Source of the DNA: Spiribacter halobius
Lineage (GTDB): Bacteria > Pseudomonadota > Gammaproteobacteria > Nitrococcales > Nitrococcaceae
Assembly (NCBI RefSeq): GCF_020883455.1
Contig: NZ_CP086615.1
Location: forward strand, 3,038,001-3,102,000
Reading direction: 5' to 3'
Length of the DNA stretch: 64,000 nucleotides
Shown: positions 1 through 64,000 of the stretch, in pieces
How positions within the stretch are numbered: position 1 is the stretch's first letter
Layout: the number at the start of each line of letters is the position of its first letter
Notes under the pieces: model-generated
The model's database searches: none
What the model was told of the DNA's origin: nothing
The model's input: the letters and a program-made list of their open reading frames with translations, nothing else
Made by a program: the position numbers and the translations under genes

Positions 1-54
1 GCCGTGGACATGATATTGCCGGCAGATCGGCGCGCGCTCGCCGCGTTCGTTCAT
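1..54 (-). CDS. Possible 5' end of a gene running off the left edge
   Basis: Eighteen codons are open from an ATG at 54 to the window edge on the minus strand. A GGGAG stands about 7 bases upstream of that ATG, and the reading frame diverges from wrbA. The visible peptide (MNERGERAPICRQYHVHG) is too short to assign. In Pseudomonas the gene next to wrbA is an ArsC/YffB-like protein, but nothing in these residues supports that. It could equally be chance. Confidence 0.3.
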   Translation of the reverse strand, partial: MNERGERAPICRQYHVHG

Positions 55-1205
<1,151 letters not shown>

Positions 1206-1212
<7 letters not shown>

Positions 1213-1946
1213 CCCGGCACGGACCCCGCCCCCAGCGCCTCGCGCACGAACGGCACCGTCAGCCGCCGGCCGGCGGCGAGGGAGGCGGCGTCCAGGCGGT
1301 CCAGCACGGCCAGCAGGTGGTGCAGGTCCCGCGACTGGCGCGTCAGCAGATAGCGGGCCGTCGCCGCGGGCAGCTCCAGCCCGAGGCGGGCGGCATGCCG
1401 CTGCAGCACGGCCGCGCGGGTGTCGTCATCCGGCGGCTGGAGCCGCAACCGCAGCATGGCTTGCAGGCGGGACGCCAGATCCGGCAGGGCAAGCCCCAGC
1501 TCCGCCGGGCCTGCCCGGGAGGCCACCAGCAGCTGCCCCCCCGCGTCACGCAGACGGTTGTGGCAGTGGAACACCGCCTCCTCCCAGGCAGGCCGGCCGG
1601 CAATGGCCTCGAGGCCGTCCAGGGCCACCACGCCGACTCGCTCCAACCCCTCGAGCTGCTCCGGCGGTCCTTCGGCCCGCTCGGCAAGGGGCACGTAGAC
1701 GGCCGTGTAACCGCCGGCGCTGGCAATCCCGCAGGCCGCCTGCAGGAGATGGCTCTTGCCCGTGGCCACAGGCCCGGTGAGGTGGATCGGATCCCAGGCG
1801 GCCCGGGCGGCGGCGCGCAGCGCAACCACGGCGGCGGCATTGCGGCCGGGAACGTAGAGATCGAGATCGGCGCCGGCGTCCCAGCGGAAATCGAGCGCAA
1901 GCTGCCGCCCGTGGGCGGCCGGTGCCCCGGTGACGCGGCCGCTCAT
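1206..1946 (-). CDS. hda: DnaA regulatory inactivator Hda
   Basis: An AAA+ DnaA-like protein that, bound to the DNA-loaded sliding clamp, stimulates ATP hydrolysis by DnaA and limits re-initiation of replication. The 246-residue protein carries a clamp-binding motif QLALDF at residues 15-20 and a Walker A variant GPVATGKS at 58-65, followed by the Walker B stretch VVALDGLE. It lacks the DnaA DNA-binding domain, as expected. It overlaps the upstream DUF2066 gene by 4 bases and is probably co-transcribed with it, as in Pseudomonas. Confidence 0.93.
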
Positions 1947-3043
1947 CGCCGCAGGCGGTACACCGGGCCGCCGGCGGTGCCCGCCTCGCCGCCGGACTCG
2001 CCCTGATCCATCGCCTGCAGCCGGGACTCCCGGCCGAGGGCCTCGCGCACGCGGCCAGGGGCGACGTTGATCGACAGCTGGAAGCGAACCGCCGTGCCCT
2101 CGACCTCCGCTGCGCGCACGCCGCTCACGCCGCCGAGGCCCTGCAGCAGGCGCTCCGCGGCGGCCAGGTCGGTAAGGCCCTCGACGCCCTCGACCTGCAC
2201 CTCCAGGAGGGTGCTGCTGTCGAGGTCGGGCAGCAGGGTGTAGGGCCCGCGCAGCGCGGCGGCGAGGCGGCGGGCGGTCTCGGCGGCCAGCCCCGCGAGG
2301 TCTCCCGCCTGGTCGCGCCAGCGCTCGCGCTCGCCATCCGGCCCGTACAGGGTCCAGCGGACATTCGCGCCACCGTCCCCCGTCAGCCGGCCGGCCAGCA
2401 CCACCGGGGTCTGGTAGCGGTCCGACGCCTCGAGGATGGGGCCATCGAAGCCGCCGGCGACATCCGCAAAGGTGACCCTGCGCTGGTCCTCGAGATCCAG
2501 CAGCGGGAACAGCAGCGGCACCCCGACCTCGGCCGCGGCCTCACGCAGCAGGCGCGGCTCGCTGTCGCCCTCGCCTGCAAGCGCCCGCCGGCCCCCGCGC
2601 TCCACCGCAAGCCACACCAGCACCGGCGGCCGGTCCCGCTGCCAGACGGGGACTTCGGCACGCACCAGTGCCTCGCGCAGGGCCTCGGTGTCGAAGCGGG
2701 TCAGCATGCGCAGATCGCCCTCCGGGCCCCGCTCGTAGCGGAACTGCTGGACGAAGCGCCCGGCACGCTCGACGATGCCCTGCACCGGCGTCGCCTCGGC
2801 CACCTCGGGACGGCCGGTCAGGCGCGCCAGCACGGGACCCACCGCCTCGGCAAAGGCGGACTCGCGGGCCTCATCGGTCTGGTCCGACACGGGCACCGTC
2901 ACCTCACCGAGGTTGGCCAGCCCCTGGGCATACCCGGGGGGAGACGTCAGCGTGATCAGCAGCACCAGCCCCCAGAGCCCGGCGATCGCTCGCCGCCAGC
3001 AGGGGTACGGAAGGCGGGCTGAAACCAGGCGCAGGGCTCTCAT
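1943..3043 (-). CDS. DUF2066 periplasmic/envelope protein
   Basis: A 366-residue exported protein of the DUF2066 family, whose gene sits directly upstream of hda in many gammaproteobacteria. It has a signal peptide with basic residues (about 1-20), a hydrophobic core (IAGLWGLVLLITL) and cleavage near residue 39. A longer reading frame reaches 3172 but would overlap the divergent purM, so the ATG at 3043 in front of the signal peptide is preferred. The biochemical role is unknown. Confidence 0.85.
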   Translation of the reverse strand: MRALRLVSARLPYPCWRRAIAGLWGLVLLITLTSPPGYAQGLANLGEVTVPVSDQTDEARESAFAEAVGPVLARLTGRPEVAEATPVQGIVERAGRFVQQFRYERGPEGDLRMLTRFDTEALREALVRAEVPVWQRDRPPVLVWLAVERGGRRALAGEGDSEPRLLREAAAEVGVPLLFPLLDLEDQRRVTFADVAGGFDGPILEASDRYQTPVVLAGRLTGDGGANVRWTLYGPDGERERWRDQAGDLAGLAAETARRLAAALRGPYTLLPDLDSSTLLEVQVEGVEGLTDLAAAERLLQGLGGVSGVRAAEVEGTAVRFQLSINVAPGRVREALGRESRLQAMDQGESGGEAGTAGGPVYRLRR

Positions 3044-3140
3044 GGGGCCATTCCGTAGGGCGCGGCCCGGGCCGCGATGAGGGCAGTTACGGTACCATGG
3101 CGCGCTGGCGGGCGACGAGGCACGGCGACGGGAGACGACA

Positions 3141-4199
3141 GTGGCGAACGGCAGCGACGACCAGGGACTCACCTACCGCGACGCCGGGGTCGACATCGAC
3201 GCCGGCGCGGCGCTGGTGGACCGCATCAAGGGTGCGGTGGCGAGCACCCGACGGCCCGGCGTGCTCGGCGGGCTCGGCGGCTTCGGCGGCCTGTTCGAGC
3301 TGCCGCTGGACCGCTACCGCCAGCCGGTGCTGGTCTCGGGCACCGACGGCGTCGGCACCAAGCTACGCCTCGCACTGGAGACGGGGCAGCACGACGGCAT
3401 CGGCATCGACCTGGTTGCCATGTGCGTCAACGACGTGGTCGTCGCCGGCGCCGAGCCGCTGTTTTTCCTGGATTATTACGCCACCGGCCACCTGGACGTG
3501 GACGTGGCCGAGCGGGTCATCCGCGGCATCGCCGCAGGCTGCCGCGAGGCCGGCGCCGGACTGATCGGCGGCGAGACGGCGGAGATGCCCGGGATGTACG
3601 GACCGGGGGACTATGACCTGGCCGGGTTCTGCGTCGGCATCGTCGAGCGCGACGCGATCCTCGACGGCTCGGCGGTGCGGCCCGGGGACCGCCTGATCGC
3701 GGCCGCCTCCTCGGGCATCCATGCGAACGGGTTCTCGCTGGTGCGGCGGGTGCTGGAGCGCGAGCCGGGCGCCCTCGAGCGTACGCTGGAGGGTCGCCCG
3801 CTCGCGGAGTGGCTGCTGGCGCCGACCCGGATCTACGTGCGCCCGGCCCTGCGGCTGATCGCCGAGTGCGAGGTGCATGCCCTCTGTCACATCACCGGCG
3901 GCGGCCTGCCGGAGAATCTCCCACGAGTGCTGCCGCCGGGTGTCGCCGCGCATATCGACGCCGGGTCCTGGGAGCGCCCGGCCGTGTTCCGCTGGCTACA
4001 GGAGGCCGGTGGTATCGCCGACGGCGAGATGTGGCGCACCTTCAACTGCGGCGTCGGCATGGTCTTCGTCGTGCCGGAGGCGGAGGAGCAACGGGCGCTT
4101 GCGAGCCTGCGCGATGCCGGGGAGCGCGCGTGGTCCCTCGGCCGCATCGAGCCACGACCGGAAGGCGCGCCTGCGGTGCGCTTCGCGGAGGGTGCATGA
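3141..4199 (+). CDS. purM: Phosphoribosylformylglycinamidine cyclo-ligase (AIR synthetase)
   Basis: Catalyses ATP-dependent ring closure of FGAM to AIR, step five of de novo purine synthesis. The 352-residue protein has the usual length. The N-terminal [11 protein letters not shown], the [10 protein letters not shown] nucleotide motif, [11 protein letters not shown] and [12 protein letters not shown] are all family hallmarks. The start is GTG at 3141, preceded by GGGAG at 3131-3135. The gene diverges from the DUF2066-hda pair across about 100 bases and overlaps purN by 4 bases (ATGA). Confidence 0.97.
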
Positions 4200-4858
4200 C
4201 GGCAGATCGCCTGCCGGTGGTCGTGCTCATATCCGGCAACGGCAGCAACCTGCAGGCCCTGATCGACGCCGAGCGCGCCGGCGAGCTGCCGGTGGAGCTG
4301 CGGGCCGTGGTGAGCAGCCGCGGCGGCGCCTACGGTCTGGAGCGCGCCGCGGCCGCGGGCATCCCCACCGCAGTCCTGCGGCCGAAGGACTACCCCGACC
4401 GTGAGCGCTACGACGCCGCCCTGCGCGACTGCCTGGACCGACTGAACCCGGGCCTGGTGGTCCTCGCCGGCTTCATGCGCATCCTCGGCGACCGTTTCGT
4501 GGCCGCCTTTGAGGGTCGCCTCGTCAACATCCACCCCTCCCTGCTGCCGGCCTTCCGCGGGCTGCACACCCACGAGCGGGCACTGGCGGCGGGCGTGGCC
4601 GAGCACGGCTGCAGCGTGCACTACGTCATCCCCGAGCTGGATGCGGGCCCGGTCATCGCCCAGGCCGCGGTCGCCGTGGAACCGGACGACACCCCGCAGA
4701 CTCTGCAGCAAAAGGTGCAGGCCGAGGAGCACCGGCTCTATCCGCTGGCGGTTCGCTGGATCGCCGAAGGCCGTGTGACCATGCGCGATGGCCGGGTCTG
4801 GATGGACGGACAACCGCTGGCGGTGCCGCCGCGCCTCGGGCCGGTCGCAAGCCACTGA
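4196..4858 (+). CDS. purN: Phosphoribosylglycinamide formyltransferase
   Basis: Transfers a formyl group from 10-formyl-THF to GAR, step three of purine synthesis. The 220-residue protein has the GNGSNLQAL phosphate loop at 14-22 and the catalytic triad Asn111 and His113 (in [11 protein letters not shown]) plus Asp149 (in [10 protein letters not shown]). It is translationally coupled to purM. A short C-terminal extension beyond the family core is present. Confidence 0.97.
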
Positions 4859-4880
4859 CCGCGCACCGCGGGAGGACCCT

Positions 4881-5687
4881 TTGCGCGCCCTGTTCACGCT
4901 GCTTGCCACCCTGACACTGTTCTCCGCCCATGCTGCGGCGGCGGACCACGACGGCGCTCCGCCACCGTTCGAGGCGCGCTACGAGCTGCGCAAGGGCCCG
5001 CTGACCCTCGGCGAGGCGCGGCTCACCTTCGAGCGCCCGGGGGAGGACCGCTACCGCTACCGGATGCACACGCGGCCGGTAGGGGTCACCCGGCTGCTGT
5101 ACTCGGCCGAGGTCCGGGAGGTGAGCGAAGGGCGCATCATAGCGACGGGCTTCCGCCCCGAGCGCTACCACTATCACCGCACCGGCGACGACGACGCTCG
5201 GGAGGCGGAACTGCGGTTCGACTGGGACGACGGCGAGGTGGTGAACGATGTCGCCGACCGCCCGTGGCGCATGCAGATCCCCGCGGACACGCTGGACCGG
5301 GTGGTCAGCCCGCTGCAGCTCATGCACGACCTCGCCGCCGACGGCAGCGCCACGCCGCTGACCTACCGCATCGCCGACGGCGGCGAGCTCAAGACCTACC
5401 GTCTGGAGGTGGAGGGCCGCGAGACGGTGAACGTCCCCGCAGGCCGCTTCGAGGCCCTGCGCATCGTCCGCTACGACACCGACAGCGACCGCGAGACCCG
5501 CCTCTGGTGCGCCCCGGAGCTGGACTATCTCGCCATTCAGGTGGAGCAGTGGGAGGACGGCGACCGCAGCTTCCGCCTGGTGCTGGCGGATCTGGAGGGT
5601 ATCGACTACAAGCGCCAGCCGCCCCGCCCCCGCTTCGGCGACCCGCTTCACTCGGGGCGCCCTGGCAGCGGTGCCACGGGGCGATAG
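4881..5687 (+). CDS. DUF3108 exported protein
   Basis: A 268-residue secreted protein. I use the TTG at 4881 because GGGAGG lies five bases before it and because it opens directly into a signal peptide (RALFTLLATLTLFSAHAAAA). The mature part matches the DUF3108 family (FEARYELRKGPLTLGEARLTF, then a DTLDRVVSPLQL block), predicted to form an extended beta-sheet envelope protein of unknown role. It is the last gene of the purM-purN unit, as in Pseudomonas. Confidence 0.85.
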   Translation: MRALFTLLATLTLFSAHAAAADHDGAPPPFEARYELRKGPLTLGEARLTFERPGEDRYRYRMHTRPVGVTRLLYSAEVREVSEGRIIATGFRPERYHYHRTGDDDAREAELRFDWDDGEVVNDVADRPWRMQIPADTLDRVVSPLQLMHDLAADGSATPLTYRIADGGELKTYRLEVEGRETVNVPAGRFEALRIVRYDTDSDRETRLWCAPELDYLAIQVEQWEDGDRSFRLVLADLEGIDYKRQPPRPRFGDPLHSGRPGSGATGR

Positions 5688-6000
5688 CGGCACGGGGGCA
5701 ACCGACGTGGGCGGATCGTGCCCATGCCCAATCCGCGACGCCGACGACATGTCACTGCGTGTTGCCTGAGGCGAAGCGTGGTGGGGCAGGAGCGACCGGG
5801 ACCGTAGGCGAGAGGGACCTCGCCTACGAGCTTACAGGGACGTATTCACGGCGTGTCCCGGTCGCTCCTGCCCCGCCTCGCGTCAGGCACGGCCGGCCTG
5901 GCGCTCGCCACGCCGCGGCCGCGCCAGCTTTCGAGCCGCCGGGGCAGTTCCGCGACAGGGGCGTGCGGGAGACGTCGCACGCGGCGGCGCCGCGCACGAC
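5688..6000. other. Convergent gap filled with palindromic repeats
   Basis: There is no gene between the convergent DUF3108 and dcd genes. It holds one copy of repeat family A (5783-5874, with outer partial arms reaching about 5765-5889) and one of family C (5971-6005). The remaining sequence shows nothing recognisable. Confidence 0.7.
5783..5874. repeat. Palindromic repeat family A, copy 1
   Basis: Arms GGGGCAGGAGCGACCGGGA and its exact complement enclose an inner hairpin (GTAGGCGAG / CTCGCCTAC) and the conserved asymmetric core GTATTCACGGCGTGTCCC. The core matches the copies at 16349-16454 and 17649-17756 read on the other strand. Confidence 0.8.
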
Positions 6001-6005
6001 CTACG
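5971..6005. repeat. Palindromic repeat family C, copy 1; contains the dcd stop codon
   Basis: An imperfect palindrome (GACGTCGCACGCGGC / GCCGCGCACGACCTACG) like those at 14791-14829, 17571-17604 and 17836-17870. The dcd stop codon (complement of CTA, 6001-6003) is part of the repeat end. Confidence 0.75.
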
Positions 6006-6564
6006 GGCGTGGCAGGGTGACTCCGCGCTGGCCCATGTACTTGCCGCTGCGATCCTTGTAGGAGAGCTCGCAGATCTCGTCGGACTCGAGGAAGAGCATC
6101 TGCGCCACACCCTCGTTGGCGTAGATCTTCGCGGGCAGCGGCGTGGTGTTGGAGAACTCCAGCGTCACGTGCCCCTCCCATTCCGGCTCCAGCGGCGTCA
6201 CGTTGACGATGATGCCGCAGCGGGCGTAGGTGGACTTGCCGAGGCAGATGGTCAGCACGCTGCGCGGGATGCGGAAATACTCCACCGTGCTCGCCAGTGC
6301 GAATGAGTTGGGCGGAATAATGCAGACATCCGCATGCACATCCACGAAGCTCGACTCGTCGAAGCCCTTCGGGTCGACGATGGCGGAGTTGATGTTGGTG
6401 AAGATCTTGAAGCGGTCCGCACAGCGCACGTCGTAGCCGTAGCTCGAGGTGCCATAGGAGATCAGCCGCCCGCCGTCGCGCTCCCGCACCTGCCCGGGCT
6501 CGAACGGCTCGATCATGCCTTCCCCCGCCATCTGGCGGATCCAGCGGTCCGATTTGATCGCCAT
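6001..6564 (-). CDS. dcd: dCTP deaminase
   Basis: Deaminates dCTP to dUTP, feeding dUMP for thymidylate synthesis. The 187-residue protein has the normal trimeric-dUTPase-fold length. It carries [10 protein letters not shown] at the N-terminus, the TSSYGYDVR motif, [10 protein letters not shown] and the catalytic glutamate in [10 protein letters not shown] (about residue 136). The start at 6564 gives the conserved family N-terminus. The gene follows apbC on the same strand, an order also seen in Pseudomonas. Its stop lies inside a family C palindrome. Confidence 0.95.
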
Positions 6565-6662
6565 CGTCAGGGTCCTGCTCGTTGTACCGGCGGCAATTCT
6601 GCCGGGGCGGGGCTGGCTCGTACAGGTGTTCGGTTCCGTACCGTCGATTGAACGCCACTTAT

Positions 6663-6783
6663 GAACACAACGACACCACGGACACAACGATTAACGACGA
6701 TGGGAAAGCATCAGGACGCCGATTTATCGGCATTGCTTTACGTTGTGATCCGTCGTGTCCGTGGTGTCGTTGCGTTCATTTCA
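6663..6783. repeat. Interspersed repeat family H, copy 1
   Basis: Left arm AACACAACGACACCACGGAC (from 6662) and right arm GTCCGTGGTGTCGTTGCGTT (about 6757-6776) form a long inverted repeat around an AT-richer centre between apbC and dcd. The arms recur at 50402-50488. Confidence 0.7.
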
Positions 6784-6808
6784 GCGTCTTCGAGAGCCCG
6801 CGCCCGAG

Positions 6809-7903
6809 TCAGGTGTCGTCGACCACGATTTTCGGGAAGCGGCTGGCGCCGGCGGAGGCCTGGCGGGAGAGCATCGCCGCCGTGCGCAGCGCCGCGTCGC
6901 GGTAGAGCTCGGCGACGCGGCCCTCCGGCTCGGCCACCACGGTGGGCCGGCCGGCATCCACCTGCTCGCGGATGTGGATATCCAGCGGCAGCGAGCCCAG
7001 CAGCTCCACCCCCTCCTGGTCGGCCAGGCGCTGGCCGCCGCCGGCGCCGAAGACGTGCTCCTCGTGGCCGCAATTGGAGCAGATGTGGAGGCTCATGTTC
7101 TCGAGCACGCCGAGCACGGGCACCTTCACCTTCTCGAACATCTTGATGCCCTTGCGCGCATCCAGGGTGGCGATGTCCTGGGGGGTGGTCACCACCACGG
7201 CGCCGGCGACGGGCACGCGCTGGGAGAGGGTGAGCTGGATGTCGCCGGTACCGGGCGGCAGATCGATAATCAGGTAATCGAGCTGCTCCCAGCGCGTCTC
7301 GTTCAGCAGCTGGGTCAGGGCCTGGGTGACCATCGGGCCGCGCCAGACCATGGGCGTCTCCTCCTCGATGAGGAAGCCGATGGACATGACCTGCACCCCG
7401 TAATTTTCCAGCGGGGTAATGGTCTTGCCGTCGGGGCTGTCCGGCTTGCGGCCGGCGACGCCCATCATCCGTGGCTGGCTCGGCCCGTAGATGTCGGCGT
7501 CGAGCAGGCCTACCCGGGCGCCCTCCCCGGCCAGCGCCAGCGCGAGATTGGCGGCACTGGTGGACTTGCCCACCCCGCCCTTGGCCGAGGCCACGGCGAT
7601 GATGTTGCGGACGTTCTCCAGCGGCTTCAGGGTCGCCTGGACCTGGCGCGCGACCACCTGCCAGTCCACCGACACCGCCACCGCCCGCGCGCCGGTGGCA
7701 GCCCGGATATGCTGCTCGAGCTCGCGCTGCAAGGTCGGGCGGTAGCGGTCCACCGGGAAGCCGAGCTGCAGGTCGACGGCCACCTGATCGCCGTCGATGC
7801 GCACGTCCTTCACCGCCTCGGCGCTCATCAGGTCCATGCGCAGGTGCGGTTCGGTCCAGCCGCCGATGGCCGCCTCCACCGCGTCTCGCGTCAATTCGCT
7901 CAT
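6809..7903 (-). CDS. apbC: Fe-S cluster carrier ATPase ApbC/Mrp
   Basis: A cytosolic P-loop NTPase that carries and transfers [4Fe-4S] clusters. The 364 residues comprise an N-terminal MIP18/DUF59 domain (about 1-85), a deviant Walker A SAKGGVGKST at 106-115, LLDADIYGPSQP, LIIDLPPGTGD and the cluster-binding Cys275-x2-Cys278. The start at 7903 gives the expected MSEL N-terminus. It lies upstream of dcd. In Pseudomonas the pair diverges from metG, but here metG is 22 kb away. Confidence 0.96.
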   Translation of the reverse strand: MSELTRDAVEAAIGGWTEPHLRMDLMSAEAVKDVRIDGDQVAVDLQLGFPVDRYRPTLQRELEQHIRAATGARAVAVSVDWQVVARQVQATLKPLENVRNIIAVASAKGGVGKSTSAANLALALAGEGARVGLLDADIYGPSQPRMMGVAGRKPDSPDGKTITPLENYGVQVMSIGFLIEEETPMVWRGPMVTQALTQLLNETRWEQLDYLIIDLPPGTGDIQLTLSQRVPVAGAVVVTTPQDIATLDARKGIKMFEKVKVPVLGVLENMSLHICSNCGHEEHVFGAGGGQRLADQEGVELLGSLPLDIHIREQVDAGRPTVVAEPEGRVAELYRDAALRTAAMLSRQASAGASRFPKIVVDDT

Positions 7904-8062
7904 CTCGGCCCCTTGGCGGGTTGCCCTAGGATGGCCGGAGTCTACCGGCCCGGCGAGCAGCATAAAACACGCCAACCGCGGGGTTGCTCGCTGCCGCTCA
8001 CGCATGGACGGCGAACGCGCCGCGCCCCAGAATCCACCAGGCAACGGCTGAGCGGAGGCCCC

Positions 8063-8716
8063 ATGAGCACGCCTGTCCTCGTCATCGGCAACTTCAACTA
8101 CTCGTCCTGGTCCCTGCGCGGCTGGCTTGCCCTGCGCAGGGCCGGCGTCACACCGGACCTCATCCGCCTGCCACTGGACACCCCGGAATTCCACGAGGCC
8201 ATCCGCCGGCACTCGCCCACCGGCAGGGTGCCGGTGCTGCATCACGACGACGTCACCGTCTGGGACTCCCTCGCCATCGCGGAATACGCCAACGAGATCT
8301 TCGCCGAAGGCTCGCTCTGGCCGGCGGAGCGCGTGGCGCGGGCCGAGGCGCGGGCGGCGGTGGCGGAGATGCACAGCGGCTTCGCGGCCCTGCGCGCGGC
8401 GCTGCCGATGAACTGCCGCGCCCGCGGCCGGCGGGTGGAGACTACGCCCCCGGTGGCGGCGGACATCGAGCGCCTGCAGGCCCTCTGGGGCGATGCCCTG
8501 GCGCGCCATGGCGGCCCCGGGCTGTTCGGTCCGCCAGGCATTGCCGAAGCCTTCTTCGCCCCCGTGGCCCTGCGCTTCCGCACCTACGGCATCGCCGTGC
8601 AGGGCGCCGCCGGGGAGTGGCTGGCGCGCCTGCTCGCCGACGAGGACGTGCAGTGGTGGTGCGCCCAGGCGGAGGCCGAGCGCGAGGTGGTCGCCGCCGA
8701 GGAGGTCGGCGCTTGA
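8063..8716 (+). CDS. Glutathione S-transferase family protein
   Basis: A 217-residue GST with an N-terminal thioredoxin-fold domain. The NYSSWSLRGWLALR motif (about residues 11-24) supplies the catalytic Ser/Tyr region, followed by GRVPVLHHDD and the glutathione-binding WDSLAIAEY. An all-helical C-terminal domain follows. GGAGG precedes the ATG at 8063. The stop overlaps the TTG start of the next gene, so it is the first gene of a three-gene unit with the GNAT-C39 protein and the ATP-grasp ligase. The substrate is unknown. Confidence 0.88.
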   Translation: MSTPVLVIGNFNYSSWSLRGWLALRRAGVTPDLIRLPLDTPEFHEAIRRHSPTGRVPVLHHDDVTVWDSLAIAEYANEIFAEGSLWPAERVARAEARAAVAEMHSGFAALRAALPMNCRARGRRVETTPPVAADIERLQALWGDALARHGGPGLFGPPGIAEAFFAPVALRFRTYGIAVQGAAGEWLARLLADEDVQWWCAQAEAEREVVAAEEVGA

Positions 8717-9894
8717 GCCTCGCCGAGCCAGCCGGTGCCACCGCCATCCGCCCCGCTGCCACCTCCGATCTGGATGCGCTGGTCGCCCTGGAGAAGGAGG
8801 CGTTCAGTGGCGACCGGCTCTCCCGGCGCAGCTTCCGCCACCTGCTGCGCCGCGGCCATGCGCGGATTCTGGTGGCCGAGACCGCGCTGCGGGCAGGGCC
8901 CGACGGCGAGGCGCCCGCGCTCGGCGGCTACGTGCTGCTGCTCTACCGCCGCGGCACCTCGCTGGCGCGCCTTTATTCCATCGCCGTCGCCCGCAGTGCC
9001 CGTGGCCAGGGCGTGGCGGCGAAGCTCGTGGCCGCCGCCGAGGACGCCGCGGCGGGCGAGGACTGCGCCGCCGTGCGCCTCGAGATCCGGCGGGACAACA
9101 CGGCCTCCCAGGCGCTCTTCCGCCGCCTCGGCTACCGCGTCTTCGGCACCTACGAGGCCTACTACGAGGACGCCGAGGACGCCCTGCGCTTCGAGAAGCG
9201 TCTGGCCCCGGAGCCGCCGCCGAGCCTCGCCCGGGTGCCCTACTACCGGCAGACCCTGGATTTCACCTGCGGGCCTGCCGCGCTGATCATGGCCATGCGC
9301 GCCCTGGATCCCGCGCTCACGCCGGACCGGCGGCTGGAGCTGCGGCTCTGGCGCGAGTCCACCACGATATTCATGACCGCCGGCCACGGCGGCTGCGGGC
9401 CGGAGGGGCTGGCGCTCGCCGCCCACCGCCGGGGCTTCGCGGTGAGCGTGCACGTCAACGGCCCCGGGGCGTTCTTCACCGACTCGGTGCGCAGCCCGGA
9501 GAAGAAGCAGGTCATGACCCTGGTGCACGAGGATTTTCTGGCCGAGCTCGCCGAGGCGGCCGTGCCCGTACGCCACGAGACCCTCAATGCCGCCGCCCTG
9601 GAGCGCGCCCTGGCGGCGGGGGCCGTGCCCCTGGTGCTGATCAGCCTCTACCGCATCACCCGCGAGCGCACGCCGCACTGGGTGGTGGTGACGGGCCTCG
9701 ACCGGCGCCATGTCTACGTCAACGACCCCTGGGTGGACGAGGGCGGCGGCCGCAGCGCCACGGACACCGTCAACCTGCCTATCCCGCGCCGGGATTTCGA
9801 CCGCATGGCGCGCTACGGCCGCAGCGGCCAGCGCGCGGTGCTGCTGCTCTACCCGCCTGGCGGGCCCAACCCGACCACACAGGAGCCAGAATGA
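8713..9894 (+). CDS. GNAT acetyltransferase fused to a C39-like cysteine peptidase
   Basis: A 393-residue two-domain protein. Residues about 10-165 are a GNAT domain with the acetyl-CoA loop RSARGQGVAAKL at 94-105. Residues about 170-380 are a C39/papain-like domain with Gln180, Cys186 (FTCGPA), His322 (TPHWVVV) and Asp338 (YVNDPW), so the expected catalytic residues are all present. The start is a TTG at 8713, seven bases after GGAGG and overlapping the GST stop. The gene overlaps the ATP-grasp gene by four bases (ATGA). Such fusions recur beside RimK-like ligases and are thought to act in peptide or protein modification, but I know of no experimental function. There is no signal peptide. 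Confidence 0.88.
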   Translation: MSLAEPAGATAIRPAATSDLDALVALEKEAFSGDRLSRRSFRHLLRRGHARILVAETALRAGPDGEAPALGGYVLLLYRRGTSLARLYSIAVARSARGQGVAAKLVAAAEDAAAGEDCAAVRLEIRRDNTASQALFRRLGYRVFGTYEAYYEDAEDALRFEKRLAPEPPPSLARVPYYRQTLDFTCGPAALIMAMRALDPALTPDRRLELRLWRESTTIFMTAGHGGCGPEGLALAAHRRGFAVSVHVNGPGAFFTDSVRSPEKKQVMTLVHEDFLAELAEAAVPVRHETLNAAALERALAAGAVPLVLISLYRITRERTPHWVVVTGLDRRHVYVNDPWVDEGGGRSATDTVNLPIPRRDFDRMARYGRSGQRAVLLLYPPGGPNPTTQEPE

Positions 9895-11381
9895 CCCGCA
9901 CGCTGATCGTCGTCGACGACCTGCGCCACTGGAAGCCCTACAGCGCGAGCGAGGGGGTGATCAGCGCCGACGACTACCTCTTCGGCGAGCCGGGACGGGC
10001 CGGCGCGGAGACGCGGGTCATCAATCTCTGCCAGAGCTACCGCTATCTCTCCACCGGTTACTACGTCTCTTTGCTGGCCGAGGCGCGCAAGCAGCGGGTG
10101 CTGCCCACCGTGCGCACCATCAACGACCTTTCGCGCAAGGCCATCTACGGGCTCGAGACCGAGGACCTGGACGAGCTGCTGCAGCGCCCGCTGGCCCGCT
10201 CCGGCACGGCGCCGGGGGACCGGCTGACCCTGGACATCTTCTTCGGCACCACGCCGGACCCGCGCTTCGGCGAGCTCGCCCGGCAGATCTTCGATGCCTT
10301 CAGCGCCCCGCTGCTGCAGGTGGAGCTCCGCCACCAGGGGCGCTGGCGCATCGCGAGCCTCCGTACCCTGGCGCTGCCGCGCCTCACGGTCCACCAGCAG
10401 GGCGCCTTCGCCGAGGCCCTGGATCGCTTCAGCGGCGACGTCTGGCGGCGGCCCCGGGCGCGCCGGCGCTACCGCTACGACCTCGCCATCCTGCACAACC
10501 CGCAGGAGCAGCTGCCGCCGTCAAACGCCAGGGCACTGCGCAACTTCCAGCGCGTCGGCCGGCAGCTCGGGATCGCGGTGGATCTCCTCACGCCGAAGGA
10601 GTTCGGCCGCCTCGCGGAGTACGACGCGCTCTTCATCCGCGAGACCACCGCCATCTCCGACCATACCTACCGCTTCGCGAAGAAGGCGGAGGCCGAGGGC
10701 ATGGTGGTGATGGACGACCCGGACTCCATCCTGCGCTGCACGAACAAGGTCTACCTCGCCGATCTGCTCGCCACCCACCGAGTGCCCACGCCCGCGACGC
10801 GCATCCTGCACAAGGGCCGGCCGGCGGACCTCGCCGCGGCGGGCGAGACCCTCGGCTTCCCCATGGTGCTGAAGATACCCGACGGCTCCTTCTCCCGCGG
10901 TGTGGTCAAGGTGCCGGAGCCGGCGGAACTGCCGGAGGCGGCGGCGCGGCTGTTCGAGCGCTCGGATCTGATCCTCGCCCAGGAATTCCTGGTGAGCGAC
11001 TACGACTGGCGCATCGGCGTGCTCAACGGCCGCCCCTTCTACGCCTGCCAGTATTTCTTCCCCAAGGGCCACTGGCAGATCGTTCAGCACGGCGCGGACG
11101 GCCGAGTCCGCGAGGGCGGTTCCCGCACCATCGCCGCCTCCGACGCCCCGCGCGCCGTGCTCAAGGTCGCCACCCGCGCCGCCGGGCTGATCGGCAACGG
11201 CCTCTACGGCGTGGATGTGAAGCAGAGCGGCGAGCGGGCGGTGGTGATCGAGGTCAACGACAACCCCAACCTGGACGCCGGGGTCGAGGACGGCTACCTC
11301 GGCGACGACCTCTACCGCATGATCCTGGAAGAGTTCATCCGCCGCCTGGAGCGCAAGCGCAGCCTCCTGCCCCAGGCCTGA
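9891..11381 (+). CDS. RimK-like ATP-grasp ligase with RLAN-type N-terminal domain
   Basis: A 496-residue protein. The N-terminal ~200 residues (from MTRTLIVVDDLRHW) look like the RimK-like ATP-grasp N-terminal domain. The C-terminal ~290 residues form an ATP-grasp fold with FIRETTAISDHTYRFAKKAE, the lysine-bearing FPMVLKIPDGSFSRGVVKV and the metal-binding VIEVNDNPNLDAGVEDG. Family members ligate an amino acid, often glutamate, to a carboxylate of a peptide or protein. The acceptor here is unknown. It is translationally coupled to the GNAT-C39 gene, suggesting one pathway. Confidence 0.88.
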   Translation: MTRTLIVVDDLRHWKPYSASEGVISADDYLFGEPGRAGAETRVINLCQSYRYLSTGYYVSLLAEARKQRVLPTVRTINDLSRKAIYGLETEDLDELLQRPLARSGTAPGDRLTLDIFFGTTPDPRFGELARQIFDAFSAPLLQVELRHQGRWRIASLRTLALPRLTVHQQGAFAEALDRFSGDVWRRPRARRRYRYDLAILHNPQEQLPPSNARALRNFQRVGRQLGIAVDLLTPKEFGRLAEYDALFIRETTAISDHTYRFAKKAEAEGMVVMDDPDSILRCTNKVYLADLLATHRVPTPATRILHKGRPADLAAAGETLGFPMVLKIPDGSFSRGVVKVPEPAELPEAAARLFERSDLILAQEFLVSDYDWRIGVLNGRPFYACQYFFPKGHWQIVQHGADGRVREGGSRTIAASDAPRAVLKVATRAAGLIGNGLYGVDVKQSGERAVVIEVNDNPNLDAGVEDGYLGDDLYRMILEEFIRRLERKRSLLPQA

Positions 11382-11423
11382 GCCCCCGAGTCGACGGCGT
11401 GGCGGTCAGCCCTGGCCGCCGCC

Positions 11424-11485
11424 CTAGCCCGCATATCTCGCCGATTCACGGCTGCGGCCGCGAATCGGTGAGATATGCGGGCTAG
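11424..11485. repeat. Palindromic repeat family B, short copy (B1); contains the aspS stop
   Basis: A 62-bp near-perfect palindrome with CTAG at both ends. The arms are CTAGCCCGCATATCTC and its complement, with a small GC loop. It lies between the convergent ATP-grasp gene and aspS. The aspS stop TAG (complement of 11482-11484) is the terminal CTAG of the repeat. It could fold as a two-way terminator. Confidence 0.85.
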
Positions 11486-13260
11486 TCCTTGGCCGTGCGT
11501 CGCACGCGGATGTGCAGCTCGCGCAGAGCGGCCTCGTCCACCTCGGCCGGGGCCTCGGTGAGCAGGCAGGTGCCGGTCTGGGTCTTGGGGAAGGCCATCA
11601 CGTCCCGGATGGAGCTGGCGCCGGTCATCAGCATCACCAGGCGGTCGAGGCCGAAGGCGATGCCGCCGTGGGGCGGGGCGCCGTACTCGAGGGCGTCCAG
11701 CAGAAACCCGAACTTCTCCCGCGCCGCCGTCTCGTCGATGCCGAGCAGACCGAATACGGCGCTCTGCATCTCCGGGCGGTGGATACGGATCGAGCCGCCG
11801 CCGAGCTCGGTGCCGTTCAGCACCATGTCGTAGGCACGCGAGAGCAGCGCCTCGGGGTCCGCCGCCTGCACCGCCTCCACGGAGTCCGCCTGGGGCGCGG
11901 TGAAGGGGTGATGCAGGGCGTACAGACGCCCGTCGGCATCGTCGTACTCGAACATGGGGAAGTCCACCACCCACAGCGGCCGCCAGGCGTCCTCCACCAG
12001 CCCGAGGTCATGCCCCAGGCGCACCCGCAGGGCGGCGAGGGAGTCGTTGACCACCCGCGCCCGATCGGCGCCGAAGAAGACCAGATCCCCCGCCTCGGCG
12101 CCGGTGCGCTCGAGGATGCCGCTGATGGCGGCATCCGGCAGGAACTTGAGAATCGGCGACTGCAGCCCCTCGCGCCCCAGGGCGGGATCGTTGACCTTGA
12201 CGTAGGCCAGGCCCTTGGCGCCGTAGCGGCCGACGAAGTGGGTGTAGTCGTCGATCGCCTTGCGGGTCAGGCTGCCGCCGCCGGGGACGCGCAGCGCGGC
12301 CACACGGCCCTTGGGATCAGCCGCCGGGCCGGCGAAGACCTTGAACTCGACCCCGGTGAGCAGATCGCTCACCTCCGTGAGCTCGAGTGGAATGCGCAGG
12401 TCCGGGCGGTCGATACCGAAGCGATGCACCGCCTCGGCGTAGGTCATGCGCGGGAAGGGATCAGGCAGCTCTACGCCGGCAACCTCGCGGAAGAGGTCGC
12501 GGATCATCGCCTCCATCAGCCCCATGATGTCCGCCTCGTCGAGGAACGCGGTCTCCACGTCGAGCTGGGTGAACTCGGGCTGGCGGTCGGCGCGCAGGTC
12601 CTCGTCGCGGAAGCAGCGCACGATCTGGTAGTAGCGGTCGAGCCCGGACATCATCAGCAGCTGCTTGAACAGCTGCGGCGACTGGGGCAGGGCGTAGAAG
12701 CTCCCGGCGTGGAGGCGGCTCGGCACGAGGAAGTCCCGCGCGCCCTCGGGGGTGGCCCGGGTGAGCATGGGGGTTTCGACGTCCACGAAGCCCCGGCTGT
12801 CGAGGAAGCGGCGCATGGCGCCGGTCACCCGCGCCCGGGTGCGCAGGCGCTGCTGCATTTCCGGGCGGCGCAGGTCGACGTAGCGGTAGCGCAGGCGCAC
12901 GTCCTCGCCGACGTCCGTCTCGTCGAGCTGGAACGGCGGCGTCTTCGCGCGGTTGAGCACCTCGATCTCCCGGCCGAGCACCTCCACCTGGCCGGTGGCG
13001 ATGTTCGGGTTCTCGGTACCTTCGGGGCGCCGGCGCACGCGGCCGACGATCCGCAGGACATACTCGCTGCGCACCCGGTCCGCGGTCGCGAAGGCCGCCT
13101 CGGTGTCGGGGTCGAACACCACCTGCAGCAGACCCTCGCGGTCCCGCAGGTCGATGAAGATGACACCGCCGTGGTCGCGGCGCCGATGCACCCAGCCGCA
13201 GACCTCGACGGTCTCGTCGAGGAGGGACTCGGTGACCTCGCCACAGTAGTGCGTGCGCAT
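11482..13260 (-). CDS. aspS: Aspartyl-tRNA synthetase, non-discriminating (Asp/Asn) type signatures
   Basis: A 592-residue bacterial-type class II synthetase. It has an N-terminal OB-fold anticodon domain (1-105), a catalytic core with [18 protein letters not shown] and GIAFGLDRL, and the bacterial GAD insertion. The anticodon domain reads RRRDHGG at 26-32 and has the glycine-containing RPEGTENPN. Established work on Pseudomonas links His and Gly at these sites to a non-discriminating enzyme that also charges tRNA-Asn, while E. coli has Leu at the first site. The stop codon lies within repeat B1. Upstream on the same strand is the FmdB-type gene. Confidence 0.96.
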
Positions 13261-13521
13261 GGGTAAGCAACCGCCGTATGCCGCAGACAGGGGAATGGCT
13301 GGCAGGGGCGCTCGCCCCGGACAGGGCGCAGATGGTAAGTGGGGGCGCCCCGGGGCGCAAGGCGACCCGGGGCGCGCATCACCGTCGCCCCCTCCCCGGG
13401 TGGCACTGCGCCCAGGCGTCGTTCGGCGGGCGGAGCCGCCCCCACGAGGACCAGACCACCCCAGGGGGGCGACCGCAGCGGCCGGTCTATCCGGCCAGCA
13501 CGGGCCTCAGAGCGAGAAGGA
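13261..13521. other. Gap between the FmdB-like gene and aspS
   Basis: No gene is seen. The region is very GC-rich with several short self-complementary stretches (for example around 13345-13380 and 13430-13480) but no repeat shared with other gaps until family B copy B4 at 13522. Confidence 0.4.
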
Positions 13522-13550
13522 ACTCGCGAATCGGTGAGACAGGCGGACTA
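13522..13550. repeat. Repeat family B, single-arm variant (B4); contains the stop of the FmdB-like gene
   Basis: CTCGCGAATCGGTGAGACAG followed by GCGGACTA, a variant of the family B arm. The complement of CTA at 13548-13550 is the TAG stop of the zinc-ribbon gene. The variant closely matches 53819-53844. Confidence 0.65.
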
Positions 13551-13877
13551 AGACGCCGCCGCCTTCTTCTCGCCGCCGCTCTTGCCGCTGTCCCCCGACT
13601 TGGACTTGCTCTCCGGCTTGGCCTCGGCCTTCGCCTCGCCCTTGCTCTCCTTGCCGGCGGCCTTCTCGCCCTCGCCGGCAATATTGCGGCGGTTGCCGGA
13701 CTTGAAGTCCGTCTCGTACCAGCCACCGCCCTTGAGGCGGAAGGCCGCCGCGGAGATGCGCCGGCGCAGGCTCGCGGTCTGGCACTCGGGGCAGTCGGTG
13801 AGCTCAGGGTCGTTCATACCCTGCAGGGCCTCGAGCTCGTGACCGCAGTCGTCGCAGACATACTCGTAAATCGGCAT
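13548..13877 (-). CDS. FmdB-family zinc ribbon protein
   Basis: A 109-residue protein beginning MPIYEYVCDDCGHELE, with a second CPEC knuckle, so a four-cysteine zinc ribbon occupies residues 1-45. A GGGWYETDFK motif follows, then a long Lys/Glu/Ala/Ser-rich low-complexity tail typical of the family. The function is unknown, though genes of this type often precede aspS. The start at 13877 gives the conserved N-terminus. The stop lies in a family B repeat arm. Confidence 0.88.
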   Translation of the reverse strand: MPIYEYVCDDCGHELEALQGMNDPELTDCPECQTASLRRRISAAAFRLKGGGWYETDFKSGNRRNIAGEGEKAAGKESKGEAKAEAKPESKSKSGDSGKSGGEKKAAAS

Positions 13878-14139
13878 GACGGTTGTTCCCTCGCATAACC
13901 GTGTGGCGCGGCGCGATCTGGCGCCGTACGGGCGTATCCGGCCGGCTCCGGCCTCAAGTGGTAAGACCAGCGCCGCCTGTGCCCGGCGTGAAGCGTTATA
14001 GGGGCGGCAGGGGCTCGGCGCAAGGCCCGCCTTGCCACAGGCCTCGCACCGGCGGCGGCATGCCGGCACCATGACGGCAGTCTGCCCTGCCCGGGCGGGT
14101 CCGTCCATGTCGTCCACCACCGCGGAGGCCGCGCCGGTC

Positions 14140-14796
14140 ATGCTGCCGCTCCAGCTCCTGGTCGCCATCTTCCTGTTCGCCCTGCTGTTCGCCATGATCC
14201 AGGTGGGCGTGGTGACCATTGCCTTCGACAAGCTGGGGCTCTCCCAGGGCTCGGCGATGCTCCTGCTGCTGAGCTCGCTGCTTGGCAGCGGCATCAACCT
14301 GCCGCTGTTCACCCTCGACGCCGAGGCGCCGCCCGACCCGCGCTGGCGCCAGCGCCCACGCTGGCTCGATCCCCTCGCCGCCCAGCTCGACCCGAACAAG
14401 GTGCTGATTGCGGTGAACGTGGGCGGCGGCGTCATTCCGGTGGCGTTCTCGCTCTACCTGCTGAGCAACCACCCCCTGCCGCTGGGTACGGTGGCGATCG
14501 CCATCGCCCTGCAGGCGGCGGTGTGCTACGCGACCAGCCGGCCGATAGCGGGCATGGGCATTGGCATGCCGCTGCTGCTCGCCCCGCTCTCGGCGGCGCT
14601 CATCGCCCTGCTCCTGCTGCCGGAGATGAGCGCCCCGCTTGCCTACGTCTGCGGCACCCTGGGAGTCCTCCTTGGCGCCGACCTCATGCGCCTCAGCGAC
14701 GTCCGCCGCCTCGGCTCCCCCCTCGCGTCCATCGGCGGCGCCGGCACCTTTGACGGCGTCTTCATCACCGGCATCGTCGCCGTACTGCTGGCGTAG
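14140..14796 (+). CDS. DUF1614 integral membrane protein
   Basis: A 218-residue protein with about seven hydrophobic segments, opening with LPLQLLVAIFLFALLFAMIQV and the DUF1614 signature FDKLGLSQGSAMLLLLSSLLGSGINLPLF. The function is unknown. I chose the ATG at 14140 because it gives the family-like N-terminus and has GGAGG at 14124-14128. In-frame ATGs at 14107 and 14071 would add 11 or 23 residues. The TAG stop (14794-14796) is part of a family C palindrome. Confidence 0.8.
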   Translation: MLPLQLLVAIFLFALLFAMIQVGVVTIAFDKLGLSQGSAMLLLLSSLLGSGINLPLFTLDAEAPPDPRWRQRPRWLDPLAAQLDPNKVLIAVNVGGGVIPVAFSLYLLSNHPLPLGTVAIAIALQAAVCYATSRPIAGMGIGMPLLLAPLSAALIALLLLPEMSAPLAYVCGTLGVLLGADLMRLSDVRRLGSPLASIGGAGTFDGVFITGIVAVLLA

Positions 14797-14829
14797 GTCG
14801 TGCACGGCTGCGCCGTGCACGACCTACGC
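14791..14829. repeat. Palindromic repeat family C, copy 2; contains the DUF1614 stop
   Basis: A perfect palindrome: GCGTAGGTCGTGCACGGC, short centre, then GCCGTGCACGACCTACGC. The TAG at 14794-14796 ends the DUF1614 reading frame. Confidence 0.85.
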
Positions 14830-14893
14830 CAGCATTCGGCGCGGACGTGCCGGGCGTCTGCTACGCTCGGCCAGCCGGCAACGGGAGCCCCGC

Positions 14894-16087
14894 ATGGACC
14901 ACAAGGCCTACCGCCAGCTGCTGCGCGAGCGCGTCGGGCTGCGCGACCTGCCCTTCGACGAGAGCGAGTACCGGGGCCGGCACGAGGCGCTGGCGGCCCG
15001 GCTCGCCGAGTCCGGGCTGGATGCCCTGCTCATCACCGACGCTGCCGACATCTGCTACCTCACCGGCTACAACACCTTCGAGGTCTCCGTGCACACCGCC
15101 CTGCTCGCCGCCGCGGACCGGCTGGTGCTGCAGGTCCCCTCCATCGAGACCGGCCCCGCCGTGACCGGCAGCCGGGTGGACGAGGTGATGGGCTACCGCT
15201 GGGAGGGCGCCGCCGGCGCCGTGGCCCAGCTCGCCGGCGCCATTGGCGATCTGGGGGCCGGCGATGGTGCCATCGGTGTCGATGACTGGTCCGCCGGGCT
15301 GCGCCCGGCCCTGCGCCAGGGGCTGCAGGAGGCGCTGCCGCGGGCCCGGCTGGTGGACGCCTCCGGGCTGGTGGATGGGCTGCGCATCATCAAGAGCCCC
15401 GCGGAGCTGGCGTATCTCGGCGAGAGCGCGCGCCTGACCCGCGCCGGCATCGACGCGGCGGCCGCCACGGTACGCCCCGGCGTCAGCGATCAGACCATCG
15501 CAGCGGCCGCGGCGGAGGCCATGCTCGCCGGCGGCAGCGAGTTCATGAGCATGCAGCCCATCGTCACCGCGGGCTGGCGGAGCAGCGTCATCCATACCAA
15601 CCACCGCCGCCACGAGGTCGCGGCCGGCGATCCGGTGTTCCTCGAGCTCGGCGCCTGCTGGCAGCGCTATACGGCGCCGCTGATGCACACGGTTATCGCC
15701 GGCACACCCACCGCGGACATGGTGGCGATCCACCGACGCTGCCGGGCAGTGTACGAGGCGGTGACCGCCGCCATGCGCCCGGGCGAAAGCTTCGACCAGG
15801 CGGCCGCCGCAGCCGAGGCGGCGCTGGAGCCGGACGCTCACCGGGTGTTCTTCTCGGGCGTCTTCGGCTACACCGTGGGCGTGCAGTTCCCGCCCTCCTG
15901 GGTGGAAGGCTCCGGTTTCATTGCCCGCGGCGAGACGCGCACCTTCGAGGAGAACATGGTCTTCCACCTGCCCCTATGCCTGCGCTTGCCGGGGGCCTGG
16001 GGCATCGGCGTGAGCGAGACGGTGCGCGTTACCCCGAACGGCGCTGAGCCGATCACGAACAACGACTGGACGTTAAGGAAGCGCTGA
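14894..16087 (+). CDS. M24-family hydrolase, creatinase/ectoine-hydrolase-like
   Basis: A 397-residue protein with an N-terminal creatinase-N domain (about 25-165) and a C-terminal pita-bread fold. Metal positions of classical aminopeptidase P are not conserved. The DxG...D motif reads LELGACWQRYTAPLMHT, the His motif reads GYTVGVQFPPSWVEG, and only the last Glu (GVSETVRV) remains. This is the pattern of metal-independent relatives such as creatinase and DoeA. The substrate cannot be named, and no DoeB-like partner is adjacent. GGGAG precedes the ATG. The last codons and TGA stop come from the MITE at 16073. Confidence 0.75.
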   Translation: MDHKAYRQLLRERVGLRDLPFDESEYRGRHEALAARLAESGLDALLITDAADICYLTGYNTFEVSVHTALLAAADRLVLQVPSIETGPAVTGSRVDEVMGYRWEGAAGAVAQLAGAIGDLGAGDGAIGVDDWSAGLRPALRQGLQEALPRARLVDASGLVDGLRIIKSPAELAYLGESARLTRAGIDAAAATVRPGVSDQTIAAAAAEAMLAGGSEFMSMQPIVTAGWRSSVIHTNHRRHEVAAGDPVFLELGACWQRYTAPLMHTVIAGTPTADMVAIHRRCRAVYEAVTAAMRPGESFDQAAAAAEAALEPDAHRVFFSGVFGYTVGVQFPPSWVEGSGFIARGETRTFEENMVFHLPLCLRLPGAWGIGVSETVRVTPNGAEPITNNDWTLRKR

Positions 16088-16259
16088 TCAATTCCCGTGG
16101 GCCTCTGCGCTCTGGAGCGCCCTTCGGGGCCGCAGGTCGCGCGCGCAGCCGGCGTTGCTCTGCTTGACTGTACCCCCGGTACAGCGCGGTACAGCGCGCC
16201 TTGTCTGCACACGCGACCTGCGGCCAGAGGCCCGCGGGAATTGATCAGCGCTTCCTTAA
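16073..16259. mobile_element. MITE-like element, family D (187 bp)
   Basis: Terminal inverted repeats starting TTAAGGAAGCGCTGATCAAT on the left are complemented at the right end (16238-16259). They continue imperfectly through GGGCCTCTG and GCCGCAGGTCGCG. There is no coding capacity. It is inserted at the 3' end of the M24 gene, whose stop TGA at 16085-16087 lies in the left terminal repeat. Confidence 0.8.
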
Positions 16260-16593
16260 GCGGCGTCTGAGCGGGGTTTCGTTTCGGGTTGAAGCTTTCA
16301 GATTGGCTTGACCCACGACGCCGCAGGCGCATCACGCTCGGTTGCCAGGCGGAGCGGGGTCCTGTCTCCCGGGACACGCTGTGAATACATCCGTGTACGC
16401 TCCACGGCGGCATCCCTGCCGCCGAGGGTCCCGGGAGACAGGACCCCACTCCGCCTCATCGGGCGCGGTGCACCCGTCCGCGGCGGGGGCACGAACTTGA
16501 AACCTTAAACCCGAAACGTCAGGCGCGTCTTCGCGCTGACCCCGTCACCCATAGCGTAACGTGACGGCCTGGAGGACTGGAGGATAAGCACCA
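16260..16593. other. Repeat-filled gap upstream of the SDR gene
   Basis: No gene is seen. Family E arms at 16276-16301 and 16495-16518 bracket a family A element (16349-16454). The remaining unique sequence before the SDR start includes its ribosome binding site (GGAGGACTGGAGG, about 16571-16583). Confidence 0.65.
16349..16454. repeat. Palindromic repeat family A, copy 2
   Basis: 28-bp arms (GGCGGAGCGGGGTCCTGTCT and continuing CCCGGGAC, complement at 16428-16454 with one mismatch) enclose the core ACACGCTGTGAATACATCC and a GGCGGCATCCCTGCCGCC hairpin. Confidence 0.85.
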
Positions 16594-17430
16594 ATGACCG
16601 AGCCCCGCAGCGTCCTCATCACCGGCTGTTCCAGCGGCATCGGCCGGCACTGCGCCTTCGGGCTTCAGGCCCGCGGCTGGCGGGTGTTTGCGAGTGCCCG
16701 GCGGCAGGCGGACGTAGACGAGCTGCGGGCCGAGGGCCTCTCGGAAACGCTGCTGCTGGACGTGCGCGACGACGCCAGCATCCAGGCCGCGTTCGATACC
16801 CTGCTCGAGCGCACCGGCGGACGGCTGGACGCCGTGTTCAACAATGCCGGCTACGGCCAGCCCGGCGCCGTGGAGGATCTGCCGCGGGAGGCGCTGCGCG
16901 AGCAGTTCGAGACCAACCTGTTCGGCGCCCAGGCGGTCCTGCGTGCCGCGCTGCCGGTGATGCGCCGCCAGGGCCACGGCCGCATTGCCCAGCACAGCTC
17001 GGTGCTCGGCTTCATCGCACTGCCCTGGCGCGGCGCCTACAACGCCAGCAAGTACGCGCTGGAGGGGCTCACCGACACGCTCCGCCACGAGCTGCGGGGC
17101 AGCGGGGTGACCGTCAGCCTGATCCAGACCGGCCCGGTACGGAGCCGCTTCCGGGCCAACGGCGAGCTGGCCTTCCGCCGCTGGATCGACGCCGGGGCCA
17201 GCGTCCACCGGGAGGCCTACGAGGCAGTCGCCGCCCGCCTTGCCGGCAGCGGCGAGGCGCCCTTCACCCTCGGGCCGGAGGCGGTGCTTGCGAAGCTGGT
17301 GCATGCACTGGAGCACCCGCGCCCGAAGGCGCGCTACCACGTCACCGTGCCCACACACCTGTTCAAGGCGCTCAAGCGGCTTCTCCCCACCCACACCCTG
17401 GATCGCCTCGTGCGAGCCGCGGGGGGATGA
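16594..17430 (+). CDS. Short-chain dehydrogenase/reductase
   Basis: A 278-residue classical SDR with a Rossmann fold. The cofactor motif TGCSSGIG is at residues 9-16, NNAG is near residue 87, and the active site has Ser in QHSSVLG and the YNASK tetrad (Tyr and Lys near 149-153). An Arg-containing FASARR after beta-2 suggests NADP preference. The family includes reductases of retinal, steroid or acyl substrates. The specific substrate is unknown. The gene stands alone between repeat-filled gaps. Confidence 0.85.
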   Translation: MTEPRSVLITGCSSGIGRHCAFGLQARGWRVFASARRQADVDELRAEGLSETLLLDVRDDASIQAAFDTLLERTGGRLDAVFNNAGYGQPGAVEDLPREALREQFETNLFGAQAVLRAALPVMRRQGHGRIAQHSSVLGFIALPWRGAYNASKYALEGLTDTLRHELRGSGVTVSLIQTGPVRSRFRANGELAFRRWIDAGASVHREAYEAVAARLAGSGEAPFTLGPEAVLAKLVHALEHPRPKARYHVTVPTHLFKALKRLLPTHTLDRLVRAAGG

Positions 17431-17570
17431 ACGGGTGCGGCGTCCCGGGAGTCGTAGGTCGGGAACCGCCACCGGCGGTACCCGACACGCCGGCAGGCGA
17501 ACGCAGTAAGTGCCGCGCCGGGCCGCGGCCGTCGGCGTCGGGGGAGAAGCGCGCCCCGTGCCGAATCCCG

Positions 17571-17604
17571 GTAGGTCGTGCACGGCGCAGCCGTGTGCGA
17601 CGTC
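17571..17604. repeat. Palindromic repeat family C, copy 3
   Basis: GTAGGTCGTGCACGGC, short centre, then GCCGTGTGCGACGTC. It has the same arms as the other family C copies with a few mismatches. Confidence 0.75.
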
Positions 17605-17648
17605 TCCCCAATCCGCGAGGCCTGGCCTGTCCGAAGCCGTGGGTGGCG

Positions 17649-17756
17649 GGCGGAGCGCGGTGCTGTCTCCCGGGACACGCTGTGAATACATCCCTGTACG
17701 CTCCAAGGCGGCATCCCTGCCGCCTAGGGTCCCGGGAGACAGCACCGCACTCCGCC
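17649..17756. repeat. Palindromic repeat family A, copy 3
   Basis: Nearly identical in core to copy 2 (ACACGCTGTGAATACATCC and a GCGGCATCCCTGCCGC hairpin). The outer arms differ in sequence but are still complementary to each other, as compensatory changes would give. Confidence 0.85.
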
Positions 17757-17835
17757 TCATCCGGCGCCCTGCACGCCGCCGCGGTGGCTTCGCCAAACTG
17801 AAACCTGCAACCCGAAACGAATCAGGGAATTCGGG

Positions 17836-17870
17836 GACGTCGCACGCGGCTGCGCCGCGCACGACCTACG
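17836..17870. repeat. Palindromic repeat family C, copy 4
   Basis: GACGTCGCACGCGGCTGCG followed by CCGCGCACGACCTACG, nearly identical to copy 1 at 5971. Confidence 0.75.
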
Positions 17871-17942
17871 CCCTGAGGTGGTTCCCGGCCGGCTACCGCT
17901 TCGCGGCGGCTGGCAACGGGCGTGCGCCGGTCCGGCGCGAAG

Positions 17943-19331
17943 TCAGATCACCCGCGAGAAGCGCCCGCTCTGCGCAGGCGCCAGGTAGGCGTCGAAGGGC
18001 ATGGCGACGTTGCGCAGGAAGAAGCGGCCGCGCTCGGTGACCGTGAGGCCCTCGCGCTGCACGGCCACCAGACCGTCCGCCTCCAGCGGCGCGAGCTGAC
18101 GCAGGGCATCGCGGAAATACTGCCGGAACACCACACCGTGGCGCTCCTCGATGGCGGCGAAGTTCACCGCACCGCGGCACATCACCTCCTGGATCACGTC
18201 CCGACGCAGGCGGTCATCGGCGGTGAGCTCGACGCCGCGCCACACCGGCAGCTCGCCGGCCACCAGGGCCGCCGCATGGCCGGCCGGGTCGCGCCGATTC
18301 TGACTGTAGGCGTCGCCGATCTGGCCGATGGCGGAAGCGCCGAGACCGATCAGGTCCAGATCCGGGCGGGTGGCGTACCCCTGGAAATTGCGGTGCAGGG
18401 TGCCGTCCTCCGCCGCCTGCGCGAGCTCGTCGCCGGGGAGCGCAAAGTGATCCATGCCAATGTAGCGATAGCCGGCGCCGGAAAGTCGCTGCATGGCGTC
18501 GATGAGCAGCGTCAGCTTGGTCTCCGCCGAGGGCAGGCTCTGCTCGTCGATCTGACGCTGGATCCGGAACATCGAGGGCAGATGCGCATAGTTGTAGAGC
18601 GCAATGCGGTCCGGGCGAATGGCGAGCACGGCATCCAGGGTGCGCCCGAGACGCGCCGGGGTCTGCTGCGGCAGGCCGTACATCAGGTCCAGATTGATCG
18701 AGCGGAACCCGTGCGCCCGCGCGACACTGACGATCTCGGCGGTGGCCTCGACACTCTGCAGGCGGTTCACCGCCCGCTGCACCTCCGGGTCGAAATCCTG
18801 CACGCCGAGGCTCAGCCGGTTGAAGCCGAGCCCTGCGAGCCGGGCGATGCGGTCCCCATCCACCGTGCGCGGGTCCACCTCGATGGAGAATTCCCGCTCC
18901 TCGGGCCCGGCCAGGGGGAAGCGCTCGCCGATGGCCGCGATCAGGCGGGCGAGGTCCTCGTCTCGCAGGTAGGTGGGCGTGCCGCCGCCGAGGTGGAGCT
19001 GCTCCACCGGGCGATCGTCATCGAACAGCGCAGCCTGCAGGGCGAGCTCGTGCTCGAGATGCTCGAGATAGCGCTCGGCGCGCCGATAGTTGGCCGTGAT
19101 CACCTTGTTGCAGGCGCAGTAGAAACAAACCGTGCGGCAGAAAGGCACGTGCACGTAGAGCGACAGCGGCCGCGGCAGGGGATCCTCATTGCTCTGGGCC
19201 ACCCGCTCGCGGTAGCGGCGGGCATCGAAGGCCTCACTGAACTGCGCCGCCGTGGGATACGACGTGTAGCGCGGCCCGGTGATGTCATAGCGGCGGAGCA
19301 GCTCACGCTCCAGCGACAGACCCTCGGCCAT
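17943..19331 (-). CDS. hemN: Oxygen-independent coproporphyrinogen III oxidase
   Basis: A radical-SAM enzyme that oxidatively decarboxylates coproporphyrinogen III to protoporphyrinogen IX for haem synthesis without oxygen. The 462-residue protein has the cluster motif Cys65-x3-Cys69-x2-Cys72, the SAM-binding HLGGGTPT and the HemN C-terminal domain with DHFALP and NFQGY. The start at 19331 (GGGAGG upstream) gives the family N-terminus, and an ATG 33 bases further upstream lacks support. A candidate FNR/ANR box lies about 60 bases upstream. Confidence 0.96.
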   Translation of the reverse strand: MAEGLSLERELLRRYDITGPRYTSYPTAAQFSEAFDARRYRERVAQSNEDPLPRPLSLYVHVPFCRTVCFYCACNKVITANYRRAERYLEHLEHELALQAALFDDDRPVEQLHLGGGTPTYLRDEDLARLIAAIGERFPLAGPEEREFSIEVDPRTVDGDRIARLAGLGFNRLSLGVQDFDPEVQRAVNRLQSVEATAEIVSVARAHGFRSINLDLMYGLPQQTPARLGRTLDAVLAIRPDRIALYNYAHLPSMFRIQRQIDEQSLPSAETKLTLLIDAMQRLSGAGYRYIGMDHFALPGDELAQAAEDGTLHRNFQGYATRPDLDLIGLGASAIGQIGDAYSQNRRDPAGHAAALVAGELPVWRGVELTADDRLRRDVIQEVMCRGAVNFAAIEERHGVVFRQYFRDALRQLAPLEADGLVAVQREGLTVTERGRFFLRNVAMPFDAYLAPAQSGRFSRVI

Positions 19332-19390
19332 GGCAACCAACCTCCCGTGACGTGACGGGAGCAAGGTAGCGCCACCGGTTCGGCTCGTGG

Positions 19391-19404
19391 TTGACCTGGA
19401 TCAG
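19391..19404 (-). promoter_or_regulatory. Candidate FNR/ANR box upstream of hemN
   Basis: TTGACCTGGATCAG matches the TTGAT-N4-ATCAA consensus at 8 of 10 informative positions and is centred about 67 bases upstream of the hemN start. Anaerobic activation of hemN by FNR-type regulators is established in Pseudomonas. That the box works here is inference. Confidence 0.5.
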
Positions 19405-19529
19405 GCCCGGTCTGCGGACCCGCCCGAACGCCTGAGAGCGCGACGATCGGCGGCACGATGAGTATCTTGTCCGCAGGGACCACAGGGAGACCGCATGCCG
19501 CGGCGATCCGGAAACACCGGCGGACAGAA

Positions 19530-19712
19530 TAGCCCGCATATCTCACCGATTTGCGAAGCGAGGGCGTGGAGATGGCGGGCAGGACAAGGCGCGGGAGAGT
19601 TCGGGCGCGCAGGCGTACTGGACAGTACGTCGAGCACCCGAGCCGAGCGCAACGCAGGACTGTCCGCCAGATCCGCGGCCGCAGTCGCGAATCGGTGAGA
19701 TATGCGGGCTAG
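19530..19712. mobile_element. Full-length family B MITE-like element (B2)
   Basis: A 183-bp element with terminal arms TAGCCCGCATATCTCACCGA and, at 19683-19712, its complement. The interior has further dyads (CTGGACAGTACGTCGAGC region and GGACTGTCCGCCAG). It has no coding capacity. Copy B1 looks like an internally deleted form. The right end overlaps the putative start of the DUF454 gene. Confidence 0.8.
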
Positions 19713-20115
19713 GAAAAACCCGAGCCTGCGTGCCGCGCTTGTGCGCCGTCTCTGGCTCGCGCTGGCGCTGGTGTTCGTGGGTCTCGGCAGCGCCGGCGCG
19801 GTGCTGCCGCTGCTGCCGACCACGCCCTTTCTGCTGCTCGCCGCCTACTGCGCCTCGCGCAGCTCGCCGCACCTCCACGCCTGGCTCTACAGCCACCCGC
19901 GCTTCGGACCGCTGCTGCGCGACTGGCGCGATCACCGGGCCATTCGGCCTCGCGCGAAGATCACGGCCCTGCTGCTGCTCGCAGCGAGCTGGGTGGTGAT
20001 GTGGCTGACCGTGCCCCACGAAACGGCACGCCTCGCCGCCACCGGGGTGATGGCCATCGTCGCCGTCTTCCTCGCCACCCGCCCGACCGGCCCGGCACCC
20101 AGCGACGGGGACTGA
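19702..20115 (+). CDS. DUF454 (YbaN-like) inner-membrane protein
   Basis: A 137-residue protein with two or three membrane segments and the DUF454 hallmark GAVLPLLPTTPFLLLAAYCASRSSP. The function is unknown. The ATG at 19702 lies inside the right arm of repeat B2. The alternative GTG at 19741 would remove 13 residues and lies outside the repeat, and neither has a clear ribosome binding site at good distance. It is convergent with the MAPEG gene. Confidence 0.8.
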   Translation: MRARKNPSLRAALVRRLWLALALVFVGLGSAGAVLPLLPTTPFLLLAAYCASRSSPHLHAWLYSHPRFGPLLRDWRDHRAIRPRAKITALLLLAASWVVMWLTVPHETARLAATGVMAIVAVFLATRPTGPAPSDGD

Positions 20116-20174
20116 GCCAGCGGCCCGGCGCTGCCCGTACCTCGGCGGGAACCACCATAGTGTGACTCCCCTGA

Positions 20175-20552
20175 TCAGCCGACAGCGGCGGCGACGAAGA
20201 GCCCCGCCACGCAGGCGAAGGCGGCCGTCCAGAGGCTGCTGCGCAACGTCGGCCGGTCGGTGATGTAGGCGGCGCCATAGGCGAGGCGCAACAGCACGAA
20301 GAGCAGCGCTAGGCCGTTGACCCAGGCCTGGTCGGCATCGGTGAGCTCGGCGGTGAGCACCGCCGCCGCGAAGGGCGGGAAGGCCTCGTAGCTGTTGAGC
20401 TGCGCCCAGTGGGCCCGCTGCCGCCAGCCCTCCACCTGCGCCAGCCACGTCCGCGGCCGGGCGTTGTCGAAATCCCCCCGGGACTTGGCGAGCCCGGCGA
20501 AGATGTATGGGATGATCGCGGCGATGAGCAGGGTCCAGAGGGCGAGGGTCAT
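20175..20552 (-). CDS. MAPEG family membrane protein
   Basis: A 125-residue protein with four predicted membrane helices, matching the MAPEG superfamily (glutathione-linked eicosanoid and detoxification enzymes) through NxxE-type features such as LNSYEAFPPFAAAVL and a short basic loop. Bacterial members of this type are uncharacterised. The leader upstream of its ATG consists of a family E repeat arm (20555-20590). Confidence 0.75.
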   Translation of the reverse strand: MTLALWTLLIAAIIPYIFAGLAKSRGDFDNARPRTWLAQVEGWRQRAHWAQLNSYEAFPPFAAAVLTAELTDADQAWVNGLALLFVLLRLAYGAAYITDRPTLRSSLWTAAFACVAGLFVAAAVG

Positions 20553-20554
20553 GC

Positions 20555-20590
20555 GTTCGGGTTCCAGGTTTGCAGTTCAAGGTTCAAAGG
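20555..20590. repeat. Repeat family E arm (GTTCAAGGTTCAAAG type)
   Basis: GGGTTCCAGGTTTGCAGTTC followed by AAGGTTCAAAGG, the same heptamer-like motif found in longer arms at 58305-58334 and 58381-58411. No second arm is seen nearby. Confidence 0.5.
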
Positions 20591-20741
20591 GAAGGCGTCC
20601 CACCGCCGTGACAATCACCACGGTCGCGGGTTCGGACAGCCCACTGGACCTCGGATCCCGAAGCGACCGCGGCGCCTGGCGGGTGGGGAAAACGGCCCTG
20701 ACTACACCGGCATGCGCCGTCGGCCCACGCGGAGGGACGCC

Positions 20742-22019
20742 CTAACGCTGCAGCGCCCGCCAGCCGATGTCGGTGCGGTAGAAGCAGCCCTCCCAGTGGA
20801 TGCCGTCGGCGAGGGCGTAGGCGCGGCGCTGGGCGTCGGCGATGTCGTCGCCGAGGGCGCAGGCGCAGAGGACGCGGCCGCCGGCGGTGATGACGTTGCC
20901 GGCTTCGTCCAGGTCCGTGCCCGCGTGGAAAACCTTGCGGTCCGGCGCCTCGGCCTGCGGCAGGCCGCTGATGACGTGCCCCCGGTCGTAGCGGCCGGGG
21001 TAGCCGCCGGCGGCGAGCACCACGCCGAGCGCCGGGCGCGGATCCCAGTCCACCGGCTGTCCTGCCAGGTGCCCTTCCAGCGCCGCCTCCAGCAGATCCA
21101 CCAGATCGCTGCGCAGGCGCATCAGGATCGGCTGCGCCTCCGGATCGCCCATGCGGACATTGAACTCGAGCACTCGGGGCGTGCCGTCGGCGGCGATCAT
21201 GAGCCCGGCATAGAGGAAGCCGGTGTAACGCCGGCCCTCGGCGGCGAGGCCGGCCACCGTCGGCTGCACGATCTCCTCGAGGATGCGCCGGTGCACCGCC
21301 TCGGTAACCACCGGCGCCGGCGAGTAGGCCCCCATGCCGCCGGTATTGGGGCCGCGGTCACCGGCATCCCGGGCCTTGTGGTCCTGGCTGCTCGCGAGCG
21401 GCAGCACCGCCTCGCCGTCCACCAGGGCGATGAAGCTCGCCTCCTCGCCTTCGAGGAAGTCCTCCACCACGATGCGGGCGCTGGCGTCACCGAAGGCACC
21501 GCCCAGCATCTCCTCGGCCGCCCGCAGCGCCTCGTCCAGGGTGCGGGCGACGGTGACGCCCTTGCCCGCGGCGAGGCCGTCGGCCTTGACCACCAGGGGT
21601 CCGCCGCGCTCGCGGATGTAGGCGCTGGCGGCCTCGAGGTCGTCGAACGTCCGGTAGTCCGCGGTGGGAATGCCGTGGCGCGCGAGGAACCCCTTGCTGA
21701 AGGCCTTGGACGCCTCCAGCGCCGCGGCCTCGCGGGTCGGGCCGAAGCAGCGCAACCCGGCCTGCCGGAAGGCGTCCACTACCCCGGCGGCGAGGGGGGC
21801 CTCGGGGCCGACCACGGTGAGGTCGATGGCGAGCTGCCGCGCGCAGTCCACCAGACCGGGGACATCCTCCGCCCCCACCGAAACGTTGTGCACGCCCGGC
21901 TCGAGCCGGGTGCCGGCGTTGCCGGGCGCGACGTGGACGTCCGTCACCCGCGGTGAGCGGGCCACGGACCAGGCCAGCGCATGCTCGCGGCCGCCGCCGC
22001 CAACGATAAGAACCTTCAT
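20742..22019 (-). CDS. purD: Phosphoribosylamine-glycine ligase (GAR synthetase)
   Basis: Catalyses the second step of purine synthesis, joining glycine to phosphoribosylamine with ATP. The 425-residue ATP-grasp enzyme starts [17 protein letters not shown] and has [15 protein letters not shown], the [23 protein letters not shown] signature region and GFLYAGLM. The start at 22019 has GGGAG at good spacing. It lies 55 bases after purH on the same strand, probably in a fis-purH-purD operon. Confidence 0.97.
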
Positions 22020-22074
22020 GCTGCCGCTCCCGGGCACGGCGGCACCGCACCCTCTGCCGCGGAAGGCGCCCCGC

Positions 22075-23655
22075 TCAGTGGCGGAAGTGGCGCATTCCGG
22101 TGAAGACCATGGCCATGCCGTGCTCGTCGGCGGCGGCGATCACCTCCTCGTCCCGGATCGAGCCGCCGGGCTGGATGACCGCCGCCACCCCCGCCTCGGC
22201 CGCCTGATCGATGCCGTCGCGGAACGGGAAGAAGGCGTCCGAGGCGAGCACGGCGCCAGCGAGCGAGAGCCCGGCATCCGCCGCCTTGCGGGCACCGATG
22301 CGGGCGCTGTCCACGCGGCTCATCTGACCGGCGCCGATGCCGAGCGTCCGGCCGCCGCCACCGTAGACTATGGCATTGGACTTGACGTACTTGGCCACCC
22401 GCCAGACGAACTCGAGATCGGCCCGTTCCGCGTCGCTCGGTTGCCGCCGCGTCACGGTGCGCAGGCCGTCGGGGTCAAGCAGGGCGCTGTCGGCGTCCTG
22501 CATCAGCAGGCCACCGTCGATGCGCTGGAGCTGGCGGCCGGTTGCCGCCGGCACCGGGCCGTCCGGGATCTCCAGCACCCGCACGTTGCGCCGGCCGGCG
22601 ATGACCTCCAGCGCCGCCTCGCTCACCGCCGGCGCCAGGATCACCTCCACGAACTGGCGCTCGATGATGCGCCGCGCCGCCAGCTCGTCCAGCGGGCGGT
22701 TGAAGGCGATGATGCCGCCAAAGGCCGAGGTCGGGTCGGTGGCGAAGGCGCCGTCGTAGGCGCTGGCGAGGTCCGCGGCCACGGCCACTCCGCAGGGGTT
22801 GGCGTGCTTGACGATCACGCAGGCCGGCGCCTCGAAGGCGCCGACACAGGCCCAGGCGGCGTCGGCATCGGCCAGGTTGTTGTAGGAGAGCGCCTTGCCC
22901 TGGCGCTGGCGGAAGGTGGCGAAGCTGCCCGGCGCCGGCTCCGGCTCGCGGTAGAACGCCGCGCCCTGGTGCGGGTTTTCGCCGTAGCGCAGATCCGCCA
23001 CCTTGCGGAAGGTGAGGTTCGCCTGCCCGGGGAAGGCGCTGCGGTGGCCGTCCGGCTGCAGCGCCGAGAGGTAGTCGCTGATGGCGGCATCGTAGCGGGC
23101 CACGTGATCGAAGGCCGCAATGGCAAGCCGCAGCCGCGTGGCGGCGCTGACGCCGCCGGTGTCCGCCAGCTCCCGGGAGACGCCGTCGTAGTCCGCGCTG
23201 TCGGTGAGCACCGCGACCCCGGCGTAATTCTTTGCCGCCGCCCGCAGCATGGCCGGCCCGCCGATGTCGATGTGCTCGATGGCGGTCTCCAGCGTGCAGT
23301 CAGGATCCGCCACGGTCCGCTCGAAGGGATAGAGATTGACCACCAGCAGATCGATGGCCGGGATGCCCTGCTCGGCCATCACCGCGTCGTCCGTGCCCCG
23401 GCGCCCCAGCAGCCCGCCGTGCACCCGCGGATGCAGGGTCTTGACGCGGCCGTCCATGATCTCGGGGAAGCCGGTGTACTCCGCTACCTCCGTCACCGGC
23501 AGTCCGGCCTCGGCGAGCAGGCGGGCGGTGCCGCCGGTGGAGAGTAGCGCGACGCCCTGGTCGTGGAGCGCGCGTGCGAGATCGACGATACCGGTCTTGT
23601 CCGAGACGCTGATCAGCGCCCGGCGCACCGGCACGGATTCGGCCGTTGCTGCCAT
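22075..23655 (-). CDS. purH: Bifunctional AICAR transformylase / IMP cyclohydrolase
   Basis: Catalyses the last two steps of IMP synthesis. The 526-residue protein has the N-terminal MGS-like cyclohydrolase domain ([35 protein letters not shown]) and the C-terminal transformylase domain with [11 protein letters not shown] and the late [14 protein letters not shown] and [12 protein letters not shown] motifs. The length matches the family. It follows fis, an arrangement shared with Pseudomonas. Confidence 0.97.
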
Positions 23656-23730
23656 GGACTGGCTGCCCTCGTGTGTGTGGCGTCGTGGCGGCGCCGGCCG
23701 CCGCGGTGCCAGGCGGGCGTGGTGCGGGTG

Positions 23731-24033
23731 TCAGGCCTCGAGGCCGTAGAACTGGAGCTTCTTGCGCAGGGTGCCGCGATTGATGCCGAGGACCTCGGCG
23801 GCGCGGGTCTGGTTGCCCCCGCACTCGCGCATCACCACCTCCAGCAGCGGCACTTCGACCTCGGTGAGCACCATCTTGTAGAGCCCCGCGCAGTCATAGC
23901 CGTTGAGCTGCTGGAAGTACGCCTCCAGGGAATCCCGTACACAGGCCCGGATGGGACCTACCCCGCGGGCCGCCCCCGCCCGCACCTGGTCTTCGTCATA
24001 GTCGTCCGGCGTTGTTGTCGCTTTGTTATCCAT
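23731..24033 (-). CDS. fis: DNA-binding nucleoid protein Fis
   Basis: A small nucleoid-associated DNA-bending protein and growth-phase regulator. The 100-residue protein is close to the usual 98. A C-terminal helix-turn-helix occupies residues 74-95 (NQTRAAEVLGINRGTLRKKL), preceded by the dimerisation helices. The start at 24033 is preferred over one 60 bases upstream because it gives the family length. In most relatives fis follows dusB, and no dusB is present between fis and the DUF3426 gene here. Confidence 0.93.
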   Translation of the reverse strand: MDNKATTTPDDYDEDQVRAGAARGVGPIRACVRDSLEAYFQQLNGYDCAGLYKMVLTEVEVPLLEVVMRECGGNQTRAAEVLGINRGTLRKKLQFYGLEA

Positions 24034-24179
24034 GCCCCAACCGACGGTCGTCCCGAATGCCATGGCAGACCGCTCGCCGCGATGCATCGCCATCGCTGCA
24101 GCCGTCTGCCGCCTCCCGAAAGGCTCCCGATGATAAACCCAACCCCCGTGGGGTTAAAGCTCGATGACAGCGTCGCAGA

Positions 24180-25070
24180 CTAGCGGAAGCGGATCTCGAA
24201 GCTCGCCGCCCCCGGGCCCGGATCCGGCAGCTCGATGGCGAGCTGCACGGGTTCGCCCGGGGGCATCCCCCCGCCCGCGGGCGCTTCTGCAAGATACCCG
24301 GACGCCGGGACCCGATGCTCGGCCACGGTCCGCCCGGCGGGGTCGAGCAGGTGGATGACCAGCTCCGGCCAGGCGATGGCCTCCGACGCGCGGTTGCTCA
24401 CGGTGGCGGTGAAGCGCAGCGTGCCGCCGCCGTCCGGCAGCGCGGCCAGCTCGCGCTCGAGCACCGCAACCACCTGCGGGCGCTCCAGCAGCGGCAGCTC
24501 GCAGCCGGCCAGCGCGCAGATCTCGGCGAGCCACGGGCGCCACTGCGGGTCCTGCAGCAGCTGCTCGCGTTCCGGCCAGAGCCAGAGGCCGCTGGCGCCG
24601 GCCGCGAGCAGCAGCGAGAGCAGCGACCAGAGCAGCCAGCGCCCGCGGCGGCGCGCCGGCACCGGCGCGGGCGTCTCCACCTCCAGCCGCGTGGCCTCGC
24701 CCCAGTCCGGCGCCAACCCTGTCGGCGCCTCGCGAACATCCTCCGGCGCCCGCGCACTGGCGGCCGCCGCGGTGCCGGTGGCCTCGCTGGTGCCGGAAAC
24801 GCCGGCAGTATCGGTCGCAGCCGGCGTCTGCGCTGGTGGCTCCGTATCGGCCGGGGCCGTCTCCCGCGGCGCCGGCCCGGCGGGGGCCGATGCCCCATCC
24901 GCAGCGTCGCCCACCACCGGCAGGTCCCCCGGCAGCCGGTCGCAGAGGCTGGCCAGGGCGTTGAACGACTCGCTGCAGAGTCCGCAGCGCACCACCCCGC
25001 CCGCCTGGCGCAGATGCCGAACGTCGACGCGGAACAGTGTCAGGCAGCTCGGGCACTGGGTGTAGCTCAT
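24180..25070 (-). CDS. Zinc-ribbon and DUF3426 membrane protein
   Basis: A 296-residue protein with an N-terminal MJ0042-type zinc ribbon (Cys6, Cys9, Cys29, Cys32) and a long Ala/Pro/Glu-rich linker. One membrane helix (about residues 128-150, WLLWSLLSLLLAAGASGLWLW) precedes a DUF3426 domain that includes a CALAGCELP motif. The function is unknown. It overlaps prmA by 4 bases. The linkage prmA-DUF3426-(dusB)-fis is conserved in gammaproteobacteria. Confidence 0.87.
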   Translation of the reverse strand: MSYTQCPSCLTLFRVDVRHLRQAGGVVRCGLCSESFNALASLCDRLPGDLPVVGDAADGASAPAGPAPRETAPADTEPPAQTPAATDTAGVSGTSEATGTAAAASARAPEDVREAPTGLAPDWGEATRLEVETPAPVPARRRGRWLLWSLLSLLLAAGASGLWLWPEREQLLQDPQWRPWLAEICALAGCELPLLERPQVVAVLERELAALPDGGGTLRFTATVSNRASEAIAWPELVIHLLDPAGRTVAEHRVPASGYLAEAPAGGGMPPGEPVQLAIELPDPGPGAASFEIRFR

Positions 25071-25954
25071 GCGCCCTCGCCCCTGCGCACGCCATCCAGC
25101 CGCACCCAGCCCGAGCGCGTCACCGGCGCGGCCATCCCGCAGGCAGGCGCGTAGGCCCGGGCCACACTGGCGGCCTGCTCGGCCAGGATGCCGGACAGCA
25201 TCAGCCGTCCGCCCGGGCGCAGGGCACCGGCGAGGCGACCCGCAAGCGCCTCGAGCACGCCGGCGAGGATGTTGGCGAGGAGGCAGTCCGTGGCAGGCAG
25301 AGCGGCGTCGGCCTCCAGCACGGTGAGACGGTGGGCGACGCCATTGCGCTCGGCGTTCTCCCGGGTGGCCAGCAGTGCCTGGGGATCGTTGTCCACCGCC
25401 ACCGCCGTGCGCGCCCCCAGCAGCAGCGCTGCAATGGCGAGCACACCGGAACCGCAGCCATAATCGATGACGTGGGCACCCGCCGGCGGACGCGCCGCAA
25501 GCCCCTGCAGGCAGAGCGCGGTGGTGGGATGGGTGCCGGTGCCGAAGGCGAGCCCGGGGTCCAGCCGCAGATTGACCGCGTGCGGCTCCGGCGGGGACAT
25601 GTCCGTCGGCACCACCCAGAGGCCGCCGCCGAAGCTCATGGGCCGGTAGTCGTCCATCCACGCCCGCTCCCAGGCGCGATCCGCCAGCGCCTCCACCCGC
25701 CAGCCCTCGGGGCGGGCACCCAGGCCCTCGGCCAGGCGTGCGGCGATATCCTCGGCGTCGGCCGCCGCCGGGAACAGGGCCTGCACGCGCAGTTCCGACC
25801 ACAGCTCGGTCGCCCCGGGCGCCGGCTCCAGGACCGGCTCGCCGCTGATGGGCTCCAGGTAGGTGACGGACAGCGCGCCAGCCGCCTCGAGCACAGCCTC
25901 GGCGAGACCGGCACGACTGGCGGGCAGCTCGAAGACGATCTGCTTCCAGCTCAT
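25067..25954 (-). CDS. prmA: Ribosomal protein L11 methyltransferase
   Basis: A SAM-dependent enzyme that trimethylates ribosomal protein L11. The 295-residue protein has an N-terminal substrate-recognition domain (MSWKQIVFELP), the FGTGTHPTTALCLQ motif, the SAM-binding VIDYGCGSGVLAIAA and LLANILAGVLEAL. The length matches the family. No accB/accC lie upstream, unlike Pseudomonas, where they precede prmA. Confidence 0.96.
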   Translation of the reverse strand: MSWKQIVFELPASRAGLAEAVLEAAGALSVTYLEPISGEPVLEPAPGATELWSELRVQALFPAAADAEDIAARLAEGLGARPEGWRVEALADRAWERAWMDDYRPMSFGGGLWVVPTDMSPPEPHAVNLRLDPGLAFGTGTHPTTALCLQGLAARPPAGAHVIDYGCGSGVLAIAALLLGARTAVAVDNDPQALLATRENAERNGVAHRLTVLEADAALPATDCLLANILAGVLEALAGRLAGALRPGGRLMLSGILAEQAASVARAYAPACGMAAPVTRSGWVRLDGVRRGEGA

Positions 25955-26024
25955 CGGACGCAGGATAGTCGATGCGGGCGCCGGTGCTTGCCCGGCGACG
26001 GAACGGCGCGGGCGGGCGGCGCCC

Positions 26025-26348
26025 TCAGCGCGGCCACACCGCGCGGGCGGCCTGCTCGCGGGTGTAGAAGCAGCCGCCGTACTCGAAGCCCGCGATGACG
26101 TCAGGGTGGACGGCCGTCACGCCGCCGCACTCGTCGCGGCCGAGGATCAGCGCCTCCGGCAGGCCGTCGAGGCGGTGGCAGGAGGCGGGCGTACCGTCGG
26201 GGTTGCGGGCGAGGTGCACGATGCCGGTGCGGGTGTCGAGAAACGCCGGGGCGAAGCCGAGCGGCCGCACACGCTGGCTCACGCCGCCGCTGGCGGCATG
26301 ATGGCGGTTCTCCTCGAGCAGCCGCTCCACGGTCATGGCTCGGGCCAT
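26025..26348 (-). CDS. Conserved hypothetical protein
   Basis: A 107-residue soluble protein without signal peptide or membrane segment. It contains a His/Cys-bearing stretch (TPASCHRLDGLP, GRDECGGVTAVHPD, YGGCFYTREQAARAVWP). I do not recognise the family. The start at 26348 has GGGGGAG a few bases upstream; an in-frame ATG four codons later is possible. It precedes prmA on the same strand by 70 bases. Confidence 0.6.
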   Translation of the reverse strand: MARAMTVERLLEENRHHAASGGVSQRVRPLGFAPAFLDTRTGIVHLARNPDGTPASCHRLDGLPEALILGRDECGGVTAVHPDVIAGFEYGGCFYTREQAARAVWPR

Positions 26349-26646
26349 CGGCTCCCCCGATCGGCAACGGGCGCCCGGACGGGCACGGTGGCGCGATTGT
26401 ACGGAGCCCCCGGTCGCGTTCCAAGACCCACGTCACAGTGGTGGTGCCGTCCGACCGATTGGCCACGAGCACACGAAGCGCACGAGGTTGCGCAAGGGGA
26501 GCAAGTGCACTGTTGACCGGCGTACGCGTGGTCGCCCGCGGGTCCGCGACGCCGCGGTTGGCCCGGGCCTGGTGCCCGGTGCGGGGCGCATTTCCTTCGC
26601 GCCCTTTGCGCCTTCGCGGTTGATCTCCAACAACCCGCGACCAGCC
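26349..26646. other. Gap containing an interspersed repeat (CCTTCGCGG type)
   Basis: No gene is seen. About 26464-26490 (CACGAGCACACGAAGCGCAC) and 26590-26627 (TCCTTCGCGCCCTTTGCGCC) are rough inverted counterparts and resemble a type of intergenic repeat common in several bacterial groups. Confidence 0.45.
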
Positions 26647-27216
26647 TCAGGCGTCCCGGCTGGCCCCCGGCTTCCAGAGCACGTCACCTCCGGCGTCGCG
26701 GTTGGCGTCGCGGGCGAGCACGAACAGGTAGTCCGAGAGGCGGTTCAGGTAGCGCAGGACCTCGGCGTTGATCGCCTCGGTGGCGGCGAGCGCGGCAGTC
26801 TCACGCTCCGCCCGCCTGGCAACGGTGCGGGCATGGTGGAGGTGGGCGGCGGCTGCGCTGCCAGCCGGGAGGATGAACGAGCGCAGCGTCTCCAGATTGG
26901 CGTTGACGCGGTCGATCTCCGCCTCGAGCCAGGCCACCTGGGAGGCGACCACCCGCAGCGGCTCGAAGGGTGGATCCTCCATCTCCGGCGTGCAGAGGTC
27001 GGCGCCGAGGTCGAAGAGGTCGTTCTGTACCCGGGCGAGTGCGGAATCCAGATCGGGGCCCGCCTGCAGGCGGCACAGCCCGAGCAGGGCGTTCAGCTCG
27101 TCGACCGTGCCGTAGGCGGCGACCCGTGGATCGGTCTTCGCCACCCGGCTGCCGTCGCCGAGCCCCGTCTCGCCGGCATCGCCGGTGCGGGTGTAGATGC
27201 GCGTGAGCTTGACCAT
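26647..27216 (-). CDS. ATP:cob(I)alamin adenosyltransferase, PduO type
   Basis: Converts cob(I)alamin to adenosylcobalamin. The 189-residue protein has the PduO/MMAB ATP-binding N-terminus [17 protein letters not shown], the YGTVDELNA motif and the helical [10 protein letters not shown] and [13 protein letters not shown] signatures. No cobalamin biosynthesis genes are nearby, so it may serve salvage or a B12-dependent enzyme elsewhere. It lies 123 bases after ppa on the same strand. Confidence 0.92.
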
Positions 27217-27339
27217 GAAAGGCTCCAGCCGGGGCGGATAGCCGGGCCGGCGGGCGGCCCGGATGCGATGGCGGGAAGGGCCGTGCTGACGGACGACCCG
27301 GGGCCTGCCCTGCCCCGTGCGCGGGGCCGGACGAGGCGC

Positions 27340-27870
27340 TCAGCCCTTGGCCGCGCGCTCCACGGCGTCGCGGATCTCGGCGTGGGCCGCCTCGACGCCC
27401 TTCCAGCCGTTGACCTTCACCCATTTGCCCTTCTCGAGATCCTTGTAATGCTCGAAGAAGTGGCTGATCTGCTCCAGCAGCATCGGCGGCAGGTCGTCCG
27501 GCCCCTGCACGTTGTCGTACATCGGGGTGAGCTTGGACACCGGCACGGCCAGCAGCTTGGCGTCCTCGCCGGCCTCGTCGGTCATCTCCAGCACGCCGAT
27601 GGGGCGGCAGCGCACCACGGAGCCCGTGATCAGCGGAAACGGGGTGATCACCAGCACGTCCGCCGGGTCGCCGTCGCCGCACAGGGTCTCGGGGATGTAG
27701 CCGTAGTTGCAGGGGTAGTGCATGGCCGTGAACATGAACCGGTCCACGAGCATCGCGCCCGAGTCCTTGTCCACCTCGTACTTGACCGGATCGGCGTTGG
27801 CCGGGATCTCGATGATGACGTTGACGTCCTCGGGGACGTTCCTGCCCGGCGTGATGCCCTCGTAGGCCAT
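27340..27870 (-). CDS. ppa: Inorganic pyrophosphatase
   Basis: Hydrolyses pyrophosphate and drives biosynthetic reactions. The 176-residue soluble family I enzyme has the signature [10 protein letters not shown], the N-terminal [18 protein letters not shown] and [17 protein letters not shown] near the C-terminus. GGAGG is eight bases before the ATG at 27870. Confidence 0.97.
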
Positions 27871-28061
27871 GACGTACACCTCCTGGCGATGTCGGGGGGA
27901 TTGGGCCTGCCGGCACGGCCGCCGGCGCGGGCGGCGATTATACTCACCCGGTCGCAAGTAAGGCCACGTCTCAGCGCTCTCGCCGGCCGGCCATCCCGCC
28001 CGGCTTGCCCGGGGCTGTGGGCTGCGGCAAATTCACGGCCTGGCCCGTGTGGGAGAAGACC

Positions 28062-28571
28062 ATGGCCGAGGCGGCGGAGCGCGCGCTACGCATCCGGCGG
28101 GCAGAGGCCGCGGACTGCGGCCTGATCCTCGCCCTCATCCGGGAGCTCGCCGAGTACGAGCGCCTCGCCCACGAGGTGGTGGCGGACGAGGCGCTGCTGC
28201 GCAAGCACCTGTTCGGCCCGCAGCCGGCGGCGGAAGTGCTGCTCGCCGAGGCCGGTGACGAGCCCGTCGGCTTCGCGCTCTTCTTCACCAGCTTCAGCAC
28301 CTTCCTCGGCCGCCCCGGGCTCTACCTGGAGGATCTGTTCGTGCGCCCGGCCCATCGCGGGCAGGGCTACGGCCAGGCGCTGATCGGCGCCCTCGCCCGG
28401 CTCGCGCTGGAGCGCGGTTGCGGGCGGCTGGAGTGGTCGGTGCTCGACTGGAACACGCCCGCCATCGGGTTCTACCGGGCGCTCGGCGCCGAGCCGATGG
28501 ACGAGTGGACCACCTACCGCGTCACCGGCGCTGCCCTGGAGCGTCTCGGCAACGGCGGCGGCCACGCATGA
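28062..28571 (+). CDS. GNAT family N-acetyltransferase
   Basis: A 169-residue single-domain GNAT. The acetyl-CoA motif A is LYLEDLFVRPAHRGQGYG, and the C-terminal GRLEWSVLDWNTPAIGFYRALGA resembles the diamine/spermidine acetyltransferase-like subgroup. The substrate is unknown. The start at 28062 has GGGAGA upstream. It overlaps the next gene by four bases (ATGA), which couples the two. Confidence 0.85.
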   Translation: MAEAAERALRIRRAEAADCGLILALIRELAEYERLAHEVVADEALLRKHLFGPQPAAEVLLAEAGDEPVGFALFFTSFSTFLGRPGLYLEDLFVRPAHRGQGYGQALIGALARLALERGCGRLEWSVLDWNTPAIGFYRALGAEPMDEWTTYRVTGAALERLGNGGGHA

Positions 28572-29092
28572 GCCGCTCCAACGTCGTGCTCATCGGCATG
28601 CCCGGCGCCGGCAAGAGCACCGTCGGCGTGCTCCTCGCCAAGCGCCTCGCTCTCGGCTTCGTCGATACCGATCTGCTGATCCAGAGCCACGCCGGGCGCA
28701 GCCTGCAGACCATCGTCGACCAGCAGGGGCATGAGGCTCTGCGGGCGGTGGAGGAGGAGGTGCTGCAGACGCTCACGGTGCGCGACCACGTGATCGCCAC
28801 CGGCGGCAGCGCGGTGTACAGCGAGGCCGCCATGGCCGCCCTGCGCCGGGACGGCGTGATCGTGCATCTGCACGTGGACTGGCCGGTGCTCGAGCGCCGG
28901 GTCACCAACCTCGACACCCGCGGCATCGCCAAGGCCGGCGACCAGACGCTGCGGGACGTCTACGACGAGCGTGAGCCCCTGTATCAGCGCCACGCCGAGA
29001 TCACGGTGGACGCCTCGCAGCTTGACCAGGAGGCGACGATGGAGGCCATCGTGGAGGCGCTGCAAGGGCGTGGTCAGGCGCATCACACCTGA
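28568..29092 (+). CDS. Shikimate kinase family protein
   Basis: A 174-residue P-loop kinase resembling AroK: Walker A GMPGAGKST at residues 10-18, DTDLLIQ for substrate and metal, and the lid Arg in DEREPLYQRH. The shikimate-binding triple glycine is altered (ATGGSAV instead of ATGGG), and the gene is not beside aroB as the main aroK usually is. It may be a paralogue acting on another substrate. It is coupled to the GNAT gene. Confidence 0.75.
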   Translation: MSRSNVVLIGMPGAGKSTVGVLLAKRLALGFVDTDLLIQSHAGRSLQTIVDQQGHEALRAVEEEVLQTLTVRDHVIATGGSAVYSEAAMAALRRDGVIVHLHVDWPVLERRVTNLDTRGIAKAGDQTLRDVYDEREPLYQRHAEITVDASQLDQEATMEAIVEALQGRGQAHHT

Positions 29093-29279
29093 CGTCAACC
29101 CATCGCGGAGGCCGGCATCAGCTTGCGCAGGGCGGGACGTGGCGGGAGCGCCCCGGGCACTGCATATGACCCCTGAACGCCGCCGCGGACAGGACTGACT
29201 CCGGCGTTGCATCCATCCCCGCCTGCGGGCAGCCTGATGGTGGCGGTGCGGTGTGCTTCGGCATCATCGGGAGACAGCC

Positions 29280-30062
29280 ATGGCCCTGGATGATCCACCG
29301 CGCGGCCTGCTCATCGACATCGACGGCGTGCTCTACGTGGGCGACGCCGCCCTGCCCGGCGCCGGTGAGGCGCTGCAACGGCTGCGTGCGGCCGGGCTGC
29401 CGCTGCGCTTCGTCACCAACACCACGCGCCGCTCCGCGGACGATCTGCTCGGGAAGCTGCGGGGGCTCGGCTTCGAGGTGGCGCCGGAGGAGCTGCTCAC
29501 CGCCCCTCGGGCCGCTGCGCACTGGCTGCGGGCACGGGGCAGCCCGCGCATCCTGCCGCTGATCCCGGAGGTGCTGGAGGACGAATTCAGCGAATTCCCC
29601 GTGGATGAGGTGACGCCCGAGGTGGTGCTGCTGGGCGACCTCGGGGACGCCTGGCGCTACCAGCATCTCAACCAGGCGTTCCGGGCGCTGATGGATGGCG
29701 CCGAGCTGCTGGCGCTGCACCGCAGCCGCTACTGGCGCACGGAGACGGGCCTGCAGCTCGACCTCGGCGGCTTCGTCGCCGCGCTGGAATACGCCAGCGG
29801 CTGCGAGGCGGTGATCGCGGGCAAGCCGGCGGCGGCCTTTTTCGCCGCGGCGCTGGACGGCCTGGGCGTGGCGGCCAGCGAAGCGCTGATGGTCGGAGAC
29901 GATCTGGAGGCGGATGTCGGCGGCGCCCAGGCGGCGGGGATTCCCGGCGCGCTGGTGCGCACCGGCAAGTTCCGGGAAACGCAGCTGGCCCGGTCCGAGG
30001 TCCGGCCGGCGGCGGTGATCGATTCCATCGCCGAGCTGCCGGCGCTGCTGGGGATGCGCTGA
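29280..30062 (+). CDS. HAD-superfamily hydrolase, HDHD2/NagD-like
   Basis: A 260-residue phosphatase-like protein of the class IIA HAD group. Motif I is [13 protein letters not shown], motif II is the threonine in FVTNTT, and motif III with the metal-binding aspartates is [19 protein letters not shown] lysine in [11 protein letters not shown] completes the active site. The natural substrate is unknown. GGGAGA stands six bases before the ATG at 29280. Confidence 0.85.
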
Positions 30063-30139
30063 TCGGGCTGGGAGGGGCGAGCCGCCGCCGCAGCTCTGGC
30101 ATAATGCGGCGTTCCCCCTCGCCGAGCCGCGGAGAGTCG

Positions 30140-32170
30140 ATGAGTCGCAAGATCCTCGTCACCAGCGCCCTGCCCTATGCCAACGGGCCGATCCACCTGG
30201 GCCATCTGGTGGAGTACATCCAGACCGACATCTGGGTGCGCTTTCAGAAGCTGCAGGGTCATGAGTGCTGGTACGTCTGCGCCGACGATGCCCACGGCAC
30301 GCCGATCATGCTCAAGGCCCGGGAGCAGGGCATCACGCCCGAGGCACTGATCGAGCGCGTCGGCCGCGAGCACCGCGAGGACTTCGCCGGCTTCGGTGTG
30401 GCCTTTGACAACTACCACACCACCCACTCCGAGGAGAACCGCCACTACTCGGAGCTGATCTACGCCCGCCTGCGGGACGGCGGCTGGATCGACCGCCAGA
30501 CCATCACCCAGGCCTACGACGAACGCGAGGGGATGTTCCTCCCCGACCGCTACATCAAGGGCACCTGCCCCCGCTGCGGTGCCGCCGACCAGTACGGCGA
30601 CAACTGCGAGGTCTGTGGCGCAAGCTATTCGCCGGACGAGCTCAGGGACCCGGTCTCGGTGGTCTCCGGCGAGCGCCCGGTGCCGCGGGAGTCAGAGCAT
30701 TTCTTCTTCCGCCTGCAGGACTTCGAGGGGATGCTGCGGGAATGGGCCGGGGGCGACCGGCTGCAGGAGGAGATGGCGAACAAGCTGCGCGAGTGGTTCG
30801 ACGAGGGCCTGCGCGCCTGGGACATCTCCCGCGACGCGCCCTATTTCGGCTTCGAGATTCCCGATGCGCCGGGCAAATACTTCTACGTCTGGCTGGACGC
30901 GCCCATCGGCTACATGGCGAGCTTCCGCAACCTCTGCGAGCGCGAGGGGCTGGACTTCGACGAGTACTGGGCGGCGGACTCCGAGGCGGAGCTGTATCAC
31001 TTCATCGGCAAGGATATCGTCTACTTCCATGCCCTGTTCTGGCCGGCGATGCTGCATGGCGCCGGCTTCCGCAAGCCGACCCGGGTCAACGCCCACGGCT
31101 TCCTGACCATCAACGGCCAGAAGATGTCGAAGTCCCGCGGCACCTTCATCATGGCCTCGACGTATCTGCGCCACCTCAACCCCGAGTACCTGCGCTACTA
31201 CTTCGCCGCCAAGCTGAGTGACGGCGTCCACGACCTCGATCTCAACCTCGAGGACTTCAGCCAGCGGGTGAACTCGGACCTGGTGGGCAAGCTCGTGAAC
31301 ATCGCGAGCCGCTGCGCCGGCTTCATCAACAAGCGCTTCGACAACCGCCTCGGGCGCCGGCTGGAGTCGCCGGAGCTGTTCCGCCGCTTCACCGCCCGCG
31401 GCGAGGTCATCGCCGAGCTCTACGAGCGGCGCGACTTCGCCCGGGCCATGCGCGAGACCATGGCCCTCGCCGACGAGGCCAACCAGTACATCGACGAGCA
31501 GAAGCCCTGGGTGATGGCGAAGGATCCGGACCAGGCGGAGCAGGTCCAGGCCGTGTGCACCACGGGCCTCAACCTCTTCCGCGTGCTCATGCTCTACCTC
31601 AAGCCGGTGCTGCCGCGCACGGCCGAGGCCGCGGAGGCCTTCCTCAACGTCCCGCCGCTACGCTGGGCGGACGTCGGCCAGCCCCTGCTCGACCACCCGG
31701 TGGCGCGCTTCCGCCCGCTGATGACCCGGGTGGACCCGGAGCGCATCGAGGCGATGATCGCCGAGTCCAGGGACACCATGGGGCGCAAGACGACGGCACC
31801 CGCGGAGGAGGCAGTCGATGCTTCCCCTGCGGAGCCCATCGCCGAGGAGATCGGTTACGAGGACTTCGCGCGGGTGGACCTGCGCGTGGCGCGCATCGAG
31901 CGCGCGGAGCACGTGGAGGGCGCGGACAAGCTGCTGCGCCTGGTGCTCGACCTCGGCGGCGAGGAGCGCCAGGTCTTTGCCGGCATCAAGTCCGCCTACG
32001 CCCCTGACGAGCTGCAGGGGCGGCTCACGGTGATGGTGGCCAATCTCAAGCCGCGCAAGATGCGTTTCGGCGTCTCCGAGGGCATGGTGCTGGCCGCCGG
32101 CCCCGGCGGCGACGAGCTCTGGCTGCTGGCGCCCGACGCCGGCGCCCGGCCCGGCATGCGGGTGAAGTGA
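30140..32170 (+). CDS. metG: Methionyl-tRNA synthetase
   Basis: A class I synthetase of 676 residues. It has the HIGH-equivalent HLGH at 19-22, a zinc knuckle with Cys143, Cys146, Cys156 and Cys159, the KMSKS loop at 328-332, and a C-terminal EMAP/tRNA-binding domain from about residue 573. The start at 30140 has GGAGAG upstream. It is followed four bases later by the rnfB-like gene, echoing the metG-rnf-nth neighbourhood of relatives. Confidence 0.97.
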
Positions 32171-32174
32171 CGCC

Positions 32175-32834
32175 GTGACCGCCCGCGAGCCCGAGGCACC
32201 GCTCACCGAGCGCATCGATGCCCTGCTGCCCCAGACCCAGTGCCGGCAGTGCGGCTTTGCCGGCTGCCGGCCCTATGCCGAGGCCATCGCCCGCGGCGAG
32301 GCAGACATCGACCAGTGCCCGCCCGGCGGCGACGCCGGCGCCGCCGCGCTGGCGCGGCTGCTCGGGCGCACTCCGAAGCCGGTGGACCGCCGCTACGGTA
32401 CCCCCGGACCGGTACAGCTTGCCTGGATCGACGAGGCCCCCTGCATCGGCTGCACCAAGTGCATCCAGGCCTGCCCGGTGGACGCCATCCTCGGCGCCCG
32501 CGGACAGATGCACACCGTCATCACCGAGGAGTGCACCGGCTGCGAGCTCTGCGTCGACCCCTGCCCGGTGGACTGCATCCACCTGGTGCCGGCCGGGCGC
32601 GAGCATGAGGATGCCGCCACCCGCCAGGCCCGGGCGGACCGGGCGCGCGAGCGCCATCGCGAGCGCGAGCGACGACTCGCCGAGCGGCGCGCGGAGAAGA
32701 CGGCCCAGCGCGAACGGCGGCGGGCCGCCGCGGCCCGCAGCGGCGTGCCGGACCGGGACACGCGCCGCGCGGCGGTCCAGGCCGCGCTGGAGCGGGTGCG
32801 CGCCCGGCGCCGCAGCGGGGGGCGTACGCCATGA
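32175..32834 (+). CDS. RnfB/RsxB-like ferredoxin without other Rnf subunits
   Basis: A 219-residue iron-sulfur protein. An Fe-S (DUF4445-like RnfB) motif Cys23, Cys26, Cys31, Cys48 is followed by two [4Fe-4S] ferredoxin motifs ([12 protein letters not shown] and [12 protein letters not shown], about residues 88-130) and a long basic, arginine-rich tail. It lacks the N-terminal membrane anchor of classical RnfB. No rnfA, C, D, G or E is adjacent: nth follows at once with a four-base overlap. The start is GTG at 32175. It may be a free-standing electron carrier. Confidence 0.87.
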
Positions 32835-33475
32835 ACCGCGAGAAGCGCGCCGAGATCTTCCGCCGCCTCCGCGACGCCAATCCGGCGCCCACCACCGAGC
32901 TCACCTACAGCACACCGTTCGAGCTGCTGGTGGCGGTCATGCTCTCGGCCCAGGCCACCGACCGCAGCGTCAACGCGGCGACCGCGCGCCTGTTCCCGGT
33001 GGCGAACACCCCCGAGGCGATCCTCGCCCTGGGCGAGGAAGGCGTGAAGCAGCACATCCGGACCATCGGGCTCTACAACAGCAAGGCGAAAAACCTCATC
33101 GCCACCTGCCGGCAGCTCGTCGAGCAGCATGGCGGCGAGGTCCCGCGTACGCGCCAGGCGCTGGAGGCGCTGCCCGGCGTCGGCCGCAAGACCGCCAACG
33201 TCATCCTCAACACCGCGTTCGGGGAGCCGACCCTGGCCGTGGACACGCACATCTTCCGCGTCGCCAACCGCACCGGTCTCGCCCCGGGGCGCAACGTGCG
33301 CGAGGTGGAGGACCGGCTGCTGCGGCACGTGCCGCGGGAGTTCCTGAAGGACGCCCATCACTGGCTGATCCTGCACGGGCGCTACGTCTGCACCGCCCGC
33401 AAGCCCCGGTGCGGCGCCTGCGTGATATTCGACCTCTGCGAGTTCCGGGAAAAGGACAAGTACGCGGAGGCCTGA
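32831..33475 (+). CDS. nth: Endonuclease III
   Basis: A bifunctional DNA glycosylase/AP lyase that removes oxidised pyrimidines. The 214-residue protein has the helix-hairpin-helix LPGVGRKTA, catalytic Lys120 and Asp138, and the [4Fe-4S] ligands Cys187, Cys194, Cys197 and Cys203, at the same numbers as in E. coli. It is translationally coupled to the RnfB-like gene. Confidence 0.97.
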
Positions 33476-33484
33476 CCCGGAGCG

Positions 33485-33501
33485 GCGCGGCTCTGCCGCG
33501 C
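33485..33501. terminator. Hairpin between convergent nth and the Met-rich gene
   Basis: GCGCGGC-TCT-GCCGCGC, a perfect 7-bp stem with a three-base loop, lies 10 bases after the nth stop. There is no T-run, so it is a possible rather than a clear terminator. Confidence 0.4.
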
Positions 33502-33518
33502 TGCCCGGGGCGCGCCGA

Positions 33519-34169
33519 TCAGTTGCCGCGATGCATCATGCCGCCCTGGCCCATGCCGTGGCCGCCAGCCCCCTGGCCCGGCATCATGCCGCCGCTCCCC
33601 TGCTGCATGCGTTCGCGCAGCTGCGCCTGGAAATCCTCCGGCAGGGCGTCGCGGACGGCGGACCGGAAACGCAGACCGGAAAGCATCATGTCTCGACGGG
33701 CGGCGGACAGGCGGTCATAGGCCTCGGCGACGGCGTCCTCGTCCAGGGTATCCGCGCTCAGCGCGGCCTGCAGATCACGCCGGGCTTCCGCCATGGCGAG
33801 CATCTGGTCGAAGCGCTCCGCGGCATGCTCCGCATGCAGCTCCCGCAGCCGGTCGCGCTCCGCCTGCGGCAGCCCGGCGAGCCCGGCCGCAAAGGCGCCC
33901 ATCATGCCCTGGCCCATCATGCCCTGGCCCATCATTCCCGGGCCCATCATCCCCGGGCCCATCATCCCGTGGCCCATCATGCCGGGCTGCATCATGCCCT
34001 CGCCCATCATGCCGGGACCCATCGCCCCGGAGCCCATCATGCCGTAATGACCGGGCCACGGTCCGTGATGACCGGCATCCTCCCCATATCCGCTGCCTGA
34101 GCCGCCATGGGCTAGGGCAGCGCCGGCGACCGCCACGCCGAGAGCGAGAACCAGTAGCGTGCTGCGCAT
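33519..34169 (-). CDS. Met-rich periplasmic protein, Spy/CpxP-like
   Basis: A 216-residue exported protein with signal peptide MRSTLLVLALGVAVAGAALA. A His/Gly/Met-rich block follows at about residues 40-90 with tandem GMMGPGMMG-type units. A helical domain (QAERDRLRELHAEHAAERFDQML...) resembles Spy/CpxP chaperone-like metal-stress proteins, and a second Met/Gly/His-rich tail ends GGMMHRGN. The methionine and histidine clusters suggest binding of copper or another soft metal (inference). GGGAGGA precedes the ATG. It lies 69 bases downstream of the metal ABC operon. Confidence 0.8.
   Translation of the reverse strand: MRSTLLVLALGVAVAGAALAHGGSGSGYGEDAGHHGPWPGHYGMMGSGAMGPGMMGEGMMQPGMMGHGMMGPGMMGPGMMGQGMMGQGMMGAFAAGLAGLPQAERDRLRELHAEHAAERFDQMLAMAEARRDLQAALSADTLDEDAVAEAYDRLSAARRDMMLSGLRFRSAVRDALPEDFQAQLRERMQQGSGGMMPGQGAGGHGMGQGGMMHRGN
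33894..34050. repeat. Coding tandem repeat (Met/Gly units)
   Basis: Successive units around CCCATCATGCC encode GMMG separated by Pro, Gln, His or Glu-Gly. About ten degenerate units occur. Such repeats can change copy number by slippage. Confidence 0.7.
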
Positions 34170-34237
34170 CGCGTTTCCTCCCAAGCTCGAGATGTGGCTC
34201 GAGAATACACCCGGGGGCATATGGCGAGCCATGCCAA

Positions 34238-35374
34238 TCAGCGCCCGCCCTGCCACGGCTCGAGAATCTCCCGGGCGAGCCGGCGGCCGCGGTCGGTCAG
34301 AGCGAGATGGCCATCCTGCCGGGCCACGAGGCCGCGCTGGGTCGCCTCCGAGAGCGTAGCCTCGACCCGGCCGGGCGACCACATCAGGTGATCGTTCAGG
34401 GCCGCGGTACGGCTCTCCTCCGCCGCCTGCGGGCCGGCCTCGTGCTGGTAGAGGTGCACGGCCAGGGTGCGCAGGGCGTTCTCCAGCGCCTGGCGCCGCT
34501 GCCGCCGCCAGCGCACCAGCATGCCGTGGCGCGGTCCAGCCACCAGCGCCAGCAGCAGGCATACCCCGGTCATCAGCGCCATCATGCCGCCGATGGAGAC
34601 ATTCAGCGCAATGGCGGCGGCGTAGCCGAGCGGGCTCGAGAGCATGCCGATGGCCATGGCGTAGAGAAGCATGCGATCCAGCCGGTCGGTGAGGAGGTAG
34701 GCCGCTGACGGCGGCACGATGACGAAGGCGATGAACAGCACCACCCCCACCGCATCGAAGGCGGCCACCGCCGTGGTGCTGGTGAGCAGCAGTAGGGCAT
34801 AGAACAGCAGCGCGGGCGCGAAACCGAGCGCCTGCGCGAGCTGCGGGTCGAAGGTGGCGATCTTGAGCTCCTTGTAGAACAGGCCGACGAAAAGGGCGTT
34901 GACGAGGGTCACCGCGGCCATGGCGAGCAGCGCCGTGGGCACCTCGACCCCACCCAGCGGCGTCGTCTCCAGCCACACGAAACCGATCTCCCCGAGCAGC
35001 ACCGTATGCTCGTCGACGTGGACGTCGCGGGCGTAGAGGTTCAGCAGCAGCACGCCGACTGCGAACAGCACGGGAAACACCAGGCCGATGGCGGCGTCCT
35101 GGCGCACGCGGCGCGTCTGCGTCAGCGCCTCGATAAGCATGACGGTGAAGACCCCCGTCAACGCCGCGCCGACGACCTGGACCGGGCCGCTGATCTGCCC
35201 GGTTAGCAGCCAGACGATGACGATGCCGAAGATCACCGTATGGCTGATGGCGTCGGACAGCATGCTGTTGCCGCGCAGCACGAGGAAGCAGCCCACCAGC
35301 GCGGCGGCAACCCCCACAAGGGCACCGGTGAGCATGATCACAAACGGCGGCTGCGAGAGCAGTTCCGCGAACAT
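34238..35374 (-). CDS. Metal ABC transporter permease with C-terminal winged helix (TroD-like)
   Basis: A 378-residue ABC-3 family permease. It has about eight membrane helices in residues 1-275, with the family stretch GVLLLNLYARDVHVDEHTVLLGE and a conserved EAL-type coupling loop. The last ~95 residues form a cytoplasmic winged-helix-like domain (LTDRGRRLAREIL) of the type seen in iron-dependent repressors and in TroC/TroD proteins. Its start overlaps the stop of the partner permease by one base. It should import Mn or Zn with the other three genes. Confidence 0.88.
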   Translation of the reverse strand: MFAELLSQPPFVIMLTGALVGVAAALVGCFLVLRGNSMLSDAISHTVIFGIVIVWLLTGQISGPVQVVGAALTGVFTVMLIEALTQTRRVRQDAAIGLVFPVLFAVGVLLLNLYARDVHVDEHTVLLGEIGFVWLETTPLGGVEVPTALLAMAAVTLVNALFVGLFYKELKIATFDPQLAQALGFAPALLFYALLLLTSTTAVAAFDAVGVVLFIAFVIVPPSAAYLLTDRLDRMLLYAMAIGMLSSPLGYAAAIALNVSIGGMMALMTGVCLLLALVAGPRHGMLVRWRRQRRQALENALRTLAVHLYQHEAGPQAAEESRTAALNDHLMWSPGRVEATLSEATQRGLVARQDGHLALTDRGRRLAREILEPWQGGR

Positions 35375-36519
35375 CAGCCGCCATCCCGGGCGAGGTCGCC
35401 ACCGGCCTGTAGGTACTTCGCGCGCGAGCGGCCACGCCTGGTGAGGACCCAGTGCGCCCCCTCCTCGCGCATGTGCTGGCAGGAGCGCACCAGCCCACGG
35501 CGCGCCAGCGCCTGCAGCGAGCGCCGCGTGCCTACGCCGTGATAGGCATCCACCGCGCCCTGCTCCGTCGGGTAGTGGGGATCCTCATGCGCGCTCGCGA
35601 GGCGGTAGAGCGTGAGCAGCACGGCCTCCTGGCTCAGCCGGCGGCGGAAGGCAAGGCGCCGGTGCAGCCCCCAGAGCAGCCCCCGTCCCGGGGCGATCAG
35701 CAACGAGACCAGGGTGATGGCGGAGGCGCTCAGGACCACCAGCGGACCCGTGGCGAGACCGCGTCCGAGCGCGCTGACCACGGCGCCGAAGACGCCCGCG
35801 GCAACCCCCATCAGCGCCGCCACGATGACCATGATGCCAAGCGAGCGCGCCCACTGCCGCGCGGCCACCGCGGGCGCGATAACCATCGCCGCCATCAGCA
35901 CGACGCCCACCATCTGCAGACCCACCACGATGGCAAGCGCCACCATCACTGTCAGCAGCGCATCCAGCAGTCGCACGGGCAGACCGATCACCCCGGCGAA
36001 TTCCGGGTCGAACGTGACCAGCTTGAGCTCCTTCCACAGCAGCGCCACCATCGTGAGCGCGAATGCGGTGATCCCGCCCATCACCCAGAGATCCCGGCGC
36101 AGGATGGCCGCCGCCTGACCGAACAGAAAGGCGTCCAGGCCACCCTGGCTGGCGTTGCCGGTGCCCTGGATGTAGGTGAGCAGCACCACGCCTGCGGCGA
36201 ACGAGAGGCTAAGCGCGATGCCGAGCGCGGCGTCGGTCTTCAGGCGGGTCATGCGCACCAGGGCGAGCATGGCCAGCGCGGCCAGCACGCCGGTGAGCAG
36301 CGCGCCGGCGAGGATACTGCCGAGCTCACGCCCGCCAGCGACCAGGAAGCCGAGGCAGACGCCGGGCAGCGCTGCATGGGAGAGCGTATCCCCCAGCAGG
36401 CTCTGCTCGCGCAGCACCGCGAAGCAGCCCAGGGCGCCGCTGACGATCCCGAGCAGCGCGGCGCCGAGGGCGACGTTCTGGATGGTGTAGTCGCCGATCA
36501 GCTCCAGCAGTGCCGTCAT
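35374..36519 (-). CDS. Metal ABC transporter permease with C-terminal winged helix (TroC-like)
   Basis: A 381-residue ABC-3 permease paralogous to its downstream neighbour, with about eight membrane helices and FGQAAAILRRDLWVM and TFDPEFAGVIGLP blocks. A C-terminal winged-helix-like segment (about 290-375, LTRRGRSRAKYLQAGG) follows. Together with the neighbour it forms a heterodimeric channel. It overlaps the ATPase gene by four bases. Confidence 0.88.
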   Translation of the reverse strand: MTALLELIGDYTIQNVALGAALLGIVSGALGCFAVLREQSLLGDTLSHAALPGVCLGFLVAGGRELGSILAGALLTGVLAALAMLALVRMTRLKTDAALGIALSLSFAAGVVLLTYIQGTGNASQGGLDAFLFGQAAAILRRDLWVMGGITAFALTMVALLWKELKLVTFDPEFAGVIGLPVRLLDALLTVMVALAIVVGLQMVGVVLMAAMVIAPAVAARQWARSLGIMVIVAALMGVAAGVFGAVVSALGRGLATGPLVVLSASAITLVSLLIAPGRGLLWGLHRRLAFRRRLSQEAVLLTLYRLASAHEDPHYPTEQGAVDAYHGVGTRRSLQALARRGLVRSCQHMREEGAHWVLTRRGRSRAKYLQAGGDLARDGG

Positions 36520-37334
36520 GGCACGGCCCGCTCGCGCGCCGCCGCGCCGGCGTCCGGCGACTCCTCGTCCTCGCCGGACGCGCCGGTCTGCAGCAGCGCG
36601 ACCTGGCCACCATAGGCGCGCCGCAGGTTTGCGGCGGTATAGGTTTCGGCCATCGCGCCCTGGGCGACGACCCGGACGTTGAGCAGGACCAGCCAGTCGA
36701 AGTAGCTACGCACGGTATTCAGGTCATGATGGACGACGATGGCAGTCTTGCCGCGATCACGGAGGCCGCGCAGCAGCTCGATGATGGCCCGCTCGGTGGT
36801 CGCGTCAACGCCCGCCATGGGCTCGTCCAGGAAGTAGATATCCGCGTCCTGCACGAGGGCGCGCGCCAGGAAGACGCGCTGCTGCTGCCCGCCCGAGAGC
36901 TCGCTGATCTGTCGGTCCGCGAGCGGTGCCATGCCAACCTCATCAAGCGCCGCGCGGGCACGGGCGCGTTCCGCACGCCCGGGGCGGCGGAACCAGCCGA
37001 GTTGCCCATATAGCCCCATGGTCACCACGTCCAGGGCGCTCGTGGGGAACTCCCAGTCGACGCTGGAGCGCTGCGGCACGTACCCGACGCGGCGGCGTTG
37101 CGCCGCGTACGGCCGCCCGAACAGCCGCACGTGCCCGGCCGCGGGCGGGATCAGCCCGAGCACGGTCTTGAGCAGGGTGCTTTTGCCCGCGCCGTTGGGG
37201 CCGACGATACCGCAGAGCACACCGGGCGGCACGTCGAGATCGATGTCCCAGAGTGCGGGTCGGTCGCCGTAGCTGACCGTCAGGTCCTCCACGTGGAGCG
37301 CCAGCTCGGGCTCGTGCAGATGGCTTGCGGGCAT
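36516..37334 (-). CDS. Metal ABC transporter ATP-binding protein
   Basis: A 272-residue ATPase of the Mn/Zn importer. It has Walker A GPNGAGKST, Q-loop YVPQRSSVDWEFPTS, signature LSGGQQQR, Walker B IYFLDEPMAGVD and the switch His in VVHHDL. YVPQ followed by DWEFP is typical of the manganese/zinc family. An acidic C-terminal tail follows the core. It starts 28 bases after the binding-protein gene. Confidence 0.93.
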   Translation of the reverse strand: MPASHLHEPELALHVEDLTVSYGDRPALWDIDLDVPPGVLCGIVGPNGAGKSTLLKTVLGLIPPAAGHVRLFGRPYAAQRRRVGYVPQRSSVDWEFPTSALDVVTMGLYGQLGWFRRPGRAERARARAALDEVGMAPLADRQISELSGGQQQRVFLARALVQDADIYFLDEPMAGVDATTERAIIELLRGLRDRGKTAIVVHHDLNTVRSYFDWLVLLNVRVVAQGAMAETYTAANLRRAYGGQVALLQTGASGEDEESPDAGAAARERAVP

Positions 37335-37362
37335 TCACGGTCTCCTTGCAGGTACCCGGTAA

Positions 37363-38343
37363 TCACGCATCCGGGCGGGCCGGGGCGCCCCAGCGCTCGG
37401 CCCAGGTAGCCAGCGGCGCGGGCAGCGCCGGCACCGATCCGCCCAGGGCGCGCACGATGGTTTCGGTATTCGAGACGATCATCCCGATATAGGTACCCTC
37501 GGCCGTGCCCGGTTCGCCCATGGCATCCGAGTAGAGCTCGCCGCCGAGCTCGACGGGCTGCCCGCGCTCCCTGGCAGCGGCGATCACCGCCTCGATGGTG
37601 CGCGGATTGATCGTGCTCTCGATGAAAACGGCGGGCACCCCACGTTCCGCCACTGTCTGCGCCATGCGCCGGATGTCGGCGACACCCGCCTCGGACTCCG
37701 TGCTGATGCCCTGGATGCCGGCAACCTCGATATCGTACGCACGACCATAGTAGGCGAACGCATCGTGCGCCGTGACCAGGATGCGCTGCGATTCCGGGAT
37801 GCTCGCCACAGCCTCCCGGACCCAGGCATCGAGGGCCTCGAGCTGCTCCACGTACGTCCCGGCCCGACGTTCGATGGCAGCGGCGCACTCCGGACGCAGG
37901 TCCACCACCGCCTGACTGATGGTCGGCACAATCTGCCGCCAGAGGCTGACGTCCATCCACAAGTGGGGGTCGATGCCGTAGATGTCCTGGACCGTAATCA
38001 GCTGCCCCGTGTCGATGGAAGCGGGGGCTACCGCGATGGTCGGTTTGCGCTGCCCGAAGCGCTCCAGCACGTTCCCGAGCTGGCCTTCCAGCGAGTACCC
38101 GGAGTAGAGGATCAGGTCGGCCTCCTGGAAAAGGGCGACATCACCGGCGCTCGCCTGATACAGGTGCGGATCCACGCCCGGTCCCATGATGGGCGTCACC
38201 TCCGCGCAGTCGCCGAGCACCGTCTGTGCCACATCCGCGATCATCCCGATCGTCGTCACGACCCGGACCGGACCCTCCTGCGCGGCCGCCGAGGCGCCGA
38301 TTCCGAAGGCCGCGACAATGCCGGCCAACCACACCCGTATCAT
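37363..38343 (-). CDS. Metal ABC transporter substrate-binding protein (TroA-like)
   Basis: A 326-residue periplasmic cluster A-I binding protein with a signal peptide (MIRVWLAGIVAAFGIGASAAA). Likely metal ligands are the His of VDPHLYQAS, the His of DPHLWMD, the His of TAHDAFAYYG and the Asp of LYSDAMG, a His3-Asp set as in TroA. The sequence lacks the long His-rich loop of ZnuA. Mn, Zn or Fe could be the substrate. There is no lipobox, so it is soluble. Confidence 0.92.
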   Translation of the reverse strand: MIRVWLAGIVAAFGIGASAAAQEGPVRVVTTIGMIADVAQTVLGDCAEVTPIMGPGVDPHLYQASAGDVALFQEADLILYSGYSLEGQLGNVLERFGQRKPTIAVAPASIDTGQLITVQDIYGIDPHLWMDVSLWRQIVPTISQAVVDLRPECAAAIERRAGTYVEQLEALDAWVREAVASIPESQRILVTAHDAFAYYGRAYDIEVAGIQGISTESEAGVADIRRMAQTVAERGVPAVFIESTINPRTIEAVIAAARERGQPVELGGELYSDAMGEPGTAEGTYIGMIVSNTETIVRALGGSVPALPAPLATWAERWGAPARPDA

Positions 38344-38376
38344 GGGATTATCTCGCTTTTGCAGAAGATGCTGTGA

Positions 38377-38405
38377 AATGTAGCAAGGTCTTAATTCCGG
38401 GACAA
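38377..38405 (-). promoter_or_regulatory. Candidate sigma70 promoter of the metal ABC operon
   Basis: Reading the minus strand, TTGTCC (38405-38400) and TACATT (38382-38377) are separated by 17 bases, about 35 bases before the binding-protein start, in an unusually AT-rich patch. No operator for a metal regulator could be assigned. Confidence 0.45.
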
Positions 38406-38571
38406 GCCTCCACGCAGCGCGAGCGGGCACGCGCCGCTGGATCCGGGGCAATCGTCATCCCCCTCCGGCGTAGCGGACGGGTGGCCAATCCGGGCGCTAG
38501 CGCCGGGCCGATGACCGGGCGCCCGCGACGCCCGAACCCGCGCGCGTTCCGCGCCGGCCCGGGCACGGGCG

Positions 38572-38907
38572 TCAGTTGTTCCAGGGGCTCATGGCACCCC
38601 CGCCGGTGCTGCCCGCAGCATCCTCGCCGAAGTGCTCGGCCAGATAGTCGAGGATCACCTCCCGGTTCTCCGGGCCGGGCTCCATCATGCCCTGCTCCTC
38701 GACCATCCAGTCGAGGGTGCTGTCCCAGCGCTCCCGGCTCTTGCCCTGCTGGGTCACGAGACGAATGGAGTGGCAGGCCGAGCAGAGCGCCCGCACCAGG
38801 GTACGGCCCTCGCCCGGTGGCAGCGGACCGGCATCCTGAGCCGACGCGGGCAGGGCCAGCAGCAGCGCTGCCAGCCCCGCCAGCACCCGTCGAGGCGCTC
38901 CCCTCAT
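38572..38907 (-). CDS. Sulfite dehydrogenase cytochrome c subunit (SorB-like)
   Basis: A 111-residue exported monohaem cytochrome c with a signal peptide (about 1-23) and haem motif CSACH at 42-46. Methionines in WMVEEQGMMEP are candidates for the distal ligand. It is coupled by a four-base overlap to the molybdenum subunit gene and should accept electrons from sulfite oxidation and pass them to the respiratory chain. Confidence 0.85.
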   Translation of the reverse strand: MRGAPRRVLAGLAALLLALPASAQDAGPLPPGEGRTLVRALCSACHSIRLVTQQGKSRERWDSTLDWMVEEQGMMEPGPENREVILDYLAEHFGEDAAGSTGGGAMSPWNN

Positions 38908-40220
38908 ACCGGCACCCGCACCGCGATCCGGTGCATGGAGTTGTTGAGATAGCCTTTGGGATTCCAGGCCACCGCGAACGGCTGGCTCTCTCCGGCGTCG
39001 TCCGTGGCGCGGGCCCACACCTCGTAGTAGCCCTTCTGCGGAAACTCTAGCCGAGCCCGCCAGCGCTGCCAGGAGTAGGGGTTGGGCGGCGGCGAGAGCT
39101 CCGCCTGGTGCCAGGTGCTGCCGAAGTCGTAGGAGACGTGCACCGCGCGCACGGCACGGTCCCCGGCCCAGGCATGACCCCGCACCTCGAGCCTGCGGTG
39201 ATCCCGGGGCAGCTCATGCCCGGACATGGGCGAGGTAATGAGCGACTTCACGGGCATCGACTCGATGATCCTGAAGTCCTCCTCCGGCACTTCCTGACCC
39301 GGCTCCACCGGATAGCGCGGCACCCGATAGGACATCCCGCCCATTTTCTGGCCGTCGTGCACCCGGTCCCGCACCCAGATGCGGCTCAGCCACTTCTGCG
39401 ATACCGAGCCCGGCCAGCCCGGCGCCACGATACGCAGCGGCGCCCCGTTCATGGGATGCAGCGCGTCTCCGTTCATGCGGAAGGCGACCAGCGTGTGCGG
39501 GTCCATGGCCTTCCAGATGGGCATGCCGCGGGAGATCGCGTCCCGCTCCGGATCGCCGGAGAGATGGCTGTCGCGCCCGTAATGGCCGGTATAGCGGGCG
39601 GTGTCCCGCATGCCCGCGGCCCTCAGCACGTCGCGCAGGCGCACGCCGGTCCACTCGGCGTTGCCGATGGCACCCAGGGTCCACTGATTGCCGCTCGCCG
39701 GGGGGTTGAAGGCGGCACGCCCATTGCCCCCGCACTCGAGCTGCAGGCGCAGGGTCACCACCTCGAAGCGCGACTGCAGATCCTCGATGCCGAGGTCCAG
39801 CGGGTTGTCCACCTCGCCGTCCACGGTCATGCGCCAGCCGTCCGGGGTGTAGTCGCCGGGCGGCAGGCCATTGTTGCGGATGAAGTGCCGCGCCGTGGGC
39901 GTGACGTCGTCATCGAGCAGATGCGGCGGGGTCTCGGCGTTCACCGGGCGGTCGTTCAGCACGCGCAGCCCGTCCTTGCCCTCGATCTCGAACGCCCCGG
40001 TCTCCTCGGCCAGGGCGGCGGGAATCAGGCCACCGGGCATATTGCGGTGGAACGGGATGCTGCCCCCCACCACCGCAGCCATCGTGGCCAGCCCCGCCCC
40101 CTTGAGGAATCCCCGGCGGTCACTGCACCAGCGGCGGCCGAACAGCAGGGCGTCCGCGCGCTCGGGGTCGGTCTCGTACAGCTCGCAGATCCCGCGTTCC
40201 TGTTTGCGTTGCTCGCTCAT
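38904..40220 (-). CDS. Sulfite dehydrogenase molybdopterin subunit (SorA-like)
   Basis: A 438-residue periplasmic sulfite-oxidase-family enzyme. A twin-arginine signal (SDRRGFLKG, residues 33-41) exports the folded cofactor-bound protein. Cys163 in LECGGNGR is the expected molybdenum ligand, and the C-terminal dimerisation domain contains VSYDFGSTWHQAEL. It oxidises sulfite to sulfate or a related substrate. It lies downstream of an ECF sigma/anti-sigma pair and upstream of the cytochrome. Confidence 0.9.
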   Translation of the reverse strand: MSEQRKQERGICELYETDPERADALLFGRRWCSDRRGFLKGAGLATMAAVVGGSIPFHRNMPGGLIPAALAEETGAFEIEGKDGLRVLNDRPVNAETPPHLLDDDVTPTARHFIRNNGLPPGDYTPDGWRMTVDGEVDNPLDLGIEDLQSRFEVVTLRLQLECGGNGRAAFNPPASGNQWTLGAIGNAEWTGVRLRDVLRAAGMRDTARYTGHYGRDSHLSGDPERDAISRGMPIWKAMDPHTLVAFRMNGDALHPMNGAPLRIVAPGWPGSVSQKWLSRIWVRDRVHDGQKMGGMSYRVPRYPVEPGQEVPEEDFRIIESMPVKSLITSPMSGHELPRDHRRLEVRGHAWAGDRAVRAVHVSYDFGSTWHQAELSPPPNPYSWQRWRARLEFPQKGYYEVWARATDDAGESQPFAVAWNPKGYLNNSMHRIAVRVPV

Positions 40221-40330
40221 CGCTCTCTCCTCTGCCGGTCATGACGGCTTCTGCCCCCGCTTGTCACGCGGGGTCACGGAGAGACGAACGGGGCCAGCGG
40301 TTTATTCCCTCGCTGCGGGAATCCCGGCGC

Positions 40331-41068
40331 TCAGCCGACGCACGGTGCGCTGCGCGCACGGCTGCGGGCAAGGGCGAGGCGGGTCGCGGGATCGGGCTGG
40401 GCATGCGCTCGCGAGGCCTCGCGCAGCGTCTCGAGGAGCATGCGATGACGATCGGAGGCCATTCCGCTCACCGCCAGGACATAGCGCAGGGGCCCGGCCT
40501 GCCAGTGCCTCAGATCGACCCGGCCGTTAGGCGAGGCCAGCGCCGCTGCCGCTCCGCGCGCAGGCGCCGCGAACAGGCTCACGCGGCAGCCGCGGCTGCC
40601 CAGATAGCCGAGCTGGATCGCGGACCGGCCATCGGGGAGCGCCAGGCGCCTGACCGCGGCCAGCTCCAGTCCGGCCGCGGTCAAATCCGGCACGAAAACG
40701 CCCGCGGGCAGGTCGGAGACCGCCCGCAGGGCGGCGTCATCCGGCGACCAGGCCGCGTGGGCCTGCACCAGCTGCGCACCCAGGCGCTCGCCCTGGGGCG
40801 TCGGCGCCAGCAGCGCGATGACCACGGCCAGCGCCGCCACCACCGCCGCCGCCAGCAGCGGCCGCGGTGCGCGCCGCCGCCCGGCGCTCTCCTGCGCACC
40901 CGGAAGCCGCGCGAGGCGCCGCTTGAGCCGCCGCAGGGCGTCCACCTCCGCGGCGAGCCCGGCGTCGGCGGCCACCGCCGCCGCCACCGCCGCCGCCTCG
41001 CGAGCCGGCAGCTCGCCATCGACGTAGGCGTTCAGGGTCTCCCAGTCCGGCCGCCGTTCACCGCTCAT
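40331..41068 (-). CDS. Anti-sigma factor, membrane-anchored
   Basis: A 245-residue protein with a cytoplasmic N-terminal anti-sigma-like helical domain (DWETLNAYVDGELPAREA) and one membrane helix at about residues 70-88 (LLAAAVVAALAVVIALLA). A periplasmic domain follows. The zinc HxxxCxxC motif of ZAS anti-sigmas is absent. The gene overlaps the sigma gene by four bases, the usual arrangement for an inhibitor of its partner. Confidence 0.85.
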   Translation of the reverse strand: MSGERRPDWETLNAYVDGELPAREAAAVAAAVAADAGLAAEVDALRRLKRRLARLPGAQESAGRRRAPRPLLAAAVVAALAVVIALLAPTPQGERLGAQLVQAHAAWSPDDAALRAVSDLPAGVFVPDLTAAGLELAAVRRLALPDGRSAIQLGYLGSRGCRVSLFAAPARGAAAALASPNGRVDLRHWQAGPLRYVLAVSGMASDRHRMLLETLREASRAHAQPDPATRLALARSRARSAPCVG

Positions 41069-41574
41069 TCACGGTCTCCTCCCTGGCTCAGAACCCCCGG
41101 CTCGAGCGCGCCCAGCAGGGCGCGCCGCGCCCGGGCCAGGCGGCTCATGACGGTGCCCACCGGCAGTGCCAGCGTCGCCGCCGCCTCGCGATAGCCGTAG
41201 CCCTGCAGATCCACCAGCAGGATCACCTCGTACTGGGCGGGCGGCAGGCGCCGCAGCGCCTGGCGCAGCGCAATTTCCTCCTCCGGCGCAGCGCCTTGGC
41301 CAAGCGCCCAGCCAGCGGCGGCGCGGGCCACGCTCGGCTCGGCCTCGCGCCGGCGCCGCTCGGCCCGCACGCCGTCGACATGGCAATGACGCAGCGTGCG
41401 GAACAGCCAGCGCCCGCGGGCGCGCTCGGCGGCTGGCAGCCGCTCGGCGGCCAGCGCCCGCGCCGCACACTCCTGCACCAGATCCTGCGCCCGCTCGCGA
41501 TCCCGCGTGAGCGTCATCGCGTAGGCGAACAGCGGCCGCATCCAGCATACGAGCCACTCGCGAGCGGTAGCCAT
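41065..41574 (-). CDS. ECF-type RNA polymerase sigma factor
   Basis: A 169-residue sigma factor with region 2 (LTRDRERAQDLVQECAARAL) and region 4 (LPPAQYEVILLVDLQGYGYREAA...LPVGTVMSRLARAR). It should direct a small regulon under control of the adjacent anti-sigma, perhaps including sorAB downstream. A GTG 18 bases upstream is an alternative start. It diverges from the PhoD gene. Confidence 0.9.
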   Translation of the reverse strand: MATAREWLVCWMRPLFAYAMTLTRDRERAQDLVQECAARALAAERLPAAERARGRWLFRTLRHCHVDGVRAERRRREAEPSVARAAAGWALGQGAAPEEEIALRQALRRLPPAQYEVILLVDLQGYGYREAAATLALPVGTVMSRLARARRALLGALEPGVLSQGGDRE

Positions 41575-41756
41575 GACCGGCCTACCCCACACTCTCCTCG
41601 GACCCTGCCCACCGAATCTAGCGCGCCCGGCGCCCGGCGCAAGCCCGCCCGGCGCCGGCGGTCACAACACTGATACACGTCGGTCGTCAATGCGACATAC
41701 ACCCCTGCAAGCCTCTTTGGTGCCCCTTCAAGGACGCAGCCGACGGAGGTATAGCC

Positions 41757-43334
41757 ATGTCCCGCCGCAACGATTGCATCGATCGTTCCCGCCGCCGTCT
41801 GCTCGGAGCCGGCGCGGCGCTGGGCGCCGGCGCGGTGGTGCTGCCGTGGGCCGGCCGGGCGCCGGCGGTGGTCACCTCGGAAAGGAGCCGCCCGCAGATC
41901 CCCCATGGCGTGGCAAGCGGCGACGTCACACCACACTCGGCCATGATCTGGAGCCGCAGCGACCGCCCCGCCCGAATGCTGGTGGAGACGGCACCGACGG
42001 AGTCCTTCCGCCTAGCGCGCCCGCTGCGGGGGCCCGAGGCGCTGGCGGCGGACGACTACACCGCCCGCCTTTACCTGCGCGATCTGCCCGCGGGCGAGGA
42101 CGTCTTCTACCGGGTGCGCTTCCAGAGCCTGGAGGATCCGCGCGCGGTGAGCGAGCCCGTGGTCGGACGCCTGCGCACCCCGGGCGGCGGGCGCGGGGAC
42201 GTGCGCTTCGTCTGGGGTGGCGACACTGCGGGCCAGGGCTGGGGCATCGACGAGAGCCTTGGCGGCATGCGCATCTACGAGGCCATGCGCAGCCTCGCCC
42301 CGGACTTCTTCATCCACAGCGGCGACACCGTCTACGCCGACGGCCCGCTGGAGCGCGAGGTCGCTCTGCCCGACGGCGGCACCTGGCGCAACCTCGTCAC
42401 CGAGGAGAAGAGCAAGGTGGCGGAGACCCTGGACGAGTTCCGCGGCCAGTACCGCTACAACCTGCTGGACCGCAACGTCCGCGCCTTCAACGCCGAGGTG
42501 CCGCAGCTCTGGCAGTGGGACGACCACGAGACCGTGAACAACTGGTACCCCGGCGAGGTGCTGGAGGACGAGCGCTACCGCGTGAGCAGCGTCGATCTGC
42601 TCGCCGCCCGCGCCCGCCGCGCCTTCCTCGAGTACGCCCCGCTGCGCCCGGTGGCGGGCGACCCCCAGCGCATCTACCGGCATCAGGCCATGGGCCCGCA
42701 CCTGGAGCTGTTCTTCCTCGACAAGCGCAGCTACCGCGGCCCCAACACCCGCAACCGGCAGGCCGCACCCGGCCCCGATACTGCCCTCCTCGGCGGCGAG
42801 CAGATCGCCTGGTTGAAGCGCGCCCTGCTCGCCTCCCGCAGCACCTGGAAGGTGATCGCCTCGGACATGCCGGTGGGGCTCATCGTGAGCGACGGCGAGG
42901 CCTTCGAGAACGGCGCCAACGGCGACGGCCCGCCCCTCGGCCGCGAGCACGACATCGCCGAGCTGCTGCGCTTCATCCACCACAACGACATCCGCAACGT
43001 CGTCTGGCTGACCGCCGACGTCCACTACGCCGCCGCCCACTACTACGACCCGGCGAAGGCCCGCTTCGCCGACTTCCGCCCCTTCTGGGAGTTCGTCACT
43101 GGGCCGCTGCACGCCGGGACCTTCGGCCCCAACGCCCTCGATCCGACCTTCGGCCCGCAGGTGATGTACCAGAAGGCGCCGCCGGAGGGTCAGCGCAACC
43201 TGCCGCCCTCCGCCGGCCTGCAGTTCTTCGGCGACGTCCGCATCGACGGCGCCAGCGGCGTGATGAAGGTCGCCCTGCGGGATATCGACGGGCAGTCGCT
43301 GTTCAGCGTCGACCTGGAGCCCGAAACCGCCTGA
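41757..43334 (+). CDS. phoD: PhoD-family alkaline phosphatase/phosphodiesterase
   Basis: A 525-residue exported metallophosphatase with a twin-arginine signal (SRRRLLGAGAALGAGAVVLP). The PhoD N-terminal domain begins PHGVASGDVTPHSAMIWSR. Metal motifs are GGDTAGQG, IHSGDTVYADGP, WDDHETVNN and WLTADVHYAAAHYY. It releases phosphate from phosphomonoesters or diesters in the periplasm. A strong hairpin follows the stop. Divergent from the ECF sigma gene. Confidence 0.9.
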   Translation: MSRRNDCIDRSRRRLLGAGAALGAGAVVLPWAGRAPAVVTSERSRPQIPHGVASGDVTPHSAMIWSRSDRPARMLVETAPTESFRLARPLRGPEALAADDYTARLYLRDLPAGEDVFYRVRFQSLEDPRAVSEPVVGRLRTPGGGRGDVRFVWGGDTAGQGWGIDESLGGMRIYEAMRSLAPDFFIHSGDTVYADGPLEREVALPDGGTWRNLVTEEKSKVAETLDEFRGQYRYNLLDRNVRAFNAEVPQLWQWDDHETVNNWYPGEVLEDERYRVSSVDLLAARARRAFLEYAPLRPVAGDPQRIYRHQAMGPHLELFFLDKRSYRGPNTRNRQAAPGPDTALLGGEQIAWLKRALLASRSTWKVIASDMPVGLIVSDGEAFENGANGDGPPLGREHDIAELLRFIHHNDIRNVVWLTADVHYAAAHYYDPAKARFADFRPFWEFVTGPLHAGTFGPNALDPTFGPQVMYQKAPPEGQRNLPPSAGLQFFGDVRIDGASGVMKVALRDIDGQSLFSVDLEPETA

Positions 43335-43340
43335 CCCTTG

Positions 43341-43363
43341 CCGGGGCGGCCACGCCGCCCCGG
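43341..43363. terminator. Terminator-like hairpin after the PhoD gene
   Basis: CCGGGGCGGC-CAC-GCCGCCCCGG is a perfect 10-bp stem with a three-base loop, starting seven bases after the stop. No long T-run follows. Confidence 0.6.
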
Positions 43364-43423
43364 ACGCTTCCCGTCGCGCGCGTCCTGCGGTTCCCTGCCA
43401 CCGGGGATCATCGGGAGCCCAGG

Positions 43424-43772
43424 ATGAACCGGGCCGAGAGGACCTGCCGGCTCCACGGGCTGCTGCAGGGACGCCAATCGGTGTCCCTCGCCCGGATCTA
43501 CGGACGAGCTGGAAATCTCGCGCGCTACGGCCAAGCGCGACATCCAGTACCTGCGCGACTTCTTCCAGGCACCGCTGCTCTACCACCGCGAGCGCAACGG
43601 CTACCCCTACGCCCCCGACACCGCCGCATTCGAGCTGCCCGGCCTATGGTTGAACGAGAGCGAGATGTTCGCCCTGCTCGCCGCCGAGGAGCTGCTGGAG
43701 AGCGTGCAGCCGGGGCTGCTGCGCCGCCATCTCGGCCCGCTCAAGCGACGTCGCCGCCAGCTGCTCCACGGC
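43424..43772 (+). pseudogene. Broken YafY-type WYL-domain regulator (frameshift and truncation)
   Basis: From the ATG at 43424 the frame reads MNRAERTCRLHGLLQGRQSV, a helix-turn-helix start typical of YafY regulators. Around 43498-43505 one extra base shifts the frame. The continuation reads DELEISRATAKRDIQYLRDF, then LWLNESEMFALLAAEELLES and RRRRQLLHG. Homology ends at about 43772, exactly where the convergent LysR gene ends, so the WYL effector domain is missing. I read this as a remnant cut off by arrival of the LysR/LysE module. Confidence 0.75.
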
Positions 43773-44660
43773 TTAATCGGACTCGATTGGTTCGCGGAGA
43801 TAGTCCACCAGGCGCCGCGTCACGCTGCGCGGCGGTGTGTTCGGTGGCCAGACGGCGTAGACGGGCATCGCCGTCACGGACCACTGTGGCAGCAAGGGGA
43901 CGAGGTCACCGGTCACCAGGTCTTCCGCCACCAGGTAGTCCGGCGGGGAGGATATGCCCAGTCCTGCCCGGGTGAGCTGGTACATGGCGTCGACGCTGTC
44001 GACCTGGATGCGTGAGGTGAACTGGATACGAGCGCGCTCGCCGTGCGGGCCGATCAGATCCCGTGCCGGCGGCAGCATGGCCAGCCGGATCCAGGGCCAC
44101 GCCGCGAGCTCCGAGGGCTCGGCCGGTCGCCCGTAGCGATGCAGGAGAGCCGGGGCACAGACCAGGGTGCGTTCGACCTGCCCCACGCTGACCGCCTTCA
44201 GCGCGCTGTCCGGCATGGTGCCGACCCGAAGGGCCATGTCGACGCCCTGGCCGACGATGTCGGTGCGGCGATCCGTGGCGATGAGGGTGATGGAGACGTC
44301 CGGGTGATCGTGGGCGAATGCAGTGATCCGCCGCATGAGGGGCCCGCGCAGGAGGGCGGCGGGAAAGGATACGGAGATCTCGCCGGCCACCTCCTTGGCA
44401 TCCTCGGCGAATAGACGGGCGATGCTTTCCGCCGACCGCGCGAGGGCGCTCGCCTCGCCGAATACCCGGCGGCCGCTGGCGGTCAGCGCCAGCTTGCGTG
44501 GCGAGCGGTAGAGAAGCGCGGTGCCGCGCCGCTGCTCGAGCTGGGCGATGTGGTGGCTGACCACCGATGGCGAGAGGCCGAACGCCTCCGCCGCCTTCCG
44601 GAATGAACCGGTCTCCACCGTTTTAGCGAAGAGCACCAGCGCCCGCAGATCCTCCAGCAT
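43773..44660 (-). CDS. LysR-family transcriptional regulator
   Basis: A 295-residue regulator with an N-terminal winged helix-turn-helix (residues 3-60, FRKAAEAFGLSPSVVSHHIAQLE) and a C-terminal periplasmic-binding-like effector domain (about 90-290). It diverges from the LysE-type exporter across 94 bases and probably controls it. The module looks less GC-rich than its surroundings and abuts a broken regulator, which suggests transfer. Confidence 0.9.
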   Translation of the reverse strand: MLEDLRALVLFAKTVETGSFRKAAEAFGLSPSVVSHHIAQLEQRRGTALLYRSPRKLALTASGRRVFGEASALARSAESIARLFAEDAKEVAGEISVSFPAALLRGPLMRRITAFAHDHPDVSITLIATDRRTDIVGQGVDMALRVGTMPDSALKAVSVGQVERTLVCAPALLHRYGRPAEPSELAAWPWIRLAMLPPARDLIGPHGERARIQFTSRIQVDSVDAMYQLTRAGLGISSPPDYLVAEDLVTGDLVPLLPQWSVTAMPVYAVWPPNTPPRSVTRRLVDYLREPIESD

Positions 44661-44754
44661 AGCTGCAGATTATCGAACACTGAAATCCAGGAAAATGGGA
44701 TTGTGGCGATAACGCGGGTCGCTTAGCTTCCTCCCCGTCCAGTGGAGGATCGCC
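44661..44754. promoter_or_regulatory. Divergent LysR/LysE control region
   Basis: TTATCG at 44670-44675 and its complement CGATAA at 44707-44712 bracket an AT-rich spacer between the divergent genes. These could be half-sites for the LysR protein; the spacing is longer than a single classical T-N11-A box, so this is tentative. Confidence 0.35.
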
Positions 44755-45369
44755 ATGAGCCTGCTTCTCGCCATGGGCGGCTTTGCCGCTGCAATGTCGG
44801 CCTCGCCCGGACCGGTGAACATCATCACGCTGACCTCCGGCGTGACCAACGGAGTCAGGAGGACCCTACCCTTCGTCACCGGAGCCACCATCGGCTTCAC
44901 CTGCCTGCTCGCTGCCATCGGCCTGGGGCTGTCCGGGCTCATCGACGCCTATCCGGCAGCGCTGCAGGTACTGAAGTACGCCGGCACGCTGTTCATCCTC
45001 TTTATGGCATGGCAGCTGTTCCGCGCGGGCGGTGCGCTGGAGCTAGGGCGGCGCGCCTGCCCCCGGTTCCTGGAAGGGTTTGCGCTTCAGTGGCTGAACC
45101 CGAAGGCATGGCTGGCCTGTGTGTCCGGAGTCAGCGCGTTCACCACGGCAGGGGACTACGCCGCACTGGCCGTCTTCTGCGCCCTATACTTCGTAATCTG
45201 CTTCCTCGGCATCGGTGGCTGGGCCGTTCTGGGCAACGCTGCCGTGGGGCTCGTGCGTAGCGAGCGGCGGATGCGGTGGTTCAACGCCGCCATGGGGACC
45301 TTGCTGGTTGGGGTCGCCGCCTACCTGTTGCTGAGCGAGGTGCCACCGCCATCGGCGACCGCCTTGTAA
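44755..45369 (+). CDS. LysE/RhtB-family amino-acid exporter
   Basis: A 204-residue inner-membrane protein with about six helices. The LysE/RhtB signature is near the N-terminus (SASPGPVNIITLTSGVTNGVRR), with the conserved LQWLNPKAWLACVSG block in the middle. It exports amino acids or related compounds. The substrate is unknown. GGAGG precedes the ATG. It is paired with the divergent LysR regulator. Confidence 0.9.
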   Translation: MSLLLAMGGFAAAMSASPGPVNIITLTSGVTNGVRRTLPFVTGATIGFTCLLAAIGLGLSGLIDAYPAALQVLKYAGTLFILFMAWQLFRAGGALELGRRACPRFLEGFALQWLNPKAWLACVSGVSAFTTAGDYAALAVFCALYFVICFLGIGGWAVLGNAAVGLVRSERRMRWFNAAMGTLLVGVAAYLLLSEVPPPSATAL

Positions 45370-45577
45370 ACCGCATCCTGACTACGTACCCGCCTCAGTC
45401 ATGCCGCTGGGACCTCGCGGGCGGGATAACGGCCGTGCTGGCTGCGACCCGGGACGGCCAGGACGACGCGCGGGAGAGTCACCGGGCGCAGGCCAGCTCA
45501 TCGGTCCTGAGCACACACGTCACGCGCAACGCGGCGCTGCCCGTCGGACCCGCGCCCGCAGCCGTGAGGCAACCGCC
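45370..45577. repeat. Convergent gap with a degenerate family B interior (B6)
   Basis: Between the convergent LysE and amn genes, about 45450-45575 resembles the interior and one end of element B2 (GACGCGCGGGAGAGT, GCGCAACGCGGC and CCGCAGCCGTGAG in the same order). The terminal arms are lost. Confidence 0.45.
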
Positions 45578-47044
45578 CTACCGGAACGCCGGCTCGTCGA
45601 AGCTGCGCAGCTTGCGGGAGTGGAGGGCGTCGATGCCCGCCTCCTCGAGCACGCGCAGGGTCTCCAGGCCGATGGTGAGGTGCTGGTTGATGCGGGTGTG
45701 ATAGAAGGCGTTGGCCATGCTGCGGAGCTTCAGCTCGCCGTGCATGGGCTTGTCCGAGACGCAGAGCAGCGTGCCGTAGGGCACGCGCAGGCGGAAGCCG
45801 TTGGCGGCGATGGTGGCGCTCTCCATGTCCACGGCGATGGCGCGGGACTGGCTGAAGCGCTCGTAGAGCTCCTCGTAGCGGAACTCCCAGTTGCGGTTGT
45901 CGGTGCTCGCCACGGTGCCGGTGCGCAGGCGCGTCTTGATATCGCTGCCGGTGAGGCCGGTGACCGCGACCACCGCCTGCTGCAGGGCCACCTGGATTTC
46001 GGCGATGGGCGGCACCGGCACCCACAGGGGCAGATCCTGATCCAGCACGTGGTCCTCGCGGATATAGGCGTGGGCGAGGACGTAGTCGCCGAGCTGCTGG
46101 GAACGGCGCAGTCCCCCGCAGTGGCCGACCATGATCCAGCAGTGCGGGCGCAGCACCGCCAGGTGGTCGGTGATGGTCTTGGCATTGGAAGGTCCGGTGC
46201 CGATGTTGATCAGCGTCACCCCGAGGCCGTCCGCCCGCTTCAAGTGATAGGCCGGCATAGGCGGCTGCTGCGCCGGCGGCACGCCGCCGGCGGGCGTCTC
46301 CGGATCACCGTCCTCCACCACATCCCCGGGCTCGACGAAGGCCGTGTAGACCGCGCTGTCCACCACCTGCTCGTGGCCGTAGGCGATGAAGTCGTCCACG
46401 TAGCGCTGGTAGTTGGTGAACAGGACGAAGCCCTGGAAGTGGCGCGGATCCGTGCCGGTGTAGTGGTGCAGGCGCTGCAGGGCGAGATCCACCCGCAGCG
46501 CCGGAAACAGGGACAGCGGCAGCGGGTGACCGGGCGGCGTGCGATGCGTGCCGTTGGCGATGGCATCGCCGATGCGCCCGAGGTTCGGCAGGTGGAAGAT
46601 GCGCTCCATCTGCCGGACCTGCTCGGCGGTGAGGTCGGCGGTGGCTTCCTCCACCACAAACGGCAGCGGCATCGGCTCGTCGCTCACGCCCACCAGAACC
46701 GGCACGCCGTGGTGCTCGATCAGCAGGCCGAGCTGCTCGCGATAGTAGTCGGCGAAGATGTCCGGTCGGGTGACCGTGGTGCCGTGCACGCCGGCGTTGC
46801 GCAGGGCGCCGTAGGTGGTGCGCGGGGCGACGTTCAGCTCGGAATGCCCCACTTCGATGCCGACGTAGGGGTAGCAGGCGTCGAGCACGCCGTCCGGCTC
46901 ATGGTCACCGGCGACGAAGCGCCGGTGGCGCTCGCGGATGCGCTCGGCCGCCCCTTCGTAGAGCTCACGTATGCGCGCCACCGCCTCCTCTGCGGTGCGG
47001 CATATCTTCAGATCCCGCGCATTGCCGTGTCCGGTCTGCTCCAT
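45578..47044 (-). CDS. amn: AMP nucleosidase
   Basis: Cleaves AMP to adenine and ribose 5-phosphate, regulating the adenylate pool. The 488-residue protein matches the E. coli-type enzyme. An N-terminal AMP nucleosidase domain (RPDIFADYYREQL) precedes a C-terminal nucleoside-phosphorylase fold with GVTLINIGTGPSNAKT, MVGHCGG and AVDMESATIAANG. The start at 47044 has GGGAGG upstream. It lies 75 bases after argG on the same strand. Confidence 0.95.
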   Translation of the reverse strand: MEQTGHGNARDLKICRTAEEAVARIRELYEGAAERIRERHRRFVAGDHEPDGVLDACYPYVGIEVGHSELNVAPRTTYGALRNAGVHGTTVTRPDIFADYYREQLGLLIEHHGVPVLVGVSDEPMPLPFVVEEATADLTAEQVRQMERIFHLPNLGRIGDAIANGTHRTPPGHPLPLSLFPALRVDLALQRLHHYTGTDPRHFQGFVLFTNYQRYVDDFIAYGHEQVVDSAVYTAFVEPGDVVEDGDPETPAGGVPPAQQPPMPAYHLKRADGLGVTLINIGTGPSNAKTITDHLAVLRPHCWIMVGHCGGLRRSQQLGDYVLAHAYIREDHVLDQDLPLWVPVPPIAEIQVALQQAVVAVTGLTGSDIKTRLRTGTVASTDNRNWEFRYEELYERFSQSRAIAVDMESATIAANGFRLRVPYGTLLCVSDKPMHGELKLRSMANAFYHTRINQHLTIGLETLRVLEEAGIDALHSRKLRSFDEPAFR

Positions 47045-47119
47045 GCCGCCTCCCGAGGCCGCCACCGTATGCCGCCACTCTACGCCCGGCACGCGGCCGG
47101 GCGTAGACAGCGCCGCCGC

Positions 47120-48334
47120 TCAGCCGCGCCGCCTCGCCGCGACGCGCAAGCGCAGCGCGTTCAGCTTGATGAAGCCCTCGGCGTCCTTCTGGTCGTAGGC
47201 GCCGGCGTCGTCCTCGAAGGTGGCGATGCTGGCGTCGAACAGGCTGTCGGTCTCCGAGCGGCGGCCGACGACGATGACGTTGCCCTTGTAGAGCTTCAGG
47301 CGCACCGTGCCGTTGACGGTCCCCTGGGTGTCGTCGATGAGCGCCTGCAGGGCGCGGCGCTCGGGGCTCCACCAGTAGCCGTTGTAGATCAGCTCGGCGT
47401 ACTTGGGCATGGCCTCGTCCTTTAGGTGGGCGGACTCGCGGTCGAGGGTGATGGACTCGATGGCACGACGGGCGCGCAGCAGGATGGTGCCGCCAGGGGT
47501 CTCGTAGCAGCCCCGGGACTTCATGCCGACGTAGCGGTTCTCGACGATGTCGATGCGGCCGATGCCGTTGTCGCCGCCAAGGCGGTTCAGCCGCGCGAGC
47601 AGCTCATGGGGGGCGAGGCGCTCGCCGTTGATGGCCACCGGGTCGCCGCGCTCGAAGTCGAGGTCGATCTGCGTCGGCTGGTCCGGGGCGGCCTCGGGGG
47701 CGACGCTCCAGCGCCACATGGCCTCCTCGGCGGGAGTCCAGGTGTCCTCCAGCACCCCACCCTCGTAGGAGATGTGCAGCAGGTTGGCGTCCATCGAGTA
47801 CGGCGAGCCGCCGCCCTCTTTCCGGCCCTCGATGGGGATGCCGCGCTGCTCGGCGTAGGCGAGCAGCTTCTCGCGGGAGTTGAGGTCCCACTCCCGCCAG
47901 GGGGCGATGACGCGGATGCCGGGCTCGAGGCCGTAGTAGCCGAGCTCGAAGCGGACCTGGTCATTGCCCTTGCCGGTGGCGCCGTGGCAGACGGCGTCCG
48001 CCCCCACCTCGCGGGCGATCTCGATCTGGCGCTTGGCGATCAGCGGCCGGGCGATGGAGGTCCCGAGCAGGTACTCGCCCTCGTAGATGGCGTTGGCCCG
48101 GAACATCGGGAAGACGAAATCCCGCACGAACTCCTCGCGCAGGTCGTCGATGTAGATCTCCTGCACGCCGAGCTGCTCGGCCTTCTTCCGCGCGGGCTCC
48201 AGCTCCTCGCCCTGGCCGAGATCGGCGGTGAAGGTCACCACCTCGCAGTCGTAGGTATCCCGCAGCCACTGCAGGATCACGGACGTGTCCAGGCCGCCGG
48301 AGTAGGCGAGCACGACTTTTTTCACTTCACTCAT
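47120..48334 (-). CDS. argG: Argininosuccinate synthase
   Basis: Joins citrulline and aspartate with ATP in arginine synthesis. The 404-residue protein has the P-loop AYSGGLDTS at about residues 9-17, [25 protein letters not shown] and [21 protein letters not shown]. The length matches the family. A longer frame adds 13 residues upstream but the MSEVKK start fits the family. Confidence 0.97.
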
Positions 48335-48397
48335 CGAAGGGGTTCCCTTTCCGGGGCGGCCCGGTATGGCCACCCTCTGCGGCCCCGCAGGGCCTCT

Positions 48398-48560
48398 GAG
48401 TTTCGGGTTTCGAGCTTAAAGTTTAAAGTTCGGCGCAGCGCGCCACACGGCAGACTCGGGCGCCGCGCCGTGACCACCGCCCGGTGACGCCGCAGGCCGG
48501 AACCTGCCGTCGCGGTACAGCGGAGCCAAACCTTAAACCTTAAACTTTAAACCCGAAACT
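48398..48560. repeat. Family E inverted repeat between argG and pyrC
   Basis: Left arm GAGTTTCGGGTTTCGAGC with TTAAAGTTTAAAGTTC (48398-48431), and right arm AACCTTAAACCTTAAACTTT with AAACCCGAAACT (48528-48560). The arms are complementary with a few mismatches and surround 96 bases of unique sequence. They are AT-rich against the genome background and occupy the divergent promoter region. Confidence 0.75.
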
Positions 48561-48616
48561 GCTGCGCAGCCGACCCGCGCAACTCCACCCGGCGCCCCAC
48601 TCCAAAGGTCCGACCC

Positions 48617-49666
48617 ATGGACAGCCTCACCATCACGCAGCCCGACGACTGGCATCTGCACCTGCGCGACGGCGACGTGCTCGCCGACGTCGTGCACTGG
48701 AGCGCCGCGCGTTTCGGGCGGGCCATCATCATGCCCAATCTGGTGCCGCCGGTGACCACCACCGAGGCCGCCGTGGCCTACCGGGAGCGCACCCTCGCGG
48801 CGCGGCCCGCAGGCTCCGGCTTCGAGCCGCTGATGACGCTCTACCTCACCGACAACACACCGGCGGCGGAGATCGAACGGGCCGCGGCGAGCGGGGTGGT
48901 ACAGGCAGTGAAGCTCTATCCCGCCGGCGCCACCACCAACTCCGACTCCGGCGTCACCGACCTCGGCCGCTGCCACGACGCCCTCGAGGCCATCGCCGAG
49001 CACGACCTCACTCTCTGCATCCATGGCGAGGTCACCGCCCCCGGCGTGGACATCTTCGACCGGGAGGCGGCGTTTCTCGACGAGCGCCTGGGGCCTCTGC
49101 TGGACGCCCATCCACGCCTGCGCGTGGTGCTGGAGCATCTCACCACCCGCCGTGCGGTGGAGTTCGTGCGGGCCGGCCCGGAGCGTCTCGGCGCCACCAT
49201 TACCCCGCAGCACCTGCTGATGAACCGCAACGACCTGCTTGCCGGCGGCATCCGCCCGCACCACTACTGCCTGCCGGTGCTCAAGCGCGAGCGCGACCGG
49301 GAGGCGCTGCTGGAGGCCGCCACCTCCGGGCATCCGCGCTTCTTCCTCGGCACCGACAGCGCGCCCCACGAGCGCGGACAGAAGGAAACCGCCTGCGGCT
49401 GCGCGGGAATCTTCACCGCGCCGCTGGCGCTCGAGCTCTATGCCGAGGCCTTCGACGCCGTCGGCGCCCTGGCGCGGCTGGAGGGCTTCGCGAGCCACCA
49501 CGGCGCCGATTTCTACGGCCTCCCCCGCAACCGGGATACGCTCACCCTGCGGCGGGCGCCGCGCCGCCTGCCGGACGCCCTGCCCTACGGCCGGGGCTGG
49601 ATCGTGCCGCTGCGCGCGGGTGCCGAAGTGGCCTGGCAGCTTGCCGGGGACCCGGCGAGCCCCTAA
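48617..49666 (+). CDS. pyrC: Dihydroorotase, class II
   Basis: Cyclises carbamoyl aspartate to dihydroorotate in pyrimidine synthesis. The 349-residue zinc amidohydrolase has His13 and His15 (DWHLHLRDG), the carbamylated Lys99 (AVKLYPAGATTNS), metal His residues in CIHGEV and LEHLTT, and Asp in GTDSAPHE. The length matches E. coli PyrC. Confidence 0.97.
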   Translation: MDSLTITQPDDWHLHLRDGDVLADVVHWSAARFGRAIIMPNLVPPVTTTEAAVAYRERTLAARPAGSGFEPLMTLYLTDNTPAAEIERAAASGVVQAVKLYPAGATTNSDSGVTDLGRCHDALEAIAEHDLTLCIHGEVTAPGVDIFDREAAFLDERLGPLLDAHPRLRVVLEHLTTRRAVEFVRAGPERLGATITPQHLLMNRNDLLAGGIRPHHYCLPVLKRERDREALLEAATSGHPRFFLGTDSAPHERGQKETACGCAGIFTAPLALELYAEAFDAVGALARLEGFASHHGADFYGLPRNRDTLTLRRAPRRLPDALPYGRGWIVPLRAGAEVAWQLAGDPASP

Positions 49667-49700
49667 CATCGGCACGCCTCGACGCCACCCGGTCCGCACC

Positions 49701-50351
49701 GTGAGCTCCGACACCTCCCCCGCCGCCGCGCGTATCGCCGGCCGCTTCCGCGGTTTTCTGCCCGTCGTGGTGGATATCGAGACCGGCGGCCTCAACGCCG
49801 CCACCGACGCCGTGCTGCAGATCGCCGCGGTGATCCTGCGCATGGACGACGACGGCCGCCTCGGTCCGGTGGCAACGCACACCACCCACGTCGAGGCCTT
49901 CGAGGGCGCCAACCTCGACCCGAAGTCGCTGGAATTCAACGGTATCGACCCGGACCACCCCCTGCGCATGGCGGTGCCGGAGGAGGAGGCGCTGCGCCAG
50001 ATCTTCCAGCCCGTGCGCGAGGAGATCCGCGCCACCGGCTGCAAACGCGCCGTGCTTGTCGGCCACAACGCCTGGTTCGACCTCGGCTTCCTCAACGCCG
50101 CGGTGAACCGCTGCGGCCTCAAGCGCAACCCCTTCCACCCCTTCTCCAGCTTCGACACGGCGACTCTGGGCGGCCTCGCCTACGGCCAGACCGTGCTCGC
50201 CCGCGCCGTCAAGGCGGCGGGCCTGGAATGGGATCCCCGCGAGGCCCACTCGGCGATCTACGACGCCGAGAAGACCGCCGAGCTCTTCTGCACCATCGTC
50301 AATACCTGGGACGAGCTGAACGGCTTCCCGGACTACTCGGCACGTCGCTAA
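49701..50351 (+). CDS. rnt: Ribonuclease T
   Basis: A 3'-5' exoribonuclease of the DEDDh family that trims tRNA and other stable RNA ends. The 216-residue protein has Asp25 and Glu27 (VVDIETGG), VGHNAWFDLGFLNAA with the second Asp, and the final His/Asp in AHSAIYDAEKTAEL. The start is GTG at 49701. It is 34 bases after pyrC, as in some relatives. Confidence 0.95.
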   Translation: MSSDTSPAAARIAGRFRGFLPVVVDIETGGLNAATDAVLQIAAVILRMDDDGRLGPVATHTTHVEAFEGANLDPKSLEFNGIDPDHPLRMAVPEEEALRQIFQPVREEIRATGCKRAVLVGHNAWFDLGFLNAAVNRCGLKRNPFHPFSSFDTATLGGLAYGQTVLARAVKAAGLEWDPREAHSAIYDAEKTAELFCTIVNTWDELNGFPDYSARR

Positions 50352-50663
50352 CCCAGGTTGGCGCAGGGCCGAAATGTGCGGCCAAGCGCGACGTGGATTC
50401 GATAAACACAACGACACCACGGACACAACGGATCACAACGCTTGCGATTTCGTTGTGCATCGTTGTGCACGTGCTGTCGTTGTGTTTAACCCAGGCACGG
50501 GGCCAGCGGCAGAACGCGTACGCAGAACTGCGTAAGTTGCCGACCTTACGAGGAATATCCAATACCGTTGAAAGGCGTGTACCGCCACCCTGTCACCAAC
50601 GTCGGACAGCGCAGAGCGCACCCGGCGTCGGACCACAAACAGACGCATTCGGAGGTATACGCC
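50352..50663. other. Gap with family H repeat copy 2
   Basis: No gene is seen between rnt and the EF-hand gene. Bases 50402-50488 hold arms AACACAACGACACCACGGAC and GTGCTGTCGTTGTGTTTAA, the same inverted repeat as at 6663-6783. The following sequence up to GGAGGT at 50651 shows nothing recognisable. Confidence 0.65.
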
Positions 50664-50909
50664 ATGATCCGCAAGACCCTTCTGACCCTCGCCCTGGCCG
50701 CCACCGTCACGCCGGCCCTGGCAGCCGTGAAGTCCGGCATCGAGCTCGCCGAGGAGCGTGCGCCGGTGGCGAAGAGCGAAGTCCAGGACCGCTTCCTGAA
50801 GCGGCACTTCAATCGCTACGACAACGACCGGGACGGTCAGCTCGACGCCCAGGAACTGAGCGTGTACATCCAGACGAACCTGGGTGCGCGTTCCGCCGGC
50901 CAGCGGTGA
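50664..50909 (+). CDS. Small secreted EF-hand protein
   Basis: An 81-residue protein with a signal peptide (MIRKTLLTLALAATVTPALA) and a single canonical EF-hand loop DNDRDGQLDAQE at about residues 53-64, with Asp, Asp, Asp, Gln/Leu, Asp and Glu at the calcium positions. A function beyond calcium binding cannot be given. GGAGGT lies seven bases before the ATG. A strong terminator follows. Confidence 0.8.
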   Translation: MIRKTLLTLALAATVTPALAAVKSGIELAEERAPVAKSEVQDRFLKRHFNRYDNDRDGQLDAQELSVYIQTNLGARSAGQR

Positions 50910-50950
50910 GCCGCAACACCGTGGCGCCGGCAACGGGCCACGGAAACGAA

Positions 50951-50983
50951 GCGGGGCGCCCTCGGGCGCCCCGCGCTGTTTCA
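50951..50983 (+). terminator. Rho-independent terminator of the EF-hand gene
   Basis: GCGGGGCGCC-CTC-GGGCGCCCCGC followed by GCTGTTTC. The stem is 10 bp and perfect. It also lies between the convergent EF-hand and grxD genes and may work both ways. Confidence 0.75.
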
Positions 50984-51008
50984 GAGTCCCGCTCCCGGGC
51001 TGTGCCGG

Positions 51009-51335
51009 TCAGGCCTGCTCGCCGCTGGCCTCCTGGACCACCTTCTGCAGCTCCCCGCTCTCGTACATCTCGAGGATGATGTCGCAGCCGCCGAGCAGCT
51101 CGCCGTTGACGTACAGCTGCGGAATGGTCGGCCAGTTGCCGTAGTCCTTGATGCCCTGGCGGATGGCCTCGTCCTCCAGCACGTTGACGTAGGCGAACTC
51201 CACGCCACAGCCGGCGAGCGCCTGGGCGGCGCGCATGGAGAAGCCGCACTGGGGGAACTGCGGCGAGCCCTTCATGTAAAGAATAACGGGGTTGCCTTCC
51301 ACCTGCTGGCGGATGGTGTCCTGCACGTCGCTCAT
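51009..51335 (-). CDS. grxD: Monothiol glutaredoxin (Grx4/GrxD type)
   Basis: A CGFS-type glutaredoxin that binds and transfers [2Fe-2S] clusters with glutathione. The 108-residue protein has Cys30 in CGFS, WPTIPQLYVNGELLGGCDI for glutathione binding, and the usual length. It diverges from rhlB. Confidence 0.96.
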   Translation of the reverse strand: MSDVQDTIRQQVEGNPVILYMKGSPQFPQCGFSMRAAQALAGCGVEFAYVNVLEDEAIRQGIKDYGNWPTIPQLYVNGELLGGCDIILEMYESGELQKVVQEASGEQA

Positions 51336-51495
51336 GGGTCGTTCCTCGTGTCGGTGTCGGCCGTGCGGCGCACGGTGGCAGGTTCAACAGCGCTGATTGT
51401 ACGTCCGTCACGGTGTGTCCCGAAACCATCCGGTCATCGCCCAGGGGGCCGGAACCGGGCGAAAAATCTTTGCGCTTCCGGTATCCTGCGCGCCC

Positions 51496-52785
51496 ATGGA
51501 AAAAGATCATCTCTCCGACGTCCGCTTCGACTCCCTCGGGCTGCACGAGTCCCTGCTCATCGGCCTGCAGGAGGCCGGTTTCGAGCGCTGCACGCCGATC
51601 CAGGCCGAGACCCTGCCCATCCTGCTGCGCAAGCAGGATGTCGCCGGGCAGGCGCAGACCGGCACCGGCAAGTCCGCCGCCTTCCTGCTCGCCTGCATGC
51701 ACCACCTGATGACCACGCCCGTGGAAGAGGGCAAGACCGGGCCCTGGGCCGTGGTGCTCGCGCCCACCCGGGAGCTCGCCCTGCAGATCCACAAGGATGC
51801 CGAGCGCCTCGGCCACTTCACCGGCATGCGCTTCGCCTGCATCTACGGCGGCACGGGCTACGAGAGCCAGCGGCGCACCCTGGAGCAGGGGGTGGACATC
51901 ATGATCGGCACCCCCGGCCGCATCATCGACTTCTACAAGCAGCGGGTCTTCAGCCTGGACAACGTCGAGGTGTGCATCCTCGACGAGGCGGACCGGATGT
52001 TCGACATGGGCTTCATCGCCGACATCCGCTACCTGCTGCGCCGCATGCCGCCGCCGGAGAAGCGCATCAACATGCTGTTCTCGGCGACGCTCTCCGAGCG
52101 CGTGCGCGAGCTCGCCTACGAGCACATGAACGACCCGAAGTCGGTGGAGATCGCCTCGGAGAGCATCACCGCCGACAACGTCCGCCAGCAGCTCTACCAC
52201 GTCGAGAACGACGACAAGATCGGGCTGCTGCTGGGCGTGCTGCGCACCCACGACACCACGCGCACGCTGATCTTCGTCAACACCAAGCGGGATGCCGACA
52301 AGGTCACCGGCTACCTGCTCGGCAACGACATCAAGGCGGCGGTGATCTCCGGGGACATCCCGCAGAACAAGCGCGAGCAGCTGCTGCGGGACTTCCAGCA
52401 GGGCGAGCTGCCGGTGCTGGTGGCCACGGATGTCGCCGCGCGCGGCCTGCACATCCCGGACGTGAGCCACGTCATCAACTACGACCTGCCCCAGGACGCC
52501 GAGGACTATGTCCACCGCGTCGGCCGTACCGCCCGCGCCGGGGCGGCCGGCGATGCCATCAGCTTCGCCTGCGAGAGCTACGTCTACTCGCTGCCGGACA
52601 TCGAGAAGTACATCGAGCAGAAGATCCCCTCGGAGATGGCCCCACCGGACCTGATCGCCGAGGACATCAAGCCGCCCAAGCGCCTGCCCCGGCGGGGCCC
52701 CGCCAAGGGCGGCGGCTCCCGCGGCCGCCCCGGTGGCCGCGGCAACGGCGGCTCCGGCCGGCGCAGCCGGCCCCAGGCCTCCTGA
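51496..52785 (+). CDS. rhlB: ATP-dependent RNA helicase RhlB
   Basis: A DEAD-box helicase that unwinds RNA for the degradosome. The 429-residue protein has the Q motif (CTPIQAETLP), AQTGTGKS, PTRELA, DEAD, SAT, ARGLHIPDVSHVINYDLP and HRVGRTARAGA motifs. It aligns with E. coli RhlB throughout (HLSD start, GVDIMIGTPGRIIDF, MLFSATLSERVREL). A Gly/Arg-rich tail ends the protein. Confidence 0.94.
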   Translation: MEKDHLSDVRFDSLGLHESLLIGLQEAGFERCTPIQAETLPILLRKQDVAGQAQTGTGKSAAFLLACMHHLMTTPVEEGKTGPWAVVLAPTRELALQIHKDAERLGHFTGMRFACIYGGTGYESQRRTLEQGVDIMIGTPGRIIDFYKQRVFSLDNVEVCILDEADRMFDMGFIADIRYLLRRMPPPEKRINMLFSATLSERVRELAYEHMNDPKSVEIASESITADNVRQQLYHVENDDKIGLLLGVLRTHDTTRTLIFVNTKRDADKVTGYLLGNDIKAAVISGDIPQNKREQLLRDFQQGELPVLVATDVAARGLHIPDVSHVINYDLPQDAEDYVHRVGRTARAGAAGDAISFACESYVYSLPDIEKYIEQKIPSEMAPPDLIAEDIKPPKRLPRRGPAKGGGSRGRPGGRGNGGSGRRSRPQAS

Positions 52786-52796
52786 GCGAGACCGCC

Positions 52797-53228
52797 GTGG
52801 CCACGGCGGAGGGCGCCGAGCCGGTACACCAGCTCACGCTCCAGGTGCGCTGGGGCGACATGGACGCCCTCGGCCACGTCAATAACGCCACCTACTTCAC
52901 CTATTTCGAGCAGGCCCGCGTGGCCTGGCTCGAGCGGCTCGCGGGCAGCGGCGGGCACCTCAGCCCCGACGCCGGCAGCGGGCCGGTGGTGGTGACGGCG
53001 AGCTGCGAGTTCCGGCTGCCGATCACCTACCCGGCGACCCTCACCGTGGCCGTGCTGGCAGCACCCCCCGGCCGCAGCAGCATCGACACCTGCTATCGCC
53101 TCGTCGATGCCGGGGACCAGCGCCTCTACGCCCTCGGCGCGGCGCGCATGGTCTGGGTGGACCGCCGCTCCGGGCGCTCGACGCCCCTCCCCGCCGGCCT
53201 GCGAGAGGCCCTGCCCGGCGCCGGATGA
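52797..53228 (+). CDS. Acyl-CoA thioesterase, 4HBT hotdog family
   Basis: A 143-residue hotdog-fold thioesterase of the YbgC/FadM type. The signature RWGDMDALGHVNNATYFTYFEQAR is near the N-terminus and contains the catalytic Asp. The substrate is unknown. I take the GTG at 52797 as start; no better initiation site is visible. It begins 11 bases after rhlB and overlaps the acpH start by four bases. Confidence 0.85.
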   Translation: MATAEGAEPVHQLTLQVRWGDMDALGHVNNATYFTYFEQARVAWLERLAGSGGHLSPDAGSGPVVVTASCEFRLPITYPATLTVAVLAAPPGRSSIDTCYRLVDAGDQRLYALGAARMVWVDRRSGRSTPLPAGLREALPGAG

Positions 53229-53869
53229 ACTTCCTCGCCCACCTCCACGTCGCCGCGGGCAGCGAGCACCTCCTCGCCGGCGCCGTGCTGGCGGATTTCG
53301 TCAAGGGCCGCCTGCCCGGCGGCCTGCCGCCGGCGCTGGCCGCCGGCGTCGAGCTGCACCGGCGCGTGGACAGCTTCACCGACCGCCATCCGCTGGCCCG
53401 GCGGAGTCGGCGCCGGCTGCCCGCGGCCAACCGCAGGGCCGCCGGCATCGCCATCGACATCGTCTATGACCACTTCCTCGCCCGGCACTGGCGGCGCTTC
53501 GCCGACGAGCCGCTGCCGGCCTTCGCCGCCCGCTGTTACGCCTGCCTCGAGGCCCACGCTCCGGCGGTTCCGGACGCCCTGCCCCTGATCCGCGCGATGC
53601 GCGCGGGGGACTGGCTCTGCGGCTATCGCGAGCTCGCCGCCGCCCAGCGGGCGCTGGCGCGCACCGCCCGCCGGCTGCGCCGGCCGGATCTGCTGGCCGG
53701 CGCCCCCGAGGCGCTGGCCCGCGAGCAGGCGGGCCTGGAGACGGATTTCCTGGCGTTCTACCCGGAGCTGCAGCGCTTCGTCCACGGCGAGCGCCAGCGC
53801 CTCGGGGTCCCTGTTGACCAGTCCGCCTGTCTGACCGATTCGCGCCGCCCTGATCCGGCCGGACGTTAA
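53225..53869 (+). CDS. acpH: Acyl carrier protein phosphodiesterase
   Basis: A DUF479/AcpH family protein expected to remove the phosphopantetheine arm of ACP. It starts MNFLAHLHVAAGSEHLLAGAVLADFVKG and contains HRRVDSFTDRHP and DIVYDHFLARHW with the His/Asp metal residues. The predicted protein has 214 residues. The last ~17 (QSACLTDSRRPDPAGR) are encoded by a family B repeat arm (53819-53844) in which the usual TAG is CAG, so the C-terminal tail is probably a recent extension. Confidence 0.88.
   Translation: MNFLAHLHVAAGSEHLLAGAVLADFVKGRLPGGLPPALAAGVELHRRVDSFTDRHPLARRSRRRLPAANRRAAGIAIDIVYDHFLARHWRRFADEPLPAFAARCYACLEAHAPAVPDALPLIRAMRAGDWLCGYRELAAAQRALARTARRLRRPDLLAGAPEALAREQAGLETDFLAFYPELQRFVHGERQRLGVPVDQSACLTDSRRPDPAGR
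53819..53844. repeat. Family B repeat arm read through by acpH (B5)
   Basis: CAGTCCGCCTGTCTGACCGA followed by TTCGCG. It matches the complement of the variant arm at 13522-13550, which starts TAGTCCGCCTGTCTC. Here the first triplet is in frame with acpH as CAG. Confidence 0.6.
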
Positions 53870-53944
53870 CTGGTTCTCGGCCGCGGCCAGGGCGAGGGTG
53901 TAACGCTCCCGGGGGCAGAGGGGGCGTACCACGGCGGAGGGCAC

Positions 53945-55234
53945 ATGCTGCGGTTCCTGGGTCGATTTCTGATCGCGCTGCTGCTGGTGGCGGCGGTGAC
54001 GTTCGCCGGCGTGCGCGGCTGGCTGTGGTACGAGGCGCAGCGGGGCATGGAGCAGCTGGCCGCGCTCGCCGAGCCCTGGGCGGCCCTGGAGTGGGAAGGG
54101 GTCGATACCAGCGTGGACGGGCGTGTCGAGGTGAGCGGACTGACCGTCACGCCCCGTGGCGTGAACGATGGGCTCTACGTCGAGCAGCTGACCCTGCGTG
54201 CCGATGGGGTGCGCGACCTGCATACCCTGAGCCGGCGGCTGTCCACCGGCGATCTGCCGGCGGCGCTGACGCTGAGCGCCCGCGGCGCGAGCCTGAACGT
54301 TGGCGATGCGCTCTACCGCCGGCTCAACGCCCGCGCCGGCGGGCGCCTCTGGGGCACACCAGTGGACGGCCTTGCCTGCGCCGGGGTCGAGGACATCCGC
54401 ACCACGGTGTTCCGGACCCTTGACGAGCGCTACCTGGAGGGGGACGTGGAGCTGCGTCTGCGGCTGCACCGCCCGAGCGCCCGGCTGGCGATGCTGCTGG
54501 ACGTCAGCCTGCCGGAGTACGGGGCCAGCACCGTGGATGCCGGCCTGCAGCTATCGCCGCAGCCGCTGGCCGAAGGTGGCGAGCTCGCCCTGGGCGACCT
54601 CACGCCCGTGCTCTCGGGCCTGCGCGTGCGTTACACCGATCTCGGCTTCAACGAGGCGCGCAACTACACCTGCGCCGCCCGCCGCGACAGCGACGTGGAC
54701 GCCTTCCTCGACGCCCACGTGGCGGCAGTCGCAGCACGCCTCGGCCTGGAGGGTGGGGAGGCCCAGGCCCGCTATCGGGAGTTCGCTCACCACGGTGGTG
54801 ACCTGCAGCTGGACCTGACCCCGCAGGCAGCGGTGCCCGTCGCCGACCTGCCGGCGCTGCCACCACCGGAGTTGACCGCCCTGTTCCGCGGCCGGGCGAG
54901 CCTCAACGGCCGGGACGTGGACCTGCCCGTGACCGCCTGGCTCGCCCCGCCGCCGGGCGACGACGGCGGCGCAACCGCGGCTGCCGACGGGGAGACCGCG
55001 CGAACGCCGGCACCGCTGCGCTTCCAGTCCGTTCCGGCGGAGACCCTCGCCGAACACGTCGGGCGCCGGGCGCGGCTCAGCACCTACCGTGGCACGCGCC
55101 ACGAGGGCGTGATCAGCGCGGCTGACGACGATGACGTCACCCTCGAGAACCCGCTACGGGGCGGCGTGATGCGCTTCACCGTGGAGCTTGGCGAGGTCAG
55201 GGCCGCCGAGGTCCTGCGGCGCCGGGAGCCCTAG
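53945..55234 (+). CDS. Unknown membrane-anchored periplasmic protein
   Basis: A 429-residue protein I cannot assign to a family. An N-terminal hydrophobic anchor (about 5-25) is followed by a large region rich in beta-strand-like alternation (residues 50-300) and an acidic, Ala/Pro-rich linker (about 330-360). The compact C-terminal segment (GRRARLSTYRGTRHEGVISA...) resembles an Sm- or SH3-like barrel. GGAGG (53935-53939) precedes the ATG. The TAG stop lies in a family B repeat arm. Confidence 0.7.
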   Translation: MLRFLGRFLIALLLVAAVTFAGVRGWLWYEAQRGMEQLAALAEPWAALEWEGVDTSVDGRVEVSGLTVTPRGVNDGLYVEQLTLRADGVRDLHTLSRRLSTGDLPAALTLSARGASLNVGDALYRRLNARAGGRLWGTPVDGLACAGVEDIRTTVFRTLDERYLEGDVELRLRLHRPSARLAMLLDVSLPEYGASTVDAGLQLSPQPLAEGGELALGDLTPVLSGLRVRYTDLGFNEARNYTCAARRDSDVDAFLDAHVAAVAARLGLEGGEAQARYREFAHHGGDLQLDLTPQAAVPVADLPALPPPELTALFRGRASLNGRDVDLPVTAWLAPPPGDDGGATAAADGETARTPAPLRFQSVPAETLAEHVGRRARLSTYRGTRHEGVISAADDDDVTLENPLRGGVMRFTVELGEVRAAEVLRRREP

Positions 55235-55268
55235 CCCGCATATCTCACCGATTCACGGCTGCGGTCGC
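55231..55268. repeat. Family B repeat, single arm (B3); contains the stop of the 429-aa gene
   Basis: CTAGCCCGCATATCTCACCG plus ATTCACGGCTGCGG, identical to the left half of B1 with one change. The right arm is missing. TAG at 55232-55234 ends the upstream gene. Confidence 0.75.
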
Positions 55269-55274
55269 CGACCG

Positions 55275-55727
55275 TCAGCCCGGCTCGGCGAGCAGAAAGT
55301 GGGCGCGCGCGGTGGCGATCACCCGCTCGCCGCCATCGGGCGAGATCTGCCAGGCCTCGATGCCGACGTTGGCCACCCGTCTGCCCTGGCGGCGGACGTC
55401 GCAGCGGGCGTAGGTCGCCTGCGGCTGGCCGGGGCGCAGATAGTCGATGGCGATATCCACCACCCGCGGCAGCCGCTCGCCGCCCTGTACCCAGAGCAGA
55501 TGGAAGATCGCGGCGTGCTCCATGAACGCGCCGATCACCCCGCCGTGGAGCGCCGGTGGCTGCGGATTGCCGATGTTGCTGTCACGGTGGTCGAGCCGGA
55601 ACACCGGCGGCAGCGCGGCACTCTCGAAGGCGACGCCGAGCAGACCCGCATAGGGCACCGCCGCCACCAGGCGCTGCGGATCACCATCGGCCCGGGCCTC
55701 GGCGATCAGGGCCGGCAGCTCGCTCAT
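55275..55727 (-). CDS. PaaI-type hotdog thioesterase (second of a pair)
   Basis: A 150-residue hotdog-fold protein with the PaaI-like HGGVIGAFMEHAA helix motif and DIAIDYLRPGQP. Members hydrolyse acyl-CoA thioesters. The substrate is unknown. It overlaps its upstream paralogue by four bases, suggesting a heteromeric or tandem enzyme pair. Confidence 0.85.
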   Translation of the reverse strand: MSELPALIAEARADGDPQRLVAAVPYAGLLGVAFESAALPPVFRLDHRDSNIGNPQPPALHGGVIGAFMEHAAIFHLLWVQGGERLPRVVDIAIDYLRPGQPQATYARCDVRRQGRRVANVGIEAWQISPDGGERVIATARAHFLLAEPG

Positions 55728-56188
55728 TCGCTCCCCTCCACCACGCTCGGCCCGCCACCGGCGAGACGCATGAAGGTGCTCATGCTCGCCGCCACCGGCG
55801 CCGCGGCGTCGCCGTCATGGATACTGCAGCGCACGAAGGCGATGTGCCGGGTCATGCGGTAGCAGGTCGCCTCGGCGATCACGTCCTGCCGCGGCCGGGC
55901 GGCCCGCAGGTGGTCGATGCGCAGGTCCAGCGTCGCGATCGCCTCGGGGCCGCCGAGCGCCGCCAGCACTGCCGCGCCGCTGGTCTGGTCCACCAGCGTG
56001 GTGATCACCCCGCCGTGGATGACCTCCGTCTCCGGGTTGCCCACCAGCTCCGGCCGCCAGCGCAGGCGCACGAGCACGGCGCCCGCCGTCACCCGCAACG
56101 GCTCGAGGCCGAGCACGGCACTGTGCGGCAGCATCGCAAAGAAGCGCCGGGCCAGCCCCAGCGCCTCGTCGGGGGCGCGCTCAGTCAT
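55724..56188 (-). CDS. PaaI-type hotdog thioesterase (first of a pair)
   Basis: A 154-residue hotdog-fold protein with ETEVIHGGVITTLVDQTSGAA, where the Asp/Gln region matches the PaaI active site, and TLDLRIDHLRAA. The start at 56188 gives the family N-terminus; the open frame extends further upstream without a signal. It is translationally coupled to the next thioesterase. Confidence 0.85.
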   Translation of the reverse strand: MTERAPDEALGLARRFFAMLPHSAVLGLEPLRVTAGAVLVRLRWRPELVGNPETEVIHGGVITTLVDQTSGAAVLAALGGPEAIATLDLRIDHLRAARPRQDVIAEATCYRMTRHIAFVRCSIHDGDAAAPVAASMSTFMRLAGGGPSVVEGSE

Positions 56189-56308
56189 CGACGGATTTCC
56201 TCGCAACGGGCGCGAAAGTTTAGCATTTCCGCACTGCAGCACGGGCAGGCGCTTGCCAGCCGGCATCCTGACGGGTAGAGAGGCGTCCTGCACCGCCGCT
56301 GCGTTCTA

Positions 56309-56572
56309 CTAATCGCTTCGGAAGTGTTGTCAGGTCTCAGAGCCCCGGAGCGGGCCGGCGGCAAGGCGCGGGAGCGCCGGCGTGGTGATTCCACGTCAAG
56401 CGAGCGCAACGCCGCCGCCGGCCCGCTCCGGGGCTCCCGCAGGGCGGGCCTGTGCGCCGCGGCGGACTGCGTTGCTCGCCGCTTATGTAGCTCGGCTACA
56501 CTGCGCGGCTCGCGCCTTGCCGCCGCGGCGCACAGGCCCGCTGAGACCTGACAACACTTCCGAAACGATTAG
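56309..56572. mobile_element. MITE-like element, family G (264 bp)
   Basis: 32-bp terminal inverted repeats beginning CTAATCGCTTCGGAAGTG and ending GTCAGGTCTCAG, with one mismatch between the ends. The interior has nested palindromes (GCCCCGGAGCGGGCCGGCG at 56342 with its complement near 56420; GGGCCTGTGCGCCGCGGCGG at 56449 with its complement near 56520). No coding capacity. A remnant of the end lies upstream of wrbA. It sits in the gap between the thioesterase pair and the EamA gene. Confidence 0.85.
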
Positions 56573-56593
56573 TATCTGCCGCTGGGGGATTCC

Positions 56594-57529
56594 ATGCCGC
56601 CATCCGGGCTCGGCAAGCGCTCGCTCTGGCTCGCCTACGCCGGCCTCGCCGCCACCGCCCTGTTCTGGGCGGCGAACGCGGTTGTGGCCCGGGGCACGAG
56701 CGCGGAGATCCCGCCGCTGGCGCTGTCCTTCTGGCGCTGGGTGCTGGCGCTGCTGATCATCGCCCCGGTGGGCGTGCCCCAGGTGCTGGCCCACTGGCAG
56801 ACGGTACGCCGTTACTGGCGCTCGCTGACGGTGCTCGCCGCCCTCAGCGTGGGGCTGTTCAATACCCTGCTCTACCTCGCCGCGCAGACCACCAGCGCGC
56901 TGAACATCGCCCTCATCAACAGCGCCATGCCGGTGCTGGTGACGCTGCTCGCCTGGCTGCTGCTGCGCGACCCGGTGGGCCGCTGGCGGGCCGTCGGCAT
57001 CGCCTTCGCATTCGTCGGCGTGGTGCTGATCATCGGCCGTGGCGACCCCGGCAATCTGCTGCGGCTGGCCTTCCAGCCCGGCGACGCGCTCATGGTCGGC
57101 GCGATCACCTCCTGGGGCCTGTTCTCGGTGCTGCTGCGCCGCCAGGCCGTGCCCCTGCCACCGCTGCCGTTCCTCACCGTCCAGATCGCCCTGGGCCTGC
57201 CGGTGATACTGCCCTTCTACCTCTGGGAGACCGCCGTGCACGGCCCGTTCGTGCCGGCACCGGAGCTGCTCTGGGTGTTCCCGTTCGTCGCCATCTTCCC
57301 CGGCATCCTCGCCTACCGTTTCTGGAACCACGGCGTGGGCCGGATCGGGCCATCGCGGGCCGCGATGTTCCTCTACCTGGTGCCGGTGTTCGCCGCCGTC
57401 CTCGGCGGCGTGTTCCTGGGCGAGCGGCTGGCGCCGTTCCATGCCGCCGGCGGTGCCTGCATCCTGCTGGGCCTGTTCCTCGCCACCCGCCCCCAGGCGG
57501 ACGCGGCTCAGCTGCGGGCGCAGCGGTAG
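56594..57529 (+). CDS. EamA/DMT-family transporter
   Basis: A 311-residue inner-membrane protein with about ten helices arranged as two EamA repeats (about residues 15-145 and 158-298), with WAANAVVARG near the start and ALNIALINSAMPVLVTLLAWLLLRD closing the first repeat. It is a probable metabolite or amino-acid exporter; the substrate is unknown. The gene begins 21 bases after the family G element. Confidence 0.9.
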   Translation: MPPSGLGKRSLWLAYAGLAATALFWAANAVVARGTSAEIPPLALSFWRWVLALLIIAPVGVPQVLAHWQTVRRYWRSLTVLAALSVGLFNTLLYLAAQTTSALNIALINSAMPVLVTLLAWLLLRDPVGRWRAVGIAFAFVGVVLIIGRGDPGNLLRLAFQPGDALMVGAITSWGLFSVLLRRQAVPLPPLPFLTVQIALGLPVILPFYLWETAVHGPFVPAPELLWVFPFVAIFPGILAYRFWNHGVGRIGPSRAAMFLYLVPVFAAVLGGVFLGERLAPFHAAGGACILLGLFLATRPQADAAQLRAQR

Positions 57530-57614
57530 CGGTGACGGAACCGGAAGCGGCGCACGCCCGCCCCCCTTCGGACACGCTACAGTGGCGCCCGGGGATGCCA
57601 CCGGAGGCTGAGTG

Positions 57615-58268
57615 ATGGCCCTGCTCTCGGTGCTCGCCGCGGTGCTCGCGGTGGCCGGCCTGTTGCTCCTGCTGCGCGGGCTCGCGCGGTTGCGGCGGCT
57701 GCGGCTGGTGAGCGGCTGCGCCTGCGGCGCCGGGGGCTGCGCGCTGGTGGCACTGGGCCTCGCCCTCGCCGCCGCCGGGCTGAATCTCGCGACCTACCAG
57801 CGCCTCACGGCCGAGACGCCGGCGGCCACGCTGGAAGTCACCCGCAGCGGGCCCGAGCGCTATCACGTGCTGCTGGAGCGCCCCGGCGGCGCCATCGCCC
57901 GGCAGTACCCCCTGACCGGCGACGAATGGCAGCTCGATGCCCGCATCCTGCGCTGGCGCGGCCCTGCCGCCCTGCTCGGCCTTGACACCCGCTTCCGCCT
58001 CGAGCGCCTCTCGGGCCGCTACCAGGACGCGGACACCGCCAGCCGCCAGCCCCCCAGCGTCCACGACCTCGCAGGCGAACGCGGCCTGGACGTCTGGCGC
58101 GCCGCCACCGGCCTGAGCCGCTGGCTCCCCCTGGTGGACGCCCGCTACGGCAGCGCCGCCTACCTCCCCCTCGCCGACGGCGCCAGCTACACCATCACGG
58201 TGGGGCGGGACGGGCTTATCGCGCGGCCGGCCAACGAGGCGGCGGAGCGGGCGATTGAGGCCTGGTAG
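57615..58268 (+). CDS. Conserved membrane protein, two N-terminal helices
   Basis: A 217-residue protein with two hydrophobic segments (about 2-24 and 33-58) followed by a soluble domain (RYHVLLERPGG...) that includes a WQLDARILRWRGPAALLGLDTRFRLERL stretch. Homologues are commonly labelled as efflux-pump-like without evidence, and I assign no function. GGAGG lies seven bases before the ATG at 57615; a GTG one codon upstream is possible. Convergent with tamB. Confidence 0.75.
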   Translation: MALLSVLAAVLAVAGLLLLLRGLARLRRLRLVSGCACGAGGCALVALGLALAAAGLNLATYQRLTAETPAATLEVTRSGPERYHVLLERPGGAIARQYPLTGDEWQLDARILRWRGPAALLGLDTRFRLERLSGRYQDADTASRQPPSVHDLAGERGLDVWRAATGLSRWLPLVDARYGSAAYLPLADGASYTITVGRDGLIARPANEAAERAIEAW

Positions 58269-58303
58269 CAGCGGGTACCGGCGGCGAGCGCCGTCGGCCG
58301 CGC

Positions 58304-58411
58304 GAGTTCAAAGTTCAAAGTTCAAGGTTCAAAGACCGCCTCCGCTCGCAGGGTGCCATTACGAGCCGTGCGGAGGGTGTCTTTGAACCTTGAACTTTGA
58401 ACCTTGAACTT
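58304..58411. repeat. Family E inverted repeat between convergent genes
   Basis: Left arm AGTTCAAAGTTCAAAGTTCA with AGGTTCAAAG (58305-58334) and right arm CTTTGAACCTTGAACTTTGA with ACCTTGAACTT (58381-58411). The arms are complementary with one or two mismatches. They consist of tandem TTCAA(A/G)G heptamers and could fold into a long hairpin that terminates both genes. Confidence 0.85.
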
Positions 58412-58416
58412 CCCCC

Positions 58417-61400
58417 TCAGAAATCAAACGAATAAAACAAATCCAGCGCACTCTCCGCCCCGCTCACGGCCTCGAGGAACAGGCGCTCGGTGAGGTAGTA
58501 GCGCAGGGTCAGGGTGTTCTCCGGCTGGAAGACGCCGACGCCGTAGCGGACCAGGAGGTTCGGGGTGAGGTAGCCGCTGACGCCGACGCTGGTCTCCTCG
58601 CCTGAGCCGGTGGTTTCTAGCGCGAAGTCCTCGACGCCGAGCTCCTCGGCCAGGGCGCCGCCGATATTGCGGCCGCCGAGGAGGCCAAGGGAGAGGGCGG
58701 CCTGGGCCACCAGGGCGTCCTCCGAGGGCGTGCCGCCGCCGGGCGGGCGGCCCGTGATGAGGTAGGCGAGGATGTCCGCCTGGGGCATGGTCGGCTCCGA
58801 GAACAGCGTGACCTGCGGGTCGCTGGCGCTGCCGCCGACGCGTATCCCCGCCACCACGGACTCCACCCGGCGGATCGCTTCGATGTCCAGACGCGGGTCG
58901 CCGATGGGGCCGGCGAACAGGAAGCGGCCGCGGCGGATCTCCAGGCGCTGGCCGTAGGCGCTGAAGCGCCCGTCCTCGAAGCGGATCTCGCCCTCGGCCT
59001 CGGTCTCGTCCGCCCCCACCTGGCGCAGGCGCAGCGCGCCGGCGAGCCGCCCCTCGGCGCCGAAACCCTCGAAGCGCACGTCATCACCGAGGCGCACGTT
59101 GATGTCGGTGCTCACCGACCAGCCTCCCCCACCGGGGTCGGGGAGATCCTCCCCCGGCGCCTCGGCGGGATCCTCTCCGGCGCTGTCCCCGGTCGGGTCG
59201 TCGTCCTCCCCGACGATCACCACATCCCCCGACACCGGGACCGCGCCCGCGGGCAGCTCGCGGACCCGGATGCGCCCCCAGGGCACCGCCACGTCACCGC
59301 TCACCGCCACCTCCCGGGGCGCGAGCTCGATGCGCAGGTCCGGGCTGAGGCGCACCCGCGCCAGCGACTCCAGGCGCAGCTCGAGGGCCTCGCCCTGGAC
59401 CTGGACCGCGCCGGCGAGGCCGTCCCCCCAGCTAAGCTCGCCAGTGAGCCGCCCCTCGCCCTCGCCCGCGCCGAAACGCCCGTCCAGCCGGGTCTGCGAG
59501 CCGGACACCGCGGCGGTAAGCGTAATGTCCTCGATGGGCGAGGCGAGCCCCCGCAGCACCACCCGCCCCTCGCGGAGGCGCAGCTCGCCGTCGAAGCCCG
59601 GCGAGGCGAGCGTGCCGCCAAGGCGCCCATTGGCCTCCAGCCTGCCCTGCAGGTCACGCAGCTGGGGCAGGAAGGCAGTGAGCGGGGCAAGCTCCACGCC
59701 CCCCAGGCGCACCTCGCCGCTGAGGCGCCGGGGCGTGGCACCGGGGTTCACCCGGGCGCTGACCTCGCCGCTGCCGAAGGCCTCGGAGTCGAAGGCGAGC
59801 TCCAGGGTGGCGTCATCCGCCGCCAGCCGCACGTCGGCATCGAGCCGCCGCCAGCCGAAGCGGACGGGCTCATCGCTCTCGAGGCCCTCCAGCAGCACGG
59901 CGCCGTCCGCAGCCCCCAGACTGGCGGTGACGCGGGGCGTCGCGCCGGCCTCCCAGTCCAGGTCCGCTGCGATGTTCAGGCTGCCGTCGAGCCCGAGCCC
60001 GTCCGGCAGCCAGGGGTCCGCCGCTGCCAGGGGATAGCCTTCGAGGCGCAGCCGCGCCGCCGCCGCGCCGGGGGTCACCCGCACCGCCTCGGTGGCGCAC
60101 AGCCGCGCGCCATCGCGGCGCCAGCAGTGGGCCGCGAGGCGCACTCGCTGATCGCTCGCCCGCCAGTCCAGGGCCGTGGCCTCGGCGAGACGCCACTCGC
60201 CCTCGGGCGAGGTGAGGCGGGCACTGGCGAGACGGCCCTGCCAGGCGTCCAGGGCCGCGGACAGCCCGCCTTCGAGACTGAGCGTCAGGGGTAGCGGGCC
60301 GTCGCTGGCCGCCAGGTCAAGCCGGTGGCGCTCGCGCTGCCCCGCGATCGCGGCCTCGAGGCGACCCAGCGGCTCGCCGGCGCGGCTCACCCCCTCGGCC
60401 ACCAGCCGCAGCCGGCTGTCCGTCTCGAAGCGCTCGCGCACGACGCCCTCCAGGCGGACCGAGGCCACCGTCAGCTCCTGAAAGGCGATGTTCCGCCCCG
60501 TAACGTCGGCGCGGAGGTCGGGGCGCTCCAGCGCACCCGCAAGGCGCACCTCGCCGGCCAGGGCGCCGCCAAGGCCGGGCCAGAGCCGCTCCAGGGCCGG
60601 CATGTCCAGCGCGAGGCGGGCGTCCCATTGCTCGCCGGCACGGCCTTCCAGCCGCGCCTGGTTGCCGCCGCTCACCAGGCGGACGCCGTCGAACCGCCAG
60701 GCGCCGGCACTGTCCCCCGCCACCGTGCCGCTCAGCGAGAACGGGTAGTCGCGCAGGCGGCCCGCGATGCCAGGCAACTCGGCCGTCAGCGACCAGTCGC
60801 CGGCGGCGGCCTCGCCGCGCAGCCGGAGCTGTCCGCCGAGCCGGCCCTCGAGCCCCTCGCGCCACTGGCCGGGGTCGATGCCGCCCAGCGCCAGGGCGAG
60901 ATCCCACCGAACGCCGTCACTCCAGGCCACCTCGCCGTTGATCCCGATGCGACCATCCAGCAGACGCCCGTCCAGCCCGAGGATCTCGGCCCCGGCGGCA
61001 TCACCACGGAGCTGCGTGCGGTAGCGTCCGGCGGGGATCCCGGCGCCGCTCACCGCGACGCCGGCGTCAATGCGATACGCCGTGCCCGTACCGCTCCCCG
61101 TGACCTCGACGTCCTCGGCGACCACCGTGGGCTCGCCAGTCAGTGGCCAGGCCAGACGCCCGGCGTTGAGCGTCGCGCGCCAGGAGGGCTCCGCGGCGAG
61201 CGGCCTGACCTCGCCCTGCAGGCGCGCGGACACCGGGGCGCTTAAGTCCACGTCCAGCCCGAGCTCGGCCACCGAGCGGCGCAGCCGGGCCTGGAGCGCC
61301 AACGCCTGCCCTTCCAGCACCCCCTCGGCGCGGGCCTCGAGGTCCACGTCCAGCGGCCAGGCTCCGCGCATCGTGATGCGGCCGCTGAGCGCCGCCTCGC

Positions 61401-62190
61401 CCTGGGGGCTCGACGCTGCCAGCCGCTCCAGGCTCAGCATGCCGCCGGCAAAGCCGCCGGCAAGCTCCAGCCGGTCCAGGGGCCAGCGCTGGTCACCCCG
61501 GCGCACGCCCGCCTCGGCCAGGGTCAGGTCGCTGACGGTGACCGCCAGCGGCAGGCGCACCTCGGGCAGGGTGATGCCCTCCGCCGGCGCCGGGTCCGCT
61601 CCCGGCGCCGGCTCTCCGGGCTCGTCGCCGGCGTCGTCCGGCACCGGCAGGGTCACCTCGAGGCCTTGCAGGCGGGTGTCACCCACCCGCAGCTGATCGC
61701 CGGCCAGGGTGGCCGAGCTGCCCAGCCGCGCCAGACGGATCTCGGCGCCGGGGACGCTGACCTGGCTGTCGCGCAGCGCCACGGCGCGCAGCAGCACCGT
61801 CACCGGCAGGGAGAGACGTGCCGGGGCGCCCCCGGCGTCGGGCCCGTCGTCCGTGGGCGTCGAGTCCTCGGCGGACTCCACCGTCACCTGCAGGCCCTCG
61901 CTGGTGAGCCGGTCGATGCAGACGCGGGCGTCCAGCAGGCAGAGCGGGCGCCAGGCGAACCCCAGCGCATCGGCGCGCAGGCGCACGCCGCCGCCGGCCC
62001 AGGCCACCTCGCTCAGGGCGAGCCCCTCCCAGAGGCTGCCCGCGGCGACTGTGAGCTCCAGACCCGGCAGCTCGGCCTCAGCCCGGGTGGCGAGCCAGCG
62101 CGCACCGTCGGTGGTGCCCAGCAGCCAGGCGGCCGCCACCAGCGCCGCGAGCAGGAGCGCGACGAGCAACCCGGCGACGGCGCGGATCAA
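58417..62190 (-). CDS. tamB: Translocation and assembly module subunit TamB
   Basis: A 1257-residue envelope-spanning protein with one N-terminal membrane helix (about 5-25), a very long beta-strand-rich groove region and the conserved C-terminal TamB (DUF490) domain with VGGSASDPQVTLFSEPTMPQADILAYLITG. It works with TamA in insertion of outer-membrane proteins and in lipid transport between membranes. An acidic, Asp/Glu/Pro-rich insertion lies at about residues 993-1024. It overlaps tamA by four bases. Confidence 0.95.
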   Translation of the reverse strand: MIRAVAGLLVALLLAALVAAAWLLGTTDGARWLATRAEAELPGLELTVAAGSLWEGLALSEVAWAGGGVRLRADALGFAWRPLCLLDARVCIDRLTSEGLQVTVESAEDSTPTDDGPDAGGAPARLSLPVTVLLRAVALRDSQVSVPGAEIRLARLGSSATLAGDQLRVGDTRLQGLEVTLPVPDDAGDEPGEPAPGADPAPAEGITLPEVRLPLAVTVSDLTLAEAGVRRGDQRWPLDRLELAGGFAGGMLSLERLAASSPQGEAALSGRITMRGAWPLDVDLEARAEGVLEGQALALQARLRRSVAELGLDVDLSAPVSARLQGEVRPLAAEPSWRATLNAGRLAWPLTGEPTVVAEDVEVTGSGTGTAYRIDAGVAVSGAGIPAGRYRTQLRGDAAGAEILGLDGRLLDGRIGINGEVAWSDGVRWDLALALGGIDPGQWREGLEGRLGGQLRLRGEAAAGDWSLTAELPGIAGRLRDYPFSLSGTVAGDSAGAWRFDGVRLVSGGNQARLEGRAGEQWDARLALDMPALERLWPGLGGALAGEVRLAGALERPDLRADVTGRNIAFQELTVASVRLEGVVRERFETDSRLRLVAEGVSRAGEPLGRLEAAIAGQRERHRLDLAASDGPLPLTLSLEGGLSAALDAWQGRLASARLTSPEGEWRLAEATALDWRASDQRVRLAAHCWRRDGARLCATEAVRVTPGAAAARLRLEGYPLAAADPWLPDGLGLDGSLNIAADLDWEAGATPRVTASLGAADGAVLLEGLESDEPVRFGWRRLDADVRLAADDATLELAFDSEAFGSGEVSARVNPGATPRRLSGEVRLGGVELAPLTAFLPQLRDLQGRLEANGRLGGTLASPGFDGELRLREGRVVLRGLASPIEDITLTAAVSGSQTRLDGRFGAGEGEGRLTGELSWGDGLAGAVQVQGEALELRLESLARVRLSPDLRIELAPREVAVSGDVAVPWGRIRVRELPAGAVPVSGDVVIVGEDDDPTGDSAGEDPAEAPGEDLPDPGGGGWSVSTDINVRLGDDVRFEGFGAEGRLAGALRLRQVGADETEAEGEIRFEDGRFSAYGQRLEIRRGRFLFAGPIGDPRLDIEAIRRVESVVAGIRVGGSASDPQVTLFSEPTMPQADILAYLITGRPPGGGTPSEDALVAQAALSLGLLGGRNIGGALAEELGVEDFALETTGSGEETSVGVSGYLTPNLLVRYGVGVFQPENTLTLRYYLTERLFLEAVSGAESALDLFYSFDF

Positions 62191-63920
62191 AACGGCGGCC
62201 CCACGGAGATGTGCACGCGGAAGGGGACGTTCTCCTCGCTGACCCCCCAGGCGAGGTCCAGCCGCACCGGCCCCACCGGCGAGAGCCAGCGCACGCCAAA
62301 GCCGCTGCCCACCTTCGCCTCCACGTTGCCGGGCTCGTCGAAGGCGTTGCCGGCATCGGTGAACGCCGCCAGACGCCAGTCCGGCAGCAGGCGGAAGCTG
62401 TATTCGATGCTGCCCGTGGCCAGGTAGCGACCACCGAGCAGCTCGCCTTCGTCATCCTCCGGCGCCAGGCTCTGGTAGGCATAGCCACGCACGCTGCGGT
62501 CACCACCGGCGAAGAAGCGCAGGGACGAGGGCACCTGGGAGAAGTCATTGGTCCCTATGCCGCCGAGCTCGGCGCGCAGCTGCAGGCGATGGCGCTCGCC
62601 GAAGCTGCGCAGCCAGTGGTTGCTGGCAGTGATTCGAAAGATGTCCACGTCCGAGAGCAGGGCCTCGGAGGCGAGCTCCACGCCGTAGTCCTGGCGGTCG
62701 CCCCAGTAGGGGTCGAGACCGCCGCGGGAGCGGGTGCGGGAGAAGGACAGCCCGGGCAGCAGCAGCGTGGTCCGGCCCTCGTCCTCACCCTGCTCGAAGC
62801 GCTCGTCCAGCCAGCGCAGGGACTGCGTCCGGGTCCAGCCGGAACGGAACTGCTGGCGGCGGCTCAGGCCCGCGGTGTAGCGCTCGCTCTCGGTGTCCTC
62901 GATATCCTCCCGCTGCCAGCCGACGCGCAGCTCCAGGCGGTCGTTCAGCGGGTCCCGCAGCGGGATCTGATAGCGGCTGGAGACATTCTGGCGCACCTGC
63001 GAGACGCGCAGGTCGTTGACCAGCGAGTGTCCCCGGTCGTTGATGTAATGCCGGGTGCCGGTAAGACGCAGGCGCGGGCCCTCGTCGGTGGAGAAGCCGA
63101 TGCCGGTGCTCACCGTGGTGTCCGGACGGGCGGTGAGCTCGGCGTCGATGGGGATGCGCAGGTCCTCGGCCTCGCCGCGCCGGGTGTTGACCACGACATT
63201 GTCGAAGTAGCCGCTGTCCAGCAGGCGGCGGTTGAGCTCGGCGATGGCGCCGGCCTCGTACGGGTCGCCTTCGTCGAAGGGGACGAAGCGGCGCAGCAGC
63301 GAGGCACGGAACGGGCTGTCGGAAAAGCGCACCTCGCCGAGGCGGTAACGCGGCCCGCTGTCGAAGGCGAGACGAATCTCCGCCCAGCCGGCACCGGGAT
63401 TGACGGCGATACGGGAGTCCGTGAAGCGATGCTCGAAATAGCCCCGGCTGAGCGCGAGGTTGCGCAGGGCACTCTTGCTGCGCTCGTAGGCGCCGTGGTT
63501 GAGCGGCTCGCCCTCGCGCACCGGCAGGCGTTCGCGGAGGTCCGAGAAGGCCGGGTCATCCACCGCGTCGCCGGTGATGGACACCTGCACGGCGCGCACG
63601 TTGACCCGCTCGCCCGGCTCCACCGCCACCCGCAGCGTCCACGCCTCCTCGCCACGTTCGATGTCGACTTCGATGCTGGCCTGGTAGTAGCCAAGGGCCT
63701 CCAGGGCCTGGCGCACCTGCTCGCGGCTGCGGTTGCGGTAGGTGCGGGCGGCGAGCGCCGTCTCCAGATCCACCTCGGTGTCCACGTAGGCGCGCACGTT
63801 CTCCGCCGCCTCGCCCTCGACGCCGCTCAGCACGAGCTCTACCGGCGCCGCCGCGGCCGGGGCCGGCAGCAGGGCAAGGGCGAGCAGCAGGACGACAGTC
63901 GGACGCGTTGATCTTCTCAT
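62187..63920 (-). CDS. tamA: Translocation and assembly module subunit TamA
   Basis: A 577-residue Omp85-family outer-membrane protein with a signal peptide (residues 1-24), three POTRA domains (about 26-265) and a 16-strand barrel. The barrel includes the FFAGGDRSVRGYAYQSLAP lid-lock region (VRGY motif) and ends in ISVGPPF with a terminal Phe, as outer-membrane barrels usually do. It is translationally coupled to tamB. Confidence 0.96.
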   Translation of the reverse strand: MRRSTRPTVVLLLALALLPAPAAAAPVELVLSGVEGEAAENVRAYVDTEVDLETALAARTYRNRSREQVRQALEALGYYQASIEVDIERGEEAWTLRVAVEPGERVNVRAVQVSITGDAVDDPAFSDLRERLPVREGEPLNHGAYERSKSALRNLALSRGYFEHRFTDSRIAVNPGAGWAEIRLAFDSGPRYRLGEVRFSDSPFRASLLRRFVPFDEGDPYEAGAIAELNRRLLDSGYFDNVVVNTRRGEAEDLRIPIDAELTARPDTTVSTGIGFSTDEGPRLRLTGTRHYINDRGHSLVNDLRVSQVRQNVSSRYQIPLRDPLNDRLELRVGWQREDIEDTESERYTAGLSRRQQFRSGWTRTQSLRWLDERFEQGEDEGRTTLLLPGLSFSRTRSRGGLDPYWGDRQDYGVELASEALLSDVDIFRITASNHWLRSFGERHRLQLRAELGGIGTNDFSQVPSSLRFFAGGDRSVRGYAYQSLAPEDDEGELLGGRYLATGSIEYSFRLLPDWRLAAFTDAGNAFDEPGNVEAKVGSGFGVRWLSPVGPVRLDLAWGVSEENVPFRVHISVGPPF

Positions 63921-64000
63921 TCAGCCCCGGCGGGCCGGGCCGGTGGGCGGTGTCCGCGCGTGCAACCGGCAAGCGGCGCCTTCCGGCGGGCGCGCTTCCC
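63921..64000. other. Sequence upstream of tamA to the window edge
   Basis: No gene or regulatory site could be supported in these 80 bases. Confidence 0.4.

Follow-up and report, generated by a model that had tools for sequence, protein, structure and literature searches.

A two-gene module of an RLAN-type ATP-grasp ligase and an N-alpha-acetyltransferase-like GNAT at a Spiribacter halobius locus, with a possible role in peptide capping

Three overlapping genes of Spiribacter halobius, found in the 64,000-nucleotide stretch analysed here (the window), raise the question of whether all three belong to one system and what such a system would make. The initial annotation had taken them for a three-gene cassette consisting of a GST, a fusion of a GNAT to a C39 peptidase, and a ligase. 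Their coordinates (Table 1) and stop/start overlaps (8716/8713 and 9894/9891) proved correct on re-reading: the GST stop codon at 8714-8716 overlaps the start codon of the fusion gene at 8713-8715, and the stop codon of the fusion gene at 9892-9894 overlaps the ligase ATG at 9891-9893. Inspection by eye found Shine-Dalgarno-like sequences ahead of the GST start (GGAGG, 8054-8058), the fusion start (AGGAGG, 8700-8705) and the ligase start (AGGAG, 9881-9885); the second of these makes the TTG start of the fusion credible. The palindrome beyond the ligase, in the gap before a convergent gene which we take from its sequence to be aspS, is one of many genomic copies, a 17-base piece of its arm giving 65 matches in the same genome with one mismatch allowed.

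Table 1. Positions of the genes, domains and palindrome in the window
Feature	Position	Strand	Remarks
GST-like protein	8063..8716	+	217 aa; Pfam PF13409 (GST_N_2), 48.2 bits
GNAT-DUF3335 fusion	8713..9894	+	393 aa; TTG start; Pfam PF00583 and PF11814
GNAT domain, N-alpha-acetyltransferase-like	8743..9207	+	about residues 11-165; predicted fold matches Ard1
DUF3335 C39-like cysteine peptidase domain	9235..9849	+	residues 175-379; PF11814, 290.5 bits
RLAN-RimK-type ATP-grasp ligase	9891..11381	+	496 aa; PF14401 and PF08443
RLAN domain	9969..10418	+	residues 27-176; PF14401
Palindrome between ligase and convergent aspS	11424..11485		29-nt arms, 93% complementary; outside the module

The protein encoded beside the ligase joins a GNAT domain (Acetyltransf_1, 52.5 bits) to a DUF3335 domain that scored far over its Pfam cut-off of 25, and its AlphaFold model had a mean pLDDT of 91.1. 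In this predicted structure the GNAT domain has an N-alpha-acetyltransferase fold: it superposes on Ard1, RimI and Naa10, with a VIA-align Z of 21.9 and an rmsd of 2.2 over 150 aligned positions for archaeal Ard1 (4pv6_I), and its YY.D..DA region aligns with Ard1 as well. Likeness to the N-alpha-acetyltransferases RimI and Ard1 ends there; in contrast to them, the GNAT scores under the rimI cut-off, is often fused to DUF3335 and is linked to a ligase. In the alignment of 153 GNAT family members (one locus, entered as both L103 and L167, is counted twice here, in the 159-member ligase alignment and in the ligase tree), Glu124 was kept in all 153, and the acetyl-CoA loop attributed to the fusion was mostly retained, with R97 in 138 and G100 in 135. 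GNATs of the NAT type mostly modify the N-termini of proteins or peptides, and their usual general acid is a Tyr which was present in 133 of the 153 sequences; the window's GNAT and all 11 relatives from its order have Phe at that position, and for this reason GNAT activity in the order is less certain.

The complete Gln-Cys-His-Asp peptidase site that had been read in the same protein was confirmed and is conserved across the family: Gln180, Cys186 and His322 were found in 102 of 102 sequences and Asp338 in 93, the other 9 having Glu. This site and the DUF3335 score identify a C39-like cysteine peptidase. Peptidase C39 proper, the leader peptidase of ABC transporters (PF03412), scored 16.2 bits, under its cut-off of 22; hence the GNAT and the cysteine peptidase of the proposed GNAT-C39 fusion stand, but the peptidase is DUF3335 (PF11814). 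The structure search with the fusion was dominated by the GNAT, and its matches say nothing of the peptidase fold. The peptidase may resemble the eukaryotic actin-maturation protease; a literature search joining the two found no paper.

That the third gene encodes an RLAN/ATP-grasp protein was borne out, since an RLAN domain (162.8 bits, cut-off 25) and a RimK-type ATP-grasp domain (28.5 bits, cut-off 21) are joined in it. As claimed, the protein retains the lysines and metal residues of ATP-grasp enzymes, and K286, K328, D442 and E454 were kept in 159 of 159 family members, as were G56, Y58, S60 and R66 of the RLAN domain; N45 was kept in 158. In the predicted structure, residues 196-488 superpose on RimK (7qys_E; VIA-align Z 27.8, rmsd 2.2, 273 aligned), and this ATP-grasp half also superposes on LysX and ArgX; it dominated the structure search, whose matches say nothing of the RLAN fold. 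The ligase has the ATP-grasp fold and catalytic residues in common with RimK, LysX and ArgX, but carries an extra N-terminal RLAN domain and scores under their curated NCBIfam cut-offs.

Linkage across genomes separated the members of the locus from its neighbours. Of 398 genomes sampled from the phylum (Pseudomonadota, judging by named relatives), 72 had RLAN and 58 had DUF3335, 57 of the latter together with RLAN (Fisher p approximately 1e-53 over the 398 genomes, not corrected for phylogeny); the RLAN, DUF3335, DUF2817 and DUF155 surveys, which agree in size and handles, are taken as covering the same 398 genomes. At 62 RLAN loci of the survey a GNAT of the window's family was adjacent to the ligase in 57 cases, fused onto it in 3 and one gene away in 1, these counts being profile matches to open frames from 59 of the 72 RLAN genomes (left out were the window's own genome, G128, G075, G154, G122, G158, G094, G259, G235, G109, G113, G252 and G181). 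The single open frames encoding GNAT, RLAN and ATP-grasp, at three loci, all came from one family, and this natural fusion is the strongest sign that the two enzymes serve one pathway. The peptidase behaved differently: it was missing altogether in 15 of the 72 RLAN genomes, no DUF3335 gene lay in 19 of the 62 survey stretches, and on a FastTree ligase tree, a few of whose presence/absence labels sit at contig ends (L190), the peptidase changed at least 16 times. The GNAT is the constant partner of the RLAN ligase and the peptidase is dispensable; ligase and GNAT form a two-gene module that is widespread in bacteria.

Relatives of the ligase are encoded on at least 586 stretches of contigs from named species; in one of them, Azospirillum brasilense Sp7 (L253), the ligase gene lies next to a GNAT-C39 gene. 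At 7 of the best 80, which were examined, no GNAT of the window's family was seen, and two of these (L230 and L243) had more than 5.7 kb of sequence on both sides; nor was such a GNAT found at an RLAN locus on a P. aeruginosa plasmid. DUF3335 occurred without GNAT and RLAN neighbours at L151, L152 (two genes) and L153, and was also seen in Methanosarcina acetivorans, for which the search gave no RLAN. These exceptions count against the reading as one module. A phage search gave weak ATP-grasp matches in 2 records and nothing else.

The GST did not share this linkage. Only its N-terminal half reached Pfam cut-offs, GST_C_2 scoring 14.7 bits against 24.9. Seven of 11 relatives with a full ligase had a GST homologue, in no case on the ligase contig. 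A profile scan of 164 loci placed a GST near just one besides the window (L123), and a second search, covering 80 of the 164, placed one near L123 and L159. At the 11 RLAN loci of the window's own order, apart from the window itself, the profile scan matched no GST; the one at L159 lies four genes downstream and came from the second search. Unlinked in relatives and nearly absent across the scanned loci, the GST was rejected as a functional member and is probably a co-transcribed neighbour outside the module. Of the proposed cassette, then, the ligase and GNAT-peptidase survive as a conserved unit without the GST, and when co-occurrence was surveyed across genomes as the initial annotation had suggested, genes 2 and 3 were found together far beyond chance, whereas the association of gene 1 was not supported.

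Other neighbours were tallied at the same loci, with the DUF2817, DUF155, GCS2, FGase and sigma-54 regulator labels each resting on a scan of one representative. At variant loci RLAN lies with GCS2 and FGase, in one case together with a free C39_2 peptidase; GCS2 and FGase, as enzymes of small amino-acid compounds, hint at the chemistry. DUF2817 was found at 23 of the 164 scanned loci, its genome set comprising 50 with full-length matches out of 85 at E 0.001. DUF155 and RLAN occurred together in 21 of 38 DUF155 genomes; a single family (f48) accounts for 12 of these, and we claim no link. Beside the pair, fap genes together with a sigma-54 regulator were seen at 3 of 164 loci, and the Fap amyloid link was accordingly set aside as a matter of neighbours; fap genes farther off would be missed, because 80 of the loci span at most 6 kb per side. 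Names such as L,D-transpeptidase, KefB/C, sigma factor and Fap are labels that we assigned by reading the sequences.

With a probability of about 0.5, we propose that ligase and N-acetyltransferase form a two-gene peptide-capping module. In an ATP-driven reaction the RLAN/RimK-type ligase would couple an amino acid to another amino acid or a short peptide at the carboxylate of the latter, and the NAT-like GNAT would acetylate the free alpha-amino group of the ligase's substrate or product. In genomes that have it, the DUF3335 peptidase, tethered to the GNAT, would cut the same product or its target, which might serve to trim, recycle or regulate the product; in some lineages the hydrolase-like DUF2817 protein is found with it. 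We infer the reactions, their order and the substrate (ligase building, GNAT capping, peptidase trimming) from what was observed, namely the gene association, domain identity and conserved catalytic residues, and from the predicted folds of the GNAT and the ligase half. What the pair makes is probably a soluble, N-acetylated peptide, made by a logic like that of N-acetylglutaminylglutamine synthesis, where GNAT and ATP-grasp likewise serve one pathway (TIGR03103), the product is an N-acetylated dipeptide and there is an associated peptidase. Identity with that synthetase was rejected: against the TIGR03103 cut-off of 569 the fusion scored 20.3 bits and the ligase had no match, and a profile search of the window's own genome gave no match over the cut-off.

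The somewhat unlikely alternative is that proteins are the target, a RimK-like ligase extending a C-terminus or side chain, a RimI-like GNAT acetylating an N-terminus and the C39 domain acting as eraser. Both enzymes resemble ribosomal-protein modifiers, their nearest folds being RimI, Ard1 and RimK, and a NAT-like GNAT would suit a protein target equally well. However, the scores that reflect this resemblance, 59.4 bits for TIGR01575 rimI and 73.3 for TIGR00768 rimK_fam, are under the curated cut-offs of 86.4 (equivalog) and 143.4, as is the 27.8 of the ligase against 331 for NF007764, which speaks against a RimK S6-glutamate ligase; moreover, no recurrent candidate target gene was seen beside the pair in 80 loci, where neighbours vary by lineage.

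Very improbable is a graspetide-like RiPP, in which the ligase would cross-link a ribosomal precursor, the C39 domain cut it and the GNAT cap it. According to the available part of PMC8939145, graspetide ATP-grasp loci frequently have a C39-type peptidase plus an ABC transporter as companions, and GNAT is not mentioned there; here, in contrast, the peptidase domain is fused to a GNAT and not to an ABC transporter. Small open frames of 18-95 aa were clustered for three groups of loci, 44 in all; among the five largest clusters of each group we recognised, by eye, shadows of neighbouring genes or unrelated genes and no precursor-like family. We give equally little credence to a thiol pathway of all three genes in which the GST would act on a thiol-containing product; the overlapping and probably co-transcribed genes of this genome speak for it, the missing linkage in relatives and at the own-order loci against it.

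Peptide capping by the ligase and GNAT remains our preferred reading; the pairing had already been predicted, and part of the system is in print. To call it undescribed was too strong: PMC10318531, in its available part, describes frequent fusion of DUF3335 to GNAT domains and cites Iyer et al. 2009 on amidoligases, and these fusions and neighbourhoods have the same domains and context as here. Set against that account, so far as its available part goes, what was worked out here is that GNAT and ligase are naturally fused at some loci, that the peptidase is dispensable and that a C39_2/GCS2/FGase variant exists. Our literature search, in which the RLAN name was swamped by unrelated 'rlan' words, found no experiment, product or phenotype for the pair among the papers listed. 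The Pfam text for RLAN presumably also mentions a GNAT-peptidase neighbour.

More tentatively, the pair may make an undescribed N-acetylated peptide metabolite or protein tag in about one fifth of the phylum's species, with the peptidase as its eraser and the GNAT-RLAN-ligase fusion as a single-chain synthase. For a module carried by this share of the sampled genomes, the fusion and the peptidase-less lineages reduce the problem to a pair of enzymes open to expression and assay, and the GCS2 and FGase variant points toward the chemistry.

The three open frames listed in the table lie, and overlap at their stop and start codons, as the initial annotation described from the window sequence. By eye, a Shine-Dalgarno-like sequence was seen before each start, making the TTG start at 8713 credible. 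With up to one mismatch, a 17-base piece of the arm of the palindrome had 65 matches in the organism's own genome; these were often paired, facing each other at a spacing of about 153 bases, an arrangement resembling that of a small mobile element.

Features of the window and of compared loci (window positions unless a locus is named; Pfam matches all above curated cut-offs)
Feature	Position	Content
GST gene	8063-8716	GST_N_2
GNAT-DUF3335 fusion gene	8713-9894	Acetyltransf_1, DUF3335
Ligase gene	9891-11381	RLAN, RimK
Palindrome	11424-11485; also near 19689 and 55238	
L164	7888-12831	RLAN ligase with GCS2, N-formylglutamate amidohydrolase and free C39_2 peptidase
L166 (genome G064)	7508-10806	GNAT-DUF3335, DUF2817 and DUF155-like genes in series, apart from the G064 ligase
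L250 (P. aeruginosa plasmid)	11911-13500	Ligase between SDR and aminotransferase genes, no adjoining GNAT
L251	41-3232	RLAN ligase, GCS2, N-formylglutamate amidohydrolase

Among 398 genomes of the phylum, RLAN was present in 72 and DUF3335, the C39-like peptidase domain, in 58; both occurred in 57, RLAN alone in 15, DUF3335 alone in one and neither in 325 (Fisher p about 1e-53, kinship ignored). In 14 control genomes RLAN was not found, and DUF3335 was found once (Methanosarcina acetivorans). Neighborhoods were compared at 62 RLAN loci out of 59 of the 72 RLAN genomes. A GNAT of the window's family adjoined the ligase at 57 loci (39 with the peptidase domain, 18 without), was fused to it at three, lay one gene off at one, and was absent from the stretch at one, whose genome carries its GNAT-C39 gene on a different contig. 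In a separate organism collection the 80 loci were the best among the matches listed and are therefore skewed toward close relatives; the GNAT adjoined at 60, lay non-adjoining but within 1.7 kb at 13, and was missing at seven, four of which were less than 1 kb from a contig end. G305, G414, and G418, three genomes that belong to one family, carry the natural fusion as a single open frame of about 660 codons encoding GNAT, RLAN, and ATP-grasp, adjoined on the opposite strand by a separate GNAT-peptidase gene; at the LYE..GY position the ligase-borne GNAT has Tyr and the peptidase-borne GNAT has Phe.

The peptidase gene was absent from 19 of the 62 RLAN stretches, some of whose genomes carry DUF3335 elsewhere (L094 and L129; second copies at L097, L099, and L101), and wholly absent from 15 of the 72 RLAN genomes. 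A tblastn search for the peptidase domain covered 53 loci that have a stand-alone GNAT and 11 that lack any GNAT; three of these 64 gave a match: a complete second GNAT-peptidase gene at L144, a retained part of the domain at L162, and a free C39_2-type gene at L164, a same-class genome without a GNAT of the window's family and outside the 11 own-order relatives. Among those relatives the fused peptidase was kept in seven and missing in four. On a FastTree of 159 ligases with 145 labelled rows, the partner GNAT must have gained or lost the peptidase at least 16 times. DUF3335 also occurred without a GNAT partner or RLAN neighbor at L151, L152 (two genes), and L153. Since the peptidase is missing from so many RLAN loci and genomes and changes so often on the ligase tree, we conclude that the core of the module is GNAT plus ligase, and that the peptidase, proposed earlier as a fixed member, should be treated as optional.

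A homologue of the window GST (E 1e-8 or better) was found in seven of 11 relatives holding the full ligase, in none of them on the ligase contig. Besides the window, one scan of loci placed a GST near the ligase only at L123, and a second search, covering 80 of the scanned loci, at L123 and L159. We regard the window GST as a neighbor that in this genome came to share the transcript; lacking linkage to the ligase in relatives, it should be dropped from the interpretation. The observation in the initial annotation stands; its interpretation needs revision on GST membership and on the peptidase as a non-optional part.

The ligase model (mean pLDDT 80.7) superposed through residues 196-488 on P. 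syringae RimK (Z 27.8, rmsd 2.2, 273 aligned), and nearly as well on further RimK entries, LysX, and ArgX; K286, K328, D442, and E454 were invariant in 159 ligases and N456 was present in 158. In the fusion model (mean pLDDT 91.1) the GNAT part matched archaeal Ard1 (Z 21.9, rmsd 2.2, 150 aligned), with RimI tied. Among 153 GNATs, Glu124 was invariant, Arg97 was conserved in 138 and Gly100 in 135, and at position 136, 133 had Tyr, 19 had Phe, and one had Val. Phe is the residue there in the window and in all 11 own-order relatives, which speaks against taking acetyl transfer in the window's order for granted. Across 102 DUF3335 domains Gln180, Cys186, and His322 were invariant, and position 338 was Asp in 93 and Glu in nine.

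At L164 (genome G057) the gene series runs free C39_2-type peptidase, RLAN ligase, GCS2, and FGase, with DUF155 nearby; Legionella adelaidensis has a row annotated as RimK family protein (an RLAN match), glutamate-cysteine ligase family, and N-formylglutamate amidohydrolase. DUF2817 was present at 23 of 164 scanned loci, between ligase and GNAT at five (L200, L205, L213, L245, and L247, from Methylobacter, Methylophaga, Methylomicrobium, and two MAGs), and full-length matches occurred in 25 of 72 RLAN genomes versus 25 of 326 others. These variant loci and DUF2817 neighbors point to small amino-acid compounds, handled by amide-bond-forming and -breaking enzymes.

Other neighbors were noted. 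A sigma-54 regulator and genes that read as Fap amyloid genes stand beside the ligase pair at L098, L100, and L108, loci from two genomes of family f15 and from a genome of the window's order. L,D-transpeptidase-like and YcbK-like genes were seen by eye 3' of the ligase in six relatives (L154-L158 and L160), as was a KefB/C-like potassium efflux gene near it at nine loci (L091, L092, L104, L107, L112, L197, L204, L206, and L223). In the portion of PMC9207406 available, brfA, a sigma-54 regulator of this kind, lies directly downstream of fapA-F.

PMC10318531 describes DUF3335 as frequently fused to GNAT domains and cites Iyer et al. 2009 on amidoligases. The consulted part of PMC4431377 deals with different ATP-grasp families and proposes that, after ligation, either a second ligase acts or an associated GNAT does the capping. 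The ligase/GNAT pair is not treated in the available parts of PMC8939145, PMC2922099, PMC9207406, and PMC3792158, and no experimental study of it was recognized in the literature searched. Because the association had already been predicted, the pair is ordinary in kind; it is an enzyme pair without known product, and a widespread one.
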